In this document: in pieces, positions 1-64,000 of the stretch
How positions within the stretch are numbered: the first letter of the stretch is position 1
Layout: each line of letters begins with the position of its first letter
Assembly: GCF_007725405.1 (NCBI RefSeq)
Contig: NZ_CP042163.1
Location: forward strand, 3,472,001 to 3,536,000
DNA from: Shouchella miscanthi
GTDB lineage: Bacteria; Bacillota; Bacilli; Bacillales; Bacillaceae_D
Direction: 5' to 3'
DNA length: 64,000 nucleotides
Translations under genes and position numbers: made by a program
The notes under the pieces: model-generated
The model's input: the letters and a program-made list of their open reading frames with translations, nothing else
What the model was told of the DNA's origin: nothing
Databases searched by the model: none

Positions 1-11
1 CGAAACACCGA

Positions 12-40
12 AAGCTTGCGCACTACGCGCAAGCTTTTTT
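12..40 (+). terminator. Intrinsic terminator of an upstream gene outside the window
   Basis: A perfect 10-bp stem (AAGCTTGCGC, 12-21, with GCGCAAGCTT, 27-36) closes a 5-nt loop and runs into T residues. It ends a plus-strand transcript whose gene lies left of the window. Confidence 0.85.
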
Positions 41-129
41 AGTTCCACTTCTCCATCGTTAACCGTATAAAAATTCCATTTCCCCACCATAAGGATTGAA
101 TATTCTGCACGTATATGTTTCACTTAAAT

Positions 130-220
130 AGAACCACTAGGGGCGTCTTTTGACTGAGAAAAGCGTAGCTTTGACCCTTTGAACCTGATCTGGTTTATAC
201 CAGCGTAGGGAAGTGGAGAT
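130..220 (+). promoter_or_regulatory. TPP (THI-box) riboswitch upstream of tenA
   Basis: The hallmark THI-element blocks are present in order: ACTAGGGG near 135-142, CTGAGA at 154-159, GACCCTTTGAACCTGATCTGG at about 173-193 and GCGTAGGGAAG at 203-213. TPP aptamers repress thiamin genes when bound. No T-tailed terminator follows. Instead a hairpin that masks the ribosome-binding site lies before the start codon, so translational control is the likely output. This is inferred from the sequence. Confidence 0.95.
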
Positions 221-254
221 GCTAGTTATTGATTCAATAGCTCTCCGTTAGGGT

Positions 255-279
255 CCTCCCTTTGTGTAAAAAAAGGAGG
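255..279 (+). promoter_or_regulatory. Hairpin masking the tenA ribosome-binding site
   Basis: CCTCC followed by TTT (255-263) can pair with AAAAAGGAGG (270-279), which contains the tenA Shine-Dalgarno sequence. There is no U-tract after it, so it cannot be a terminator. An inverted repeat at about 222-243 between the aptamer and this hairpin may act in the switch. Confidence 0.6.
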
Positions 280-287
280 TTATTGTT

Positions 288-974
288 ATGAGTTTTAGCA
301 ACGAATTACGTGCACACGCCAACCCCGTATTTGAAGCCATTTTACAACACCCGTTTGTCCAAGGTATTGGAAAAGGACAACTCCCACCTGAAGCATTAAT
401 CCATTATGTCAAGCAAGATTTTGAATACTTGAATACATTTATGCAAATTTATGGATTAGCGATAAACAAAAGTACGACGAGAGACGACATTGCGCTATTT
501 AATGAACAAATATCGTTTATTCTTCATAGTGAAATTCATCCACACAATAACTTTTGTCAAGTGGCAGGGGTTTCGTACGACGAACTTCAATATGAACCCC
601 TAGCACCAACCGCTCACCATTATACAAGACATATGCTTGATGTAGCTCAAAAAGGTTCGTTAGCAGAGATTTTGGCCGTCCTTCTCCCTTGCCCTTGGAC
701 GTATCAAGTTATTGGAGACTACCTTTATGAAACATTTAACCCAACAAAGGATCACCCTTTTTATGAATGGATTTCATTCTATCGTTCGAATGGTGAAATG
801 AACGTCACTTCCTTATTCTGCCAGCGTTTAGATGAGCTTGCTAAAGACGCGACTCCTGTTCAAAAACAGCAAATGATTGATCATTTTGTGAAAAGCTGTC
901 AATTAGAGTTTGCGTTTTGGGAAATGGCGTACACAAATGAATCTTGGCCTGTTTCATTAGAGTCTGTTACATGA
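288..974 (+). CDS. tenA: Aminopyrimidine aminohydrolase (thiaminase II), TenA, copy 1
   Basis: Cytosolic TenA-family enzyme that hydrolyses aminomethyl-HMP to HMP in thiamin salvage. The residues known from Bacillus TenA are in place: Asp44 and Tyr47 in KQDFEY, nucleophile Cys135 in LLPCPW, and Glu207 in the FAFWEMAY region. Length (228 aa) is normal for the family. The ATG at 288 follows AAGGAGGT at 7 nt, inside a predicted RBS-masking hairpin and after a TPP riboswitch. The stop overlaps the next start (ATGA), so the downstream gene is translationally coupled. A second TenA is encoded at 48563-49234 with the same active-site positions. Confidence 0.95.
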   Translation: MSFSNELRAHANPVFEAILQHPFVQGIGKGQLPPEALIHYVKQDFEYLNTFMQIYGLAINKSTTRDDIALFNEQISFILHSEIHPHNNFCQVAGVSYDELQYEPLAPTAHHYTRHMLDVAQKGSLAEILAVLLPCPWTYQVIGDYLYETFNPTKDHPFYEWISFYRSNGEMNVTSLFCQRLDELAKDATPVQKQQMIDHFVKSCQLEFAFWEMAYTNESWPVSLESVT

Positions 975-1576
975 AGTATGTATGGTATGCGAGCTACGGA
1001 TCAAATTTATTAGAAGAACGCTTTCTTTGCTACATTCGAGGTGGACAGCCAGCTGGTTCAACAGAAAGCGAACCAGGAGCACGCGATCCATCCCTTCCAC
1101 TTCGATCAATTCAGTTTTCAATGCCTTATCCACTTTATTTTGCAAAAGAACGAACAAAATGGGGTAAAGGTGGCGTAGCTTTTATTCGTAATAAGCGAAA
1201 TGAGCAAGCTTACACATTATCGAAAGCCTATCTCATTACCCTTGATCAATTCATTGATGTTGTTCGACAGGAAAATCGACTAGAAACAATCTCCATTGAT
1301 TTTGATACATTGTTTAAAGAAGGTTCAATTGAATTAACGGATGGCTGGTACAATAAATTACTTGTCGCAGGCTATCAAGACGATCTGCCTGTTTTAACGT
1401 TTACGTCCCACCAAGATTGGCCACTTGAAGAGGAAAAAGCTCCTGCTTCTTCATATGAAGAGACATTACTAATTGGATTATTCGAACTCGGCTTAACGAA
1501 AATAGAGGCTAAGCGATATGTAAAAGCCCATTATCCTGGCAACGAAAGACAAGAAGAGGATGCGAGAGGTGAATGA
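971..1576 (+). CDS. Gamma-glutamylcyclotransferase-like protein
   Basis: About 201 aa. The N-terminus KYVWYASYGSNL carries the YGSN substrate-loop signature of the gamma-glutamylcyclotransferase/AIG2-like fold. Members typically cyclise gamma-glutamyl groups to 5-oxoproline, but the substrate here is unknown. I place the start at ATG 971 because it overlaps the tenA stop as ATGA and begins just before the motif; an earlier in-frame ATG-like start at 944 would lie inside tenA. Coupling to a TPP-controlled tenA suggests a role in, or co-regulation with, thiamin salvage. That link is inference. Confidence 0.75.
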   Translation: MKYVWYASYGSNLLEERFLCYIRGGQPAGSTESEPGARDPSLPLRSIQFSMPYPLYFAKERTKWGKGGVAFIRNKRNEQAYTLSKAYLITLDQFIDVVRQENRLETISIDFDTLFKEGSIELTDGWYNKLLVAGYQDDLPVLTFTSHQDWPLEEEKAPASSYEETLLIGLFELGLTKIEAKRYVKAHYPGNERQEEDARGE

Positions 1577-1634
1577 GGAAGTTTGATAATTCAAGGTTTT
1601 TTTGATGAAAAATTACACAAAAAAGCGCGTTAAA

Positions 1635-1785
1635 CGGTGACTTCAGCTCATTTTTAGAGCCGAAGAGTTGCCTATGGCTTGTTGACACGGTAACTGCGAT
1701 ATGAATTAAGCAGTTACCTTGTCACACATTCGCCGATAGTAAGAAGACCGTCAGAAGCGCTACTATCAAGAGCCATTCTTTTTTA
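1635..1785. other. Structured convergent intergenic element of unknown identity
   Basis: Three nested or adjacent inverted repeats fill the gap between two convergent genes. CTTCAGCTC (from about 1640) pairs with GAGCCGAAG near 1658-1666. TGACACGGTAACTGC (1683-1697) pairs with GCAGTTACCTTGTCA (1710-1724), 14 of 15 bases. GATAGTA (1735-1741) pairs with TACTATC (1761-1767). T-tracts flank it on both strands (1778-1784 on plus; 1618-1625 on minus). It could be a compound bidirectional terminator or a small structured RNA. I do not recognise a known family. Confidence 0.5.
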
Positions 1786-1824
1786 CATCATGAGAAGCTT
1801 GTAACAATCCCTACTTTTTCTTCT

Positions 1825-2532
1825 TTAGTAGGTTGATCCATTATCCGTTTGTTTTGCTAACACTTCTAAAACTGCTTGGTATACCGCACCTTGATAGTCA
1901 TTTCCAGCGTTTTCATCGAGCTTCACACCAAAGTTAAGATCAATGTATTGACCTTCATCAAGCTGCCAGAATTCGTTATCACGACCTGATTGCGACCCAT
2001 CTCCTAAGAATAGTTCTCCTGTGTTTTGGTCGTACTCACTTTCATCGACAATGGCCACAAGCACTTCTACATCATCCGATGCAGCGCTAGATGCTGCCGA
2101 GAATGTTTGGACTTCGTTCGTTACACCATTAAATAGTTGATCCAAGCGATACTGCGCGTCTTCATATACATCTCTTCCAGGAGCTACTGTATATTTCAAC
2201 GCGATATAACCAACTTTATAAGCATCGATCGGCACTTCAAGATCAACTTGATGTCGATAAGTAGCCTGTAAGTGTGTATCAAGCGTTCCTGTATTTTCAA
2301 CAGACAACCAATCTCCAAAAATGAGTTGGGATGGGGCAAAATTAGACGCTTGTACAATTGAACCGTCAATGTCCTGTCCATTGTTCAATTCCAATGTACC
2401 GCCTTGAATTTCACCAGTAGCTTCTACAGAATCAGTAAACCAAGCAAATGAGCCAGTTGAAGTGGCTGTAAAAACCAATGCACCTGCAAATGCTGTTCCG
2501 AGTAATGACAGTTTAAGGGCTTTCTTTTTCAT
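1825..2532 (-). CDS. TasA/camelysin-family secreted protein
   Basis: 235 aa. The N-terminal signal sequence (KKKALKLSLLG, hydrophobic stretch to about residue 30, then SFAWFTDS) and the following GEIQGGTLELN are typical of the TasA/CalY (M73) family, whose members form extracellular biofilm fibres or are cell-surface proteins. The mature part is acidic and beta-rich, without Cys. The ATG at 2532 sits behind AAGGAGGAG and overlaps the 3' end of sipW by 20 nt, so the two are co-translated. SipW is the known processing enzyme for this family. No tapA homologue is adjacent. Whether it is a structural fibre protein or a protease cannot be decided here. Confidence 0.85.
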   Translation of the reverse strand: MKKKALKLSLLGTAFAGALVFTATSTGSFAWFTDSVEATGEIQGGTLELNNGQDIDGSIVQASNFAPSQLIFGDWLSVENTGTLDTHLQATYRHQVDLEVPIDAYKVGYIALKYTVAPGRDVYEDAQYRLDQLFNGVTNEVQTFSAASSAASDDVEVLVAIVDESEYDQNTGELFLGDGSQSGRDNEFWQLDEGQYIDLNFGVKLDENAGNDYQGAVYQAVLEVLAKQTDNGSTY

Positions 2533-3076
2533 AAAGTTGCTCCTCCTTAGGTTTGTTCCGTTTTTTTTGTATCATTTCAACAATTGTTAGGATAAAAAAA
2601 AGCATTAAAGGAATAAATACGACATAACGCATATCGATATTTTTTTGTATAGTTTCTGCGACAAGACCTACTTTAGGAATCGTAAAACGGTGTACACCTA
2701 CAATTTGTTCGCTTACGATAGGAAGACGATCTTCAATCGTATTATTGTCCCCTTTCGTTATGTAGGACTTGCTCCCCTGTTCGATCGATTCGTTTACAAT
2801 ACGGTGCGTAAACAAGCGTCGTTCTGGTGTCATATACGTGACAACATCCCCTACATCTACACCTTCCACTTGTTCAATAATAATAACGTCACCAGCAGAA
2901 AAGGTTGGCTCCATACTATTCGATAGCACGGTAAAGGACGTATAACCAAATAACTCCATGCCACCACTTTCTTCTTCTCCATTCAGCTGTAAAAACAGCA
3001 ATAGGACAACAAAGAATAGGAATGAAAACAACGTCATGACCACTAAGCGTATGCCTGCCCATACTTTTTTCGCCAT
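2513..3076 (-). CDS. sipW: ER-type signal peptidase I (SipW)
   Basis: 187 aa membrane signal peptidase of the S26B (ER/archaeal) type. An N-terminal membrane segment (about 9-31) is followed by SNSMEP with catalytic Ser54 and by FTHRIV with His91. A His in place of the Lys of ordinary bacterial SPases marks the ER type. GDNN lies near residue 111, and a second membrane segment lies near 150-170 before a basic tail. It lies between a secreted subtilase and a TasA-like gene on the same strand, and probably processes the TasA-like product. Confidence 0.93.
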   Translation of the reverse strand: MAKKVWAGIRLVVMTLFSFLFFVVLLLFLQLNGEEESGGMELFGYTSFTVLSNSMEPTFSAGDVIIIEQVEGVDVGDVVTYMTPERRLFTHRIVNESIEQGSKSYITKGDNNTIEDRLPIVSEQIVGVHRFTIPKVGLVAETIQKNIDMRYVVFIPLMLFFILTIVEMIQKKRNKPKEEQLYEKESP

Positions 3077-3097
3077 TTGTTACACCCTTAGTAAGAA

Positions 3098-3114
3098 GGG
3101 GAGTTCACCTCCCC
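3098..3114 (-). terminator. Hairpin in the protease-sipW gap, possible attenuator
   Basis: GGGGAG (3098-3103) and CTCCCC (3109-3114) form a short GC-rich stem in the 51-nt gap after the protease stop. On the minus strand TTCTT follows, too weak for full termination. It may reduce read-through from the protease gene into sipW. Confidence 0.4.
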
Positions 3115-3127
3115 CCTCTTGGTCGTT

Positions 3128-5524
3128 TTATGATGCAGGATTCCCTGCAATGACCGGCTGGCCAATTGGCAAATCTGCAATAGCCTGTTCCGATACATAC
3201 GTTCCAAATGGCACACGGTAGACTTCAGTAGCGTCTTTTTTATTAGTGAAAATCATGTAGCCGCCATATAGCCCTTGTAAAGCTGTTTTTGGTGCGATTA
3301 AGAAACTATTGCTTGTAATGGTTTCTCCTGCTGGAACCGAAATAGAAGCATTTGTTTGCAGTGTCATACCACTTGCACCAGCTGGTAATGTTCCGTTAAC
3401 TGCTTGGAAACTCGTTTGCACATTAAACGATTTTGCTTCATCACTCGAATTTGTAACACGTAAGCTCTGATGCTCACGAATGTTTCCATTCGCCGTGCTA
3501 ACTGGTCCGAAGCTAATTGCACCCGTACGATCAGGAATAAGCGTTAATAAACTGTCTTCAACATGGAGGCCATCCATTGTTGTTTGGAACATCATCGTTG
3601 TATCAATAGCAGCTTGCGGATTCACCCGTCCTGCTCCTACTTCAAATACGTTGTAATCGTTTGTCATTGGCACTGCTGTGTTCATTAACTTTGTTTTAAT
3701 ATCAGCAGGAGAAAGCTCTGGATTCGCTTGAAGCATCAGTGCAGCAATTCCTGCAACATGCGGAGATGCCATAGACGTACCGGAAGAGCGGCCATATGAG
3801 TATTCGTAATCACCAATGTATTCAGGTCCTGCCATGTAGCTCGGGATTGTCGAAAATACGTCTACCCCTGGCGCAACAACTTCTGGCTTAATCGCCGCAG
3901 TGTAATTAACTGGACCACGTGAACTAAAGTCTGCAAGTGTATCACCTATTGTCGTAATCGCACTCATATCACCAAACGTAATGGTTGACTCTTTATCCAA
4001 AAGGTCCGCAATGGCTTGACCTTGCTCATACGTTAAAGAGAACGATGGAATGTAGGAATGACTTGCACCAACGTAGACCGGATTATGTCCTGCACCTGGT
4101 ATATTATTGTAGATAACAATTCCAGCAGCACCTGCATCCTTCGCATTCGCAATTTTGTCGACAAAGGCAATCTCTCCGCGAGCAACAAACGCTACTTTGT
4201 CTTCTACATCAACATTTTCAAAATCTTGCACCCTACCTAAGCTTGCAGATACAACTTGTAACGTTTCACCAGTCAAACTTGCAAGGTCGGTTTCAAATGA
4301 TTCCGCAATAACACGTAAGTCGCCAGGTAATGTCTCACCACCAACCGAGTATTCACTTGAAAATTCAGGAACTTCAATTGGTACATTACTCGCTCCTACT
4401 GAGATTGGTAATGCTGCTGAACCAGGTGCACCAATGGTATAAAGGCCATTTCTCCCGCTATTTCCAGCAGACGTAACTACTGTAACCCCTGCTAAAGCAG
4501 CGTTATTTGTTGCTATACCGGTTGGAGCAATAGGGTTATTTGTTGCACTCCCTAGAGATAAGTTTATGACGTCCATACCATCTTCAACAGAACGTTCGAT
4601 ACCAGCAATAACACCAGACGTAGCACCAGAGCCATAAGGACCAAGTACGCGGTACGCATACAATTCTGCATCAGGTGCCACACCAGTGACCGCATATTCT
4701 GATTCATTTTCTCCTGTTCCATTCGTTGTACCACTTACGTGTGTACCATGACTTGTATAATAAGAACGGTTAGCTGAATCAAACTCTGGTAGTCCAGATG
4801 CTAACCAGTCTTCATATGTGGCTTCCATTGGATCATCGTCGTTGTCAACGAAGTCATATCCACCTTTATAAACACCTTTTAAATCTGGATGGTTGTAATC
4901 TACTCCTGTATCTAGTACACCAATTTTTATGCCTTCTCCAGTTAAACCATCAATATGTAAATCACTTACACCTAAAAAAGGAATGCTATCCACCATTGTT
5001 GCATCAACCGGCTCATCGTAGCCCTTTTCATCAACAGGGTGAATTAATTCAACTTCTTCATCGTTATAAATCGCTTTAATTTCTTCATATTGAAGTAAAT
5101 CCTCTACTTTATTTGCTGGTAACGTAAGCGCTACTCCGTTAAATATGGTTGTATACGTAAAATTTACTGTGTAATCGAGTTCTTTTTCCTGTGATTGAGG
5201 AAAGACATCGTCTAAAATTTCTTCAAACACTTCTTGGGATTCAGAAACAGTCGCTTTTGCCTCCGCTTCCGTTAATACACTTCCCTCTTCTTCTGCTAAA
5301 GCTAGGGCTACTTGTTCTGGTAGCTCATCTAGTTCAACAATAATGGAAATCTCTTCATCACTTGTAAGATTAATAGAATCCGGTAAGAGAAGTTTTGTAT
5401 CCGTTTGATCCTCCGCTTTTACGTACTGCACGGAAGTAAAAGAACTTGCCACCATACAAAATGATAGCGCTACGACAGATAGTGATTTTGTACAGTTTAA
5501 ATTTGTCGTTTTTTTCAAATGCAT
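3128..5524 (-). CDS. vpr: Secreted subtilisin-like serine protease, Vpr-like, with PA domain
   Basis: 798 aa. Domains in order: signal peptide (about 1-37, ending VKA), inhibitor I9 propeptide (about 55-165), and an S8 catalytic domain with Asp205 (LDTGVD), His259 (SHGTHVSG), oxyanion Asn355 (SAGNSG) and Ser584 (GTSMASPHV). A protease-associated (PA) insert lies at about 400-510 between His and Ser, as in Vpr and lactocepin-like enzymes, and a beta-rich tail follows. A TTG at 5518 is better spaced from AAAGGGTGA than the ATG at 5524 and gives a typical LKKT signal start, so the true start may be two codons downstream. It heads a same-strand run with sipW and a tasA-like gene. Confidence 0.92.
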   Translation of the reverse strand: MHLKKTTNLNCTKSLSVVALSFCMVASSFTSVQYVKAEDQTDTKLLLPDSINLTSDEEISIIVELDELPEQVALALAEEEGSVLTEAEAKATVSESQEVFEEILDDVFPQSQEKELDYTVNFTYTTIFNGVALTLPANKVEDLLQYEEIKAIYNDEEVELIHPVDEKGYDEPVDATMVDSIPFLGVSDLHIDGLTGEGIKIGVLDTGVDYNHPDLKGVYKGGYDFVDNDDDPMEATYEDWLASGLPEFDSANRSYYTSHGTHVSGTTNGTGENESEYAVTGVAPDAELYAYRVLGPYGSGATSGVIAGIERSVEDGMDVINLSLGSATNNPIAPTGIATNNAALAGVTVVTSAGNSGRNGLYTIGAPGSAALPISVGASNVPIEVPEFSSEYSVGGETLPGDLRVIAESFETDLASLTGETLQVVSASLGRVQDFENVDVEDKVAFVARGEIAFVDKIANAKDAGAAGIVIYNNIPGAGHNPVYVGASHSYIPSFSLTYEQGQAIADLLDKESTITFGDMSAITTIGDTLADFSSRGPVNYTAAIKPEVVAPGVDVFSTIPSYMAGPEYIGDYEYSYGRSSGTSMASPHVAGIAALMLQANPELSPADIKTKLMNTAVPMTNDYNVFEVGAGRVNPQAAIDTTMMFQTTMDGLHVEDSLLTLIPDRTGAISFGPVSTANGNIREHQSLRVTNSSDEAKSFNVQTSFQAVNGTLPAGASGMTLQTNASISVPAGETITSNSFLIAPKTALQGLYGGYMIFTNKKDATEVYRVPFGTYVSEQAIADLPIGQPVIAGNPAS

Positions 5525-5560
5525 TCACCCTTTCAGTCGAAATATGACGTGCTTATAGGG

Positions 5561-5566
5561 ATTATA
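5561..5566 (-). promoter_or_regulatory. Possible -10 element for the protease operon
   Basis: TATAAT reads on the minus strand about 40 nt before the protease start, but no good -35 lies 17 nt upstream. Transcription may depend on an activator or another sigma factor. The 378-nt region 5525-5902 otherwise holds only the divergent promoter described separately. Confidence 0.35.
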
Positions 5567-5726
5567 CCGAAAATACAGAAAACAAAAAGTATTATTTTCT
5601 ATTGTTTTACTTTTTTACCAGATACACTTCATATGCGACCAAAGTATGAATTTACTGAAATTCAGACAGTTAAATTACATATTATTTCAACTTTTTATGG
5701 AATTACCCAAAAAACAGAACCAATCC

Positions 5727-5755
5727 TTGACGAAAAAAAAACGATTCTATATACT
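5727..5755 (+). promoter_or_regulatory. SigA-type promoter for the AbgT transporter
   Basis: TTGACG (5727-5732), a 17-nt spacer and TATACT (5750-5755) give a near-consensus vegetative promoter, leaving a leader of about 140 nt before the GTG start at 5903. Confidence 0.7.
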
Positions 5756-5902
5756 CACTTTTTGTAGAACGGAATTCCCTACAATTTTGGAAGGAAAAGT
5801 AAGGTCTTTAGTCATACTTACTTATCTAAACAATCGGGTATTGTAACCTTTGCTTATTATGGTAGACTTGTTCATTTAGATTACTTGAAATGAGGGAAGA
5901 TC

Positions 5903-7450
5903 GTGGCACAACAACAAAAGACAGGGTTCTTCTCACGCACGTTTAATCGCTTGTTAAACCGTGTTGAGTGGCTAGGCAACAAGCTGCCTCACCCCATAAC
6001 GCTATTCGCCATTCTAGCAGTGCTCGTTATTATCGCTTCGGCAGTACTATCAGCGTTTAACGTTTCGGTAGAGGATCCTACTCAAGCAGGAGAAACCCTT
6101 GAAGTTCAAAATTTATTAAGTGCTGAAGGAATTCAGTATTTATTTACAAGCATGGTTGATAATTTTATAAACTTCGCACCCCTTGGCGTCGTTCTCGCTA
6201 CAATGATTGGTATCGGCGTAGCTGAGCGTAGTGGCCTTATCGGCGCAGCACTTCGAGGCATTGTTACATCTGTTCCAAAACAACTCGTAACTGCTGCACT
6301 TATCTTTGCTGGTGTTCTTTCAAGCATGGCTGTTGATGCAGGTTATGTCATTTTACCGCCACTTGGCGCATTAATCTTCTTATCTTTAGGTCGGCATCCG
6401 TTAGCTGGCCTAGCTGCTGCTTTCGCAGGTGTGTCGGCTGGATTCGGTGCAAATCTCTTTGTAACCTCTCTTGATCCAATGCTAGGTGCACTAACGATAG
6501 AAGCTGCTGCCACATTAGATCCCGAATATGCTGAAGGCTTAAACTACTTAATGAACTATTACATTATGGCTGTATCAGTTCTTCTATTAACGGTAGTAGG
6601 TACCATTGTAACGGAGAAAATTGTAGAACCAAGACTCGGAAGCTTTAAAGGAAAAACAAATAAAGAAGATTCCATTACGTATCTTTCTAAAGTAGAAAAA
6701 AAAGGGTTAACCTACGCTGGATTAACCGTTGTCGGATTAATCGCGCTTGCTTTGCTTCTCGTTGTTCCTGAATGGGGACCATTGCGTGGCGAAGGAGATA
6801 GCCCGATTTTGAATTCCCCATTTATGGATTCATTAGTTGCCATTCTCTTATTCGTTTTCCTTATACCAGGTCTTGTTTATGGAATCGTGACTAAAGAAAT
6901 TCGCAATGACAAAGATGCAGCACAACAAATGTCAGACACGATGGCTTCAATGGGCATGTTCATTGTGCTTGCCTTTACAGCTGGGCAGTTTGTTGCTTAC
7001 TTCGCTGAAACGAATATCGGTACAGTCATCGGTGCATTCGGTGCTGAACTACTCGAGACCCTTCAAATTGGCGGAATCCCCTTATTGCTAGGGTTTATGA
7101 TCGTCTGTGCGATTATTAATCTCTTTATTGGGAGTGCATCTGCAAAATGGGCAATCATGGCTCCTGTCTTTGTTCCATTAATGATGGAATTTGGCTTTTC
7201 ACCGGCTTTAACACAAGCTGCTTACCGAATTGCTGACTCTACAACAAACATTATTACGCCGACTATGACGTATTTTGCAATGATTATTGCCTTTGCACAG
7301 AAATACGACAAGAAGATCGGTATTGGTACACTCATTTCCATGATGTTACCGTATACGATTTTCTTCTCTATCGCGTGGACGGCGATGCTCATCATCTGGA
7401 TGCTTCTCGGTATTGATTTAGGTCCAGGTTCACCAATTTATTATGAATAG
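5903..7450 (+). CDS. AbgT-family transporter (p-aminobenzoyl-glutamate or antimetabolite type)
   Basis: 515 aa polytopic membrane protein of the AbgT family, which includes E. coli AbgT (p-aminobenzoyl-glutamate uptake) and MtrF (antimetabolite efflux). Family features include LPHPITLFAIL near the start, the re-entrant GSASAKWAIMAPVFVPLM region (about 413-430) and AYRIADSTTNIITP after it. It starts at GTG 5903 behind a GAGGGA-like site. It is a single-gene unit with its own promoter and terminator. No abgA/abgB peptidase genes are adjacent, so the direction and substrate of transport are open. Confidence 0.9.
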   Translation: MAQQQKTGFFSRTFNRLLNRVEWLGNKLPHPITLFAILAVLVIIASAVLSAFNVSVEDPTQAGETLEVQNLLSAEGIQYLFTSMVDNFINFAPLGVVLATMIGIGVAERSGLIGAALRGIVTSVPKQLVTAALIFAGVLSSMAVDAGYVILPPLGALIFLSLGRHPLAGLAAAFAGVSAGFGANLFVTSLDPMLGALTIEAAATLDPEYAEGLNYLMNYYIMAVSVLLLTVVGTIVTEKIVEPRLGSFKGKTNKEDSITYLSKVEKKGLTYAGLTVVGLIALALLLVVPEWGPLRGEGDSPILNSPFMDSLVAILLFVFLIPGLVYGIVTKEIRNDKDAAQQMSDTMASMGMFIVLAFTAGQFVAYFAETNIGTVIGAFGAELLETLQIGGIPLLLGFMIVCAIINLFIGSASAKWAIMAPVFVPLMMEFGFSPALTQAAYRIADSTTNIITPTMTYFAMIIAFAQKYDKKIGIGTLISMMLPYTIFFSIAWTAMLIIWMLLGIDLGPGSPIYYE

Positions 7451-7458
7451 AACGCTTT

Positions 7459-7494
7459 AAAAAGGTAGAAATCAACTGATTTCTACCTTTTTTA
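7459..7494 (+). terminator. Intrinsic terminator after the AbgT transporter gene
   Basis: AAAGGTAGAAATCA and its complement TGATTTCTACCTTT form a long stem with a tiny loop, followed by TTTT. Confidence 0.9.
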
Positions 7495-7710
7495 TGCTCA
7501 TAGAAAGAGTCTTGTTTATTCCTATTTAACTAGCTATACGTTGTAAGAAAATATACCATCTTTTTTTAAAATTCACGTTAAAAAGTTATTTTCTTCATAC
7601 ACGGTTTACAAAAATCAATTATACTAGACTTGTTTCTCTCGTAAATTGTCGAATAGAATCGTTTGACTACACTCTTTTGGCAAAAAATTAGCACAGCTAA
7701 AAAGAGATGG

Positions 7711-7800
7711 AAACCGTCAAATTCACTGATAGTGATACGTTTTTTGCTTCATTCGTGTACAGCGCTAAATGAAAGCGATAAAAACGGTTATTGACGGTTT
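7711..7800. promoter_or_regulatory. Inverted repeats upstream of phnD
   Basis: AAACCGTCAA (7711-7720) is perfectly repeated in inverse orientation as TTGACGGTTT (7791-7800), and the second copy contains the -35 box of the phn promoter. Between them lies the palindrome TCACTGATAGTGA (7723-7735). These are candidate operator sites for an unidentified regulator. I see no clear direct repeats of the Pho-box type. The remaining part of the 7495-7865 gap shows nothing else. Confidence 0.45.
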
Positions 7801-7819
7801 TACAAACTATATCTACAAT
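7791..7819 (+). promoter_or_regulatory. SigA-type promoter of the phn operon
   Basis: TTGACG (7791-7796), exactly 17 nt, then TACAAT (7814-7819). The start of phnD is about 45 nt downstream. The -35 is embedded in one arm of a perfect 10-bp inverted repeat. Confidence 0.7.
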
Positions 7820-7865
7820 TATCGAGGAAGCTACATTTTTAACCAACTTTTAGGGGGATCTACAA

Positions 7866-8777
7866 TTGAAAAAAAAGGTGATGGGTTCAACGCTTGTAGC
7901 AGCAACAGCGCTTATGTTAGCAGCATGTGGAGATGGGGGAGACGAGGCTTTTGAGCCAACTGACAAATTACGAGTTCAGTTCGTTCCATCTCAAAATGCA
8001 GAGACACTAGATGTCATTGCTCAGCCGCTTGAAGACTTACTTTCAGAAGAATTAGACGGTATTGAAGTAGAAGTGTCCGTGTCAACGGATTATCCATCTG
8101 TTATTACAGCGCTTGGTTCAGGATCAGTGGATGTTGGGTTCTTACCTCCTAGTGCATACGTAACGGCTAAAGAAGAAGGCTTTGCAGAGGTTATTCTTCA
8201 GTCATTACGCTACGGTGTAAACGAAGAAGATGGTACACCAACAGATGAGCTTGTAGAAGGCTACAAATCACAATTCCTTGTTCGCGCAGACTCTGATATT
8301 GAAACACTTGAAGATGTTGAAGGTAAAACAGTTGCATTCCAAGGTCGCTCATCATCTGCCGGGTATGTATGGCCAGCAGCTAGCTTACTCGATATTGGAA
8401 TTGATCCTGAAACAGATGTTAATGCAGTTGAACGTCAAGGACATGACCAAGCTATTTTAAGTTTACTTGATGAATCTGTCGATGTAGCCGTTACTTTCCA
8501 AGACGCTCGTAATACTGTTGCAAATGATTTCCCTGACGTATGGGAAACAACGCGGGTTATTGCGACAACAGAAATGATTCCAAATGACACAATCTCAGTT
8601 CGATCAGATATGTCAGAAGAATGGCAAGAAAAATTACAAACGGCCTTTATTAACATTGGTAAAAGTGAAGTAGGTCGCCAAATTATCTTTGATGTGTATT
8701 CACATGAAGGCTATATGGAATCAGAAGATAGCAACTTTGATATCGTTCGTCAATATGAGGAAGAAATCGGAGAATAA
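7866..8777 (+). CDS. phnD: Phosphonate/phosphite ABC transporter substrate-binding lipoprotein
   Basis: 303 aa. A lipoprotein signal (KKKVMGST, lipobox LAAC with Cys21) anchors the protein outside the membrane. The body has PhnD-family features: FVPSQNAET, GSVDVGFLPPSAYV and KTVAFQGRSSSAGYVWP, with the RSSSAGY segment forming the anion-binding loop. The start is a TTG at 7866 behind TAGGGGGAT. It is the first gene of phnDCEE. No C-P lyase or phosphonatase genes are near, so the ligand could be a phosphonate, phosphite or a related oxyanion. Confidence 0.92.
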   Translation: MKKKVMGSTLVAATALMLAACGDGGDEAFEPTDKLRVQFVPSQNAETLDVIAQPLEDLLSEELDGIEVEVSVSTDYPSVITALGSGSVDVGFLPPSAYVTAKEEGFAEVILQSLRYGVNEEDGTPTDELVEGYKSQFLVRADSDIETLEDVEGKTVAFQGRSSSAGYVWPAASLLDIGIDPETDVNAVERQGHDQAILSLLDESVDVAVTFQDARNTVANDFPDVWETTRVIATTEMIPNDTISVRSDMSEEWQEKLQTAFINIGKSEVGRQIIFDVYSHEGYMESEDSNFDIVRQYEEEIGE

Positions 8778-8807
8778 ATTTTAGTTATTTACGACTATAC
8801 GCTCTTT

Positions 8808-8836
8808 GAGCCCGTTCATCTTACATGTACGGGCTC
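8808..8836 (+). terminator. Hairpin between phnD and phnC, partial terminator or mRNA-processing stem
   Basis: GAGCCCGT (8808-8815) pairs perfectly with ACGGGCTC (8829-8836). TACTACTCTT follows rather than a solid T-run. Such a stem can protect or truncate the phnD transcript so that more binding protein than membrane components is made. Confidence 0.6.
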
Positions 8837-8887
8837 TACTACTCTTAATACTGTTAGATTATGATTTATGTAGAAAGTTGGGACGTA

Positions 8888-9688
8888 ATGATCGAAATTA
8901 AGAATGTGTCTAAAGTTTATCCAAACGGCACAAAAGGATTACAGAACATCAATTTAACGATTGAACAAGGTGAATTCGTCGTCATTGTTGGCTTATCAGG
9001 CGCTGGAAAGTCCACCTTGCTTCGCTCTATTAACCGATTAAATGAGATTACTGAAGGCGAAATCTTAATTAATGACCAATCTATTACGACAGCAAAAGGA
9101 CGCACTTTACGCAAGATACGCCAACAGACGTCTATGATCTTCCAAAGCTTTAACTTAGTAAAACGTTCATCTGTGTTGCGAAATGTCTTGTCTGGTCGGG
9201 TTGGTTACCATGGTACGCTACGAACGACTCTTAATCTATTTCCGAAGTATGACGTAGAACTAGCGCTACAAGCATTAGATCGAGTAAATATTGTTGAAAA
9301 AGCCTATGCAAAAGCAAGCGATCTTTCTGGTGGACAGCAGCAACGTGTGGCCATTGCACGCGCTCTTGCTCAGCAGCCAAGCGTTATATTAGCCGATGAA
9401 CCTACTGCTTCTCTTGATCCATTAACAACAAAGCAAGTAATGGATGATTTGAAACGCATTAATAAAGAAGATAAGATTACGACAATCGTTAATCTGCATT
9501 TTATAGATTTAGCACGTGAATATGCGACAAGAATTATTGGATTACGTGCAGGAGAAGTTGTATTTGACGGACCCGTTTCCGAAGCGACTGATGAGAAGTT
9601 CGCAGAAATTTATGGTCGACCGATTCAAGAGGATGAGCTTTTAGGGGAGGATTTACATGAGCCAGCCACTCCACCAACAACTAACTAA
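8888..9688 (+). CDS. phnC: Phosphonate ABC transporter ATP-binding protein
   Basis: 266 aa from ATG 8888. Walker [10 protein letters not shown] lies at residues 35-43, the signature is [15 protein letters not shown] and Walker B ends [11 protein letters not shown]. An upstream in-frame ATG at 8861 would add nine residues but has no ribosome-binding site, so 8888 is preferred. The 3' end overlaps phnE by 32 nt. It energises uptake with the two permeases that follow. Confidence 0.93.
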
Positions 9689-10445
9689 GCCACCTAAAAC
9701 AAAGCTCTACACTACGCTCGCCTTAATTGCAGCGGTGATTTTAGCAAGCGCTTGGTACATCGATGCCAACCCACTCACGTTGATTGAGCGCGGTGATCGG
9801 GCATTTGATATTATTGGTCGTATGTTCCCTCCTGATATGAGCTTTTTTATTAGTGCAACGCCTGCGATGCTTGAAACCATTCGTATGGCCTTAATCGGGA
9901 CAACATTCGGTGCTATTCTTGCGATTCCCATTCTATTCTTTTGTGCAGCAAACGTCGCAACACCAGTTTGGATTCACCAACCAGCAAGAATCGCATTGAA
10001 TGCATTGCGTACGGTTCCTGATATTTTACTAGCAGCTATTTTTGCTGCCATATTAGGATTTAATACACTAGCCGGGATTGTTGCTTTAAGTATATTCTCA
10101 ATCGGTGTTATAGGAAAACTTTCTTACGAAGCCGTTGAAAACATTGATAAAGGTCCACTTGAGTCGATGACTTCTGTTGGTGCAAACAAGATCCAGTGGA
10201 TTGTATTTGGTGTTGTACCTCAAGTGCTGCCACAGTTTACTTCCTTTGTACTGTATACACTAGAGATTAATGTACGTGCAGCAGCTATTTTAGGGATTGT
10301 TGGGGCTGGTGGTATTGGACGCCTTTACACAAACTCACTAGCATCCTATTCATTCGACCAAGTATTTGCATTAATTTTGTACACACTAGTTGTTGTGCTT
10401 ATTATTGATTTTATTAGTTTAAAAATTCGGGAGCGCCTAATATGA
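9657..10445 (+). CDS. phnE: Phosphonate ABC transporter permease 1
   Basis: 262 aa membrane protein with about six hydrophobic segments and the inner-membrane-component loop [20 protein letters not shown] that docks PhnC. The C-terminal half, [17 protein letters not shown], is strongly conserved in PhnE. The start lies inside phnC behind AGGGGAGG, and the stop overlaps the next start as ATGA, indicating coupled translation. Confidence 0.92.
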
Positions 10446-11245
10446 GTGATTTAAGAAGTAAGGTTCAGAAACCGAAAAAGAATCGTATTAAAAACGCATT
10501 TATAATTCTCCTACTTATTCTATTATATGTATGGGGATTTGCAGGCATTAACTTTTCAGGAATTTCACCGAATGCCGGGACTGTTACCTCCGCTATTCTC
10601 GATGGGTTTCTGAATCCTGAATGGAGCTACATCTATCGTCCTGGTCAAGAGGATTTAATACAGAACTTGCTTGAAACGTTCGCAATAGCTCTGGTTGGTA
10701 TTACATTATCCATCGTGCTTTCATTTCCAATAGCTTTCTGGGCTGCTCGCAACTTAAGCGTAAAGCGAATTATTTCTGGTTCCGGAAAATCGTTTTTAAG
10801 TTTCTTCCGTACTTTTCCAGACATCGTCATGGCACTAATCTTTATTGCAATTGTCGGTCCAAGTCCTTACGCTGGGATGCTCGCGCTTGGCGTTAGTGCG
10901 ATGGGGATGCTCGGTAAGCTCTACGCAGAAGAAATTGAAGCGATTGACCCTGGTCCGTCTGAAGCACTTGTTGCCGCTGGTGCAAATAAACTGCAAGTAC
11001 TGCTGTTTGCAGTCGTTCCTCAAGTGTTACCAGGCTTTATTTCCGCCACTCTTTACCGCTTTGAAATTAATTTACGTTCCGCTGCCACTCTCGGTATCGT
11101 TGGGGCTGGTGGTATCGGAGCACCACTTATCTTTGCGATTAATGGACGTAGTTGGGACCGGGTAGCCATTATTTTAATTGGCCTTGTCGTTTTCGTCCTT
11201 GTTATTGATTTAATTTCAAGTGCGTTACGTAAAAAAGTAATCTAA
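10442..11245 (+). CDS. phnE: Phosphonate ABC transporter permease 2
   Basis: 267 aa paralogue of the preceding permease, sharing AGANKLQVLLFAVVPQVLPG and [15 protein letters not shown]. The duplicated permease arrangement (phnC-phnE1-phnE2) is common in Bacillales. A lysine-rich cytoplasmic N-terminus precedes the first membrane segment at about 17-37. It is the last gene of the operon and is followed by a strong terminator. Confidence 0.92.
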   Translation: MSDLRSKVQKPKKNRIKNAFIILLLILLYVWGFAGINFSGISPNAGTVTSAILDGFLNPEWSYIYRPGQEDLIQNLLETFAIALVGITLSIVLSFPIAFWAARNLSVKRIISGSGKSFLSFFRTFPDIVMALIFIAIVGPSPYAGMLALGVSAMGMLGKLYAEEIEAIDPGPSEALVAAGANKLQVLLFAVVPQVLPGFISATLYRFEINLRSAATLGIVGAGGIGAPLIFAINGRSWDRVAIILIGLVVFVLVIDLISSALRKKVI

Positions 11246-11247
11246 TG

Positions 11248-11287
11248 AAAAGGAGCGCTACAGGCAATATACCGTAGCGCTCCTTTT
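11248..11287. terminator. Bidirectional terminator between phn operon and an MDR dehydrogenase gene
   Basis: AAAAGGAGCGCTAC (11248-11261) pairs perfectly with GTAGCGCTCCTTTT (11274-11287). The A/T ends serve the two converging transcripts. Confidence 0.9.
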
Positions 11288-11296
11288 CTAGTACAA

Positions 11297-12304
11297 TCAC
11301 TTCTGTTCGATGACAAGCTTTCCAATCATCTTTCCATCTTCTAACTGTTTATGGGCTTGTTTGAGCGTCTCTGCGGTTAACGGTGATAGCAGTTTCGTCA
11401 TTGTGTGCCGAAGCTTTCCTTCATCAAATTGTTCGCTCATTTTCGTTAACATATGGTGTTGTTCAATTTGATCTTCTGTCTTGAACATCGAGCGAGTAAA
11501 CATAAATTCCCATGAAAATGTCACACTCTTTGCGCGAATTTTTTGCATATCTAAATGATCTTTATTCTCTACAATGGCACAAATCGTTCCTTGAGGCTTG
11601 ATGCAGGCAGCCATACCGTCCCAATGTTGATTAGTATCTGCAAGACATAAAATATAATCAACACTTTCTAGCCTATTGGCTTGTAGCTCTGTGTGCAAAT
11701 CCTCGTAATGATTCACAACAACGTCTGCCCCGAGTGAGTGACACCACTCCTTTGTTTCCTGTCTTGACGCAGTGGCGATAACGGTTAACCCTTGTTGCGA
11801 GGCTAACTGAATGGCAATGGAACCAACACCACCTGCGCCTCCAATAATAAGAATTGACTTTCCTCTGTCTTTTTCCGTGACCTTCATACGATCGTATAGG
11901 GATTCCCATGCTGTAATAGCGGTTAACGGCATTGCGGCAGCTTCAGCAAACGATAAACTTTTTGGTTTTTTTCCTACGAGCCGTTCGTCAACAACCTGAT
12001 ATTCAGCGTTTGATCCGTTTCGAGTCACATCTCCCGCATAATAGACCTCATCACCAGCTTGAAACAACGTACATTGGTCACCGACCGCTTTCACAATACC
12101 AGCTCCATCAAAACCGAGAATACGGAATGCTTCTTCCTCTGGCTTGTTCGCTTTTCGTTGCTTTGTATCGACGGGATTGACGGATACAGCTTTCACTTCA
12201 ATAAGCAGGTCGTAACCCGTTGCTTTAGGGGTTTCGACTTCTTTTTCAACTAGACTATTTTGGTCTTGAATCGGTAAAGCTTTGTAAAATCCAATCGCTT
12301 TCAT
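11297..12304 (-). CDS. Zinc-independent MDR alcohol dehydrogenase/quinone oxidoreductase-like enzyme
   Basis: 335 aa member of the medium-chain dehydrogenase/reductase superfamily, closest in pattern to the adh_fam_1 (YogA-like) group. The GroES-like N-domain has AVSVNPVDTKQR. The Rossmann motif IIGGAGGVGSIAIQLA lies at about 153-168. The Cys/His zinc ligands of classical ADHs are missing, so it is probably an NADPH-dependent quinone or enone reductase. The ATG follows GGAGGAAGAAA. It is monocistronic. The substrate is not predictable. Confidence 0.85.
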   Translation of the reverse strand: MKAIGFYKALPIQDQNSLVEKEVETPKATGYDLLIEVKAVSVNPVDTKQRKANKPEEEAFRILGFDGAGIVKAVGDQCTLFQAGDEVYYAGDVTRNGSNAEYQVVDERLVGKKPKSLSFAEAAAMPLTAITAWESLYDRMKVTEKDRGKSILIIGGAGGVGSIAIQLASQQGLTVIATASRQETKEWCHSLGADVVVNHYEDLHTELQANRLESVDYILCLADTNQHWDGMAACIKPQGTICAIVENKDHLDMQKIRAKSVTFSWEFMFTRSMFKTEDQIEQHHMLTKMSEQFDEGKLRHTMTKLLSPLTAETLKQAHKQLEDGKMIGKLVIEQK

Positions 12305-12435
12305 TTTCTTCCTCCCTCTACACCCTTTCCTTAAGAGTAATCAATTTTACACTTCCCTGTCTACTCTGTTGCAATTATAAGATAAAATTAGTACCTTTAA
12401 GAAAGACATTACTATAGAAAAGCAGGTTATAACCG

Positions 12436-13959
12436 ATGGCAGATACAATACTTATTGAAAAAAACGTCCCCTGTTTGATGCGTGATGGGGTCACACTATA
12501 TGCTACTATTTATCGCCCACAGGAGGACAAGCGCTACCCAGTGCTTCTAACACGAATCGCAGATGGGAAGGACACACATACCTTCCGTTCCACTAACGTC
12601 TTTCAGTTTGTTCAAGAAGGCTACGTTGTCATTATTCAAGATGTGCGAGGGCGTTATGCATCTGAAGGTGTATTTGCGCCATTTGTTCATGAAGAAGAAG
12701 ACGGCTATGATACCATTAACTGGATAAACCAGTTACCATATACCAACAAAAAAATTGCGATGTTTGGAGATCAATACAGTGCGTATACACAGTTTGCAGC
12801 TGCTAAAACTGCTTCTACGTTTCTCTCAGCTCTGTTTCCAATCCATTTGTTTGAGTCAATGCATGCCTTCTCTTATCGAGAGGGGCTATTAAAAAATAAA
12901 GCCTTAATCGATACAACATTAGCCCTTTCAGAGAATGTAATTGAAAAGCGAGACACACGTGCAGAAGATAAAAAGGATCAACGGTTCCATCTTTACGCTT
13001 ACCAAGAGCGTAAAAACCAACTTTACCGTTACAAGGCAATAGACAAACTTCCTGTCTTTAAAATGCTTGGCGTCCAATGGTTGTTTCAAACATTCCTTGA
13101 AGCAGAGAAACCTTCAGAAAACCATCCCCTAAAAAGCTGGCCTGCCTCTTACTTCGTAACAGGTTGGTTTGACGAACATGCCGCCCATACATTAGCAGCT
13201 TTTCAAACAGCACGAAAGCAAGACGAAGATAAGCACCTGCTCCTCATTGGGCCATGGAAAACTGGCACATTATCCATGCCTACTTTACCGCATCCATTTG
13301 GGTATACAACGAACAATGAGTCGCTAGCAAATGGAGGTAGTTTAACTGATTTTCATGTACGGTGGTTTGATCACTGGCTGAAAAACAAACGCAATGGCGT
13401 AAACGAAGATGCACCTGTTTTACTGTTTGTAATGGGCATTAATAAATGGCGTAAAGAGCGCTCGTGGCCGCTTGAAGAGGAAGATGTTCACTATACACCC
13501 TTTTCATTTGCAGCATCTCAACAGGACGAAGCTTATACTCTCGTTCATCAAGGGGAAGATTCATCTATTCTGAGCTTTACTCATGCACCTTTTACTGAGG
13601 CTCACGAACTAATTGGCTCTCCTACTTTACGATACCAGTTACCGAAACATACACAGCTATCAAGCTTCTATGTACGTCTCTATGTTCTAAACGAAGAAGA
13701 TGAAGCGTTTCTGTTATCAGATGGACTCGTAAAACGATCGGATACTGATGACCAAAGTGTGACCGTTACTCTCTCACCTGTTGCGTATCATTTTAAAAAA
13801 GGAGAACGGATTTCCATTGGTTTTTCAGCAGTTCCTTTAGAAAGGTATCGTACCACCGTTGGTAAGGTGCAAGAAGAAGATCTTCATACATTGCTTCCAC
13901 ATCTTATTAAACGTGCAACACAGTTAACACTTCCGTTCGCAAAACAACCTTTACGTTAA
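12436..13959 (+). CDS. CocE/NonD-like hydrolase-fold protein lacking catalytic Ser and His
   Basis: 507 aa with the layout of CocE/X-Pro dipeptidyl-peptidase (S15) proteins: an alpha/beta-hydrolase domain (RGRYASEGVF and DGYDTINW at 71-96; GWFDEH near 243-248) and a C-terminal jelly-roll (about 340-500). The nucleophile elbow, normally GxSYxG, reads GDQYSAYTQ (111-119), so the Ser is Gln113. The segment normally GPWxH reads GPWKTG, so the His is Thr276. The candidate Asp246 remains. The rest is intact with no frameshift. Two of three triad residues are lost, which suggests a non-hydrolytic or altered role. Start context is weak (AGGTTATAACCG before ATG). Confidence 0.8.
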   Translation: MADTILIEKNVPCLMRDGVTLYATIYRPQEDKRYPVLLTRIADGKDTHTFRSTNVFQFVQEGYVVIIQDVRGRYASEGVFAPFVHEEEDGYDTINWINQLPYTNKKIAMFGDQYSAYTQFAAAKTASTFLSALFPIHLFESMHAFSYREGLLKNKALIDTTLALSENVIEKRDTRAEDKKDQRFHLYAYQERKNQLYRYKAIDKLPVFKMLGVQWLFQTFLEAEKPSENHPLKSWPASYFVTGWFDEHAAHTLAAFQTARKQDEDKHLLLIGPWKTGTLSMPTLPHPFGYTTNNESLANGGSLTDFHVRWFDHWLKNKRNGVNEDAPVLLFVMGINKWRKERSWPLEEEDVHYTPFSFAASQQDEAYTLVHQGEDSSILSFTHAPFTEAHELIGSPTLRYQLPKHTQLSSFYVRLYVLNEEDEAFLLSDGLVKRSDTDDQSVTVTLSPVAYHFKKGERISIGFSAVPLERYRTTVGKVQEEDLHTLLPHLIKRATQLTLPFAKQPLR

Positions 13960-13989
13960 AAAACCAGCCTCATACAAGAGGCTGGTTTT
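13958..13989. terminator. Bidirectional terminator between the CocE-like and cyclophilin genes
   Basis: AAAACCAGCCTC (13960-13971) and GAGGCTGGTTTT (13978-13989) form a perfect 12-bp stem with a 6-nt loop, serving both converging genes. Confidence 0.9.
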
Positions 13990-13992
13990 CCT

Positions 13993-14640
13993 TTATCGTT
14001 CTATTACAATCGATTGGATGACTTGTTCTTGACCTGCTACTGGGCTCTCACCTTGCTTATCCACAGTGGCAATCTGATCCACGATGTCCATACCGTCTAT
14101 TACTTTACCGAAGGCAGCGTAGTCACCGTCGAGGTAGGTAGCATCACCGTGGACAATAAAAAACTTGGAGCCAGCCGTATCCATTCCTTGTGATCTCGCC
14201 ATTGAAAGAACACCAGGCTCATGACTAAGGTCATTTTCAACGCCATTGCTTTCAAATTCACCTTTAATGCTGTATCCAGGTCCGCCTGAACCATTCCCAT
14301 TTGGGTCTCCACCTTGGATCATAAAACCTTCAATGATACGGTGAAAACGTAATCCGTCATAGAAGCCATCTTCTGCAAGAGCAACAAAATTATTAACGGA
14401 GATCGGAGCAATTTCTGGGTATAGTTCCACCGTTATTTCCCCGCCATCTTCCATTTCAATTGTCGCAATGGGTGTATCGTCAGCTTCTACAGGCACTTCC
14501 GGCACCCCTTCGGTAGCTGTTTCGTTGGACGCTCCTGCAGTCTGAGCATCATCATCAACGTTCTCCCCTTCACTAGTACCACAAGCTGCAAAGACTAGTA
14601 AACTTAAAACAATCAACCATCCATATTTCAATTCTTTCAC
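13993..14640 (-). CDS. Cyclophilin-type peptidyl-prolyl isomerase lipoprotein
   Basis: 215 aa. The lipoprotein signal ends in LVFAAC (Cys20) and is followed by an acidic Ser/Thr/Glu-rich linker to about residue 55. The cyclophilin domain carries FHRIIEGFMIQGGDPNG, with the catalytic Arg in FHR, and then GSKFFIVHGD. It should catalyse proline isomerisation in proteins at the outer face of the membrane. Its start overlaps the stop of another lipoprotein gene upstream by 4 nt, so the two are co-translated and may work together. Confidence 0.9.
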   Translation of the reverse strand: MKELKYGWLIVLSLLVFAACGTSEGENVDDDAQTAGASNETATEGVPEVPVEADDTPIATIEMEDGGEITVELYPEIAPISVNNFVALAEDGFYDGLRFHRIIEGFMIQGGDPNGNGSGGPGYSIKGEFESNGVENDLSHEPGVLSMARSQGMDTAGSKFFIVHGDATYLDGDYAAFGKVIDGMDIVDQIATVDKQGESPVAGQEQVIQSIVIER

Positions 14641-15383
14641 TCCTCGTTCGCTGTATCAAGACTTCCATCCTCTTCATCAACGCTCTTTTCTGCTATTCCT
14701 TCATTTTCATCTTCATGAATAATAACACGAGCAGTATCCGACTGAGCAGGAATCCCTTCTGTCACTTTACTCCGAGGAATGACTTCCACGATTAACCCAA
14801 GCGTTAAATCACCATTAAAGCGCTCGTATTCTTGATTTTCGTTCATGAGCAATACTTCAGTAGCTGGGTCATAATTAAATCGAGTACCTGATTCATAGTG
14901 ACCATCTTCACCGGAAACAAAGAAAGTCTGTTCTTCTTCATTTACGTTTGAGATTTTGCCCGTAATGGACATATCTTTAGATTGAATAACAATTTTTGTA
15001 GCGACCGTTTCATCGCTACCTTCATCGTTTAGTTCTTCATATACAGTGACATCAATATCATTTTTCAAATAAGACTGGTTAACTCGTAAATAAGACGACA
15101 AATGTTTAATATATACTTCTGTTCGATTACTTAAATGAACCGATTTCTGAGGATCGCCATTCACGTCAAACGATTCAATGCTTGGTAATTCATCTACATC
15201 TTCAGTCGATATGTGAGCGTTTAAACCGGCTACCGCATGCTCGTTGCCTTCGTACTCTATATTTGTGATCGTACCATCAGTAGCAACCATATCATCGTCA
15301 GTTATAACGTTTTGTTGTTCACTACAAGCTGCTAAGATGGCGAATAATCCCGTCGCTACAGCAAAAAAAAGGGCTTGTTTCAA
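14637..15383 (-). CDS. Lipoprotein of unknown function with two beta-rich repeats
   Basis: About 248 aa. The lipobox LAAC lies near residue 20, followed by an acidic mature chain. Two segments resemble each other, DGTITNIEYEG (about 36) and TGKISNVNEEEQ (about 143), suggesting a pair of small beta-barrel (OB-like) units, and the tail is Glu/Asp-rich. The TTG at 15383 is preferred because GAGAGGTG lies 8 nt before it; a GTG at 15392 would be inside that site. It is coupled to the cyclophilin lipoprotein gene by a 4-nt overlap. I do not recognise the family. Confidence 0.7.
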   Translation of the reverse strand: MKQALFFAVATGLFAILAACSEQQNVITDDDMVATDGTITNIEYEGNEHAVAGLNAHISTEDVDELPSIESFDVNGDPQKSVHLSNRTEVYIKHLSSYLRVNQSYLKNDIDVTVYEELNDEGSDETVATKIVIQSKDMSITGKISNVNEEEQTFFVSGEDGHYESGTRFNYDPATEVLLMNENQEYERFNGDLTLGLIVEVIPRSKVTEGIPAQSDTARVIIHEDENEGIAEKSVDEEDGSLDTANEE

Positions 15384-15514
15384 TGAATCCACACCTCTCT
15401 TGCTCCTTTTTACCTAGTATAACCCAAAATAAATCATTACGCTTTCTTAACAAGTGCATTTCAATAATATCACACAACCCGTTTGACAAATGCCCATACT
15501 TTTAAAAAAATGTG

Positions 15515-15523
15515 TGCTATACT
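15515..15523 (+). promoter_or_regulatory. Extended -10 promoter before the DUF3900-like gene
   Basis: TG-C-TATACT forms an extended -10. The nearest TTGACA (15483-15488) is about 29 nt upstream, too far to be its -35. The transcript would start about 30 nt before the coding region. Confidence 0.45.
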
Positions 15524-15558
15524 CCTCATAGAAAATGGATCGGAGAGAGGATTTGTTT

Positions 15559-16617
15559 ATGGAGTTTTCAATTTCTTATTTATCTTTTTACGTTATTGAG
15601 ATTGATCAACAAAAAGATCAGCGAACCTATAGTCATTACCAAACATTGGATGCAGCGACATTTGAAAATAGTGCCCTTTCCCAATTCTTAGAAGGAGAAT
15701 TAAAGAGAATTGTAAAACGGAAAGCACAGTCCCATCCCAATCATGCACAAGCACCAACGAAACTAGGTGAATTCGTAACGGAAGGCAATCATCCTCTTGA
15801 ATCGAACCCAAATTATGCGCTTTTTCAAAGAGCCCTTCATGCAACAACTAGTACTGATTTCAAAAAAGAAAGTGAATCATTTGTAGAAACGTATGTTCAA
15901 ACGAGCGCCGTTCGAGGAGGCGTTTTTCTCGTTTGCCAAGCAAAACCAAAAAAATACTTTGATGACTTATTTCTTTTTATATTAAAATGTGATTTTCAAG
16001 ATGATATTGCGGTTCTGAGCGACGCCAATACACTTGTTAAAAAAGTGGAAAGAGCGATTACCACGAAAAATATGAAGTCGATTCAGTATCCATACATGAT
16101 TGAAGAGGGCATGCTCGAACACACTAAAGTGAAAATTCATCAGTCTTCACATGCACGATACTTTGAAGATTTCCTTCCATTCGTTACTTACGGAGACCCA
16201 ATGCCAGAAGTAATCAAAACCCAAGTACAGACAATGGTTCAAGATCATGTCAATGAAACCTTTTCCTCTGAGAGTTCAGAAAGACAAGAAATGGAAGAGC
16301 GCTTAGAGTCATGGTCAGCTAGTGAGACGAGGGAATTACAAGAACAGTTAAATCACCATCAAGTCGTAGAAGCAACAGCAGCCATTACGGCTCACATACC
16401 TGATTCAAAAACAACGATTAAATTGGGTGACGTTGTCGTTAAATTTCCCCTAGACGCATATGGGGATAACGTTCACCTTGCGAAATATAATGATCGCTAT
16501 GTACTTGTTGTTGATGCCGAACAGGTTACATTTGATAAAAATGCTTCTCCCATTGAGTTTTTAAAGCCTGACCACTTAGAGGCGGTTATTCAACGCATGC
16601 AAGCCGATGACGAGTAA
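15559..16617 (+). CDS. Conserved Bacillales protein, DUF3900-like
   Basis: 352 aa from ATG 15559, which follows CGGAGAGAGGA at 7 nt; an earlier ATG at 15535 overlaps that site and is rejected. No signal peptide or membrane segment is seen. Recognisable segments are SAVRGGVFLVCQAKPKKYFD near 122-141, HQSSHARYFEDFLPF near 196-210, and a charged Glu/Gln/Arg-rich helical stretch near 235-275. The pattern fits my memory of DUF3900, a functionally unknown family, with faint resemblance to nucleoid-associated NdpA/YejK. The function is unknown; it is a single-gene unit. Confidence 0.6.
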   Translation: MEFSISYLSFYVIEIDQQKDQRTYSHYQTLDAATFENSALSQFLEGELKRIVKRKAQSHPNHAQAPTKLGEFVTEGNHPLESNPNYALFQRALHATTSTDFKKESESFVETYVQTSAVRGGVFLVCQAKPKKYFDDLFLFILKCDFQDDIAVLSDANTLVKKVERAITTKNMKSIQYPYMIEEGMLEHTKVKIHQSSHARYFEDFLPFVTYGDPMPEVIKTQVQTMVQDHVNETFSSESSERQEMEERLESWSASETRELQEQLNHHQVVEATAAITAHIPDSKTTIKLGDVVVKFPLDAYGDNVHLAKYNDRYVLVVDAEQVTFDKNASPIEFLKPDHLEAVIQRMQADDE

Positions 16618-16682
16618 ATGGATGCGTCGTTCAGCTTTTCAAAATACTAATAACGACTACCGTTAATTTAACTGATTTTACT

Positions 16683-16746
16683 AGAAAAAGCGCTACCGGC
16701 GGCCGTTTCTGATAAGAAAGGGGTCGTAGGTTCGCGCTTTTTTTTG
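16683..16746. terminator. Compound bidirectional terminator with branched stem
   Basis: An outer stem AAAAAGCGC (16685-16693) with GCGCTTTTT (from 16734) encloses CTAC/GTAG pairing and a TTTCT/AGAAA hairpin. T-tracts at both ends suit the two converging genes. The internal structure is larger than a simple terminator needs. Confidence 0.65.
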
Positions 16747-16759
16747 CAACTACTCTATA

Positions 16760-17212
16760 CTAGATCTTCTTGTAACTACCTTGGTAATAGACGAGAGGGC
16801 TTTGATCTGTTACAGCCACGTCCTTTACCTTTCCAATAAAAAGCGTATGATCTCCTTGCAAGCTTGTATCGTGGAGATCACAAACAATGGTAGCTATTGC
16901 GCCGTCAACAGTTGGCATACCAGCAAAGGTTGTTAACGCTAGGTCTTCCTTTTCTTTTTGGCGAGCAAAGTGCATAGAAATATCTTCATGACCTTCTGCT
17001 AAAATACTAATAGCAAATGAGCCAGACTGTTCGACAACAGCTTTCATTCTTGCTTTATTATCTATAGAGACTAGAATTAGTTTAGGATCTAATGAAACCG
17101 ACATAAACGCATTTGCTGTCATTCCGTAAACCTCGTTATCCCATTCTGTTGTCACTACCGTTACACCTGTTGTAAATTTACTCATTGCGGTTTTGAATAA
17201 ACGATCATCCAT
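16760..17212 (-). CDS. Flavin reductase-like FMN-binding protein
   Basis: 150 aa. The pattern FTTGVTVVTT, GMTANAFMSVSLDP, SFAISIL and GDHTLFIGKV is that of the HpaC/RutF flavin reductase family, small dimeric proteins that supply reduced flavin to a two-component monooxygenase. The ATG at 17212 has GAGGAGG 7 nt before it; the reading frame stays open another 36 codons upstream without any ribosome-binding site. No oxygenase gene is adjacent, so the partner is unknown. Confidence 0.85.
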   Translation of the reverse strand: MDDRLFKTAMSKFTTGVTVVTTEWDNEVYGMTANAFMSVSLDPKLILVSIDNKARMKAVVEQSGSFAISILAEGHEDISMHFARQKEKEDLALTTFAGMPTVDGAIATIVCDLHDTSLQGDHTLFIGKVKDVAVTDQSPLVYYQGSYKKI

Positions 17213-17457
17213 TGATTCCCCTCCTCTTTCTTTTTCGTTGTCCATATGTGTGCACTCAATTAAAATAATACCTACATTCAAAACACGTTGCAACAAGTTG
17301 AACTTGCAACAATTAGCCATTACTTTCGTATGCTAGTAACATCAGAATTGGTGACGTTCTTGACTTTGTAAACATGGAATACTACATTTAATTCAATCCC
17401 ACTCCATTTTGTTCAATATTTATCGACTCTGCTTATTAAAGAAAGAAGGTGGTTTAG

Positions 17458-18225
17458 GTGATCACATTAAAATCAAAACGAGAACAAGAAATGATGCATA
17501 AAGCGGGACAACTGCTTGCAGCTTGTCATAAAGAAATTGCTAAACGAATACAGCCAGGTGTGACTACAGATGAGATTGACCGTTTTGTAGAAAATTATTT
17601 AAGAGAACATGGGGCAACCCCAGAACAAAAAGGATACAACGGCTATCAATATGCAACATGTGCATCTCTAAACGATGAAATATGCCATGGCTTCCCAAGA
17701 AAGACTCCTTTAAAAGAAGGAGACCTCATTACCATTGATTCAGTCTTTAACTTAAACGGAGCATTGGCTGATTCTGCTTGGACGTATGCTGTTGGACACC
17801 CCTCTCCTGAAGCGGAAGCACTAATGGCTGTTACGCATCAGGCTTTATATGAAGGAATAAAGCAAGCCAAAATTGGAAATCGTCTCGGAGATATCGGTCA
17901 CGCCATTCAGTCTTTTGTTGAACCTAAAGGATACTCCGTTGTGCGAGATTTTACCGGGCACGGCATCGGTCCGACTCTTCATGAACCTCCTCAAATTCTG
18001 CACTATGGCTCTCCAGGTAAAGGGATTCGCTTAAAAGAGGGGATGGTGATTACCATCGAACCGATGGTGAACACGGGTGCTTATCACAGCAAACTGGACT
18101 CCAACGGTTGGACAGCTCGGACTGTAGACGGCTCTTTATCTGCTCAATACGAACACACCCTCGTTATTACTGCTGATGGTCCTTTTATTTTAACCGATCA
18201 AGGAGATGCAGCCTCTTACCTATAA
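17458..18225 (+). CDS. map: Methionine aminopeptidase, type I
   Basis: 255 aa cytosolic metallopeptidase that removes N-terminal Met from nascent proteins. All five metal ligands are visible: Asp94, Asp105 (ALADSAW), His168 (TGHGIG), Glu201 (TIEPM) and Glu232 (YEHTL). It starts at GTG 17458 behind AAGAAGGTGG. The location away from a ribosomal-protein cluster suggests it is the second, YflG-like copy found in many Bacillus species; this is inference. Confidence 0.93.
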   Translation: MITLKSKREQEMMHKAGQLLAACHKEIAKRIQPGVTTDEIDRFVENYLREHGATPEQKGYNGYQYATCASLNDEICHGFPRKTPLKEGDLITIDSVFNLNGALADSAWTYAVGHPSPEAEALMAVTHQALYEGIKQAKIGNRLGDIGHAIQSFVEPKGYSVVRDFTGHGIGPTLHEPPQILHYGSPGKGIRLKEGMVITIEPMVNTGAYHSKLDSNGWTARTVDGSLSAQYEHTLVITADGPFILTDQGDAASYL

Positions 18226-18355
18226 AGAACGTATTTTGTGACTAAATCAATTAAAGCACTTTTCCTTTCTTGTTGTGAGGAGAAGTGTTTTTCTATGAAA
18301 ATAAAGCGTTTTAAAAGTAAAAATAGGGAAAAGAAGAAAGATAGGAGGTGGTCAG

Positions 18356-19429
18356 GTGTTTGTGACAAAAATGATTCGAATCATTGTTTTATCTACCATT
18401 GTTTTTATTGGATTTGTAACGGTTATGATCTGCGCTTTCTTAGGTATGTCGATTTTCTATTTATGGCTTCTGTCAGCTGCAACGATTTGCATCGTCATTT
18501 ATGTTACATTAATGTTCTACCAATGGCATCGACCAGGCTTTCGGCGCATGTTTTTTCTCAGTATGATCATTGTTGGACTGGTTAGTATCTATACATACGA
18601 GCAACGAAACAATGCTTTAAAAACAATCGCAGAGCCTTACGTGCCATTAGAGCAATGGGAACCATTCCATCCTAATCGACCAATTGAAATCGAGCGAGCA
18701 GAAACCAACCTATCTTCTGATTCAATCCGAATTACCGGACAAGCCTTCTTATATCCACTTTATAGTTCATTTGTCGAAGCAACCTTTTCAAGTGTCGATC
18801 CTTCTTATGCCCGACAAGTACTAGATACGGCATCTCGTCCATTAGACTCTTTAGGTAATGACACGATTGCGTTCGTTCCAGAATATCTTCTTCCAACTGA
18901 CCATTCAGTTGAGCCAGTTCCTATTGCGAAAGATGCTTTTGTGTTTTTCACGCATCAAGAACAAGAAGTGGAAACAATTAGCCGGGACCAAGTTCAATCT
19001 ATTTACACAGGTGCGCTATCCAATTGGTCACAAGTTGGTGGTGCAACCCAAGCAATTCGTCAATATCAACGAAAAGAAGAAGATAGTCAGGAGGCGTTTG
19101 AGTGGTTTATGGAAGAATCGAGCCAAACAGATCCAACGACTCCCTACGAAAATGTCCAAAATGCCATTGGCTTTACGTTCTATAGTAACTATCAATTCGT
19201 CGAAGACACGAATCAGACCAAACTGTTAGCTATTGATCACGTGGCACCATCTCAACAGACACTTGAGTCACATGAATATCCGATTCCTATAACCGTCTAC
19301 GCTGTAACATCTACAACACCAAATGATGAGGTAACGTCATTTATTGAGTGGATCCAATCAGAAGAAGCGCAAACGGTCATCGAATCAGTCGGTTTTTCGC
19401 CTATTCAGGAAGGTGAACATGCATACTAA
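18356..19429 (+). CDS. Membrane-anchored PstS-like substrate-binding protein
   Basis: 357 aa. It starts at GTG 18356 behind ATAGGAGGTG. Three hydrophobic segments lie within residues 5-85, and a type II periplasmic-binding-protein fold follows from about 125. Features of the PstS superfamily include GNDTIAFVPEYLL, VQSIYTGALSNWSQVGG (compare the IFTGxIxxW motif of phosphate-binding proteins) and the final ESVGFSP. There is no lipobox; the membrane segments anchor it. No pst permease or ATPase gene is adjacent, so it may sense rather than import its ligand. Confidence 0.75.
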   Translation: MFVTKMIRIIVLSTIVFIGFVTVMICAFLGMSIFYLWLLSAATICIVIYVTLMFYQWHRPGFRRMFFLSMIIVGLVSIYTYEQRNNALKTIAEPYVPLEQWEPFHPNRPIEIERAETNLSSDSIRITGQAFLYPLYSSFVEATFSSVDPSYARQVLDTASRPLDSLGNDTIAFVPEYLLPTDHSVEPVPIAKDAFVFFTHQEQEVETISRDQVQSIYTGALSNWSQVGGATQAIRQYQRKEEDSQEAFEWFMEESSQTDPTTPYENVQNAIGFTFYSNYQFVEDTNQTKLLAIDHVAPSQQTLESHEYPIPITVYAVTSTTPNDEVTSFIEWIQSEEAQTVIESVGFSPIQEGEHAY

Positions 19430-19460
19430 AAAAAGACTCGTGGTAGATCACGAGTCTTTT
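19429..19460. terminator. Bidirectional terminator
   Basis: AAAGACTCGTG (19432-19442) and CACGAGTCTTT (19449-19459) form an 11-bp stem between converging genes, with A and T tracts outside. Confidence 0.88.
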
Positions 19461-19462
19461 AT

Positions 19463-20752
19463 CTATGCCTTGCTCTTCTCAACTTTGCCTTCAATTGCAG
19501 CAAGTTCTACACAATCACAAAAAACATTCATGGCTTTTTGTAATTCATCTAAAGTCGGGAAAGATGGTGCAATACGAATATTACGATCAAGTGGATCCTT
19601 TCCATACGGATAGGTTGCGCCTGCTCCAGTTAGAGTTAACCCAACTTCTTTGCATAACGCTACCACTCGTGCTGCACATCCATTTTCTGTGTTGACACTA
19701 ATAAAATACCCACCATTCGGTTCCGTCCATGTGGCAATGTTTTTGTCCCCTAATTTATGCTGTAGCGTATCAATCACTAAATCAAATTTCGGTTTGATAA
19801 TCGCTGCATGTTTCTTCATTAGCTCTTCAACACCACCAATTTTTTCAAAGAAACGAATATGCCTTAATTGGTTAATTTTATCAGCACCAATGGTTTGAAA
19901 ACTAAGCTGTTTTTTTGTAAACGCGATATTATCAGGAGAAGAAACAAACGCGGAAATGCCTGCTCCTGGGAACGTTACTTTCGATGTTGACGCAAAGACG
20001 TATGGGCGATTTGGATAGCCTGCTTTTTTTGCTTCTGCAAGGATAGATACTAGTGTATCGGGTGTATCAGTTAAATGGTGAATTACATAGGCATTGTCCC
20101 AGAAAATGCGAAAATCAGTCGCTTTTGTCTTCATGGATGCAAGTCTTTTTACTACTGCTTCCGAATACGTAACACCTTCTGGATTACTATATTTTGGAAC
20201 ACACCAAATCCCTTTAATCGTTTCATCTTCTCGAACGAGGGCTTCTACTTGATCCATGTTAGGACCTTCACTTGTCATGTCGACTGGAATCATTTCAATC
20301 CCAAGAAACTCACAAATAGAAAAGTGACGGTCATAGCCAGGAGACGGACACAGGAATTTAACCGATGGATAAGAAGACCACGGTTTAGCTTCTTCCTCTA
20401 CACCCTTTAACAATCCACGGGCAACCGTGTCGTGCATGGTCGACAGGCTTGAATTCCCCCCAACGATTACTTGACTAGGCTCTACCTCAAGAATGGAAGC
20501 AAACCAAGATTTCGCTTCAGGGATACCGTCTAACTGGCCATAATTTCGCGTATCTAAACCATCGCTAGTAATAAGCTCCTCTGCAGTTAATAAAGCAATC
20601 ATCTCTTCTGAAAGATTAAGTTGATCGGGACTTGGCTTTCCTCGAGACATATCTAACGTCATATTTTCACGCTTGTAACGTTCCAATTGCGCTTTTAGCT
20701 GCTCATATCGTTGATAAAGCTGTTCTTCAGTTAATTCATTCACATTGGACAC
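19463..20752 (-). CDS. PLP-dependent aminotransferase, aspartate type (Aminotran_MocR family)
   Basis: 429 aa class I fold-type aminotransferase. SRGKPSPDQL and GGNSSLSTMHD lie in the N-terminal third. The PLP lysine is in FASTSKVTFPGAG (about 252-264), and the substrate-binding Arg is in RNIRIAPSFPT. This pattern is that of the subgroup including Corynebacterium aspartate transaminase (PF12897) rather than classical AspC. Despite the domain name there is no DNA-binding region. It is monocistronic, followed by a shared terminator. Confidence 0.85.
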   Translation of the reverse strand: MSNVNELTEEQLYQRYEQLKAQLERYKRENMTLDMSRGKPSPDQLNLSEEMIALLTAEELITSDGLDTRNYGQLDGIPEAKSWFASILEVEPSQVIVGGNSSLSTMHDTVARGLLKGVEEEAKPWSSYPSVKFLCPSPGYDRHFSICEFLGIEMIPVDMTSEGPNMDQVEALVREDETIKGIWCVPKYSNPEGVTYSEAVVKRLASMKTKATDFRIFWDNAYVIHHLTDTPDTLVSILAEAKKAGYPNRPYVFASTSKVTFPGAGISAFVSSPDNIAFTKKQLSFQTIGADKINQLRHIRFFEKIGGVEELMKKHAAIIKPKFDLVIDTLQHKLGDKNIATWTEPNGGYFISVNTENGCAARVVALCKEVGLTLTGAGATYPYGKDPLDRNIRIAPSFPTLDELQKAMNVFCDCVELAAIEGKVEKSKA

Positions 20753-20868
20753 TGTTGATCTCTCCCTTAGAAGATTAAGAAGATCCGTACTTCCTTCTCA
20801 TTCATTTCACCTTTCTAGTTTAAGCTAGATGATAGGGTGTGAGCAAGTAATCACTTATGACCTACAGT

Positions 20869-20889
20869 CATGAATTGCAAAAATTCATG
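20869..20889. other. Perfect inverted repeat in the aminotransferase-GNAT gap
   Basis: CATGAATT (20869-20876) and AATTCATG (20882-20889) flank GCAAA. It lies between divergent genes and could be an operator or a small stem. Nothing else stands out in 20753-21028. Confidence 0.35.
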
Positions 20890-21028
20890 TGCTTCTCTTT
20901 CTTTTCTGACTACACGCATCTTCCTTGCATTCTGTCTGAAAGATATGCTAAAAAATGAAGGTATTTTTTATTGTTATTGGCAACATAACTAAAAAGAAAA
21001 TTTGTTCTTTTTTCGGAGGGATATTGAT

Positions 21029-21535
21029 ATGATTCGTAAGGCAGTTAAGCAAGATTTAGTTAAAATAGAGGAAATGGCTATTCGAGCAACCAAGAAGATG
21101 AATGCTGAAGGAAGTGACCAGTGGGACAAGCACTACCCTACTATTCAACATTTTACAAAGGATCTCGATTTAGGTTCATTATTTGTGTACGAACAAGACG
21201 GAGTAGTCGTCGGTTCTATTACAATCGACCAATCATTTGCACCTGAATATACAAGTACCTCTTTACAATGGTCTGAACAACAGCGGCACGCAGGAACGTT
21301 TCATCGCCTTTTAGTAGACCCTAGTGCGAGAAAAGCCGGTATTGCCGCGGCACTTATCGATTTTGCAGAAAAACATTCTCACAAAAAAGGCTTAACAGCC
21401 ATGCAAGTGGACACGTACTCGTTAAACGAAAAAGCCCAACAGCTTTTTGAGAAATATGGCTACGAAAAAGTTGGCACGCTTCAGTTTCCTGGGAAAGAAG
21501 CCATCTTTTTTGGCTTTGAAAAACAGCTCACATAA
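21029..21535 (+). CDS. GNAT-family N-acetyltransferase
   Basis: 168 aa from ATG 21029, which follows TCGGAGGG. The acetyl-CoA-binding segment reads FHRLLVDPSARKAGIAAALIDFAEK (shortened form of the R-x-x-G-x-A motif, with KAGIAA), and QLFEKYGYEKVG forms the C-terminal motif B. The substrate is unknown. The upstream in-frame TTG at 21002 has no site for ribosome binding. Confidence 0.85.
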   Translation: MIRKAVKQDLVKIEEMAIRATKKMNAEGSDQWDKHYPTIQHFTKDLDLGSLFVYEQDGVVVGSITIDQSFAPEYTSTSLQWSEQQRHAGTFHRLLVDPSARKAGIAAALIDFAEKHSHKKGLTAMQVDTYSLNEKAQQLFEKYGYEKVGTLQFPGKEAIFFGFEKQLT

Positions 21536-21559
21536 AAAAGAGGGGTCTCCCCCTCTTTT
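21535..21559. terminator. Bidirectional terminator
   Basis: GAGGGG (21540-21545) and CCCCTC (21550-21555) with A/T extensions on both sides separate converging genes. Confidence 0.85.
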
Positions 21560-21563
21560 AATG

Positions 21564-21914
21564 TTAATTATCCACGCGGCTCATATCCAATTCGTAATCG
21601 CCATCTTCTTTTTTCACTTCAGTTGGCTTTGATCCAAAAATACTATTGCGATTAATATTTAGTTTCTCTGCGGCGCGATCAGCGTATGGATCCACTAATT
21701 GACTATCTTCGTTTAAAACAAATTCTAACGCATTGATTTGCGTACGTAAACGCTGCATCGTGCGATCAAGATAAATATAAACTTGCTGCTCATGCTGGTC
21801 CATTTGTTTAAATGACTCTTCATTCACTTTCATTTCTTTAACCTTATTGATACACTTACCTAATTCTTCACGAAGTATGTTACGTTGTTCTTTAACAATC
21901 GATACGTCTCTCAT
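21564..21914 (-). CDS. Small coiled-coil hypothetical protein
   Basis: 116 aa, no signal or membrane segment. Residues 5-75 are charged and helical with heptad-like hydrophobic spacing, probably a coiled coil. The tail is acidic, with GDYELDMSRVD at the end. The ATG at 21914 is preceded by GAAAGGATGACATGTA on the minus strand. I do not recognise the family. The region 21915-22045 between this gene and the divergent mhqR-like gene would hold its promoter. Confidence 0.7.
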   Translation of the reverse strand: MRDVSIVKEQRNILREELGKCINKVKEMKVNEESFKQMDQHEQQVYIYLDRTMQRLRTQINALEFVLNEDSQLVDPYADRAAEKLNINRNSIFGSKPTEVKKEDGDYELDMSRVDN

Positions 21915-22045
21915 TACATGTCATCCTTTCAATTCTAAAGAAGATTTATACTAATCTATTTACCTCTTTTCTAGTATAAAGGTTTCAGTTGAAAATATCA
22001 GCAAATTCCAATGAATTCACAAAATTAATCAGAACACCCCTTTGA

Positions 22046-22075
22046 TTGACAGTCCAAGGGAACATCTTTTATAAT
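22046..22075 (+). promoter_or_regulatory. SigA promoter of the mhqR-like gene
   Basis: Consensus TTGACA (22046-22051), an 18-nt spacer and TATAAT (22070-22075). Confidence 0.85.
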
Positions 22076-22093
22076 TAATTCAAATTCGAGATA
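22076..22093 (+). promoter_or_regulatory. MhqR-like operator overlapping the transcription start
   Basis: TAATTCAAATTCGAGATA matches one half (TTCGAGATA) of the B. subtilis MhqR consensus palindrome exactly and the other half at six of nine positions. It lies directly behind the -10, where a bound repressor would block initiation. A further TTCGAGGT half-site at 22100-22107 overlaps the ribosome-binding site. Confidence 0.6.
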
Positions 22094-22114
22094 AATGATT
22101 TCGAGGTGTTTACA

Positions 22115-22558
22115 ATGAAAGAAACAGATCAAGATTCATTAAAACTATTTACTGTATTATCAAGAGCTATGCAAACCGTTAAGTCCCACGTTGAGACAGA
22201 TATACGCAAACACGGGTTTAACCCTACAGAATTTGCAGTCCTTGAATTGCTTTATTCAAAAGGTGATCAAACTGTGCAAAAAATTGGTCAAAAAGTACTT
22301 ATCGCTAGTAGCAGCATCACCTATGTAGTTGATAAACTCGAAAAAAAAGCAATGATTGTTCGAAAACCTAGTCCAACTGACCGCCGCGTCACTTATGTGT
22401 CTATTACACAAAAAGGGATAAATTGGATGGATGCTGTCTTTCCTCAACACGCTCAAGCACTTAGTTCCATTTTCTCCCCACTAAATGAACAAGAAAAAAA
22501 AGCAATGATTACGTATTTAAAACGAGTCGGTTTGCAAGAAAACCGCATTTCAGACTAG
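22115..22558 (+). CDS. mhqR: MarR-family repressor, MhqR-like
   Basis: 147 aa winged-helix MarR protein: DIRKHGFNPTEFAVLELL, then recognition helix region QKVLIASSSITYVVDKLEKK and wing KPSPTDRRVTYVSIT. The overall pattern is that of MhqR (YkvE), which in B. subtilis represses quinone-detoxifying genes. The ATG at 22115 has GAGGTG 6 nt upstream; an earlier GTG lies inside that site. The promoter carries a matching operator half-site, suggesting autorepression, and the next gene is an MhqN-like nitroreductase. No Cys is visible that could act as a direct thiol sensor. Confidence 0.82.
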   Translation: MKETDQDSLKLFTVLSRAMQTVKSHVETDIRKHGFNPTEFAVLELLYSKGDQTVQKIGQKVLIASSSITYVVDKLEKKAMIVRKPSPTDRRVTYVSITQKGINWMDAVFPQHAQALSSIFSPLNEQEKKAMITYLKRVGLQENRISD

Positions 22559-22634
22559 TCCCTAACCGTTCGTATGCTCATGTTTTTAAATAAGCATCCA
22601 AGGGAATTGTATTATTACCTAGAATAATGCTACA

Positions 22635-22685
22635 GGGTGTAAGACAAGAGATCACCCGAGTAGAACTTGGCGTTCTTATCTCGTA
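22635..22685 (+). promoter_or_regulatory. Two hairpins in the leader of the mhqN-like gene
   Basis: GGGTG (22635-22639) pairs with CACCC (22653-22657). CGAGTAGAAC (from about 22657) pairs with GTTCTTATCTCG with a 2-nt bulge. TATCTCG at about 22678-22684 also resembles an MhqR half-site. There is no U-tract, so a terminator is unlikely. Confidence 0.35.
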
Positions 22686-22724
22686 GTGTCTATTAAAATA
22701 ATACGAAAGGAGTCACTCATCTTC

Positions 22725-23396
22725 ATGAAAAAATGGACTCGTTTATTTCATAAAGAATCTCAACCTGTCAAAAAAGAGAATCCTGTTCCTCCCGCTGTTC
22801 AAAAATTTGGAACGGATAAAGATGATGATGAATTTTACCAAGCGATTGAGAATAGACGATCTATTTACGTTTTAAGTAAGGATACGGTTCAGGGAGATTC
22901 TGACATCCTCAACCTAATTGAGCTCTCCATCCGATCCTTGCCAACGAATGAACATGCTCTTTCTGCACGAATGGTACTTTTGCTCCATGATGAGCATGAT
23001 GCGTTCTGGCAGTTAACTCAGGAAAGAATGAAAAGCATTATGGACTATGCTGATTTCACCGACACTCAAGCGAAATTAGAAATGTTTGAACATGCTTACG
23101 GCACTATTTTGTTTTTTGATGATCAGGAGACATTTTCTACTACCTATACAAAGTCCATTGCCGGACAATACAATGGAATGCTTCAATATTTAATTTGGGT
23201 TACCCTTGAAACAAAAGGCTTTGGTGCTTCTTTACAGCACTATAATCCCATGATTAATGAAGCAGTCAAAAAACGATGGGATCTACCGAATAATTGGAAT
23301 CTTGTTGCGCAAATGCCTTTTGGTAGACCTCATGAGTACCCAAACCCAAAAGAAATAAACCCACTTAAAGATCGGGTGATAGTGAAAGATTCGTAA
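22725..23396 (+). CDS. mhqN: Nitroreductase-family protein, MhqN-like
   Basis: 223 aa. NRRSIYVLSKD near the N-terminus is the FMN-phosphate-binding pattern of the nitroreductase family, and YLIWVTLETKGFGASLQHYNP is the conserved central block. Length matches MhqN (about 220 aa). It probably reduces quinones or nitro-compounds with NAD(P)H. The ATG at 22725 lies 12 nt after AAAGGAG, a long spacing; no better start exists, as a GTG at 22686 has no site. It follows the mhqR-like gene and is probably controlled by it. Confidence 0.8.
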   Translation: MKKWTRLFHKESQPVKKENPVPPAVQKFGTDKDDDEFYQAIENRRSIYVLSKDTVQGDSDILNLIELSIRSLPTNEHALSARMVLLLHDEHDAFWQLTQERMKSIMDYADFTDTQAKLEMFEHAYGTILFFDDQETFSTTYTKSIAGQYNGMLQYLIWVTLETKGFGASLQHYNPMINEAVKKRWDLPNNWNLVAQMPFGRPHEYPNPKEINPLKDRVIVKDS

Positions 23397-23433
23397 GTAA
23401 GCGAGTCTTTTTCTTTACAACAAAAATTAAGGT

Positions 23434-23462
23434 TTGACAAGTTGTCTTGCGCATTGTAAAGT
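23434..23462 (+). promoter_or_regulatory. SigA promoter for the mgtE leader
   Basis: TTGACA (23434-23439), a 17-nt spacer and TAAAGT (23457-23462), placing the transcript start just ahead of the M-box. Confidence 0.7.
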
Positions 23463-23483
23463 GAAATTTGCAAGAAATTATAT

Positions 23484-23648
23484 GCCCTCGTTAGGTGAGG
23501 CTCCTGTGCTGGAGATACGCTGCTACCCAAAAATGTCCAAAGACGCCAATGGGTCAACAGAAACCATCGACATAAGGTGGTTTTTAACGTAGCTGGATAT
23601 GTGTTCCTATGCCGCACAGTGCTAAAGCTCTACGAATGGAGGAGAGTT
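23484..23648 (+). promoter_or_regulatory. M-box (ykoK) magnesium riboswitch
   Basis: The characteristic 5' block CTCGTTAGGTGAGGCTCCT starts near 23487, and the further conserved pieces GCTGCTACCCAAAAATG, ACGCCAATGGGTCAACAG and the 3' TGCTAAAGCTCTACGAATGGAGGAGAG follow in order (each quoted part is a sub-stretch). With high Mg2+ the M-box closes and lets a downstream terminator form. The terminator at 23683-23715 and the Mg transporter gene after it fit that model. Confidence 0.93.
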
Positions 23649-23682
23649 TATTGATACGATATGTTTCTTTAGTATGCGTTCA

Positions 23683-23715
23683 AACCGCCTCCCATTTGCT
23701 GAGGCGGTTTTTTAT
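23683..23715 (+). terminator. Regulated intrinsic terminator of the M-box riboswitch
   Basis: AACCGCCTC (23683-23691) and GAGGCGGTT (23701-23709) form a perfect 9-bp stem followed by TTTTTATTTTT. It lies between the aptamer and mgtE. Confidence 0.92.
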
Positions 23716-23839
23716 TTTTCTAAAAGGTGGTGGTGTGGGATGGATAGTTTACCCAAACCGAGGATAGGCTTTAACAGTATAAGAAGGGGGCCATTCCACA
23801 CGTATTGTTTGGTTCTCTTCTAGGAAGTAGGAGGAGAGC

Positions 23840-25213
23840 ATGATGGATAAATTAAAGACTGACCGGAAACGGAATGAATATAAAAACGAAATTGTAAAGC
23901 ATCTAGTTTCAAGAAATCTTAAGGCTTTCAGAGAAACCTTTTTAGAGCTCCACCCAACGGACCAAGTTGAATTGTTTCACGAAATTGAGCGTCCTCTTCA
24001 AAAACAAGTGTTGTTATTTCTTAGTCCAGCTGAATTCGCCGACCTATTTGAAGGGTTAGATTTAGAAGATCAGCTTATTGTTTTTGAAGGGTTAAGCTAT
24101 CAATATGCCGTTTCCATGTTCAATACGATGTCAGCCGATGATGTTGCTGACTTTTTAGCGGAAATTAATACGGAGCGCGCTGATGATATTTTAAGCTCAA
24201 TGGATTTAGAAGAAGCGAAGCGCGTAGAGGAATTAATGGCTTACGCACCGAAAACTGCCGGTGCGATTATGACAAAAGAATTTGTACGCTTATCGGTAGA
24301 ATCTTCTGCTAAAGAGGTTATTGCTGAACTACGAGAAAGCGCACCCGATGCAGAAACAATTTACTACTTGTATGTCGTTGATCAACAGCAGAAACTTGCT
24401 GGTGTCGTTTCGCTTCGTGACCTCATTATTGCGACACCAGAAATGACGGTGGAAGACATTATGAGCACACAAGTGGTATCCGTAAGTGAGAACGAAGATC
24501 AAGAAGACGTTGCTCGATTAATTAAGGAATATGACTTTCTTGCGGTACCTGTTGTAACGCCTGAAAAGCGACTTGTCGGTATCATTACCGTCGATGACGT
24601 CATTGATGTACTAGAAGAAGAAACAACAGAGGATTTCGATGAATTTGCCGCAACACGAGGGGCGACGGATTTATCTTTAACTGCGGTAACCGCTGCAAGA
24701 AAGCGTGCACCTTGGCTTATTTTGCTCATGTTTTTTGGTTTGATTACAGCAAATATTATTGGTCAATTTGAATCGACTTTGGAACAAGTGGTACTGCTTG
24801 CTGCATTTATGCCGCTCATTATGGGTACAGCAGGAAATACAGGAACGCAGTCTCTAGCAGTTGCGGTACGTGGTATTGCAACAGGCTCATTTGACCGAGG
24901 CGGTGTATGGAAAACAGTAAAAAGAGAACTTGGAACAGGGATTATACTCGGTCTTGTTTGTATGGTTGTGTTGATGGGCATTATTTATGTGTTTTACAAC
25001 GGTGATTTTATTTTAGCATTTACTGTTGGGTTCTCTCTTTTTGCAGCTTTAAGTGTGGCAGCAGTGATCGGAGCAACTGTTCCTGTCGCCATTAACAAAT
25101 TAAAGATTGATCCAGCCGTGGCCTCAGGTCCTTTTATTACAACGCTAAACGATATTATTAGTTTAATGATTTATTTTACAATCGCAACGACACTTCTTGA
25201 CCAGCTATTATAA
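23840..25213 (+). CDS. mgtE: Magnesium transporter MgtE
   Basis: 457 aa. The cytosolic MgtE N-domain (about 20-135) contains the superhelical repeats, followed by two CBS domains (about 135-260; YYLYVVDQQQKLAGVVSLRD and FLAVPVVTPEKRLVGIITVDDV) and five membrane helices from about 285 with the pore motif PLIMGTAGNTGTQS. It is a Mg2+ channel gated by cytosolic Mg2+. The ATG at 23840 follows AGGAGGAG. It is controlled by the M-box riboswitch upstream. Confidence 0.96.
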   Translation: MMDKLKTDRKRNEYKNEIVKHLVSRNLKAFRETFLELHPTDQVELFHEIERPLQKQVLLFLSPAEFADLFEGLDLEDQLIVFEGLSYQYAVSMFNTMSADDVADFLAEINTERADDILSSMDLEEAKRVEELMAYAPKTAGAIMTKEFVRLSVESSAKEVIAELRESAPDAETIYYLYVVDQQQKLAGVVSLRDLIIATPEMTVEDIMSTQVVSVSENEDQEDVARLIKEYDFLAVPVVTPEKRLVGIITVDDVIDVLEEETTEDFDEFAATRGATDLSLTAVTAARKRAPWLILLMFFGLITANIIGQFESTLEQVVLLAAFMPLIMGTAGNTGTQSLAVAVRGIATGSFDRGGVWKTVKRELGTGIILGLVCMVVLMGIIYVFYNGDFILAFTVGFSLFAALSVAAVIGATVPVAINKLKIDPAVASGPFITTLNDIISLMIYFTIATTLLDQLL

Positions 25214-25256
25214 AAAAGGAAGCTTATCGACATGAACATCGATAAGCTTTTTTCCT
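25212..25256 (+). terminator. Terminator after mgtE
   Basis: AAGCTTATCGA (25220-25230) pairs perfectly with TCGATAAGCTT (25239-25249), followed by TTTTCC. Confidence 0.9.
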
Positions 25257-25353
25257 TGTTCGTGTCTTCCTTGCGAAACCAGCGTTTTCTATGGTTAAAT
25301 TCAAGTAAACAGGGTATAGAAAATAAGAAAATGAATAAGAAAGGAGCACGTCT

Positions 25354-26403
25354 TTGTCTAGAGAACAACGTAAACATGACCATATTCATCAAGCCATTCA
25401 GCAGCACCAAACGCGCTCCCCTTTTGAGGACATTCAATTTATCCATCAAACGCTCGCTACCTCGTCCTTTCATCACTGCCAGCTTGAAACCACTTTTCTT
25501 CATAAACCCATATCGTTGCCATTGCTCATAAACGCAATGACAGGTGGTGGAGGCAAGCAAACAGCACGTATTAATCAGCAGCTTGCAGAAGTGGCGCAAC
25601 ACTTTTCCATTCCAATGGCCGTTGGATCGCAAATGGCAGCGATCAAAGATCAAGAGCAAGTACATACGTATCGGATTATTCGCGATGCAGCACCAGACAT
25701 CGTTTGCTTAGCTAATTTAGGGGCAGAAGCAACACCGTCTGACGCCTTGCGTGCCATTGATATGATTGAAGCGGATGGTCTTCAAATTCATTTTAATCAT
25801 ATCCAAGAGCTAGCTATGCCTGAAGGTGATCGGGATTTTTCTAAGCGTCTACGCAATTTGGAAGCGATTGTGGCGAAAAGTCCTGTACCGATTATTGCGA
25901 AAGAAGTCGGTTTTGGCATGACGAAAGAAGCAGTTAAACGTCTCTATGAAGCTGGTGTCTATGCTGTTGATGTGAGCGGCACAGGCGGAACGAATTTTTC
26001 ACAAATTGAAAATGCGCGTCGGCAACTTTCATTAGACTTTTTTAATTCGTGGGGCGTTCCTACACCAATTGCATTAGTTGAAGCCCACTCATTAGCACTT
26101 CCACTCACATTGATTGCTTCTGGGGGTATAACATCGAGTATAGATACAGCCAAAGCGCTCTCGTTAGGCGCTTCCTTAGTAGGTATGTCCGGTTTTTTCA
26201 TTAAGACATTGCAGAATGATGGCATCGATGCCGTTATCGCTTCTATTGAGCGCATGCAGGAAGAGCTATGCTATATGATGACTGCCTTAAATGTCCACAC
26301 TGTAGAGGAACTTAAAAACGTCCCCCTTATTCTAAAAGGAGAGACGCATCATTGGTTGAATGAAAGAGGCATTGAAACGAAAGCCTATGCTTCGCGTTAC
26401 TAA
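25354..26403 (+). CDS. fni: Type 2 isopentenyl-diphosphate delta-isomerase
   Basis: 349 aa FMN- and NADPH-dependent enzyme that interconverts IPP and DMAPP for isoprenoid synthesis. Family motifs: INAMTGGGG near residue 60, AVGSQMAA near 90, the FMN-phosphate-binding region SGTGGTNFSQIE near 209 and ASGGITSSIDTAKALSLGAS near 252. It starts at TTG 25354 with AAAGGAG 7-8 nt upstream. Its 3' end overlaps the end of the convergent yndJ-like gene by 4 nt, leaving no room for a terminator between them. Confidence 0.93.
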   Translation: MSREQRKHDHIHQAIQQHQTRSPFEDIQFIHQTLATSSFHHCQLETTFLHKPISLPLLINAMTGGGGKQTARINQQLAEVAQHFSIPMAVGSQMAAIKDQEQVHTYRIIRDAAPDIVCLANLGAEATPSDALRAIDMIEADGLQIHFNHIQELAMPEGDRDFSKRLRNLEAIVAKSPVPIIAKEVGFGMTKEAVKRLYEAGVYAVDVSGTGGTNFSQIENARRQLSLDFFNSWGVPTPIALVEAHSLALPLTLIASGGITSSIDTAKALSLGASLVGMSGFFIKTLQNDGIDAVIASIERMQEELCYMMTALNVHTVEELKNVPLILKGETHHWLNERGIETKAYASRY

Positions 26404-28028
26404 GAGCGAGATGATGGTGACGTGCTTTCATTCATCACGTACATAATCGTAATCATCTCTTTATTAAAAAAGGAAATGGCGTGCTTCGCATGAAGAGTGC
26501 CTTCCTTTTCTACTAAATGAAAAACTTCTCGGAGCGGTGTTCTCCAAGTCCACTTCCAAAAAGATAGATAGACACCTGTTAGCGGGTCCGTTTTATCTCC
26601 CACTAAGTAAAGGCCATCCCCTCCATCATTCATTGGTAATAATAAACCTGTTAAAACGCCGAATGGCAAGGGTAACTGAATAAAGTTGTATCGTTTGCTT
26701 CCAAGCCAGTTTGAATAGTAGGCCGTAAAAATCGGTTCTTTTGTTTGTGCATGCTTACGAACCCAGACCGTTGTATGCTCTTGCCCATTTGATACTAGCG
26801 CATACGTATTTCCCTCCATTGGTACCTTGCCAGCTGGAAGATGAAGTTGTTTTAATCGCTTTGTTACAAACAATAGGAAGGGCAGAAACCATCGAAATGG
26901 CTGATGCCATTTAATAGTCGCTTCTAGCGTATAGCGACTAGTCTGTTCGTGAAAGCGTAAAACGTTTGGATGTACGTTTTTAAAGTGAAACTGCTCGTGC
27001 TCATATTCACGCCACTCTTTTATAAGTGCGTTTGTCGGCGTAAGCTCTAAGTGAGCAAACAGTTGATCTTGAATGTACTTCCTCCCTCTTATAGGCTGAA
27101 GTGGCATTTCAGGTCTATGTTTCGCGCTTGGTTTAACGACAATCCAGACAATGAGCACGAGCAAAGCATAACCAAATGCATTAGCCATTCCGTGATAACG
27201 AACCATGTCAGGAATCGTTAATCGCTGAGGTGCCCATGCAAGCCCTGCGCTATACAAATAAGACAGCACCATTGTCATAAATAAGACGGCATGCGCTAGA
27301 AGCAAAAACCATCGTAACCAACCCCTGAGTAAAAAGCTATAGCGAATAGCTATAAGAGCAAGCCAAAACACAAAAAAAATGTAGATTAACACAAGAATCG
27401 GCTCTAGGGGCGGACCCAATTCAATTCCAAGTGCCACAAGAAAAGGACCGATAAGTATACCTGCTGCTAAATAAGCAAATCCGTTTTATGGAACCGTTTG
27501 ATGCTTTAACCAACGTCCCAGCATGCCGCTAGCAATAGGCAGCACAAAGGCAGAGTAATGAAAATGAATGGCCGTTAAATCAATAATCGTTTGGCTGTAG
27601 GAAAGAAAAGTAGTTGCTTGTACAGCTGATAAAACAAACCAACCACCACCGATAGCAAGATAGATACACCCAACGTTTATGAGCACTTCTTCTGCATTTC
27701 GAAATCCTTGTAAACTTAAGCGAAAAAAACCAAAGCAGGCAATAACCACCGTTGCCCCTAACCAAATGATTGAAAACAAGGTCGCCACCCATAGAGTTTC
27801 AACCGTTAACGATGCTAAACCAGCTACAGAAAAAAGCAACAGCCACTTTTGAAGCCATGTGATAAGTGTTATGTACGGTGTATCTTTATTAGTCTCAATC
27901 AATAGCACTGTCGTTAACGGAACAATGACCATAACAGCAAATCCCAGTCCGAGATCAATACCAGTCGGCTTAAAGAAAAGCGCCCACAGTAGAAAAAAGG
28001 CGCTATATACTAAGTAAACGTGCATCAT
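26400..28028 (-). pseudogene. yndJ: yndJ-like membrane protein interrupted by an in-frame TAA
   Basis: Two same-frame reading frames, 27486-28034 (about 180 aa from ATG 28028) and 26400-27437 (345 aa from GTG 27437), are separated by one TAA (27486-27488) and 16 sense codons that read NGFAYLAAGILIGPFL, a membrane-like stretch. Joined, they give about 541 residues, matching the YndJ-like family (about 545 aa): several N-terminal membrane helices then a C-terminal soluble domain. The N-terminal ATG overlaps the stop of the upstream AraC gene (ATGA). No frameshift is present. The choices are a recent nonsense mutation, a sequence error, or separate production of two halves; GTG 27437 has no clear ribosome-binding site. 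Confidence 0.75.
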
Positions 28029-28912
28029 TCCCACTCCGTTATAATGTAGTCAATAAGATGAACATCTTCATTTTTACGAAATTTACTAGCCGACACACCG
28101 ACCGTCTTTTTAAAGAGTTTCGTAAAATAATTCGCATCATCAATACCGACTTGATGAGCAACCTCCGCCACAGTTAAATCGGTTTTAGAAAGTAAATAGG
28201 CGGCTTTCTTAATACGTAGAATCGAAACATAGTGCATGGGTGTAATGTTCAATTCACGTTTAAATTGTTTAATAAAATAGTATTTAGACAGACCCACGTG
28301 ATGAGCAACCGTTGCCAAATCAAACTGGTCACTCATATGGTCTTTCATATAGGTAATCGCCTGTGTAATCGGTTCTTTTAGCTTTTTCTTCGGCGGAACC
28401 GCAAGAAAGTGAAACAGCGTCATCAGAAATTCATATGCTCGCTGCGAGCCAATATAGGAGTTTGTAATCTCTCCCGATGCTGTTTCCGATAATAAGCGTA
28501 AAAGCAAACGGATTGGTTCTGCCTCTTTTTCAATAACAAGAATTGGTCCATACTTCTCTACAATATGATCGTGCATGGATAAAGCTTCTTTTCCTTCTAA
28601 TGTAATATAAATAAATTCCCAATCGGTCGTAGCCTCTTTTGGATAGAAATAATGGTGATCACTTGGAATGGAGACAAAAAAAGCCTGCCCCTTTCCTAAC
28701 GTAAATGTCTGATCTTCATAGGCTAAGGCGCCATGTCCGGATAGCGTGTATTGAAACACAATTTTTTCTCTATCAATTCGAGTCTGCCCGTTCCATGAAT
28801 AAGTAGGGCTACGGACAACTTCCCAGCCAATGTTCCAAAGATTCACTTGAAATGGATACGGATGTTCTTGGAAGCGAAATCCATATGAACCTTTAAGCCC
28901 TTGTTCTCTCAT
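28025..28912 (-). CDS. AraC-family regulator with cupin sensor domain (probable GH4 regulator)
   Basis: 295 aa. The N-terminal AraC-type cupin (about 20-150) includes LWNIGWEV, the FQYTLSGHGAL strand and PSDHHYFYP. The C-terminal double helix-turn-helix (about 190-290) includes DLATVAHHVGLSKYYFIKQFK and VAHQVGIDDANYFTKLFKK. It is divergent from the GH4 alpha-galactosidase gene, which it probably controls in response to a sugar. The regulator at 46373-47269 is a clear paralogue with the same N-terminal pattern. The stop overlaps the yndJ-like start. Confidence 0.88.
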   Translation of the reverse strand: MREQGLKGSYGFRFQEHPYPFQVNLWNIGWEVVRSPTYSWNGQTRIDREKIVFQYTLSGHGALAYEDQTFTLGKGQAFFVSIPSDHHYFYPKEATTDWEFIYITLEGKEALSMHDHIVEKYGPILVIEKEAEPIRLLLRLLSETASGEITNSYIGSQRAYEFLMTLFHFLAVPPKKKLKEPITQAITYMKDHMSDQFDLATVAHHVGLSKYYFIKQFKRELNITPMHYVSILRIKKAAYLLSKTDLTVAEVAHQVGIDDANYFTKLFKKTVGVSASKFRKNEDVHLIDYIITEWE

Positions 28913-29070
28913 GATTCTCTCCCCCTTGCCCCCTCAGTATAACGTAGAATGCTTGTTGCGACTAGGCTCTGTTGAAAGCGCAATAATTTCCATAAAGTAA
29001 ACAGCAATTTTCTACTACTTTTAGTGAAACTATTACTATACTGTGAGTATCAACAGTAGGGGGTTACGTT

Positions 29071-30372
29071 ATGAAGAAACTAACATTTATTGGTGCAGGT
29101 AGTACCATCTTCGCAAAAAATGTTCTTGGAGACTGTATGCATGTTGAATCTTTACAAGGGTTTGAATTTGCGTTATTTGATATTAACCCAGATCGCTTGC
29201 AAGAATCCTATTCTCTTCTCACTCAATTAAAAGATAATCTTAAGTCTACCGTAACCATTAAAAAATACGACAACCGCAAAGAAGCCTTACGCGGTGCAAG
29301 TTATATTATTAACGCTATTCAAGTCGGTGGTTATAAGCCTAGTACCGTTATCGACTTTGACATCCCTAAGAAATACGGGCTTCGGCAAACCATTGGTGAC
29401 ACAATTGGAATCGGTGGTTTATTCCGTTCTTTAAGAACGATTCCGGTCATGCTTGATATTGCAAAAGATATTGAGGAAGTCGCACCTGACGCTTGGTTTC
29501 TTAATTATACCAACCCTATGGCTGCGCTTACTGGAACGTTGTCACGCTTTACAAATGTCAAAAATGTTGGGCTATGCCACAGCGTTCAAGTGTGTACACG
29601 CGACTTATTTAAGCATTTAGACATGGACCATTCCGGAATTCAGGAAAAAATTGCCGGTATTAATCACGTTGCTTGGTTACTTGAAGTAACAAGAGACGGC
29701 GTCGATCTTTATCCAGAAATTAAAAGACGGGCAAAAGAAAAAAGTAAGGAAAAACATCACGATATGGTGCGCTTTGAACTGATGCAACGTTTTGGCTATT
29801 ACTTAACGGAATCATCAGAACACAATGCCGAATACCACCCATACTTTATAAAATCAGCTTATCCAGAGCTCATTGATCGCTTTAACATTCCGCTAGACGA
29901 GTACCCAAGACGTTGTGTGAACCAAATCGAAGGCTGGGAGAAGATGAAGCAGTCGTTGATGAATGACGGGGATATTACACATAATCGTTCTATTGAATAT
30001 GGCTCACGAATTATTGAGGCAATGGAAACAGGTGAAGCATTCTTATTTGGTGGCAATGTTCTAAATAAAGGCGGCCTCATTTCAAACTTGCCGACAAACG
30101 CTTGTGTAGAAGTTCAATGCATAGCCGATCGCTCAGGGGTAACACCGACTTTTGTTGGTGATTTACCAGAGCAACTTGCGGCCATTAACCGCACGAACAT
30201 TAATACACAGTTACTTACTATTGAAGCAGCGATCACCAAAAAGAAAGACCACATTTATCATGCGGCAATGCTCGACCCGCACACATCAGCAGAATTATCA
30301 ATTGATGATATCGTAGCGCTTTGTGATGATTTAATTGAAGCACATGGAGAATATCTCCCAGATTATTCATAA
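29071..30372 (+). CDS. melA: GH4 alpha-galactosidase/alpha-glucosidase, MelA-like
   Basis: 433 aa cytosolic glycosidase of family 4, which uses NAD+, Mn2+ and reduced conditions. The nucleotide-binding loop is FIGAGSTIFAKN (6-17). NYTNP (145-149) and the metal-binding pair Cys169 and His170 (GLCHSVQ), with His199 in GINHVAW, are in place. Cys-His in this position is typical of MelA-type enzymes acting on unphosphorylated alpha-galactosides. The ATG follows AGGGGGT. It is a single gene divergent from an AraC regulator; its transporter may be the ABC system at 43-46 kb. Confidence 0.9.
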   Translation: MKKLTFIGAGSTIFAKNVLGDCMHVESLQGFEFALFDINPDRLQESYSLLTQLKDNLKSTVTIKKYDNRKEALRGASYIINAIQVGGYKPSTVIDFDIPKKYGLRQTIGDTIGIGGLFRSLRTIPVMLDIAKDIEEVAPDAWFLNYTNPMAALTGTLSRFTNVKNVGLCHSVQVCTRDLFKHLDMDHSGIQEKIAGINHVAWLLEVTRDGVDLYPEIKRRAKEKSKEKHHDMVRFELMQRFGYYLTESSEHNAEYHPYFIKSAYPELIDRFNIPLDEYPRRCVNQIEGWEKMKQSLMNDGDITHNRSIEYGSRIIEAMETGEAFLFGGNVLNKGGLISNLPTNACVEVQCIADRSGVTPTFVGDLPEQLAAINRTNINTQLLTIEAAITKKKDHIYHAAMLDPHTSAELSIDDIVALCDDLIEAHGEYLPDYS

Positions 30373-30384
30373 TGTCTATAAAAA

Positions 30385-30433
30385 AAGCTTTCACGCCATT
30401 TCTACTGATTTGGTGTGGAAGCTTCTTATTTAT
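30385..30433 (+). terminator. Likely terminator after the GH4 gene
   Basis: AAGCTTTCACGCCA (30385-30398) pairs with TGGTGTGGAAGCTT (30411-30424) over 14 bp with two G-T wobbles. The T-tract (CTTATTTAT) is imperfect. Confidence 0.7.
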
Positions 30434-30583
30434 AAACGCGTACTAATCCGGCTCAGTCCCTCTCATCTATTTTGTATCAGCCTACTCTACCAAAACATCC
30501 ATACTACCTATGATAAAATAGAAAAACCTAAGCAATAAGTTCGTTTTCCGTTAACAGATTAAATAAGAAAGGATGAGACTACA

Positions 30584-31345
30584 GTGACCTTGAGAAACGA
30601 TGTACCTGATGTTCCAGTAACAATGGACATTATCATTTCAAAGTTATATGCTTCACTCGTGAAGTCTGTCTACGAACAATTTGGAGATGAAGGAGTAAAC
30701 AAAGTCGAGCAAGGGGTACAAGCTTTGCTTGATGAGCAGTTAAACGATTTAAACAAACGTTCGTCTTATTCCTATAAGCAGCTAGACGAACGTGCACGCT
30801 ATTCCATCCCACATTTAGCTAATGCTTCGGAAGTGAAAGAAACTCACCGTGCATATGAACAGATTCAAAAAGAGGCAGGAATTGAACCCTTTACGATTTA
30901 CGCTATGATGGCAAAGCTCTTTGCGCATATTGCGAAAGCGGTTGTTGATCGTTTTGACGAAGATGGCAGACAAGCCATTAGAGAAGGGGTTCGTCATTTC
31001 GGTGAAGCCCGTGGGCAAGACATTGCCAGACGAGCAGCGGCAAAAGGATTGCCTAACACAGCTGAAAACTATTTAACCAATTATGATATGGGTCGTAGTG
31101 ACCTGTTTGAGTTTGAAACCACATACCATCCAAAAGAAATCGAGCAAACCTTTACTGTTTGCGCATTCGGTGATCAATGGAAAAAAGATGGAACCGGTGA
31201 GCACGGGATTCTCTACTGTCAAATGATAGATCCTTCTATTGCAAAAGGTTACAACCTGAATTTCGATGTTGTTCATGATCGCTATGTGTTAAAAGAAGGC
31301 GACTGTCATTTTCGCTTCCAGATGAAAGAGGATGAATCGAATTAA
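30584..31345 (+). CDS. ATC-hydrolase-like protein (L-2-aminothiazoline-4-carboxylate hydrolase family)
   Basis: 253 aa, soluble. The C-terminal block (about 205-248: EHGILYCQMID, AKGYN and KEGDCHFRF) is the conserved core of the L-2-amino-thiazoline-4-carboxylic acid hydrolase family, with Cys residues in both YCQ and DCHF. Helical segments precede it. In characterised members the enzyme opens thiazoline rings on the route to cysteine. It starts at GTG 30584 behind AAAGGATGA. No cysteine or racemase gene is adjacent, so the real substrate is uncertain. Confidence 0.75.
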   Translation: MTLRNDVPDVPVTMDIIISKLYASLVKSVYEQFGDEGVNKVEQGVQALLDEQLNDLNKRSSYSYKQLDERARYSIPHLANASEVKETHRAYEQIQKEAGIEPFTIYAMMAKLFAHIAKAVVDRFDEDGRQAIREGVRHFGEARGQDIARRAAAKGLPNTAENYLTNYDMGRSDLFEFETTYHPKEIEQTFTVCAFGDQWKKDGTGEHGILYCQMIDPSIAKGYNLNFDVVHDRYVLKEGDCHFRFQMKEDESN

Positions 31346-31505
31346 TACATGCTCCTGAACAAATGTATCTTTAAATAAATTTTTTTATAACATGAACGAT
31401 TTAAAAAATCCTCATTTTTCGCTACTTCTAGTTGATTGAAGTAGTCTTTTTTTTTGCCTTCTTTCTATCTCAATCATATTTCCCAATGGACAGGCTCTTG
31501 ATTAG

Positions 31506-31575
31506 CGAACAATTGTTCTGTATACTTTTTTTATACGAAAATATGTTCGTGTTTTTATTTTTTTTGCGAACGTTC
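31506..31575. promoter_or_regulatory. Cluster of GAAC/GTTC palindromes upstream of the split sigma-factor operon
   Basis: CGAACAATTGTTCT (31506-31519) and CGAAAATATGTTCG (31536-31549) each resemble the Bacillus LexA (DinR) box CGAAC-N4-GTTCG, one with a single departure at the edge and one with one internal change. Their centres are 30 bp apart. A third palindrome, GAACGTTC (31568-31575), lies just before an AT-rich TATTATAAA element. The rest of 31346-31609 is AT-rich without other features. Confidence 0.5.
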
Positions 31576-31609
31576 TCTATTATAAAAAGAGGTCAAGGAG
31601 GTCATTTAT

Positions 31610-32188
31610 GTGGATGAAGCCCATACAAAGAGAAAACAGTCCGTCCGATTAATGATTGAATTATTCCTAAAAGATCGTGACCATCAACAGCTTTTCTTAA
31701 CGGCACAACAATACCCTACTCCAATGAATCAACTTGCACTTGATGATGCGTTTCGGCGTTTTTTCACGCGTATTAAAACGGTTCAATACATTAGTAGACT
31801 TATTAAAGGGTATTCAGTCGATTTTGATAAGCGTGTACGAAATCAACCTTTAACTGTTTCCATTGACGAAAAGCAAACAGATGATGGCTATTCTACTTTT
31901 ATTGGAATGATTCGTGCCGGTGATGTTCTAGATGATCTTGAGCACGCATTGGATGAAGAAGGTTCTACTGCTGAATTATTTGCAGACAAGTATATTTCCC
32001 AAGCGTTTTCACAGCTTAATTCGATGCAGCAAACCATTTTAATCTATTCATACTTTTATGGCTATCAAAACAAAGAAATTGCCCTTTTCCTAGATGCATC
32101 AGAACAACGAATCTCATACAACAAAAAGCGCGCCCTTGAACGTTTAAAATCAAGCGTACCAAAAATAAATGAGGAGAATGAACAATGA
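31610..32188 (+). CDS. SigO-like sigma factor subunit
   Basis: 192 aa sigma-70-related protein. The C-terminal region-4 helix-turn-helix is evident: AFSQLNSMQQTILIYSYFYGYQNKEIA (in part) and DASEQRISYNKKRALERLK. A normal region 2 is not seen. In B. subtilis SigO (YvrI) needs the small partner RsoA, encoded next door, to supply region 2; the gene here is likewise followed by a small protein with region-2 character, with a 4-nt ATGA overlap. It starts at GTG 31610 with AGGAGG 8 nt upstream. Target genes are unknown. Confidence 0.72.
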   Translation: MDEAHTKRKQSVRLMIELFLKDRDHQQLFLTAQQYPTPMNQLALDDAFRRFFTRIKTVQYISRLIKGYSVDFDKRVRNQPLTVSIDEKQTDDGYSTFIGMIRAGDVLDDLEHALDEEGSTAELFADKYISQAFSQLNSMQQTILIYSYFYGYQNKEIALFLDASEQRISYNKKRALERLKSSVPKINEENEQ

Positions 32189-32436
32189 GTTTTCACTATG
32201 AAAAGATCTTAGAAGATTTTCAACCAAAAATAAAAAAAAGCCTCTACCAAACCGCACCTGCAAACAGAGAAGATTTGGAACAGGAAATTAAAATGAAAAT
32301 CTATGAGAAAATGGATGTCATCCAGAATATCAATGCTCCAGGTTTTTACGAATTTGTTAGTGGCCATGAGGAAGTAGCGGAAACAATTGGTTTATACTTA
32401 CTACATCATGAAAAGAACAAGAAAGAATACGAGTAG
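32185..32436 (+). CDS. RsoA-like sigma co-factor
   Basis: 83 aa. The segment FQPKIKKSLYQ then NREDLEQEIKMKIYEKMD (about 11-45) matches the region-2 start of sigma-70 factors, where DLxQE contacts the RNA polymerase beta' clamp. Size and position match B. subtilis RsoA (YvrHa, about 79 aa), which works with SigO as a two-part sigma factor. The start overlaps the stop of the SigO-like gene, giving stoichiometric production. Confidence 0.7.
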   Translation: MSFHYEKILEDFQPKIKKSLYQTAPANREDLEQEIKMKIYEKMDVIQNINAPGFYEFVSGHEEVAETIGLYLLHHEKNKKEYE

Positions 32437-32471
32437 AATCGCTTTATTTATCAAAAGAAAAGCGATTCTAC
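32433..32471. terminator. Convergent terminator after the sigma operon
   Basis: GTAGAATCGCTTT (32433-32445) and AAAGCGATTCTAC (32459-32471) form a perfect 13-bp stem. T-tracts are poor, so release may be partial. Confidence 0.7.
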
Positions 32472-32478
32472 TAAGCCG

Positions 32479-33360
32479 TTATTCCTTAACAGAACCTAGC
32501 ACGATTCCTTTTACAAAATACTTTTGAAGAAATGGGTAAACGAGAATAATTGGTAATGCACCAATAAAAATTTGAGCAGAGCGAACCGTCCGTTCTGATA
32601 GAGCCCGGACTTCATCAGGATTTACATTCATTTGTGAATAATCATTTTGTACAATTATCGTTTGTAAAAACGTCGATAATGGATATTTCGACGAGTCGGT
32701 TAAATAAATAAGCCCATCGAACCATGAATTCCATTGTCCTACCATTGTAAACAGACCTACCGTCGCAAGTGCCGGTAATGAAATCGGTAAATAAATGCGA
32801 AAAAGGATCTTAAAATGACCGGCACCGTCTATTAAAGCGGCTTCTTCTAACGATTTAGGCACTCCTGTTCGAAAGAAATTTAACAGTAAAATCATATTAA
32901 AAACATTTACTGCTCCTGGTAGAACAAGTGCCCAAATCGTATTAATCATTCCGAGGTTTTGAATTAAAATATACGTTGGAATTAATCCTCCGTTAAATAG
33001 CATAATAAAGATCAGTGTATATACATACCATTTTCTACCTCGGAACTCATGATCTTCTTTTGACAGTGCATAGGCCGCAAGTGTCACAACACTTAAACTA
33101 ATCAACGTCCCAAGAACCGTTCGAAAAACACCGTTCCAAAGCGCTCTTAGGAAATTTTCATTTCCAAGGGTTTGCTCCCAAGCAGCAAACGTAAAGTCAA
33201 TCGGAAAAAAGCGAACCAAATTCGCATTTGCCGGCGCTGAAGCGCTAAACGATACTGCTAAAATATGAATAAGCGGCAAGATACAAAGAATACCGAGGAC
33301 AAGAAGAAAGATATTGTTACATAGTGAAAACAGTTTATAAGAACGACTTCGATGATGCAT
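32479..33360 (-). CDS. ytcP: Oligosaccharide ABC transporter permease, YtcP-like
   Basis: 293 aa with six membrane helices and the ATPase-docking loop EEAALIDGAGHFKILFRIYLP at about 190-210. The N-terminus HHRSRSYKLFSL and the C-terminus ending GIVLGSVKE are typical of the YtcP/LplC group, the second permease of importers for complex polysaccharide fragments. ATG behind GGAGGAGG. It ends a minus-strand series of binding protein, YesM, YesN, LplB-like and YtcP-like genes. No ATPase gene is present, so a shared ATPase such as MsmX elsewhere is expected. Confidence 0.9.
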   Translation of the reverse strand: MHHRSRSYKLFSLCNNIFLLVLGILCILPLIHILAVSFSASAPANANLVRFFPIDFTFAAWEQTLGNENFLRALWNGVFRTVLGTLISLSVVTLAAYALSKEDHEFRGRKWYVYTLIFIMLFNGGLIPTYILIQNLGMINTIWALVLPGAVNVFNMILLLNFFRTGVPKSLEEAALIDGAGHFKILFRIYLPISLPALATVGLFTMVGQWNSWFDGLIYLTDSSKYPLSTFLQTIIVQNDYSQMNVNPDEVRALSERTVRSAQIFIGALPIILVYPFLQKYFVKGIVLGSVKE

Positions 33361-33374
33361 AGCTCCTCCTCCTT

Positions 33375-34322
33375 CTAAAAGATGCGATAGTTTGCGTACT
33401 TGTAAGCTAAGCGATAACCGGTCACAATGAGAATAAAGGCAATAACAGATTTAAATACACCGACTGCTGTTGCATAGCTAAAATTCCCGCCAAGCAGCCC
33501 TTGTCGATAAACATATGTGTCAATGATGTCACCTTTATCATAAACAAGTGGGTTATATAAATTAAAAATTTGATCAAATCCCGCATTTAAGATATTTCCT
33601 AGTGCGAGCGTTGCCACAACGATGGTAATGGGTAGTAGACTTGGAAGCGTTATGTGAAGAACTTGTTGCAAACGATTAGCTCCGTCGACGATTGCAGCCT
33701 CGTACAAACTGGGGTTAATTCCTGCTAACGCTGCCAGGAAAATGATTGCCGAAAATCCAAAGTCTTTCCAAACATCCGATACGATAACAGTTACGCGAAA
33801 CCAATCACTATCTCCTAAAAAGAAAATTGGATTCATACCAAAGATCCCGATAAATTGATTGATTAACCCACCATCAACCGATAAAAGATCAAGTAAAATA
33901 CCGCCTAAAATAACCCATGACAAAAAATGGGGTAAATAGACTAACGTTTGGATCGAGCGCTTATAAGCGATAATTCGAACTTCATTTAATAGTAAAGCAA
34001 ACACAATAGGCACGATAAGCTGGAAGATTATTTTGAAGGTGGAAATGACAAGTGTATTCCAAATGACTTGTCTGCCTTCTTGAAATTCAAAGATGCGAAT
34101 GAACTGATCAAACCCAACCCATTCGGATCCTAAAAAGCCTTCCCATGGCTTAAAGTTTTGAAAGGCCATAATAATACCTGCTAAAGGAATATAATTAAAT
34201 ACAAGTGCAAAGAGTATTGCTGGCAGCACAAGTACGTGTAGCGGCCAATTACGCTTCATATTCCAAGGCTGTTTCTTCTTTTTAACGAGAGGCTGTATCG
34301 TCTCACTTTTTAGTTGGGCCAC
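33375..34322 (-). CDS. lplB: Oligosaccharide ABC transporter permease, LplB-like
   Basis: 315 aa, six membrane helices after a basic cytoplasmic N-terminus. The sequence NYIPLAGIIMAFQNFKPWEG (about 44-63) and the docking loop YEAAIVDGANRLQQVLHITLP (in part, about 216-236) are characteristic of LplB/YteP permeases. It starts at GTG 34322 behind GGAGGG. It pairs with the YtcP-like permease 14 nt downstream to form the membrane channel. Confidence 0.9.
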   Translation of the reverse strand: MAQLKSETIQPLVKKKKQPWNMKRNWPLHVLVLPAILFALVFNYIPLAGIIMAFQNFKPWEGFLGSEWVGFDQFIRIFEFQEGRQVIWNTLVISTFKIIFQLIVPIVFALLLNEVRIIAYKRSIQTLVYLPHFLSWVILGGILLDLLSVDGGLINQFIGIFGMNPIFFLGDSDWFRVTVIVSDVWKDFGFSAIIFLAALAGINPSLYEAAIVDGANRLQQVLHITLPSLLPITIVVATLALGNILNAGFDQIFNLYNPLVYDKGDIIDTYVYRQGLLGGNFSYATAVGVFKSVIAFILIVTGYRLAYKYANYRIF

Positions 34323-34336
34323 GCTTCTTTCCCTCC

Positions 34337-35524
34337 TTAGCGCTGTCTAAATTCATGTGGCGTCTGCTTAAATTCTTTCTTGAACACTCGAATAAAATAA
34401 GAGGCATGCTGATACCCTAATTCTTCTGATATTAGACTGACTTTCATATTCGTTTGTGTTAATAACGTAACAGCACGATTCATGCGTAAGCGGTGAATAT
34501 AATCTGTCAATGTTTCGCCTGTTTCTTCTTTAAAACGCTTTGATACATAGGATGGATTTAAATATAGATTCGTTGCTATGTCTTGTAGCGTTGGCTGCTT
34601 CATAAACGAAGCATCTATAAATTCTTTCACTCTTTTTGCTAGCGACTCTTGTTGAATTTCTTCGCTAGTTGAATCCACTAGCGGTTTACGAAGATACTGT
34701 TTTGCCTGCTTCCAAAAAATTAATGGCGCCCCCACTTTTATCGTCACTCCATAAAAAAGATCCTTTTTCAATGCTTTTCGTAATCGAACGGCACGATCAT
34801 GAACATCTTTTTCTACTAGCAATGGATCACTGTGATGTACAGGATAAAGAAGATAAGAGATCGCATTTAGAGAGACATGTTTTTCTAGTAAAACATAAGC
34901 TTCTGCAAGTTCTTCATTAATCATCTGCTTCCAGCCATGGCTTGAATTCTGGCTGTGCTCAACACGAACGGTAATGGGAATGGTACGAATATCGCTTTGA
35001 TGAGCCATACCGTAATGCACAAGCTCTGCTTTTAGAGCATCATCTCCCTTTTCTCCACTAATCCATGGCTGAAAGACCGACTCTCCTACAAAACTTAAGT
35101 TACTTTTTATCGCTGCAACAGTTTGTTCTTGCATATACCGTTCCTTTTTCTCTTCAATCTTTTTTACTAATGCTTGTTCAACTGCATAAATGAGCTCTTC
35201 ATCTCTAACTGGTTTTAGTAAATAATCGACTGCCTGTGCCTTTATCGCTGCTTGCGCATAGGAAAAATCTGAATAACCAGAAAGTAAAATACATTTAGGT
35301 TGTATGGAAAACTTCGTTACATCCTGTAATAACTCAAGACCTGAACGCCCTGGCATACGTATATCGGTAATCAAAACATCTATAGGAAATGCCGCTAAGA
35401 TTTCATTCGCTTTTCGAGCGGAGCGTGCACAGTGAACCTGGCTAATCGTAAGTTGATGCCATGGTAAGCTTGCTAATCCTTGTAATGTAGCGTCTTCATC
35501 ATCCACAATTAATAGCTGGTACAT
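34337..35524 (-). CDS. yesN: YesN-like response regulator, AraC-type output
   Basis: 395 aa from ATG 35524. The receiver domain (1-120) has the acidic pair DDE at 8-10, phosphoacceptor Asp54 (LITDIRMPG) and Lys in LLKPVRD. The C-terminal AraC helix-turn-helix domain is DIATNLYLNPSYVSKRFKEETG to the end. The start with GGGAG 7 nt upstream is preferred over an ATG five codons earlier, which lies within the kinase gene. It should be phosphorylated by the adjacent kinase and activate the importer genes. Confidence 0.9.
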   Translation of the reverse strand: MYQLLIVDDEDATLQGLASLPWHQLTISQVHCARSARKANEILAAFPIDVLITDIRMPGRSGLELLQDVTKFSIQPKCILLSGYSDFSYAQAAIKAQAVDYLLKPVRDEELIYAVEQALVKKIEEKKERYMQEQTVAAIKSNLSFVGESVFQPWISGEKGDDALKAELVHYGMAHQSDIRTIPITVRVEHSQNSSHGWKQMINEELAEAYVLLEKHVSLNAISYLLYPVHHSDPLLVEKDVHDRAVRLRKALKKDLFYGVTIKVGAPLIFWKQAKQYLRKPLVDSTSEEIQQESLAKRVKEFIDASFMKQPTLQDIATNLYLNPSYVSKRFKEETGETLTDYIHRLRMNRAVTLLTQTNMKVSLISEELGYQHASYFIRVFKKEFKQTPHEFRQR

Positions 35525-35528
35525 ACCA

Positions 35529-37250
35529 TCACTCCCCATTTTGATACGCTTTGTCCAGTTTACATAAAAGAGTAACGTTTAAACCGCCAAGCTCAGAAAA
35601 GCCGACAACTAAACCTGAATTCGCCCCAAAACGATGGCGCATGCGTTGATTAACATTCCGTAGTCCGTAATGATTCATCGCCTCTTCTTGGGATTCTAGT
35701 AGCTTCTGAATCCTAGCTAATGAATCAGTCGAGACAGTGTGTCCATTATCATCTACGCATATTTGCCAGCCTTCTTCTAGAAGCTTTCCATGAATTCGAA
35801 TTTCCGCCCTTTCCTCGACATCAGCTATCCCATGAACGATGGCATTCTCCACAATAGGCTGAATAAGTAGTCGCGGAATAGGTTGCTTTAAAAGGTCTTC
35901 TGGTAGATTCATAGAATAGCTTAAATCACGCTTCCGCAAAGAATGGATGGCTAAAAAATTGTTTACTAACTTCAATTCTTCTTCTACAGTCGTTTCTTCC
36001 TTTTCTACTTCTGTTCGATAGCGGAAATAGTCACCTAAATGAAGCGCCATTGCTTCGACAGCATCTGTATTGTTTATTTTCGCCATGTTTTTAATATAGA
36101 AGAGGCAATTGTATAGAAAGTGTGGATCTATTTGAGCTTGCAGCAATTTTAATGTTGCTTGCTGAGATCGAATTTTCTCTTCATACACTTCTTCTATTAA
36201 CGTTTGAATTTGATCAGCCATATCATTAAACCCACTCATTGCAATAGCAAATTCCTTTTGGTCTGGAACAGCCATCCGCGTGTAGTAGTGTCCTCTTTTA
36301 AACTGGAGAATGGCATCCTTTAATGTTCCGATTGGCTGCAATAATTGCGTATTTAATAACCAAGCTGCAGCAACACCTAAAAGCAACAACACAAATCCAG
36401 TTGCATAAAACCAAGTTCGTGTTGTCGCAATAGGACTTAACACATCTTCTAGCGGAACAAGATCGACGAGAACCCAATCTAAACTTGTCGAGGAAATATA
36501 CGATAATGTGTAATCATCTTGACCTAATGTAAACCGTTCCGTTCCCCTCTCTTCGTCATCTAATTGGAGTGAAAAGTTGTAATCCAGTGGAAACTCGTGA
36601 TTGGTGCCTACCGGTTTAATTAATTCGTGATGTGGATGATACAGGAATGAATAACCATCATTTGCTAGAGCTAAATCATTTAAATGGTGTTGGACAGCTT
36701 CAATATAAATCCGTGCTTCAACAATAACAGCTTGATTCTCATTATGATGAGTAATCGAGTCTTTCACGTGCTGAACAAAATAAGGGCGATCCGAATCATT
36801 CCCTTCTCCATTGGCAATATATGTCCAGGAAGGGGATAGCGTTTCTGGTCGTTCTGGGGATTTCATCATGGTGGATAATTGTCTTTCCCCATCCGGAAAA
36901 AAGATCGTCACATCAACTAAAAATGTACTAAGCTGCTGGTAAAGCAATAACTTCTCTTGAATGTCCTGCTGAAGCTCTATTGAATCGTACGGACTCAGTA
37001 AATCAATATTCCTTAGTCGATTTGTATCCGAATCAATGCTTAATGCCACGAGAAATTGTGACACTTGCCAAAGATCCGCTTCTAGACGATTCATTGAGAC
37101 ATCAAGCCGATTGATGTTTCGCGTATCGATTTCATCTCGAACCACTCGTTCACTGACCATGTTTGAATACGTATAAACAATGACTACAGGTACTAGAAAA
37201 AGAATAATGCTTACGACCATCTTGTAAAATAAGCTTTTTTGTTTGAACAT
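35529..37250 (-). CDS. yesM: YesM-like sensor histidine kinase
   Basis: 573 aa. A membrane helix (about 10-30), an extracellular sensor domain (about 31-275), a second helix (about 278-300) and a HAMP linker precede the His_kinase domain with phospho-acceptor His in QAQIDPHFLYNCLFYIKN. The ATPase part has the N-box PIVENAIVHGI and DDNGH. This is the YesM/LytS-type kinase that usually senses the binding protein or sugar of the neighbouring importer. ATG behind GGGGGGAG. It overlaps nothing but ends 4 nt before the yesN start. Confidence 0.92.
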   Translation of the reverse strand: MFKQKSLFYKMVVSIILFLVPVVIVYTYSNMVSERVVRDEIDTRNINRLDVSMNRLEADLWQVSQFLVALSIDSDTNRLRNIDLLSPYDSIELQQDIQEKLLLYQQLSTFLVDVTIFFPDGERQLSTMMKSPERPETLSPSWTYIANGEGNDSDRPYFVQHVKDSITHHNENQAVIVEARIYIEAVQHHLNDLALANDGYSFLYHPHHELIKPVGTNHEFPLDYNFSLQLDDEERGTERFTLGQDDYTLSYISSTSLDWVLVDLVPLEDVLSPIATTRTWFYATGFVLLLLGVAAAWLLNTQLLQPIGTLKDAILQFKRGHYYTRMAVPDQKEFAIAMSGFNDMADQIQTLIEEVYEEKIRSQQATLKLLQAQIDPHFLYNCLFYIKNMAKINNTDAVEAMALHLGDYFRYRTEVEKEETTVEEELKLVNNFLAIHSLRKRDLSYSMNLPEDLLKQPIPRLLIQPIVENAIVHGIADVEERAEIRIHGKLLEEGWQICVDDNGHTVSTDSLARIQKLLESQEEAMNHYGLRNVNQRMRHRFGANSGLVVGFSELGGLNVTLLCKLDKAYQNGE

Positions 37251-37309
37251 AACGCTCCCCCCTAAGCGTTATTGTAAGCGATAAACAACCAGCTAGTATG
37301 CCAATTCAG

Positions 37310-37341
37310 AGAAAAAGACAGCGTTTTCTTTTTACGCTGCC
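37310..37341 (-). terminator. Terminator-like hairpin after the binding-protein gene
   Basis: On the minus strand GGCAGCGT and ACGCTGTC form a stem with TTTTTCTCT after it, between the binding-protein stop and the yesM start. It would keep the binding protein more abundant than the kinase. Confidence 0.65.
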
Positions 37342-37351
37342 CGTTTTTTGT

Positions 37352-39022
37352 TCATTCACTCGAATTGACAACGTCAAACCATTCGTTCACTTCTGCAATG
37401 ACATCGTCGCCGCCCTGGCTTCTCCATTGCTCAACCAGACCATCAAATTCATCAATTGGCGTTTCACCGTAAATCATTTTATTAAAGCCTTCGCTTAGTA
37501 ACGTATCAAGTGCATCCCCCCGGCTAACCATTGTTTCTGTCGGTCGCCCTGTAAACATACTTGGTATTTGCGCATCCGCACTATCAACCACTATGCGGGC
37601 ACCTTCCCACGCTTGTTCTGGATATTGAAGATACACTTTGCGTTCAAACGGGGTTTTTGGCTCTTCTCCTCTTGCGAAATCTGCAAGCGCATTAATATAA
37701 AGGCTTGGAATACGCGCACCATCAAATGTGAGTGTGTACTTTACAGGATCAATTCGCCCACCTGGGATATCCTCTTCTCCATACTTCACGTCTCCATTTT
37801 CGAAAACGTAGTCATACCCTTCAGCAAACCCATATTCAAATTCGCTTCCCTCTTCTGGATTTGCAAAATTCTCAAATAAATAATTTTGATACACAAAAAA
37901 TGCTTGAATTTCATCTTCTGTTGCATTTTCATTAAACATAACTGCACCATTTTGTGATGTAATGCCTGTCGAGCGCCCTTTTAGCCCCTCTGGTCCGGTT
38001 GGGATATCATACGCTTTATACTCCGCACCTTCTACATTTTCCAACACTTCAGCTAATGGCCAATCTGGCATCCAATGCGGTCCAGCAATGATTCCGGCAC
38101 GACCAGCGGTAAACAATTCTGCAGCCTTGCCCTCGTCCCATAAACCGGACTCTTGGTGAAGATACCCTTCATCCATCCAACGTTTTAACGTTTCTAAGCC
38201 ATCTTTTATTTCAGGCTGGATATCTCCATTCACGAGAGTGCCATCTTCAGCAAGATTGTACTGATTTGGCATCCCTCCGTGTGCACCAAAGACCCAGTCT
38301 ACCGTTGACATCCACGTGTTTAATTGGTTTGTAAAGCCTGCAGCAAGGCCGTATACTTTCTCTCCGGTTCCAGTGGGATCACCATTTACAAACGCATCCA
38401 TGATTTCTTCAATGTCCTCCAACGTTTCGGGAGCGTCAAGACCTAGATTGTCCATCCAATCTTGTCGAATGAACAGAACGGTATCACCATTCATTTCATA
38501 ATCTAATATCGGAATAGCAAATCGCCCTTCTTCCCGAGTATATGGATCCCACGCATGCGGATCAGCTGCCATTGCTTCTTTCCACGTATCGGACGCATAT
38601 TTATCAAATAATTCTCCAACCTCTTTCACGCGGCCAGAATCGATTAAATCCTGTGTAAGAGGACTTCTTAACGCTAAAATCGAGGGTAGTGGTTGATTGG
38701 AAGACATCTCTAGTTGAAGCTTTGTTTCGAATGTCTCACCAGGTCCACTTGTAGTCCACATATAATTCAAATCAATGTTGAACGTATCTTTTACCCATTC
38801 AGTATGAACATTGTCTTCAATTGTTTCACCGTCACGAAAGAAAATATCACCAGAGACATGTTTAATTAAGTCTAATCTGACTGGTTCTTCAAACCGTTCT
38901 GGCAATTCATCAGCTGATGCTACGGCCTCCACCGTACTTTCTCGGTCGTTTGACGAATTGCTACAAGCTGCAAGCGCGATGACAGCAACACTTGTCATTA
39001 GAATAGATCCATATCTTTTCAC
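37352..39022 (-). CDS. lplA: Extracellular oligosaccharide-binding lipoprotein, LplA/YtcQ-like
   Basis: 556 aa from GTG 39022, which follows GGGGGAG at 6 nt; the frame is open 21 codons further upstream without a start site. The lipobox is LAAC with Cys20. Large size, FAIPILDYEMNGDTVLFIRQDW and AAELFTAGRAGIIAGPHW fit the LplA/YtcQ family that binds long or branched oligosaccharides. It leads the minus-strand importer and two-component series. No glycoside hydrolase or lyase lies in the series, so the sugar is unknown. Confidence 0.9.
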   Translation of the reverse strand: MKRYGSILMTSVAVIALAACSNSSNDRESTVEAVASADELPERFEEPVRLDLIKHVSGDIFFRDGETIEDNVHTEWVKDTFNIDLNYMWTTSGPGETFETKLQLEMSSNQPLPSILALRSPLTQDLIDSGRVKEVGELFDKYASDTWKEAMAADPHAWDPYTREEGRFAIPILDYEMNGDTVLFIRQDWMDNLGLDAPETLEDIEEIMDAFVNGDPTGTGEKVYGLAAGFTNQLNTWMSTVDWVFGAHGGMPNQYNLAEDGTLVNGDIQPEIKDGLETLKRWMDEGYLHQESGLWDEGKAAELFTAGRAGIIAGPHWMPDWPLAEVLENVEGAEYKAYDIPTGPEGLKGRSTGITSQNGAVMFNENATEDEIQAFFVYQNYLFENFANPEEGSEFEYGFAEGYDYVFENGDVKYGEEDIPGGRIDPVKYTLTFDGARIPSLYINALADFARGEEPKTPFERKVYLQYPEQAWEGARIVVDSADAQIPSMFTGRPTETMVSRGDALDTLLSEGFNKMIYGETPIDEFDGLVEQWRSQGGDDVIAEVNEWFDVVNSSE

Positions 39023-39180
39023 TTCTTGCTCCCCCTTACCTTTTGTGTAGTCAGGCTTTTTTTCACCATTTGTAAGCCCTTTCATTTCACTATATCGCTT
39101 CTATTAGACTTTTAAAATAATACTTCTTTTAGATTTATAACACTCTGTTGTCATTCTTAACAGCATCTTTTGTTCTCAAC

Positions 39181-39207
39181 AAAAAAAGGCCATTAATCGA
39201 CCTTTTT
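39181..39207 (-). terminator. Terminator of the GNAT gene, overlapping its stop codon
   Basis: On the minus strand AAAAAGG and CCTTTTTTT flank an 11-nt loop that contains the TAA stop of the gene. The stem is short. Confidence 0.6.
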
Positions 39208-40035
39208 CACTTCCATGACAATAGAGTCACTAACCGGTTCAAAACCAATTTCTTGGTAAATGTGATTGGAGGTAGGGTTATCTAAGTCCGTATACAGTAA
39301 AATAACTGAAAACCCATCCTTTATACACTGATGGCACAGAGCAGTGACACACCTTGTAGCAAAACCATTTTGCCGAAACGGTTTTGGTGTATAGACAAGG
39401 TTAATCGTCACGCTTTGACCGATCTTTCTTGTAGCGTTTGCCATTGCTACAGCGATACCGTCCACTTCTAGAAGATATAACCCACCTTTATCTAGCTGCT
39501 GTCTTGCCGTTTTTTCAGCTTCCTTTACCGTAATACGCTGCTCTGATAAATTCGCTTCATAGTCAAAATCTTGAATCCAATTTGCGACAAATGGAATATC
39601 TTCCCGCTTCATCTTCCTAATATGTCCTCCAGATATAGGACTTACAGATGTAAGATTCAATTGATACAAGCGCTGATTCATCACCGTTTGCACAGAACAT
39701 GCTCTCGCTTTACCTAATAACTGAGTGATGTGCACGGTCGGTTCTTTCACCCCGACAAAGCGAGTAATGGGTCGATCCTTTAGCGCTTGAACGAAGACAT
39801 TGATTACGGATCCTGATAGTTGCTTCGTTTTAAAAGCCAAGACGGCTTGGTTCGGTATTGTCTGCAAGCAAAAGACGTCATATTCAACACTACACATAAA
39901 CAACGGAGGTTTGTTTCCTCTTAATGTTTGTTGTGCTAAACCTAGGAATAAACTATTTTCGACGCTGTTCTCCTTTAACGCTCTTACGCTTTCGTTGTAA
40001 AAAACGTCACTGTCTCTAAACAGATGAACCTTCAC
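39193..40035 (-). CDS. GNAT-family acetyltransferase, two-domain
   Basis: 280 aa. The N-terminal half (1-130) is divergent, as in FR47-like GNATs with a degenerate first domain. The C-terminal half has the acetyl-CoA signature VYTPKPFRQNGFATRCVTAL near 215-234 and IYQEIGFEPV near the end. It starts at GTG 40035 behind GGAGGCGG. It is 20 nt downstream of pepT on the same strand, so probably co-transcribed. Substrate unknown. Confidence 0.85.
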   Translation of the reverse strand: MKVHLFRDSDVFYNESVRALKENSVENSLFLGLAQQTLRGNKPPLFMCSVEYDVFCLQTIPNQAVLAFKTKQLSGSVINVFVQALKDRPITRFVGVKEPTVHITQLLGKARACSVQTVMNQRLYQLNLTSVSPISGGHIRKMKREDIPFVANWIQDFDYEANLSEQRITVKEAEKTARQQLDKGGLYLLEVDGIAVAMANATRKIGQSVTINLVYTPKPFRQNGFATRCVTALCHQCIKDGFSVILLYTDLDNPTSNHIYQEIGFEPVSDSIVMEVKKVD

Positions 40036-40055
40036 CTCACCGCCTCCTTTGTATC

Positions 40056-41282
40056 CTACGCTCTCTGTTCTACAATTTGAACAATGTTCACAATGACTTG
40101 GACTGCTTTTTCCATATCATCAACGGATATATATTCATAACGCCCGTGATAATTTTGTCCCCCAGTGAAAATATTTGGCGTTGGTAATCCTTTATAAGAC
40201 AGCTGGGAACCATCGGTACCACCACGTATTGGTCCAACAATGGGTTCAATTTCACATGCCTTCATCGCATCTAATGCTACATCAACAATCTCTGGATTAG
40301 GCTCAATTTTCTCTCGCATATTGTAGTATTGGTCCCGAATCTCAAGTGTGACATTGTGATCGCCGTGCTTTCCTTGCATTTGCCTTACAATTGATTCCAT
40401 TTTTGCTTTTCGATTAGCGAATACTTTGCGGTCAAAATCACGAATGATGTAATGCAATTCCGCATAATCCGTATCACCCTTCATTGATAAAAGGTGATAA
40501 AAGCCCTCGTAGCCTTCCGTAAATTCAGGCGCCTCATCTGCAGGCAATTGATCATTAAATTCCATGGCACGCTTCATCGCATTAACCATTTTATTCTTTG
40601 CTGTTCCTGGATGGGTACTCACACCTTGAAAACAAACCTTTGCTGCTGCCGCATTAAAGCTTTCATATTGGAATTCACCTAGCGGTCCCCCATCTAATGT
40701 GTAGGCAAAGTCAGCGTTAAAAGCTTCAACATCGAAGTGATGTGGACCTCTTCCAATTTCTTCATCTGGCGTAAAAGCCACTCGAATCTTGCCATGCTTA
40801 ATCGATGGGTTATCGATTAAATATGCCATTGCTGTAACGATCTCAGCAATACCTGCTTTATCATCTGCACCAAGCAATGTCGTCCCATCTGTTGTCATGA
40901 GCGTGTGGCCAACATAGTTTGCTAATTCTGGAAATTGTTTTGGCGACAGCATAATCGTTTCATTTAGCTGAATGTCACCTCCGCTGTAGTTCTCATGCAC
41001 TCGTGGATGTACACCTTCACCTGTAAAGTCTGTCGCTGTATCCGTATGTGCTAAAAATCCAATTGTCGGAGTTGATTTGTCGGTAGTTGCTTCAAGTGTC
41101 GCCATTACATATCCATTATCGTCCATAGCAACGTCTTTCATGCCAATCTGTTTTAACTCTTCTACCAGTAACTGCCCGAGCTCAAGCTGCCCTTTTGTTG
41201 TCGGTACTTCATGACTTGCTTCTGATGACTGAGTATTTATTTTTGCATAGCGTGTTAAGCGTTCAATAAGTTGTTGTTTCAA
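40056..41282 (-). CDS. pepT: Peptidase T (tripeptide aminopeptidase)
   Basis: 408 aa M20B zinc peptidase that cleaves the N-terminal residue from tripeptides in the cytosol. Family motifs: [14 protein letters not shown] (first metal His), [32 protein letters not shown] and [22 protein letters not shown]. It starts at TTG 41282 with AGAGGT 8 nt upstream. Full length. Confidence 0.96.
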
Positions 41283-41441
41283 TGAGCTAACCTCTTTTCC
41301 AATTGTATTAGTTTTAGTATAGCGGTCTTTTTTTACCCTGCACAGAAAAAAATGATCGCACCATTTGGTAAACTATGATATATTCATATCTATGCATATT
41401 TATTAAATTATTCAATATATAGAACGTGTAGGAGGATAACA

Positions 41442-42950
41442 ATGGATCACATGGGCTTTATCTCGCTCATCCCCCCGCTTATTGCGATAGGACTAGCGAT
41501 TACAACTAAGAACGTACTCGTTTCTCTATTTACCGGGTTGTTTGCTGGCGTTCTTTTACTGACTAGCGGGAACCCAATAACAGCGACAACAGAAACAATA
41601 GGTGAATATTTATTCCCTCAACTAACAGATAGCTACAATGCTGCCGTCCTTGTATTACTCTTGTTTATTGGTGGATTTGTTGGTTTAATTGAGAAATCAG
41701 GTGGATCAGCCGCGTTAGCAAAACGAGTTGTCCGCTTTTTAGATACAAAGGCTAAAACACAGATGGCCGCTTATGTCGGTGGTTTAACGATCTTCTTTTC
41801 TGATTTAGGCTCTCCTTTAATTGTTGGTCCCATCTTTGAAAAGATTTTTGATAAAGCGAAAATATCTCGAGAAAAATTAGCGTGGATTATTGATTCTACC
41901 GCTTCCCCCCTTGCCGTTATGATTCCTTTTATTGGCTGGGGTGTTTACATCATGGGGTTAATTCGTCAAGAGTTTGACAATATTGGCTCGGACATGTCTG
42001 AATTTACTGCTTTTCTTCAGGCCATTCCGTTCCAACTTTACCCGATCTTAGCTGTGGCAATTGTTCCGTTTATCGCCTTAACCAAACTGGACTTTGGACC
42101 AATGGCACGAGCCGAACAACGTGTAGAAAAAACAGGTGAATTGTATTGGAAGAGCTCTCGCCCGCTTCGATACAGTGAGCCAGTTGATGAAAACCAAAAA
42201 AGTTATGCAGTCTTAATTTGGTTGCCATTACTAACACTCTTCGTTACGCTATTTGGCCTTTTACTGACCCATGGCTTTCCATTTGAGCCTGTTGCTGGCG
42301 GCGATTTCCGCGTTGCTTTAAGTACTGCTTACTTATTTGCTAGTATTGTTCTGATTGGCTTAATGGTTTTATTAAAAGTAAAACGGTTCTCTGAAGCATT
42401 TGAACTCTATTCAAAAGGAATGCAGAAGATGGTGTTTGTATTAGCCACGCTTGTATTAGCCTGGGCATTAGGAACTGTTATGAGTGAAATGGGGACGGCA
42501 AACTATGTGATAGAGTTATTACAGGACAGTGTTCCTGGTTACCTTGTTCCTGCCATTCTCTTCCTTGTAGCGGTCTGCATCTCGTTGGCAACTGCAACGT
42601 CATGGGGAACTTTTGCGATTATGATGCCGTTTGCGATACCGATGGCTTTTGGTCTTGATGCCCATCTTGCGGTTTGTATCGGTGCAGTTCTCTCAGGAGG
42701 GATATTCGGGGATCACTGTTCACCTATTTCCGACACAACGATTCTTTCTTCTACTGGTGCAGGTTGCGATAATGTCGATCACGTCAAAACGCAATTTCCG
42801 TACGCTTTGTTAAATGGCTTCATTGCATTTATTGTCTTTATTTTTGCTGGCATTACAGGAAGCTCACTCGTCTTTTTAGCTGCTCTCGCTTTCATGATGA
42901 TAGCGGTCTTCCTCATCGGAAAACGAAAACCGAAACATGCTCAAATCTAA
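41442..42950 (+). CDS. NhaC-family Na+/H+ antiporter
   Basis: 502 aa polytopic membrane protein of the NhaC family. Motifs include FFSDLGSPLIVGPIFEKI, DSTASPLAVMIPFIGWG and GGIFGDHCSPISDTTILSSTGAGCD, the last being the family's most conserved loop. Members exchange Na+ for H+, and some carry malate/lactate, so the substrate pair is not certain. It is a single-gene unit with a strong terminator. It would suit an organism from alkaline or saline places. Confidence 0.9.
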   Translation: MDHMGFISLIPPLIAIGLAITTKNVLVSLFTGLFAGVLLLTSGNPITATTETIGEYLFPQLTDSYNAAVLVLLLFIGGFVGLIEKSGGSAALAKRVVRFLDTKAKTQMAAYVGGLTIFFSDLGSPLIVGPIFEKIFDKAKISREKLAWIIDSTASPLAVMIPFIGWGVYIMGLIRQEFDNIGSDMSEFTAFLQAIPFQLYPILAVAIVPFIALTKLDFGPMARAEQRVEKTGELYWKSSRPLRYSEPVDENQKSYAVLIWLPLLTLFVTLFGLLLTHGFPFEPVAGGDFRVALSTAYLFASIVLIGLMVLLKVKRFSEAFELYSKGMQKMVFVLATLVLAWALGTVMSEMGTANYVIELLQDSVPGYLVPAILFLVAVCISLATATSWGTFAIMMPFAIPMAFGLDAHLAVCIGAVLSGGIFGDHCSPISDTTILSSTGAGCDNVDHVKTQFPYALLNGFIAFIVFIFAGITGSSLVFLAALAFMMIAVFLIGKRKPKHAQI

Positions 42951-42991
42951 AAAGAGCGTTGCGTACGCAATTTTTTCAGGGTGTAATTATG

Positions 42992-43034
42992 ACCACATCG
43001 TCCCTTTTATTTAGGGGTGCTGTGGTTTTTTTTA
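42992..43034 (+). terminator. Terminator after the NhaC-family gene
   Basis: ACCACA (42992-42997) pairs with TGTGGT (43021-43026), with CCC/GGG pairing inside, followed by eight T. A short TTGCG-TA-CGCAA palindrome with six T at 42960-42976 is a second, closer stop. Confidence 0.8.
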
Positions 43035-43042
43035 TGATCGGT

Positions 43043-43078
43043 AAAAAAAGCTTATTGACGTCTTTTCGTCAATAAGCT
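43043..43078 (-). terminator. Terminator of the second sugar ABC operon
   Basis: AGCTTATTGACG and CGTCAATAAGCT form a perfect 12-bp stem; on the minus strand TTTTTT follows. Confidence 0.9.
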
Positions 43079-43085
43079 CTCGTAT

Positions 43086-43973
43086 TTAACCTTTCACACC
43101 TGTTAAGGCAATCCCTTCAATAATCTGTCGTTGAGCGAAGAAATAAACAATCAATACAGGGACAACAGAAATCGTAGCACCTGCCATTAGTAAAGGCCAT
43201 TGTGTTACATACAACCCTTTAAACATTGCCAGTAGAAGTGGAACCGTAAACAACTCGGTGCTACTTAGAAACGTAAGCGGCTGGATAAAGTTATTCCAAA
43301 TGCCGATAAAAGAAAAGATTCCAAATGCTGCTAGGGCAGGCTTTATTAAGGGAAGCATGATCCGCAAATAGATAAAAGCAGGATTGGCCCCATCCATTAC
43401 AGCTGCTTCTTCCATTTCTTTTGGGATCCCAAGCATAAATTGTCTAAGTAAGAACACTCCGAATGCATTAAAGAGAGCATTTGGCACAATGATGGATAAA
43501 TGGGTATTCACCCATTGAAGCTGATCTAAAATAAGGTAAAGCGGAATAAGTGTTACTTGCATAGGCACCATCATCGTTGCTAAAAAAGCAATGAACAACA
43601 CTTTCGATCCTGGGAACTTTAATTTGGCAAAAGCATAAGCAGCCATTGAGCACGTAATAATTTGACTAAGTACCACAATGGTTGAGATATAGAAACTATT
43701 CCAGTATGCTCGACCAAACGGCATTGCATTTAGGGAATCAACGAAATTACTCCACATAATAGGATCTGGAATAATGGTAGGCGGGATGGAAAACATTTGC
43801 TCAAACGACTTTAAACTACTCAATCCCATCCAAATAAACGGACCTGCCATAACAAGAGAACCTAAAATGAGTGCAAGATGAAGGAAAACGGTAGAGGGTT
43901 TCACTTTTCGCTTCACTGCTGGTTGGACAGGAGGTTGTATTTGGCGCTGCGCGTTATCTGCCGTTGTCTTCAT
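43086..43973 (-). CDS. Sugar ABC transporter permease, MalG/AmyC-like
   Basis: 295 aa with six membrane helices and the docking loop EEAAVMDGANPAFIYLRIMLP near 195-215. The C-terminal GIALTGVKG is the usual end of MalG-type permeases. It overlaps the upstream permease gene by 20 nt. With that permease and the binding lipoprotein it forms an importer of the MsmE-AmyD-AmyC (MelEDC) layout without its own ATPase. Confidence 0.9.
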   Translation of the reverse strand: MKTTADNAQRQIQPPVQPAVKRKVKPSTVFLHLALILGSLVMAGPFIWMGLSSLKSFEQMFSIPPTIIPDPIMWSNFVDSLNAMPFGRAYWNSFYISTIVVLSQIITCSMAAYAFAKLKFPGSKVLFIAFLATMMVPMQVTLIPLYLILDQLQWVNTHLSIIVPNALFNAFGVFLLRQFMLGIPKEMEEAAVMDGANPAFIYLRIMLPLIKPALAAFGIFSFIGIWNNFIQPLTFLSSTELFTVPLLLAMFKGLYVTQWPLLMAGATISVVPVLIVYFFAQRQIIEGIALTGVKG

Positions 43974-44835
43974 AGTGCACCCACTTTCTTGAAACCGTAA
44001 ACTGGATTAAGGTAAAGATTAAAATAATGACGAATAAAATCATAGCTGCAGAGGTACTCGTACCGAAAGAACTTCGTGTAAAGGCTTCATCAAAAATATG
44101 AAGAACGAGTGTATAACTGGCGTTTCCTGGTCCCCCTTGCGTCATGACATATGCTTGGTCAAACACTTGGAATGAACCAATTACTGTCATAATCGCAACA
44201 AAGAACGTTGTTGGAGATAATAATGGCATCGTAATGTTTTTAAATTTCTGCCAAGCAGAAGCGCCGTCAATTTCAGCTGCTTCATAATAACTTCTTGAAA
44301 TACCTTGAAGACCAGCTAAGAAGATAACCATGTTCGTCCCAAGTCCCCACCAAATACTTAGCATCGCGATTGATGGAAGCACAAAGCGTCGATCCGTTAA
44401 CCAGTTTGGCCCATCAATACCAACTGACGCAAGCACTTGATTAATTAAGCCAAAATCACCGTTTAACAACCACATCCAAATGACTGCGATGGACACGGAG
44501 CTTGTCACGACTGGCATAAAGAAGAACATCCGATAAAAATCTTTTCCCTTCACTTTATTAAGGGCTAAAGCAGAAAGAAGTGCAGCGGCTATCCCCCCAG
44601 GTATGACGATTAGCGAGTAAATGGTTGTATTTCGTAACGCCGCTCGAAAATTACTATCTTGAAATTGTGCAATGTAATTTTCAAGTCCGACAAAGGTTCG
44701 TTCACCGAAACCGTCCCAATTCATAAAGCTTATACCAAAAGCGAATAGTAGCGGTAATAAAGAAAAGAGAATCATTCCAATCATCTGTGGTGCAATAAAC
44801 GCGTATCCCCACCACTTTTCACGTTTTGTAAACAA
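43954..44835 (-). CDS. Sugar ABC transporter permease, MalF/AmyD-like
   Basis: 293 aa, six membrane helices. GFGERTFVGLENYIAQF near 35-52 and the docking loop YEAAEIDGASAWQKFKNITMP near 195-215 mark the MalF-type permease; TQGGPGNASYTLVLHIFDEAF follows (quoted in part). It starts at TTG 44835 with AAAGGAGG 7-8 nt upstream. Confidence 0.9.
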   Translation of the reverse strand: MFTKREKWWGYAFIAPQMIGMILFSLLPLLFAFGISFMNWDGFGERTFVGLENYIAQFQDSNFRAALRNTTIYSLIVIPGGIAAALLSALALNKVKGKDFYRMFFFMPVVTSSVSIAVIWMWLLNGDFGLINQVLASVGIDGPNWLTDRRFVLPSIAMLSIWWGLGTNMVIFLAGLQGISRSYYEAAEIDGASAWQKFKNITMPLLSPTTFFVAIMTVIGSFQVFDQAYVMTQGGPGNASYTLVLHIFDEAFTRSSFGTSTSAAMILFVIILIFTLIQFTVSRKWVHYEDNGR

Positions 44836-44857
44836 AACTACCCCTCCTTTTAGAAAG

Positions 44858-44878
44858 AGGAGGAGACAAGCTCCTCCT
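44858..44878 (-). terminator. Hairpin between the binding-protein and permease genes
   Basis: AGGAGGAG (44858-44865) and CTCCTCCT (44871-44878) form a perfect 8-bp stem with a 5-nt loop; on the minus strand CTTTCT follows. It probably causes partial termination or stabilises the binding-protein message. Confidence 0.6.
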
Positions 44879-44894
44879 ATCCATGTTTCTCTAT

Positions 44895-46181
44895 TTATTC
44901 AACCGCTTCTTTTGCTTTTGCTGTTGCTTGTTCTAATGCGTCTGCTGCATCCATATCTCCGAGCATCATTAATTCATAAATGTCTTCCAAATCTTCACTT
45001 AATCCTGGAGATGTAAATTCAAGACCAATGACTCGACCCACACTACGAGCATCTAGTAAATATTGACCATGTTCTGGACGATCCTGATTTAAGACAATTT
45101 CATCAATGCCTACTACTGAAGGAACTGCATTCCCCTCACCATCTAAACGTACTTCCTGTCCATCAGTGGATGTGTAGTAGGAAATGAATTTCATTGCTTC
45201 TTCTACATGATCTGATTTTGAATTAACCGCCATATAGGCAGTAGCAATATTAGCTGTTTCAATTTGTTCATCTGTATTAGAAGGAAATGGAATATAGTCA
45301 AAATCAATACTTGTGTCTAGGAACATGGGCGTTAACCAACGGCCTGCTGAAACAAAGCCAACTTGGTTTGACATAAACATCGCTTCGATTCCTTGGCCTT
45401 CAGGCATCGTCCCTGCATACGTAAAGTTTCCTTCATCTATCATTCGATCAACGTATTCAAATGCTTCCATCGTTTTTCCATCGGTGTCTCCAACAATGGC
45501 GTCCTCAGTTGCAAACTCACCGCCATTTGTCCAAATCCAGTTCAACATTGCGCCATGACCACTTTCTTGCATGTATCCGTGATTACCCGATTCATTTAAT
45601 TGACGAGTGATGTCTTCAAACGTTTCCCAATTCCATTCACCGTTCTCATACAATTCTTGAGGAGATGGTATGTCGTTCTCTTCTAATAATGCTTTGTTGT
45701 AGTACATGAGGATAGGGTTACAATCAACCGGTAGACCATAAACAATGCCATCATTTCTTGAAGCGCCCCAGATGTCTTCAGTAAATTCATCTTCCTTAAC
45801 GTATGAATCTCCACTATCTAAAAAATCTGATAATGGTTCAATTGTGCCATTTGACATAAGAGTAGAAATATTCTCAGCACCTACATAAAACACATCTGGT
45901 GCTTGACCGCCTTGTAAACGAGTTGTTAACGTTTGGAAATAATTGTCGTTCGGTAAGCCTGTTAACGTCACTTCAATGTCATCCTGCATTTCATTAAATG
46001 CATCTACTGCCCGGTTATACACATCCAGTTCAGCGGGATTGCCCCATGCAGAAAAAGATAGTTCAACAGCATATCCGTTACTTCCAGTAGATGAGTCTGA
46101 CCCAGATCCACAAGCAGCCAATGTCGTAATAGCCAATGCAGAAACAAAACCAACGCCAAAAACTTTTTTCATTTTTTTCAC
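44895..46181 (-). CDS. Sugar-binding lipoprotein, MsmE/MelE-like
   Basis: 428 aa. The lipobox is TTLAAC (Cys near residue 24). The mature chain has family features of ABC type-1 sugar-binding proteins: LSFSAWGNPAELDVYNRAVD, GQAPDVFYVGAEN, GLPVDCNPILMYYNKALLE and FVSAGRWLTP. ATG behind GGGGGAG. A perfect cre-type site lies in the leader, and the gene is divergent from an AraC regulator that is a paralogue of the one beside melA; alpha-galactosides are therefore a reasonable guess as ligand. Confidence 0.88.
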   Translation of the reverse strand: MKKMKKVFGVGFVSALAITTLAACGSGSDSSTGSNGYAVELSFSAWGNPAELDVYNRAVDAFNEMQDDIEVTLTGLPNDNYFQTLTTRLQGGQAPDVFYVGAENISTLMSNGTIEPLSDFLDSGDSYVKEDEFTEDIWGASRNDGIVYGLPVDCNPILMYYNKALLEENDIPSPQELYENGEWNWETFEDITRQLNESGNHGYMQESGHGAMLNWIWTNGGEFATEDAIVGDTDGKTMEAFEYVDRMIDEGNFTYAGTMPEGQGIEAMFMSNQVGFVSAGRWLTPMFLDTSIDFDYIPFPSNTDEQIETANIATAYMAVNSKSDHVEEAMKFISYYTSTDGQEVRLDGEGNAVPSVVGIDEIVLNQDRPEHGQYLLDARSVGRVIGLEFTSPGLSEDLEDIYELMMLGDMDAADALEQATAKAKEAVE

Positions 46182-46193
46182 TCCCCCGATTGA

Positions 46194-46208
46194 TTGAAAA
46201 CGTTTACA
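46194..46208. promoter_or_regulatory. cre (CcpA) site in the sugar-importer leader
   Basis: TTGAAAACGTTTACA fits the cre consensus WTGNAANCGNWNNCW at every position. It lies only 13 nt upstream of the binding-protein start, so CcpA would act as a roadblock. A related GAAAACGATTACG at about 46233-46245 is an imperfect second copy. Confidence 0.7.
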
Positions 46209-46372
46209 AGTTGTACTATTAAAAAAATGACGAAAACGATTACGTTGCGTTTAAAAAAGGTTCATATCATTATTATAGAACAGATTCCACTTTTCGTTGT
46301 GTGTAATATTTTTTATGACAAGGGTAATTTATTGCGGTCTATACCATGATTCCATTCTAGGAGGACATTCTT

Positions 46373-47269
46373 ATGACTGATCACTCAGCCTTTATTAGAG
46401 GTACACACTCATTTACGTTTCAGTTCTTACCTGAAACCGGTTTACTCAGTTTATGGAATATCGGGTGGGAAGTACGATCAGATCCTTCTTATTATTGGGA
46501 TGGGCAAACAAGGAATGTAGATAATAACACACTTATCTTTCAATATACGATTTCAGGTTCAGGTAAGCTAGAAATTGATGGGCGAACCATTACGGTTCAA
46601 CAACATGAAGCTTTTATCATTGCAGTTCCTGGTAATCACCGTTACTATTACCCTGAAGATGGGAAAGAGCCGTGGGAATTTATTTACATTGCACTTCAAG
46701 GCCCGACAGTCGAAGATATTTGGTCACGCCTCATTCAGGAAACCGGACCAGTTGTCGCACTTTCACCAGATAGCTATTTAATTCGCTCTTTATTCTCCAT
46801 CTATGCAGAAACAAAAGCAGACCGACTTCGGGATCCTTATTTAGCAGCAGCTCAAGGCTATCAATTTTTACTTGAATGCTTTCGCACGCTGCATTCTCAT
46901 ACGCCAAAGGGAGATTCCTATTATTATCAACAAGCCTATTCCTATATTGAATCAAATTTCCACAAACAGATTTCTTTAGACGATGTGGCTGAACAAATTG
47001 GGTTGTCACGCTATAGCCTTACACGCTTGTTTAAAAAGCAAACCGGCGCAACGCCGATGGAGTTTGTTCGCGAGCTTCGCATTCGTAAAGCCTGTTCTAT
47101 GTTAATCCATACGAACCGTCCGATCAAAGATATTTCCATTGAAGTAGGCTTTCTTGATGTGAATTATTTTCATAAAGTTTTTCGACGTTACACTGGATCA
47201 AGCGCTAGTTTCTTTCGAAAAAAAGGCGATTTCTCACAGATTTATTTACGTAAAACCAAACATGACTAA
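46373..47269 (+). CDS. AraC-family regulator with cupin sensor domain (sugar-importer regulator)
   Basis: 298 aa. The cupin part has LWNIGWEVRSDPSYYWDGQTR (in part near 25-45), FQYTISGSGKLEIDG and VPGNHRYYYPED. The C-terminal helix-turn-helix pair is SLDDVAEQIGLSRYSLTRLFKKQTG (in part) and ISIEVGFLDVNYFHKVFRR. The N-terminal half closely parallels the regulator at 28025-28912, so both probably sense the same class of sugar. It is divergent from the binding-protein gene. ATG behind TAGGAGGA. Confidence 0.9.
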   Translation: MTDHSAFIRGTHSFTFQFLPETGLLSLWNIGWEVRSDPSYYWDGQTRNVDNNTLIFQYTISGSGKLEIDGRTITVQQHEAFIIAVPGNHRYYYPEDGKEPWEFIYIALQGPTVEDIWSRLIQETGPVVALSPDSYLIRSLFSIYAETKADRLRDPYLAAAQGYQFLLECFRTLHSHTPKGDSYYYQQAYSYIESNFHKQISLDDVAEQIGLSRYSLTRLFKKQTGATPMEFVRELRIRKACSMLIHTNRPIKDISIEVGFLDVNYFHKVFRRYTGSSASFFRKKGDFSQIYLRKTKHD

Positions 47270-47454
47270 CATGACAAATGTAACAATAAGATATCTTTTT
47301 CCGTAATACTATTCAAAAATAACCGCAAAGCTTCCGCAATTAACCGCACTCCCTTAAAGGTGTATGTAAAGTTCCGTTTATCCCTTCTCATCTGTTTATT
47401 CTTACGTATACTAACCTGTACAGGAACATGACAGAGAGAAGGCGGTGAACAAAA

Positions 47455-48516
47455 ATGGACAAACGAATTCATTGGATTGATGCAGCGAAAGGGCTCGGTA
47501 TTATACTCGTTATTATGAGTCATGCACCGATGGATCCTGAGCTCCGCGCCTTTCTATTTGCTTTTCATATGCCATTATTCTTCTATTTATCTGGTGTTGT
47601 ATTCAAACCTAGTCGCCAAGCACCACTTGCTTTTGTCAAAAAGAAAGCGCGAGGATTACTTCTACCTTATTTTATCTTTTCGGCAATAACCTATGTGACT
47701 TGGTTCCTGCTTTTTCGTCATCTCCCATTTACACCAGGCGAGAATGTTGATCCAATCCACCCTTTTACCGGGATATTTTTATCGACACCAGAGAACTATC
47801 AATTAACTTATAATCCTGCAATTTGGTTCTTAACTTGCTTATTTTTAGTTGAACTCTTATTCTTTTTCTATTATCGTTTGAGCCGAGGAAAATGGATCGG
47901 ACTGTTTTTATTGACGGCCGCTATTTTAGGTTATGGTTCAACATTTTTACAATTCGCCATTCCTTGGAACGGATTTGTTGCTCTCACTGCCGTTGTTTTT
48001 TATGGTCTTGGATTTTTAACGAAATCGTTTTGGAAAACGCACTCTTGGAAAATCGTCGCTCCATTAGCATTCAGTTTCTTTAGCATCATGTACTTCATTC
48101 AATCGTTTAATGAACGCATTGATATGCGTGGGAATATTTTAGGAGAAGCATACTTGTTTTATCCAGCAGCTATCTTAGGCATCATTGCTTTTCTCATGTT
48201 GATTCAAAAACTTCAACATGCAAAAGGTTTGCTCTATTTAGGCTCAAATTCCATTATCGTATTGCTCGTTCATATGCCCGTTTTGAATTTGGTAAAAGCA
48301 ATGATGCACTATGGATTTGGGGTCAATCTTGATACGGCTAATACGCTTCCTTGGACCCTTCTGTTTACAGGTTTAACACTCTTATTAACCATTCTATTTA
48401 TTGTCTTTTTCAACAAACATCCATGGTTTTTAGGTAAGAAAGAGACGAATAAGAAGACGAGAATGAGAACCCCTCAAGTTTCGTTTCGAGAAAAAAGCTA
48501 TCCTAAAAGTATTTAA
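47455..48516 (+). CDS. Acyltransferase 3 family membrane protein
   Basis: 353 aa with about ten membrane helices. The start IHWIDAAKGLGIILVIMSHA carries the family's Asp and His, followed by FHMPLFFYLSG and KKKARGLLLPYFIFS. Members transfer acyl groups (often acetyl) onto cell-surface glycans or similar. The C-terminal tail is short and basic, with no extracellular SGNH esterase-like domain. The acceptor is unknown. ATG behind AAGGCGGTG. Nothing is resolved in the gap 47270-47454 apart from AT-rich sequence. Confidence 0.85.
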   Translation: MDKRIHWIDAAKGLGIILVIMSHAPMDPELRAFLFAFHMPLFFYLSGVVFKPSRQAPLAFVKKKARGLLLPYFIFSAITYVTWFLLFRHLPFTPGENVDPIHPFTGIFLSTPENYQLTYNPAIWFLTCLFLVELLFFFYYRLSRGKWIGLFLLTAAILGYGSTFLQFAIPWNGFVALTAVVFYGLGFLTKSFWKTHSWKIVAPLAFSFFSIMYFIQSFNERIDMRGNILGEAYLFYPAAILGIIAFLMLIQKLQHAKGLLYLGSNSIIVLLVHMPVLNLVKAMMHYGFGVNLDTANTLPWTLLFTGLTLLLTILFIVFFNKHPWFLGKKETNKKTRMRTPQVSFREKSYPKSI

Positions 48517-48523
48517 TAAAGAA

Positions 48524-48564
48524 CCCCATTAAGACCGCTAACCGATCTTAATGGGGCTCATTTT
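48524..48564. terminator. Convergent terminator between the acyltransferase gene and tenA copy 2
   Basis: CCCCATTAAGA (48524-48534) and TCTTAATGGGG (48546-48556) form a perfect 11-bp stem with TTTT soon after on the plus strand. Confidence 0.85.
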
Positions 48565-49234
48565 ACTCTACAGGCCAACTTTCTTGTTTATACGCCATAT
48601 CCCAAAACATATATTCATAACGGCTCGTATTTAAGAAAATCTCCTCTAATCGTTCAAGTTCTTCTTCTGATTTTGATTCAGCAAGCTGGTCTAACGTATC
48701 AATTAACCAGTCGGCGATGGAACCAAAATCCTCTGATGAATACATTCGTACCCATTCTCCATAATATTCATGGTCTAGCGCCCCTGGCAATGTCGCAAGC
48801 GCTTTTCCAATCTCATAATAACTCCAAGCACACGGTAAAATCGCTGCGATTAATTCAGCAAGAGACCCTTTTTGTGCTTCTGCTAGCATCGCACTGCTGT
48901 AAGCTAACGTAACTGGTCCTGGTACAGTCGCTTCTAATTCCTCTCGACTCACGCCAAGTCGTTCAGCGTACGTACGATGAAGTTCCATCTCTGTATTTAA
49001 CGTTTCGTCAAGTGCAGCAGCAAAGCCTGACATTGTTTTTAAATCAGGTGCGAGCACCGCTCCCATCGCCATGACTTTTGAATACTCAATTAAATACTTA
49101 TAGTCTTGCTTCATATAGTACTTAAAGGATTCTTTCGGTAATGTACCATTACCAATGCCTTGAACAAACGGATGGTCATGGCTAGCTTTCCAAACGGCAT
49201 CTGCACGTAAGCGAATACGTTGTGTAAATGACAT
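48563..49234 (-). CDS. tenA: Aminopyrimidine aminohydrolase (thiaminase II), TenA, copy 2
   Basis: 223 aa from ATG 49234, with GGAG 7 nt upstream; 19 further in-frame codons upstream belong to the riboswitch leader. The same catalytic positions as copy 1 are present: Asp44, Tyr47, Cys135 (ILPCAW) and Glu207 (SRYEYMFWDMAY). The two copies are clearly divergent, sharing mainly the HPFVQGIG, KQD, AQKGSLAE and FW-MAY blocks, so this is an old duplication or a transferred copy rather than a recent repeat. It is under a second TPP riboswitch with a terminator. Confidence 0.95.
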   Translation of the reverse strand: MSFTQRIRLRADAVWKASHDHPFVQGIGNGTLPKESFKYYMKQDYKYLIEYSKVMAMGAVLAPDLKTMSGFAAALDETLNTEMELHRTYAERLGVSREELEATVPGPVTLAYSSAMLAEAQKGSLAELIAAILPCAWSYYEIGKALATLPGALDHEYYGEWVRMYSSEDFGSIADWLIDTLDQLAESKSEEELERLEEIFLNTSRYEYMFWDMAYKQESWPVE

Positions 49235-49253
49235 ACGATCACTCCTTATTAAA

Positions 49254-49285
49254 ATAAAAAACCACTTTCTGAATAAGGAAAGTGG
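49254..49285 (-). terminator. Regulated terminator of the second TPP riboswitch
   Basis: On the minus strand CCACTTTC and GAAAGTGG flank an 8-nt loop and TTTTTTATTTT follows, directly before the tenA ribosome-binding site. This is transcriptional output, unlike the first TPP riboswitch in the window. Confidence 0.88.
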
Positions 49286-49316
49286 GTACACGTCATCTTA
49301 AAAACCGATTCGTATA

Positions 49317-49402
49317 CACTTCCCTCCGCTAGTCCAAACTAGATCAGGTTATAAGGGTTAAGGTCATTAGCCTCTCTCAGCCACAATTGGCACCCCTAGT
49401 GA
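49317..49402 (-). promoter_or_regulatory. TPP (THI-box) riboswitch upstream of tenA copy 2
   Basis: On the minus strand the THI blocks are ACTAGGGGTGCC, GGCTGAGAGAGG, GACCTTAACCC, CCTGATCTAG and GCGGAGGGAAGTG, in the canonical order. It precedes a terminator and tenA. Confidence 0.95.
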
Positions 49403-49594
49403 TTTTAAACTTACTCGTTTCATCATAGTGCATTAAAAAGATTTCTGCAAGACAAGCCTCTGTACATGAGAATTGAGACCGCAACCCCACCTACTTCTCT
49501 CTTCTTTCTATTCAATTCTTTACTTAACATTGTTGCTTTCAGAGTGTTCATGCTATGCTTTTGATAATTCTAGATGCAAGGAGTATCGCAAATC

Positions 49595-50671
49595 ATGATG
49601 TACGTTTACCTTTTTCTCTTTTTGTGCCTTTACGGCCTTGCCTGTTATTACATAGGCTTTAACGGGTATCGGTGGCTCAAAAGAAGTTTTGGTTTTTATT
49701 ATAAGAAATCTTATACGATTGTCATTGTATTATTATCTGTTGCTTTTATCGCCTCATTTATTGTTTCATCAAGGCTATTGGAGCTAATTGGTGGCTACTG
49801 GCTCGCCATTGTTGGTTACGGCCTTCTCCTCATTCCTCTTGTGAACCTTATCTATTTTCTATCTGGAAGAAAGCCTATTGTTCACCTTGTTTCCGGTTAT
49901 ATCCTATCGCTTTGCTTTTTGGGACTTCTTATAATCGGTTCATTTAACGCTTGGTCACCAACAATTCGCCATTATAATGTATCACTAACAAACGAACCGA
50001 CAGAAGAAGTCCGCTTTTTACTTGCTGCAGATTTCCATTTTGGTAACGTTATTGGTATGAACCATTTTGAACGCTTTCTTCAACTTGTTGAACAAGAATC
50101 TCCTGATGCCATCTTTCTTGCCGGAGACATTATTGACGACAACATCGACGCTTTTATTGAAGAACAAATAGCGGATGGGTTTTCACAGCTTGATGCGCCC
50201 CTTGGCGTCTTTGCGATTCCAGGAAACCACGATTATTACGGAGGCGACCTCTCTTTACTGAAACAAGAGCTCCGTTCTAGCGGCGTCAATGTCTTGTTAG
50301 ATGAACACATGCATGTAGACGGACTTTTCACTGTCATTGGACGTAAAGACGAAACAGATTCTAATCGAAAGGGCATAGCGGAACTGATGGAACCTGCGAA
50401 CGAACAACTTCCTATTATTATGCTTGATCACCAGCCACACGAAACGGTTGAAGCGGCTACTCACAATGTGGATATGATTTTGTCAGGACATACACATCGT
50501 GGACAACTCTTCCCTGGAAATTTACTCACCCAAGCGATCTATGAGAACGATTGGGGTCATAAACAAATTGACCAACTCCACTCTTTTACAACGTCTGGAT
50601 TTGGGTTTTGGGGCCCTGCACTCAGAATCGGTAGTCGATCTGAAATTGTCATGATAACTGTAGAATTATAA
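49595..50671 (+). CDS. Membrane-bound metallophosphoesterase
   Basis: 358 aa. Four hydrophobic segments (about 1-125) precede a calcineurin-like phosphoesterase domain. The metal ligands are visible as AADFHFGN, LAGDIIDDN, PGNHDYYGG, MLDHQPHE and SGHTHRGQLFPG. It resembles YkuE/YkoQ-type enzymes whose substrates are not settled. AAGGAG lies 11 nt before ATG 49595; an ATG at 49574 would precede that site. Single gene; the downstream Rap gene has its own promoter. Confidence 0.88.
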   Translation: MMYVYLFLFLCLYGLACYYIGFNGYRWLKRSFGFYYKKSYTIVIVLLSVAFIASFIVSSRLLELIGGYWLAIVGYGLLLIPLVNLIYFLSGRKPIVHLVSGYILSLCFLGLLIIGSFNAWSPTIRHYNVSLTNEPTEEVRFLLAADFHFGNVIGMNHFERFLQLVEQESPDAIFLAGDIIDDNIDAFIEEQIADGFSQLDAPLGVFAIPGNHDYYGGDLSLLKQELRSSGVNVLLDEHMHVDGLFTVIGRKDETDSNRKGIAELMEPANEQLPIIMLDHQPHETVEAATHNVDMILSGHTHRGQLFPGNLLTQAIYENDWGHKQIDQLHSFTTSGFGFWGPALRIGSRSEIVMITVEL

Positions 50672-50775
50672 GCAATGGCTACTTTTTACTTCTCTTACAG
50701 TTAACAAGTTCGTCTCATCCCTCATGGAACGTTGGGAAATATCTGTCTTCTCTATCAATCTGCAGATAAACACGC

Positions 50776-50781
50776 TATAAT
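50776..50781 (+). promoter_or_regulatory. Probable -10 element of the rap-phr operon
   Basis: TATAAT lies 35 nt before the rap start. The -35 region 17 nt upstream (TATCAA) is poor. No clear ComA box is visible. Confidence 0.45.
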
Positions 50782-50816
50782 GAAGCAACTAACGGGTAGG
50801 AAGGGAGGTTGCACTA

Positions 50817-51911
50817 ATGTCATCAACTGTAGCTGCACCAGAAGTAGGAGCTAAAATAGTCGAGTGGTATAGTTGCATTATTTCCTATGATCGAGAGCAA
50901 GCCATTCTTTCCAAACACGAAGTCAATCAACTGATGAATCGAATGGTTCCGGATGAAAAAGTGAAGTCGTATTATGAATTAGTAAACTTTAGACACCAAT
51001 TATTTATTGAGCCGAATTCAAGCGAGCATAAACAATTTGCAGCTATTGCGATAGCAGATAAAGCAACCGATGAGTACATGCAATTTATGTACTACTTTAT
51101 GTACGGACAAAATGAATTCCATAACGGACGTTATAAATCAGCTGTTCGCTCCTATAAGATAGCGGAGCGACTTTTAGAACAAGTACCTGATCAAATTGAA
51201 AAAGCAGAGTTTTACTACCGATCTGCTATTAGCTATTATCGAGTAGATCAATATATCTTTGCTGTTTCCTATTTTGAGCAAGCCCTTGAAATCTTTGAAA
51301 AGAAACCTGATTATGAAGAAATTGTGCTCAATATTCACATTTTCTTAGGCGGGATTAGTACGGAGCTTCTTAAATTTGAAGAAGCAGAAGATTTACTACA
51401 ACATGCCTTCAGACGTTCTAAACCGTATCCTGTGACACGTGCGCTCATCTTAAGAATTCTTGGTTTAAATCGAGTCAAACAAAACCGACAAGATGAAGCG
51501 ATCCAGTATTTTGAAGAGGCACTTTTACTTAAAGAACATAAAGATTCAGTAGTCGGAACAAAAACAGAGTACAACCTCATTAATGTGAAGCTAAGAAAAG
51601 AACCGAATAAAAAAGAAAACCATGACATATTAAATAATATATCACACAAAGTTCAGTCACTTAATATGACTGAATATGTCATCCGCTGTAAAGTAAGTCT
51701 CGGTCTTTACGTGCTAAATGATACAGCGATGATCAATGAAGGACTTGAAGAATTGCAACAAGCCGAATTATACTTTGAAGCTTCTGAACTAGCGGAAGAA
51801 GTAGTGGACGTGTATTCAAAACTCGGAAAGTTTGAGAAAGCTTTGCATTTCATGAGGATGGCACATCGAATGCGCATCCATCAATCTTGTATAGGAGTTG
51901 AACAAACATGA
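50817..51911 (+). CDS. Rap-family response-regulator aspartate phosphatase/inhibitor
   Basis: 364 aa, soluble, built of tetratricopeptide repeats after an N-terminal three-helix bundle. The N-terminal VGAKIVEWYSCI is typical of Rap proteins, and TPR units such as FEQALEIFEKKPDYEE and RQDEAIQYFEEALLLKE are readable. Rap proteins dephosphorylate Spo0F or sequester ComA and similar regulators, and are inhibited by imported Phr peptides. The stop overlaps the start of the phr gene (ATGA). ATG behind GGGAGG. The actual target is unknown. Confidence 0.93.
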   Translation: MSSTVAAPEVGAKIVEWYSCIISYDREQAILSKHEVNQLMNRMVPDEKVKSYYELVNFRHQLFIEPNSSEHKQFAAIAIADKATDEYMQFMYYFMYGQNEFHNGRYKSAVRSYKIAERLLEQVPDQIEKAEFYYRSAISYYRVDQYIFAVSYFEQALEIFEKKPDYEEIVLNIHIFLGGISTELLKFEEAEDLLQHAFRRSKPYPVTRALILRILGLNRVKQNRQDEAIQYFEEALLLKEHKDSVVGTKTEYNLINVKLRKEPNKKENHDILNNISHKVQSLNMTEYVIRCKVSLGLYVLNDTAMINEGLEELQQAELYFEASELAEEVVDVYSKLGKFEKALHFMRMAHRMRIHQSCIGVEQT

Positions 51912-52045
51912 AAAAGAAAACATCTCTTCTTATTGCATTAGCAGTTGCTCTTTCAATTGGTAGCTTCAGTTTAGACGCCAGTCATTCTGCTGATAAAGCA
52001 GATGGTCGCTCTATCACTGCGTTAGATAAAGCGGATGGTAGATAA
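51908..52045 (+). CDS. Phr [17 protein letters not shown] precursor with duplicated DKADGR
   Basis: 45 aa, overlapping the rap stop by 4 nt. A Lys-rich start (KKKTSLL) and a hydrophobic core (about 7-20) form a Sec signal peptide, followed by a short hydrophilic tail. The tail contains DKADGR twice, at residues 29-34 and, at the very C-terminus, 40-45, separated by SITAL. Most Phr precursors carry the signal once near the end, with a basic second residue, as Lys is here. Mature DKADG or DKADGR is inferred. Two copies per precursor may double the dose of signal. Confidence 0.88.
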   Translation: MKKKTSLLIALAVALSIGSFSLDASHSADKADGRSITALDKADGR

Positions 52046-52060
52046 TTTAGTGTACCGATA

Positions 52061-52097
52061 AAAAAACGTATTTCTCGTAATGAGGAATACGTTTTTT
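52061..52097. terminator. Terminator after phr
   Basis: AAAAAACGTATT and AATACGTTTTTT pair with CTC/GAG continuing inside; T-tracts on both strands. Confidence 0.9.
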
Positions 52098-52149
52098 ATG
52101 TTGGAAGCGCCTTTTAAGAGACTACGTTTGTTCACACATGCCTCCCCTA

Positions 52150-53787
52150 TTACCGTTCCTTGCTGTCGTCTTCTTCACCTTGAATGGATTCTTCAGGAAT
52201 GTTCTTATCAAATTCTTCCTTCATTTCTTCTAATTCTTGATGTGATTCTTCTTGATACCTCGGATCCCAATCCCGATGTTTGCTTTCCAGTTTTAAAATG
52301 TCATACTCACTACTTAATGCCTTCATTAACGAGATGGCCATCAATAAAACAACAAATACGAACGGGAATGCAGCTATAAGCATTGCCATCTCCAATGCTT
52401 CTAAACCACCAGATATCAAGAGAGCTGCTGCTGTAGCTGCTAAAATAAGACCCCAAGCGATTTTCACTTTCACACTCGGGTTGAGCCTTCCACCTGTTGT
52501 CAACATACCTAATACGAATGTTGCTGCATCAGCAGATGTAACAAAAAAGGAGGCAATAAGTAAAATGGCTATTCCCATGATTACTGGCGCCATCGGATAC
52601 GACTCTAAAAAGGCAAATAACGCCACTTCATTCCCTTGATCCATAATTAATTGATATAAGCCGCCACTTTGATTAGCATCCATTTCTAAACCTGCAACAC
52701 CGAAAATGGAAAACCAAATTGCACTAAACAAAACTGGCACACCCATTACACCAATAACAAACTCACGAATGGTTCTTCCTCTTGACACACGAGCTATAAA
52801 TGTTCCTACAAAAGGAGACCACCCAATCCACCATGCCCAATAAAACAAAGTCCAATCATTAAGAAATTCACGCTCACCTGTAAAAGCGTTCATACCAAAT
52901 GTCATACTAGGGAGATTTTGAAGGTAGTTTCCTACTGTTGTTGTGAATGATTCGATCATCTGAACGCTAGATCCTAGAAGAAAGACAAATATCATAAGTG
53001 CAATGGCCACAACGATATTCATCCAGCTAAGGTACCGAATGCCTTTGTCAACTCCAGATGCCGCGGATAAAATAAACGCAACCGTTACGACAGCAATCAC
53101 AATTAGTGTCGTTAAAGTCGAATTCTCTATTCCGTCAAAGCTATAGCTTAACCCCGCCGTAATTTGCGATGCCCCTAGCCCTAACGATGTAGCAATACCA
53201 AAAATCGTTGCAAAGACAGCTAAGATGTCAATACTATGACCGATTCCACCTTGCGCATGCTTTCCAATTAACGGCGTAAAGGCCGAAGAAATAAGCGCAG
53301 GTGAATTATGTCTAAATTTAAAATAAGAAAGGGCTAAAGCCACAATCGCATACGTTGCCCACGGGTGAAACCCCCAATGAAATAATGTATATAAGAGCGA
53401 TTCTTCAGCGGCCGCGATACTATTGGCTTCTGTTGTTGGTGGGCTGTAATAATGGGTTAACGGCTCTGTCACCCCGAAGAACACAAGTCCGACACCCATG
53501 CCAGCAGTGAACAAAAAAGCAAACCAAGTAAAATAACTGTATTCCGGTTTTTCGCCTGGTTTTCCTAATGTGATTTTACCGAATGGGCCAAAAATCAAAA
53601 ATAATGCTAAGAGAACAAAACCTGTCGTTGCTAATATGTAGACCCAACCCAGATTCGATGCAACGAAACCATCAACTGCTCCTAACACGGTCTCGACGTT
53701 TCTTGGTAAGAAGATGCCCCATAAGATGAACACACTCGCTAATAGGAGTGAACACCAAAATACAACGGTAAGTGTATTCTTTTTCAA
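52150..53787 (-). CDS. BCCT-family betaine/choline/carnitine transporter
   Basis: 545 aa with 12 expected membrane helices. The BCCT signature is WAWWIGWSPFVGTFIARVSRGR (in part near 335-356), with GMGVGLVFFGVTEP in helix 3 and FHWGFHPWATYAI at the betaine site region. A charged cytosolic tail of about 45 residues rich in Glu/Asp follows, of the type that in BetP senses osmotic stress. It starts at TTG 53787 behind AAAGGAGG. It probably imports glycine betaine or a relative for osmoprotection. Confidence 0.92.
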   Translation of the reverse strand: MKKNTLTVVFWCSLLLASVFILWGIFLPRNVETVLGAVDGFVASNLGWVYILATTGFVLLALFLIFGPFGKITLGKPGEKPEYSYFTWFAFLFTAGMGVGLVFFGVTEPLTHYYSPPTTEANSIAAAEESLLYTLFHWGFHPWATYAIVALALSYFKFRHNSPALISSAFTPLIGKHAQGGIGHSIDILAVFATIFGIATSLGLGASQITAGLSYSFDGIENSTLTTLIVIAVVTVAFILSAASGVDKGIRYLSWMNIVVAIALMIFVFLLGSSVQMIESFTTTVGNYLQNLPSMTFGMNAFTGEREFLNDWTLFYWAWWIGWSPFVGTFIARVSRGRTIREFVIGVMGVPVLFSAIWFSIFGVAGLEMDANQSGGLYQLIMDQGNEVALFAFLESYPMAPVIMGIAILLIASFFVTSADAATFVLGMLTTGGRLNPSVKVKIAWGLILAATAAALLISGGLEALEMAMLIAAFPFVFVVLLMAISLMKALSSEYDILKLESKHRDWDPRYQEESHQELEEMKEEFDKNIPEESIQGEEDDSKER

Positions 53788-53896
53788 CTAAACGCCTCCT
53801 TTGGGATTTTTTTCTCGATTTATCGACAAAAACCCTCAATATTCCTAGTACCTATTTCCTTCTTTCATAGGATTAAAACCTTTAGTACTAGTTAAC

Positions 53897-53930
53897 ACAA
53901 AAAAAGACTATGAATTGTATCCATAGTCTT
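53897..53930 (-). terminator. Terminator of rlmN
   Basis: AAGACTATG (53904-53912) and CATAGTCTT (53922-53930) form a 9-bp stem with a T-tract on the minus strand. Confidence 0.88.
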
Positions 53931-53936
53931 AGGGGT

Positions 53937-55001
53937 TTACCCAACACGCTTCTTTTCTTGCTTGCTTCGTAATTGACCACAAGCGGCATCAATATCTGTT
54001 CCTTGCTCTAAACGAACGCCACAGTTAATGCCTTTTTTCTTAAGCGTCTGGAAGAACTCTTGAATGGCTTCTGGCTCGCTTCGCTGATATTGACCATGCT
54101 CATCAACTGGATTATACGGAATTAAGTTCACGTAAGAAAGGTGGCGCTTATCCCCTATTAGCTCTGCTAATTGTAGCGCTTCTTCCTTATGATCGTTCAC
54201 ATCTTTAATCAGAATATATTCGTACGTTACACGTCGATTGGTCTTATCTAAATAATAGTTAACGGATTCCATCAGCTTCTCAATCGGGAACGCTTTATTG
54301 ATTTTCATAATCTTAGAGCGCAGCTCGTTGTTCGGCGCGTGTAAAGAAACAGCTAAGTTTACTTGACTCTTCAAATCTGCAAATTCTTTAATCTTATGGG
54401 CCAGTCCGCTTGTTGATACAGTAATATGACGCGCTCCAATAGCAAGACCTTTGTGGTCTTTAATAATGTCTAAAAAGTCAACCGTATTGTCAAAGTTATC
54501 AAATGGCTCTCCAATTCCCATCACCACAATATGACTAACGCGCTCTTCTTTCTTACGTTCATCAAGGAAGAATTGAACATTCATGATCTGTTCAACAATT
54601 TCTCCGCTCGTTAAGTCACGATTCTTTTTCAGCAATCCGCTCGCACAAAAGCTACAGCCAATGTTGCACCCTACCTGGGTTGTCACACAGACAGAAAAAC
54701 CATATTTGTGCGTCATGAGTACCGTTTCAATCAAATTTCCATCACTTAGTTGGAATAAAAATTTAACGGTACCGTCTTTTGACTCCTGCCGAATATGCTC
54801 CTTCAAAGACCCGAAAACAAAATGCTCTTCTAATAAAGAAACCGTTTCTTTATTAAGATTAGACATTTCCTCGAAACGTGTCACACGCTTACGATAAAGC
54901 CAGTCCCAAACTTGAGTTGCTCTAAATTTTTTATGGCCGTGCTCAACAAACCAATCGGCTAATTTATCCATTGTCAGACCATAAATTGATTGCTTTTGCA
55001 T
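53937..55001 (-). CDS. rlmN: Dual-specificity 23S rRNA/tRNA A2503/A37 methyltransferase RlmN
   Basis: 354 aa from ATG 55001, which follows AGAGGGATC; the open frame extends 20 codons upstream without a good site. The radical-SAM cluster is Cys112, Cys116 and Cys119 ([12 protein letters not shown]), the methyl-carrier Cys105 lies 7 residues before it, and the second catalytic Cys341 is in [10 protein letters not shown]. The enzyme methylates C2 of adenine in 23S rRNA and some tRNAs. It has the RlmN/Cfr fold; context and sequence favour RlmN. Confidence 0.95.
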
Positions 55002-55124
55002 ATGATCCCTCTTTCCTATCAATTTCGTATTTCCATTTATATTAATCCTAAACACAGTCAAATAAACACATTCTACAATCCTTTATTCTATCATACTTTT
55101 CAAGAAAAAGAAAAGAAAGATTAC

Positions 55125-55162
55125 AAAAAAGCTTATTGAGAGTATCATCAATAAGCTTTTTT
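55125..55162 (-). terminator. Terminator of the hydroxyacid dehydrogenase/MOSC operon
   Basis: AAAAAAGCTTATTGA pairs with TCAATAAGCTTTTTT; on the minus strand the T-tract follows the stem. Confidence 0.9.
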
Positions 55163-55166
55163 ATGT

Positions 55167-56108
55167 TTATCCAACAGGCGTTAATGCTGTTCCTTCTTCT
55201 ATATAAGAGGTAATATTGCCTGCAGCAAGTCTTGCCATTTCCTCTCGTGTTTCAATCGTCGCATTCCCAATATGAGGGGTTAAGACAACATTCGCTAATG
55301 TCTTTAATTCATCATGAATAAGTGGCTCGTTTTCAAAAACATCTAGCGCTGCACCTGCAAGTTCTCTTTGTTTTAACGCACGCACTAGTGCTTCCTCATG
55401 AACTACAGGACCTCTGGACACGTTTAAAAGAATTGCGCTCTTCTTCATTCGCTTAAATGTTTTTTCATTAAATAAGTGATGGGTCTCATCTGAATAGGCT
55501 GTATGTATGGAAACGATGTCTGCTTCTTGAATCAATTGATCAAATGGTCGATAGTTGATTTCGTTTTCTGTATCTTTCTTTGTTCTTGAAGTATATAAGA
55601 TGTTCATTCCAAATGCCTGTGCACGCTTGGCAACGGCTTGTCCAATCTTTCCATAGCCCACAATCCCAAGGGTTTTCCCTTTTAGTTCCCTTCCTAAAAA
55701 GAATAATGGTGCCCATCCATTGAACCCTTCTGTGCGACAGAGTTGATCTCCTTCTGGAATCCGACGCATTAAGCTAAGCATTAATCCTAACGTTAATTCG
55801 GCTGTCGCATCAGTGGATACTTTTGGGGTATTTGTGACTACGATCTCTCTTTCTTTTGCTGCCACTAAATCAATATTATCAAACCCTGCACCATAGTTTG
55901 CAATAATCTTAAGAGACGGCGCTGACTCCATCACTTTTCTTGTTACCTTTGTGGATAACGGGCAAAGTAAAGCAGTTGCATCCCTTACACCTTCAATTAA
56001 ATCCTCTTCTCTGATCACGTTTTCACACTCATAAACATCAACCGAATATTTTTTTAATGCTTCGTATCCACTAACCGGAATTTCGCCTGAAATAAAAATA
56101 TGTGTCAT
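55167..56108 (-). CDS. D-2-hydroxyacid dehydrogenase
   Basis: 313 aa NAD(P)-dependent enzyme. The Rossmann loop is GIVGYGKIGQAVAKR (about 149-163). Catalytic Arg is in NVSRGPVV, Glu in FENEPL and His in TPHIGNAT. The layout fits glyoxylate/hydroxypyruvate reductase or phosphoglycerate-dehydrogenase-like enzymes without a regulatory ACT domain, so it is unlikely to be SerA itself. It lies 16 nt downstream of a MOSC gene and is probably co-transcribed with it. Confidence 0.88.
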   Translation of the reverse strand: MTHIFISGEIPVSGYEALKKYSVDVYECENVIREEDLIEGVRDATALLCPLSTKVTRKVMESAPSLKIIANYGAGFDNIDLVAAKEREIVVTNTPKVSTDATAELTLGLMLSLMRRIPEGDQLCRTEGFNGWAPLFFLGRELKGKTLGIVGYGKIGQAVAKRAQAFGMNILYTSRTKKDTENEINYRPFDQLIQEADIVSIHTAYSDETHHLFNEKTFKRMKKSAILLNVSRGPVVHEEALVRALKQRELAGAALDVFENEPLIHDELKTLANVVLTPHIGNATIETREEMARLAAGNITSYIEEGTALTPVG

Positions 56109-56124
56109 CCCGTTACTTCCTCTC

Positions 56125-56781
56125 TTACGATTGCTGTTTTAGTCGATCAATTCGTTTTGCTAAACGTCTCTTCCAGTCCTCAGCCAAGGGCTCAACCGAA
56201 GCAACCTCTTCCATTTCTCCCCAATCTTCATTTGCAAAATAGACCTGATTACAAGCAAGGACTGACATCTTCTTTGGGTGTTCTTCAATTAACTCAATGG
56301 TTGATTGTGAAGAAATGGTTCCTTCCTCCAGCACACGACCTAAGTACCCTGTAAAACCAGTCTCAATTGTTCGTTTTAGTAGTGTGTCGGCCTCCGTATA
56401 CTGGTCAATTGTACTGCAAGGGATGCGTCCCTGAGTAATTTGAACAAGCGCACGACCTATCCTATAAATATTCCCTATGTACACGCTCTCTTCAAGCATA
56501 TTTGTCACCGTAAGGTTTTCTCCGAAAGCGGCATTGGGCAATACTCGACCCAATTCTTCTTGCCATTTTTTATAATGCTCCAATGGGTAAAAACAAACTG
56601 CTCGGTCTGGTCCGCCGTGGTTTCGCTTGTCAGCCACATCGTCTCCTTTAAACCCATCTTTTGTTAAATACACCTCGTCTACACGCTCTTTTTCTATTCC
56701 CGTAACAACTGAGCGCTTCATCCCGCTCTTCTTCATTTCCTTTGGCAAACCTGTAGATAATGCATGTATCCTTTGTTCCAT
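56125..56781 (-). CDS. MOSC-domain protein, YiiM-like
   Basis: 218 aa from ATG 56781 (GAGGGGG 9 nt before); a slightly earlier ATG at 56799 precedes that site. KRNHGGPDRAVCFYP and the conserved Cys in GRIPCSTID mark the MOSC fold, followed by the small C-terminal 3-alpha domain (about 165-215). Relatives bind molybdenum cofactor; E. coli YiiM detoxifies N-hydroxylated bases. The partner here is unknown. Confidence 0.85.
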   Translation of the reverse strand: MEQRIHALSTGLPKEMKKSGMKRSVVTGIEKERVDEVYLTKDGFKGDDVADKRNHGGPDRAVCFYPLEHYKKWQEELGRVLPNAAFGENLTVTNMLEESVYIGNIYRIGRALVQITQGRIPCSTIDQYTEADTLLKRTIETGFTGYLGRVLEEGTISSQSTIELIEEHPKKMSVLACNQVYFANEDWGEMEEVASVEPLAEDWKRRLAKRIDRLKQQS

Positions 56782-57052
56782 CCATTTATTCCCCCTCATA
56801 AAGAGTATCTATCGTTTACACGAGTACAATAACGTTATCATTATCATGCCACATTCATTACAAATTGACGAGGTTCGATTGTTATTTTTATTCAAAAGCT
56901 CGACCACCTGCTTTAAAATGAATAAAAGGAAAAAACGTCTACATCATGTAGATAAAGTCGAAAGTTCGAAAAAAAATCATTTTTTGCCAACAGTTCGCGT
57001 TCCTTAACCGTTATCTATGTGAAGACAATGAAAAGGAGGGAGTTCTGAATCT

Positions 57053-57511
57053 ATGATTGTTCACGAAGCGCTAGAAAGAGACATACGAACCTTTGCACTT
57101 TCTATCGCTGCAAATGAACATGAAGCGAATGATTTAATTCAATATGCGTGGGAAAAATCCCTCTCCTATACTGAGCTTCATGAATGGCCTTACTATAAAC
57201 AAAAAGCATGGTTTTATCGTGTTATGAAAAACGAACTTATTGATTTGAGGAGAAAATACGGGCGTGAAATTGGCCTTGACGAAACGAAAGAACCTGTTTT
57301 CTTGCCGACGGAGTTCAACAATCTTGAAGTAATAGAGCTTCTTAATAAACTTCCACCTAAGCAAAAGGATCTTGTTTTCAAACGCTACTGGTTAGGACTT
57401 TCAAGCACTGAAATTGGCAAAGCACTAGACATTCCTTCAGGAACAGTACGCTATCAACTTACGAAAGCAATTGGATTTTTAAGACAATTAATTCAGGAGG
57501 CATACGAATGA
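57053..57511 (+). CDS. ECF-like sigma-70 factor
   Basis: 152 aa. Region 2 (about 5-75) contains NEHEANDLIQYAWEKSLSY, with the DLIQ core contact and WFYRVMKNELIDLRRK, and region 4 (about 95-150) has LPPKQKDLVFKRYWLGLSSTEIGKALDIPSGTVRYQLTKA (each in part). Size fits a minimal ECF sigma factor. ATG behind AAGGAGGGAG. The stop overlaps the next gene by 4 nt, where an anti-sigma factor would be expected, but the neighbour has no membrane segment. The 56800-57052 gap upstream has no promoter I can assign. Confidence 0.82.
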   Translation: MIVHEALERDIRTFALSIAANEHEANDLIQYAWEKSLSYTELHEWPYYKQKAWFYRVMKNELIDLRRKYGREIGLDETKEPVFLPTEFNNLEVIELLNKLPPKQKDLVFKRYWLGLSSTEIGKALDIPSGTVRYQLTKAIGFLRQLIQEAYE

Positions 57512-58692
57512 AAAAAACAATCGGAAATGTAGGGACTCTTAATCTTACAGAAGCAACGGAAGAAAGCATCTCAGCGATACAGCATATTAACAACGTAGGG
57601 TTATTGCTTTATTCAACTGAAACAGCTTCACTTGTACCAAAACTATCAATTGGCAACCTTGGCTATTCTCTTAAAATCCCTAAAGATGCTCAAGTAATAA
57701 ACGGGTTATTTACTGTAGATAATGAACTATTAACCTATGCTAAACCAGATCAGACGATCATCGTCAATGGGTTATTAACATTTTCAAATGATTTACGGTT
57801 GGAAACGATCTTAGAGACAGAACTCACCTTTATCGTAAATGGGATTATATACGTGCCTACTGCATTTAAAGGATCTGTAAATAGACTCATAAAAAAGCAC
57901 TCTGGCGTATTACTGGATTACACAGGTAGTGAACCTAAACTCTTGTCAGGAGACACGCTGCTAACAAACGCATTGGTCGATAGTTTTTCACCGAAAACAA
58001 ATTTAGCCCTAAATGGTGTCCTCACATTAGCAGCTGATCTTGATTTAGAGCAACTAAGCGATAAGATCGAATCGATCCAAATTAACGGGGTTATTGAGCT
58101 ATATGAACATCAAGTGGCAAGCGTTATGTCCAAGGTAACGATACATGGAACAACAAAAATCATTCCTACTCATTACAAACAGCTAAAAAGTGTGTTCCAA
58201 CTGTCAAGTCAGTCCATCAAACGATTTAAACAAGAATGTGTTTTTACAACAAAACCACTTGTGTTCGACCAATCTGTCACAAGAGAAGCGTTTCAGAAAG
58301 CATTTAAGTCGATTCATTCCCACTCATTTATACTTTGTTCTGAAGATATTGAGGATCTTGTATACGAAGTCCTTAATCGCTTTGAAACAGATGTTTATAC
58401 GTACAAGGATGATTTTCGCTTTATCACAAACGATACATGGAAGCAGGAAACATTGCAGCAGCTCAAGTATCCAACAACCATTGTGGTCTACCGCTATCTT
58501 CGTTTTGAAGATACCCTTTCCTTTGAAGCAATAAAGGACCATTCAATCGTTCTCTTAGGTGAATTATCGGTTCCGAATGAACAATCAAAACACGTTATTC
58601 AACAGCGAATGACCGAAAATAAAAATGGTCTCATTCACACGTCCGATCAACTAGAACCATCGAAATCAAACTACGGTGAATTAAATTTATAA
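57508..58692 (+). CDS. Unknown repeat protein with beta-solenoid-like INGxxT units
   Basis: 394 aa, no signal peptide, membrane segment or lipobox. The first two thirds repeat a short unit at intervals of about 25-45 residues: VINGLFTVDNEL (about 63), IVNGLLTFSNDL (about 86), IVNGIIYVPTAF (about 109), ALNGVLTLAADL (about 167) and QINGVIELYE (about 190). This suggests a stacked beta-strand or solenoid fold, loosely like bactofilin/polymer-forming proteins. The last third (about 240-380) is unrelated and more helical. Coupled to an ECF-like sigma gene by ATGA and 14 nt before an MFS gene. Not recognised; it might control the sigma factor or form a scaffold. Confidence 0.7.
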   Translation: MKKTIGNVGTLNLTEATEESISAIQHINNVGLLLYSTETASLVPKLSIGNLGYSLKIPKDAQVINGLFTVDNELLTYAKPDQTIIVNGLLTFSNDLRLETILETELTFIVNGIIYVPTAFKGSVNRLIKKHSGVLLDYTGSEPKLLSGDTLLTNALVDSFSPKTNLALNGVLTLAADLDLEQLSDKIESIQINGVIELYEHQVASVMSKVTIHGTTKIIPTHYKQLKSVFQLSSQSIKRFKQECVFTTKPLVFDQSVTREAFQKAFKSIHSHSFILCSEDIEDLVYEVLNRFETDVYTYKDDFRFITNDTWKQETLQQLKYPTTIVVYRYLRFEDTLSFEAIKDHSIVLLGELSVPNEQSKHVIQQRMTENKNGLIHTSDQLEPSKSNYGELNL

Positions 58693-58706
58693 GAAGGAGT
58701 CAGAAG

Positions 58707-60050
58707 ATGTACTTACCACCAAAGGATCGGTTAGATCAACTTTACCAAGAGGCAGAGACTCATCAATTAGGCCAGCAATTGAAAAGGGAACACCCCCCTC
58801 AAACAATATGGGGTATTCGAGGATACCCTGCTTTATTTACCTCTTATAGTATTTCTGTTATTGGTCAGTGGTTTGATTCGATCGCTCTAATGGTTCTATT
58901 CGCTTATATTTGGCAATCAAGCCCGATTTATCTGGGCTTGATTCCGGTAGCTCTTGCACTGCCACAAGTCATTTTCTCTCAGTTTGTTACCAGCTTGGTG
59001 AAACGTTTTCAAAAAATTCGCTTAATGGTGTTCGCCGATTGTTTAACTGCCTGTTTCACCATTGGACTCTTTTTTTCACCAACACCATGGCTTGCCCTCA
59101 TTTTACTAAGCTTACGTAGTACGGCAAACGTTGTCCATTTTCCTATCCAACAAAGCCTAGTTCGAGAACTGGTTCCTGAGCACCTTCGACTTAAAGCAGT
59201 GTCTTGGAACGGTTTGGTGAGTCAAGGTGCCAAAATAATTGTTCCCTTTCTTGGAGGACTCTTTTTAACCGTGCTTACTCCACAAACACTATTACTTCTT
59301 AACGCAGCTGCTTTTCTTATTTCCGCAGCGATTTTATTTTCGATTCAACATTTAATTTCGCCAGCTTTTATGACAACACTTACAGCGTTTTCTAGAACAT
59401 CTTTTTTTGAAGAATGGAAATCCGGTTGGTTAGCTCTTTTTACTCACCCTTTACTACTCTCATTAGTTAGCCTGTCATTAATCGGTTTATTTTGCATTCA
59501 ATTCGTTGATTCCCAATTCCCTATTCTCTTTAGGGAAATTGCACCAACAAACCCACAACATTTAACACTAGTCATATCCGCTATTGGTTTTGGGGCGGTA
59601 ACCATCATCACGATCTTTAATCGATTAAAAAAGCTTACCCATCTTCTTTTTTGGATTAGTACATCTCTAGCACTTATCGCGCTTTCGTTTATTGGCTTTA
59701 GCCAAATTCAAGCTCATCATCCAATAATTCTTTTTCTTGTAATTGGCTTTATATGTGGAATCGGTACGGGTCTCTCGATCACGACCCTTAATTATGCGAT
59801 ACAGACCATTCCACGAGATGAAGAGGTAGCAAGTATTGCCTCAATTTCACAATCTCTTACAAGCCTTGTTGTTATCGTTGCACCACCGACTGGAGCCGTC
59901 CTTACTCAAGCAGTGGGCGTTCAAACCATGTTCGCTTTGTCTGGCATCGTCTTAATCATCTGCTTGTCTTTACCTGCTTTATTAAAAGGGAAAAAGAAGA
60001 GACTCTCTTCTAAAAAGAAAAGAATAAACTATGATAACTCAAGCTTATAA
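58707..60050 (+). CDS. MFS-family exporter
   Basis: 447 aa with about 12 membrane helices (first at about 45). FTSYSISVIGQWFDSIALMVL and the helix 4-5 region LRSTANVVHFPIQQSLVRELVP (each in part) are of the MFS_3/macrolide-efflux type. N- and C-terminal extensions are cytosolic and basic. ATG behind AAGGAGTCAG. It is third in the run starting with a sigma factor, so export may be turned on by that sigma. Substrate unknown. Confidence 0.88.
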   Translation: MYLPPKDRLDQLYQEAETHQLGQQLKREHPPQTIWGIRGYPALFTSYSISVIGQWFDSIALMVLFAYIWQSSPIYLGLIPVALALPQVIFSQFVTSLVKRFQKIRLMVFADCLTACFTIGLFFSPTPWLALILLSLRSTANVVHFPIQQSLVRELVPEHLRLKAVSWNGLVSQGAKIIVPFLGGLFLTVLTPQTLLLLNAAAFLISAAILFSIQHLISPAFMTTLTAFSRTSFFEEWKSGWLALFTHPLLLSLVSLSLIGLFCIQFVDSQFPILFREIAPTNPQHLTLVISAIGFGAVTIITIFNRLKKLTHLLFWISTSLALIALSFIGFSQIQAHHPIILFLVIGFICGIGTGLSITTLNYAIQTIPRDEEVASIASISQSLTSLVVIVAPPTGAVLTQAVGVQTMFALSGIVLIICLSLPALLKGKKKRLSSKKKRINYDNSSL

Positions 60051-60099
60051 GGAAAAAGGATGACATTTGTTTTATACTACAAAGGAAAGGAGAATGCAT

Positions 60100-61014
60100 A
60101 TGCGGATATTAGTAGTTGGCGGAGGTGGCGTTGGTGGATACTTTGGCGCAAGACTTGCGGAAAAAGGAGAAGATGTTACTTTTTTAGTACGAGAAAAGAA
60201 AAAGAAACGCCTTACCGAGCAAGGATTACATGTGAGAAGTATTCACGGAGACATTGATTTAATCCCATCTCTTTTAACGTCAAGCGATAAAGCAAACCCA
60301 TTTGATCTCGTCATTTTCACAACAAAAGCGTACCACCTTGATCAAGCCATTCAGGATGTTCGTCCTTTTACAGATGAACAAACTTTGATTCTACCGTTGT
60401 TAAATGGCGTTGCTCATTATGAAACGCTTGATAAAGCATTTGGCGAGAATGTGATAGGCGGTCTTTGTTTTATTGAAAGCGCTATCGACTCAACCGAAGC
60501 AATTCGACAAACAAGCCAAGCTCACCGTCTCGTATACGGAAGTCGATCAGATCGTCAAACAGATCGAGTCGAACAGCTACATGCCCATTTTTCAGGAACA
60601 AAAGCAGATTTCATATTTTCGACTAACATCGAACAAGAAATTTGGCATAAATACCTGTTTATCACGGTGGCATCAGGTATCACAACTCTTTTCCGTTCAA
60701 GTATTGGTCCCATTCTCAGCAATGAAGAAGGCAAAGCCTTCATTAGAAGATTTTTAACTGAATGCGTTACGATCATGAAGGCTGAAGAAGCGCCTTTGTC
60801 CCCGACTATTATCGCTGATCATATGCGTACCTTTGAATCCGTTAACGCTGACATGAAGTCGTCCATGCTCCGTGATATGGAACAGCGTTCAACAACAGAA
60901 GCCCGCCATCTTCAAGGTTACTTAATAAAACGGGCCGCAAAACACGGTATTGAAGTCCCAACGCTTTCAACCGTTTACACAAATGTAAGCCTTTACGAAG
61001 CAAGACTTACATAA
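60100..61014 (+). CDS. panE: 2-dehydropantoate 2-reductase (PanE/ApbA family)
   Basis: 304 aa from ATG 60100, with AAAGGAG 7 nt upstream; ATG 60094 is too close and 60067 lacks a site. The NADPH loop is VVGGGGVGGYFGARLAEKG (in part), and IEQEIWHKYLFITVASGIT carries the catalytic Lys block. The family reduces ketopantoate in pantothenate synthesis, but paralogues with other substrates are common. It lies 49 nt after the MFS gene and may be in that operon. No panB/panC is near, so the role in pantothenate synthesis is not certain. Confidence 0.85.
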   Translation: MRILVVGGGGVGGYFGARLAEKGEDVTFLVREKKKKRLTEQGLHVRSIHGDIDLIPSLLTSSDKANPFDLVIFTTKAYHLDQAIQDVRPFTDEQTLILPLLNGVAHYETLDKAFGENVIGGLCFIESAIDSTEAIRQTSQAHRLVYGSRSDRQTDRVEQLHAHFSGTKADFIFSTNIEQEIWHKYLFITVASGITTLFRSSIGPILSNEEGKAFIRRFLTECVTIMKAEEAPLSPTIIADHMRTFESVNADMKSSMLRDMEQRSTTEARHLQGYLIKRAAKHGIEVPTLSTVYTNVSLYEARLT

Positions 61015-61019
61015 AACAC

Positions 61020-61054
61020 AAAGAAGGCGTGGATTAAAAAACCACGCCTTCTTT
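61020..61054. terminator. Bidirectional terminator
   Basis: AAAGAAGGCGTGG (61020-61032) and CCACGCCTTCTTT (61042-61054) form a perfect 13-bp stem between converging genes. Confidence 0.92.
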
Positions 61055-61057
61055 CGT

Positions 61058-62491
61058 TTATTCTTTTCCTTCAAGAATGGCTACAGCTTCTTTAAGTGTC
61101 TCAGGTTGTCCTACATTCCCTGGAAAAATCACATACGCTTTCCCCGGGAACTTACTTTCCTGTCCTGTCTTCCAAACAGGAATTCCTGGTTTAATTTGAC
61201 CTGCTACTACTGCTCTTTCAACACTTAGACCAATCGTCCCAATACTACTCGATGTTATGCCGCCTTTTGCTACGATATAACTCGGCTCAACTTCTAGATC
61301 CCGCACTATGCTTGTGACTGCATCAGAAATTTTAACCGATTGTTTTAATTCCTCTTCTTGCATATTGTCACCTAAATCCAGACGCTCTCTGCGTGTATAA
61401 TAAACAACCGATTCCCCATTTTTAATGGCCTCTTCACATGCAAGACGTACACGTTTCGTTTCTTGTACAAATTTCTCGTCATCTTGCACAAGATGAACAT
61501 CAAATTCGATTCCTTTTACTAAGCCACTATCAAGAAGGTGCTTAAGTTGTTCCGTTGTTTTTTTCACGTGGGAACCTACTGCAATTAGTCCACCATGCTG
61601 ACTTCCTTTTGTGACCATATCTTCTCGTTTAAGTAACGGCTTATCTGTGATACCACCAATAACCTTTGTCAACGCAGCAGCACTTCGAGCGATAAAATGC
61701 TTCCCTTGCTTTAACGCTCTTAATAAAGCCGTTGCAAACACTTCAACATCTTCATAGCCAACAGCATTCACCACAATTTTTTGGAAGTCAGTCGCTGCGG
61801 ATAATTGTGCTGTAATTTTTTCAATGGCAACATCTCGTAAATCTTCAAGGGAAATGTAAATCGTCTCTTCTTTTTGGTAACGACCATTTGTTTTTTCTTC
61901 GATGTACTCACCTAAATGAGAAGAAGCAAAACCAAATGTGCGGTCATTGGCAAATTCCGTTTCTCCAGCCGGCACGAGTTCTGTACCATTTTGAACGTAA
62001 TGAATATTATTAATGGTAAAGCGTCCTCCTTCTTTAAAGAAAGGAATGATAATTTCCCCATCAAAGTGCTTTTGTCCCATGGATTCAATTTTCGTTTTAA
62101 TGGTTTCGGTTTCTAATGGATAATGTCCACGTAATGTTGAATCACCACGGCTAATAAGCAAATATGGAGTATTCTCCGCATCCGCAACTTCTTGTACACG
62201 TTCCGCAATTTCTTCATGACATTGAATGGTTTCCTCTTCAGTAAAACCGCGTGAATTCGTTAATATAAAGAACATCGATTGATCTTCTTTGAAACCAGCT
62301 TGAATCGATGCTTTCGTCCAATCTGTAAACACAGAAACGCCATGAACGGTTTGAATGCCTGTTGGATCGTCATCTAAGACAACAATCTTATATGGAGATG
62401 CTTGTTGTTCTGCTTTAAGAAGTGACTGTATTTCATGGCGATCGACAGGCTTAATGCTTGCAAACGTCTCTTCCACATTTAACTGTTTCAT
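61058..62491 (-). CDS. Four-carbon acid sugar kinase family protein (DUF1537)
   Basis: 477 aa. The N-terminal domain has VVLDDDPTGIQTVHG near 35-49, with the DDDxTG signature, and SRGDSTLRGHYP near 113-124. The C-terminal nucleotide-binding domain has AKGGITSSSIG near 395-405 and FPGNVG near the end. Members phosphorylate threonate or erythronate (OtnK/DtnK/LtnK). It overlaps the upstream dehydrogenase gene by 4 nt with AAGGAGGAG as shared site. Together they would oxidise and phosphorylate a four-carbon sugar acid. The aldolase/decarboxylase step is not in the window. Confidence 0.88.
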   Translation of the reverse strand: MKQLNVEETFASIKPVDRHEIQSLLKAEQQASPYKIVVLDDDPTGIQTVHGVSVFTDWTKASIQAGFKEDQSMFFILTNSRGFTEEETIQCHEEIAERVQEVADAENTPYLLISRGDSTLRGHYPLETETIKTKIESMGQKHFDGEIIIPFFKEGGRFTINNIHYVQNGTELVPAGETEFANDRTFGFASSHLGEYIEEKTNGRYQKEETIYISLEDLRDVAIEKITAQLSAATDFQKIVVNAVGYEDVEVFATALLRALKQGKHFIARSAAALTKVIGGITDKPLLKREDMVTKGSQHGGLIAVGSHVKKTTEQLKHLLDSGLVKGIEFDVHLVQDDEKFVQETKRVRLACEEAIKNGESVVYYTRRERLDLGDNMQEEELKQSVKISDAVTSIVRDLEVEPSYIVAKGGITSSSIGTIGLSVERAVVAGQIKPGIPVWKTGQESKFPGKAYVIFPGNVGQPETLKEAVAILEGKE

Positions 62492-63393
62492 TCGTTCTCC
62501 TCCTTGCGCTGAACGATTACATTGGCTAGCTTTTCATAGTGTTGAACAATGCCACCGTGATCGATTGCTTGCTTCCCATCAGCACTTAATGAATGGAAAA
62601 TCTCAAGCAATTGACTGGAAAGCGGTAATGGAACGTGCATTTCATGCGCAGTATTCATAACGTTCGTTAAATCCTTCATATTAATATCAATTCGACCACC
62701 GGCGACAAAATTACGATCTAAAATCATCGGTATTTTTGCGTCCATCACGGTGCTACCAGCTAGACCACCACGAATCGCTTGATACATTTTTTCAATATCA
62801 ATACCTGCCTTGGATGCCAATACAAGCGCCTCCGAAACAGCCGCAATGTTTAAATTAACAATAATTTGGTTTGCAAGCTTCGCTGTTGTTCCACACCCAG
62901 CGTCCCCAACAAGAACAATATCTGTTCCCATCGCTTCTAGCACTGGTTTTGCTTGAGCAAAAACGTCTTCTTCTCCACCAACCATAATGGCAAGTGTTCC
63001 ATCAACGGCTTTAGGTTCTCCACCACTTACAGGGGCATCCAAGAAATGTACACCTTTTTCTGCTGCATGTGTCGCCATTTGCTTTGAATCAACAGGTGAT
63101 ACAGAGCTCATATCGACAATGATTAACCCTTTTTCTGCTCCTTCAATTACACCATTTACACCAAAAACAGCTGCGCGAACATGTTCACCTTTTGGTAACA
63201 TCGTAATAAGTACATCACTGTTTTCAGCTACTTCTTTTCCTGACGAAGCTGCAACGGCACCTTCAGCAGCGATTGCCTTTACTGCATCTTGATTAAGGTC
63301 AAATGCCGTTACGCTAAAACCAGCTTTTAATAAATTTCGCGTCATCGGCATACCCATAATACCTAATCCAATAAATCCTACACGTTTGTTCAT
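62488..63393 (-). CDS. NAD-dependent beta-hydroxyacid dehydrogenase (GarR/LtnD-like)
   Basis: 301 aa. GFIGLGIMGMPMTRNLLKAGF is the N-terminal NAD loop (in part), DAPVSGGEPKA is the substrate-binding block and GTTAKLANQ carries the catalytic Lys. The family includes tartronate semialdehyde reductase and L-threonate/erythronate dehydrogenase; the kinase partner favours the latter. ATG behind GGTGGAGAAG. Confidence 0.9.
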   Translation of the reverse strand: MNKRVGFIGLGIMGMPMTRNLLKAGFSVTAFDLNQDAVKAIAAEGAVAASSGKEVAENSDVLITMLPKGEHVRAAVFGVNGVIEGAEKGLIIVDMSSVSPVDSKQMATHAAEKGVHFLDAPVSGGEPKAVDGTLAIMVGGEEDVFAQAKPVLEAMGTDIVLVGDAGCGTTAKLANQIIVNLNIAAVSEALVLASKAGIDIEKMYQAIRGGLAGSTVMDAKIPMILDRNFVAGGRIDINMKDLTNVMNTAHEMHVPLPLSSQLLEIFHSLSADGKQAIDHGGIVQHYEKLANVIVQRKEENE

Positions 63394-63448
63394 GTTTCTT
63401 CTCCACCTTTATCTCTGTTGTTAATTATTTATTTCTGTAAGTAAAGCC

Positions 63449-63479
63449 GGAAAAAACCAACTAAATAGTCGGTTTTTCC
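63449..63479 (-). terminator. Terminator-like hairpin after the GntP gene
   Basis: GGAAAAAACCAAC and GTCGGTTTTTCC form a stem with one mismatch; on the minus strand TTTTTTCC follows. It lies in the gap before the dehydrogenase gene and may lower its expression relative to the permease. Confidence 0.7.
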
Positions 63480-63487
63480 ATTGTCAT

Positions 63488-64000
63488 TTAAAGTCCTGGT
63501 AAGAATCCTGCGATTGCACTTAAGAAGAAAATAAAGGCAAGTGCCGTTACACCAGCAATGAATCCTCCTAGACTCCAAACACGAAGCGTTTCTGCAACGG
63601 ACAAACGCCCGAATTTAGACACTACCCAGAAGCCTGAGTCGTTCGGTAATGAAAGACCGATACCTCCCGCACAAATGGCAAGTCCAAGTAGAACTGGCGA
63701 CACACCTAAATCAATAGCCATCGGCCCTAATATACTCGCTGTTGTAACAAGAGCAACGGTTGCACTACCAAGAGAAGCTCTTAGGATTTGTGCAAAAACA
63801 AAACCTAATAATAGTGCAGGCATGTTCATCCCCTGCATAACACTAATCAACAGATCACCTAAACCTGTTTCTTGTACGACTCGTCCAAAAGCTCCACCAG
63901 CACCTGTAATTAAAACGACCATACCAGACGCTTCAAATGCTTGACGAAATACCGTTGGAGTTGATTCCTTAATGTATTTAGGCAAAACAAACATTGCGAC
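63488..64000 (-). CDS. GntP-family gluconate/sugar-acid permease, 3' part
   Basis: About 170 residues of the C-terminal part; the frame stays open to the window edge, so the start lies outside. VLITGAGGAFGRVVQETGLGD and ILRASLGSATVALVTTASI (each in part) and GGIGLSLPNDSGFWVVSKF are highly conserved in GntP symporters. It sits upstream of the sugar-acid dehydrogenase and kinase and probably imports their substrate. Confidence 0.92.
   Translation of the reverse strand, partial: VAMFVLPKYIKESTPTVFRQAFEASGMVVLITGAGGAFGRVVQETGLGDLLISVMQGMNMPALLLGFVFAQILRASLGSATVALVTTASILGPMAIDLGVSPVLLGLAICAGGIGLSLPNDSGFWVVSKFGRLSVAETLRVWSLGGFIAGVTALAFIFFLSAIAGFLPGL

Follow-up and report, generated by a model that had tools for sequence, protein, structure and literature searches.

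The stretch of DNA analysed here (the window) covers 64,000 nucleotides of the Shouchella miscanthi genome, which is a single contig of 4.25 Mb. It carries a gene for a Rap-type receptor and, directly 3' of it on the same strand, a short open reading frame (ORF) for a Phr pheromone precursor in which the hexapeptide DKADGR occurs twice. The locus looks like an ordinary chromosomal one, with the following features.

50817-51911, + strand: rap, Rap-type receptor of 364 aa with a RapH_N three-helix domain plus TPR repeats
51363-51365, + strand: codon of Rap Glu183, a putative partner of DKADGR Lys2; in the alignment it takes the place of RapF Asp194, the Phr anchor
51908-52045, + strand: phr, pheromone precursor of 45 codons (45 aa), its start overlapping the rap stop as ATGA
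51908-51979, + strand: Sec-type leader of phr; inspection by eye puts the likely signal-peptidase site behind LDA (residue 24)
51992-52009, + strand: internal DKADGR copy, Arg codon CGC
52010-52024, + strand: linker SITAL between the two DKADGR copies
52025-52042, + strand: C-terminal DKADGR copy, Arg codon AGA, forming the last residues of the protein
52055-52104, + strand: probable intrinsic terminator of rap-phr, a hairpin with a U-rich 3' arm (-24.3 kcal/mol, z -6.96)

A Rap-Phr pair and its probable mode of action

Judged by its sequence, the product of 50817-51911 clearly has a Rap fold. It matches PF18801 (RapH_N) at 83.3 bits against a cut-off of 27 and TPR_12 at 64.3 bits, and its 364 aa fall inside the 250-500 aa range of the Rap subfamily of RRNPPA receptors. 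Its nine best PDB matches are all Rap structures, including RapF (4i9c, E=1.6e-24), Rap3T, Rap105, 6t3h (a letterless Rap), RapJ, RapI, and RapH. Translation of 51908-52045 (+) gives MKKKTSLLIALAVALSIGSFSLDASHSADKADGRSITALDKADGR*, which confirms the 45-residue ORF overlapping rap by ATGA that a preliminary description had proposed, together with its two DKADGR copies, the SITAL between them, and the ending of the protein on the last copy. The two copies start 11 residues apart, and the C-terminal one has a basic residue, Lys, at position 2. The leader was called by a home-made rule (basic start, hydrophobic stretch); LDA at the putative cut site is kept in all three species that carry the locus. 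Phr matched none of the Pfam models, and its single NCBIfam match (E 0.09) is to an unrelated family. The identification of the ORF as a Phr precursor in the preliminary description is nonetheless upheld by its Rap neighbor, with the PF18801 domain, TPRs, and PDB matches given above, and by a receptor anchor that fits Lys2. The hairpin at 52055-52104 was equaled by 0/200 shuffles, and a similar inverted repeat, read by eye, lies 3' of phr in two other species (G003 and G005); it is absent from the list of a simple terminator scan, and a promoter scan at the locus stayed at chance level.

Short ORFs of this kind accompany Raps elsewhere. A search of 60 genomes, that of the window among them, gave Rap matches at E <= 1e-30 in 16, with 103 matches in all; 79 of these adjoin a leader-plus-signal ORF (61/79 with a 4-base overlap). 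The home-made rule missed Phr-like ORFs at L020, L021, L022, L024, and L033, so the figure of 24/103 Raps with no near Phr is too high.

We consider it highly probable that rap and phr are a Rap-Phr quorum-sensing pair of the ordinary kind, with each precursor chain giving rise to two hexapeptides of identical sequence. By family precedent, the two genes would very likely be translated from one message, the precursor would be exported by Sec and stripped of its leader, and secreted proteases would excise both copies, yielding two identical DKADGR per precursor. The peptide would then re-enter through an oligopeptide permease and bind its own Rap in the TPR pocket, where Lys2 would contact Glu183, and the receptor would be switched off its target; the second copy would mainly raise the signal yield per precursor. 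The genome holds six subtilase matches and nine SBP_bac_5 matches over the Pfam cut-off. One subtilase (PF00082) match lies in the window at 3629-4939 (-), inside a 798-codon open frame, and another lies ∼4 kb before the window start (G000:C1:3466867); both are, by family only, candidate Phr-processing proteases.

Purifying selection on both DKADGR copies

A repeated 6-mer appeared in 7/300,000 shuffles of the 21-residue Phr tail, which rules out a chance repeat. The DNA of the two window copies differs at 3/18 bases in two codons, Ala (GCA/GCG) and Arg (CGC/AGA, two bases), and all three differences are synonymous. The preliminary description had the copies differing "at two third positions and in the Arg codon," which is right if one of the third positions is the Arg codon's own and wrong otherwise. 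With P values of 0.010 to 0.020, the synonymous pattern within the gene is weak evidence of selection; the strong evidence comes from comparing the species.

When 13 genomes of the genus were queried with Phr, it was found in four: the window's own (G000), G060, G003, and G005. In G060, of the same species, the phr DNA is identical to that of the window, with two copies. The S. oshimensis DSM 18940 orthologue (L012; the same locus as in G003) has a Rap of 96% identity and two copies in the same arrangement, DKADGR-SITAL-DKADGR. G005, a third species, has a Rap of 78% identity and three copies, its tail reading DKADGR-SVPAH-DKADGR-SVTPL-DKADGR with 11-residue spacing throughout. S. oshimensis DSM 18940 was also the sole match in a named genome collection, from which the window's own genome was possibly left out, and no Rap from the phage and plasmid collections reached 60% identity (25-30% among the matches listed). 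The overlap of phr with rap and its position are as in the window in both G003 and G005. A BCCT transporter 3' of phr is kept in both; upstream, G003 also shares a metallophosphoesterase, for which no counterpart was found at the G005 locus. A comparison of phr tails in relatives had been suggested in the preliminary description; the internal copy is present in 3/3 other orthologues found (G060, G003, and G005), with no single-copy case.

When first copies were compared with first copies and last with last across the three species, at least 10 base changes were inferred, all of them synonymous (P 1.9e-7 to 2.3e-6, computed for 10 synonymous changes with a synonymous fraction of 0.21-0.27). The leader varies at 12/28 residues and the linker before the last copy at 2/5, where the G005 orthologue differs; DKADGR varies at 0/6 in either copy. 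Within the three-copy precursor of G005, the 13 pairwise base differences between copies are likewise all synonymous. DKADGR is the longest block common to all seven copies of the three species. The pentapeptide DKADG was considered as the conserved unit and rejected because Arg6 is invariant in all seven; its codon is AGA in each last copy, and the four internal copies use CGC, CGT, and CGA. An invariant Arg6 would be compatible with later trimming of DKADGR to a shorter form. The copies are preceded by Ala, His, or Leu, and internal ones are always followed by Ser. In all three species, the first copy has a CGN-type Arg codon (CGC, CGT, and CGC) and the last has AGA. These separate codon families mean that the duplication predates the three species and that the copies have not been homogenised since. 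Thus, both DKADGR copies are under purifying selection, as the preliminary description had surmised, and the locus offers a clean codon-level case of selection keeping identical signal copies in a Phr precursor.

By analogy with Phr105, it is plausible that two copies give a higher dose or that each is processed in its own way. Release of the internal and the C-terminal copy by different proteases, or at different times, would add growth-phase control, which we regard as possible though somewhat doubtful. In Phr105, with two ERPVGT copies, WprA was required to mature the internal one, whereas the C-terminal copy was matured by all single-protease-mutant supernatants tested (PMC11343458). The window's internal copy, unlike the C-terminal one, needs an extra C-terminal cut (Arg-Ser), so its release may depend on a particular protease. 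However, the flanks vary before the copies and are constant (Ser) after the internal ones, and no kinetic difference follows from this. A repeat arising as a neutral by-product of replication slippage, with only the C-terminal copy acting as a signal, would explain why orthologues differ in copy number (2, 2, and 3; in the GKHDFH group 5, 3, and 6). Yet between species the internal copy has only synonymous changes, against 12/28 variable residues in the leader, and the differences within the three-copy precursor are synonymous without exception; the codon pattern largely refutes slippage, which we judge very unlikely.

The duplication could also be a transient stage in the acquisition of a new signal specificity, with one copy free to diverge, as excerpts of PMC5199041 propose for the evolution of Rap-Phr pairs. 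Diverged copies, read by eye, do occur in the same Rap clade (L007/L101 and L082). Here, though, all three species, and G060 besides, have identical copies that change only synonymously, and the first and last of them keep separate Arg codon families, which points to long-standing maintenance rather than divergence and makes a transient stage improbable. There is scarcely any chance that the phr ORF is untranslated or encodes a secreted peptide unrelated to Rap: it is short and has no significant family model, but leader-plus-signal ORFs adjoin most Raps (79/103), most of those with the same 4-base overlap (61/79), and its copies bear codon-level selection.

An ordinary Rap-Phr pair with two identical signals in one precursor has precedents. 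A catalogue of duplicated Phr signals dates from 2016, and biochemical tests, on Phr105, from 2024. Bacillus clausii, one of the species named below, has since been renamed Shouchella clausii. Excerpts of PMC5199041 describe intragenic duplications of Phr signals, identical or diverged, with B. clausii among the examples in the S11A legend; those of PMC9765709 report 5/311 unusually long Rap propeptides with repeats, and those of PMC10075063 admit long propeptides in a search because of signal duplications. According to the relevant parts of PMC11343458, both identical copies of Phr105 can be matured by secreted proteases, and up to 8 copies are mentioned. Since identical internal and C-terminal copies were tested there, the arrangement is already in print and is not new, and we dropped the description "categorically new."

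Rap105-Phr105 of phage phi105 (PMC11343458) resembles the window locus in having two identical hexapeptides, one internal and one C-terminal, joined by LKLA in place of SITAL. It differs in being phage-borne, in its signal (ERPVGT), and in having had maturation and binding tested, whereas the window locus is chromosomal, carries DKADGR, and has one orthologue with three copies. Phr3T of phage phi3T (PMC11343458) likewise has one internal and one C-terminal copy per precursor, but these are RRGHTA and SRGHTS, of unequal affinity, whereas the window copies are identical. The duplicated-autoinducer loci of PMC5199041, the RapK2 group and B. clausii included, share the intragenic duplication; the excerpts stress its transience, whereas identical DKADGR copies are conserved here across three species. 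In the literature searched, no paper was found for DKADGR, DKGDIT, GKHDFH, or KHDFHQ, and the two papers listed with the substring DKADG alone are on other subjects, judging by their titles. Among the matches listed, "clausii" in the Phr/Rap literature led only to PMC5199041, and "Shouchella" in the quorum sensing/Phr/Rap literature led to none.

The receptor anchor and the possible target of Rap

Glu183 of the window Rap would be a matching partner for Lys2 of DKADGR, in agreement with the basic second residue that the preliminary description had pointed out. The pair thus resembles RapG-PhrG of B. subtilis, in which the signal likewise has Lys2 and the Rap anchor is Glu instead of Asp; unlike the window Phr, PhrG has one signal copy only. 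The corresponding residue of RapF, Asp194, forms a salt bridge with basic residue 2 of Phr (PMC3601957), and the excerpts of PMC3601957 and PMC3601965 give the Glu/Lys combination in B. subtilis for the RapG/PhrG pair only. Across 90 aligned Raps of Shouchella and its neighbours (90 of the 103 matches, with 13 omitted that are shorter than 340 aa or contain a stop), the anchor is Glu in 83, Ile in 4, and Asp in 3, hence acidic in 86/90; Lys2 is found in 73 of 80 signals picked by hand (79 adjacent Phr plus L033). Among the other RapF anchors, in RapF numbering, the alignment has Tyr152 kept in the window Rap, Gln183 replaced by Asn, Arg223 by Leu, Asn227 by Ile, Gln263 by Thr, and Asp338 by Glu, while Tyr66 falls on a gap or a Pro. 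With these changes, an identical binding geometry cannot be assumed.

Four Raps, one of them in the window's own genome (L009, L131, L132, and L135), have Ile at the anchor, and their Phr end in VHPIGGY-like sequences without a basic residue 2. They form one clade, in which all Phr are without Lys2, and which would depart from the usual Rap-Phr salt bridge. Three Raps whose Phr (GQANTGR) has Gln2 keep the Glu anchor. Covariation of the Rap and Phr anchors thus amounts to one supporting event and not to a rule. A column-by-column scan for associations between Rap and signal residues gave many low P values, which may follow clades rather than contacts, and was left unused as evidence. An association of an acidic signal position 4 with Arg at RapF position 226 was not clean: 7/7 Raps with Tyr226 also have Glu4, and 10/53 with Arg226 are without an acidic residue 4.

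Spo0F phosphatase activity was judged by Gln or Glu at RapH position 47 and by the Tyr84 pocket Glu45/Asp46/Leu50. RapH Gln47 is catalytic; Q47E is active and Q47N dead, according to excerpts of PMC3035606. In the window Rap, aligned by way of RapF instead of RapH, Glu47 and Asp46 are present, but Pro stands at position 45 and Lys at 50; Spo0F phosphatase activity is possible for it. Over the 90 Raps, position 47 is Asp in 71, Glu in 15, and Gln in 1. Considering the behavior of Q47N and Q47E, most Raps of Shouchella and its neighbours may lack the known mode of Spo0F dephosphorylation.

Signal arrays in Shouchella and its neighbours

An exact tail repeat of at least four residues is present in 18 of the 79 adjacent Phr ORFs: 4/9 in the window's own genome, 4/10 in G003, 4/10 in G005, one each in six more genomes, and none in the remaining six of 15. 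The statement of the preliminary description that known Phr precursors mostly carry a single signal is fair for the Phr family at large, but identical multi-copy Phr are documented (in excerpts of PMC5199041 and PMC11343458), and repeats are common in this genus. In this genome, 4/9 Rap-Phr pairs, nearly half, would be misread if only one C-terminal signal were looked for. The largest arrays have six copies, of GKHDFH in G005, of GKHEFT in G009, and of DKGDIT in G010 (one copy reading DQGDIT). Outside the window, the same genome has a five-copy array of G[K/R]HDFH (L003, G000:C1:1976796-1977851) whose first copy reads GRHDFH and whose copies are spaced alternately 9 and 8 residues apart; its orthologues hold three copies (G003) and six (G005), which makes it more suitable than the window locus for testing copy-number dose. 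The genus-wide arrays of 2 to 6 copies and the copy-number differences between orthologues are the most useful part of these observations: with natural variants at hand (2 versus 3 copies here; 3, 5, and 6 in the paralogous group), the dose question becomes testable.

On the 90-row Rap tree, the cluster of the window Rap with its two orthologues (support 100) joins a 15-row group (support 100) within an 18-row split (support 87, with midpoint rooting). Every one of the 16 Phr recognised in this split is multi-copy, 13 with an exact repeat and 3 diverged (L007, L082, and L101; by eye); no Phr was recognised at L018 and L112, three downstream frames included. With hand-picked copy-number labels, the multi- versus single-copy state needs two changes on the tree.

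These patterns lead us to suggest, tentatively and with some reservation, that arrays are long-standing in one Shouchella Rap clade, that their copies mostly change together at specificity shifts (DKADGR, GKHDFH, GKHEFT, PKQEF, and KHEH), and that copy number is an inherited dose setting. If true, such concerted arrays would contrast with the published view of duplication as a short-lived intermediate holding two different signals. For PKQEF, PKHDFE, and SKQDT/PKNET the spacing of copies is 15 residues and for KHEH 16; that several signal groups within one clade agree in this respect hints that they go back to one older duplication. Other observations speak against concerted change: spacing is unequal elsewhere (14 for KHEH in L083, 11 for DKADGR, 8-9 for GKHDFH, and 16 for GKHEFT), and copies have diverged, by eye, into SKQDT and PKNET in L007 and L101 and into GKGDFE and PKGDVE in L082. 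Repeated independent duplication after each signal change could have produced the arrays as well.

Other genomes have two or three tandem phr genes behind one rap (L031 and L015 in G008, L023 in G011, L076 in G004, and L016 in G010); the signals at L031 are DKTDIAS, DKADGVS, and DKTDGAS. These Shouchella genomes multiply the signal by whole-gene duplication instead. The window's own genome also holds two rap remnants, one with an internal stop that matches only residues 5-184 (L010, G000:C1:2112741-2113277) and one that is an N-terminal fragment only (L011, G000:C1:3801848-3801985).
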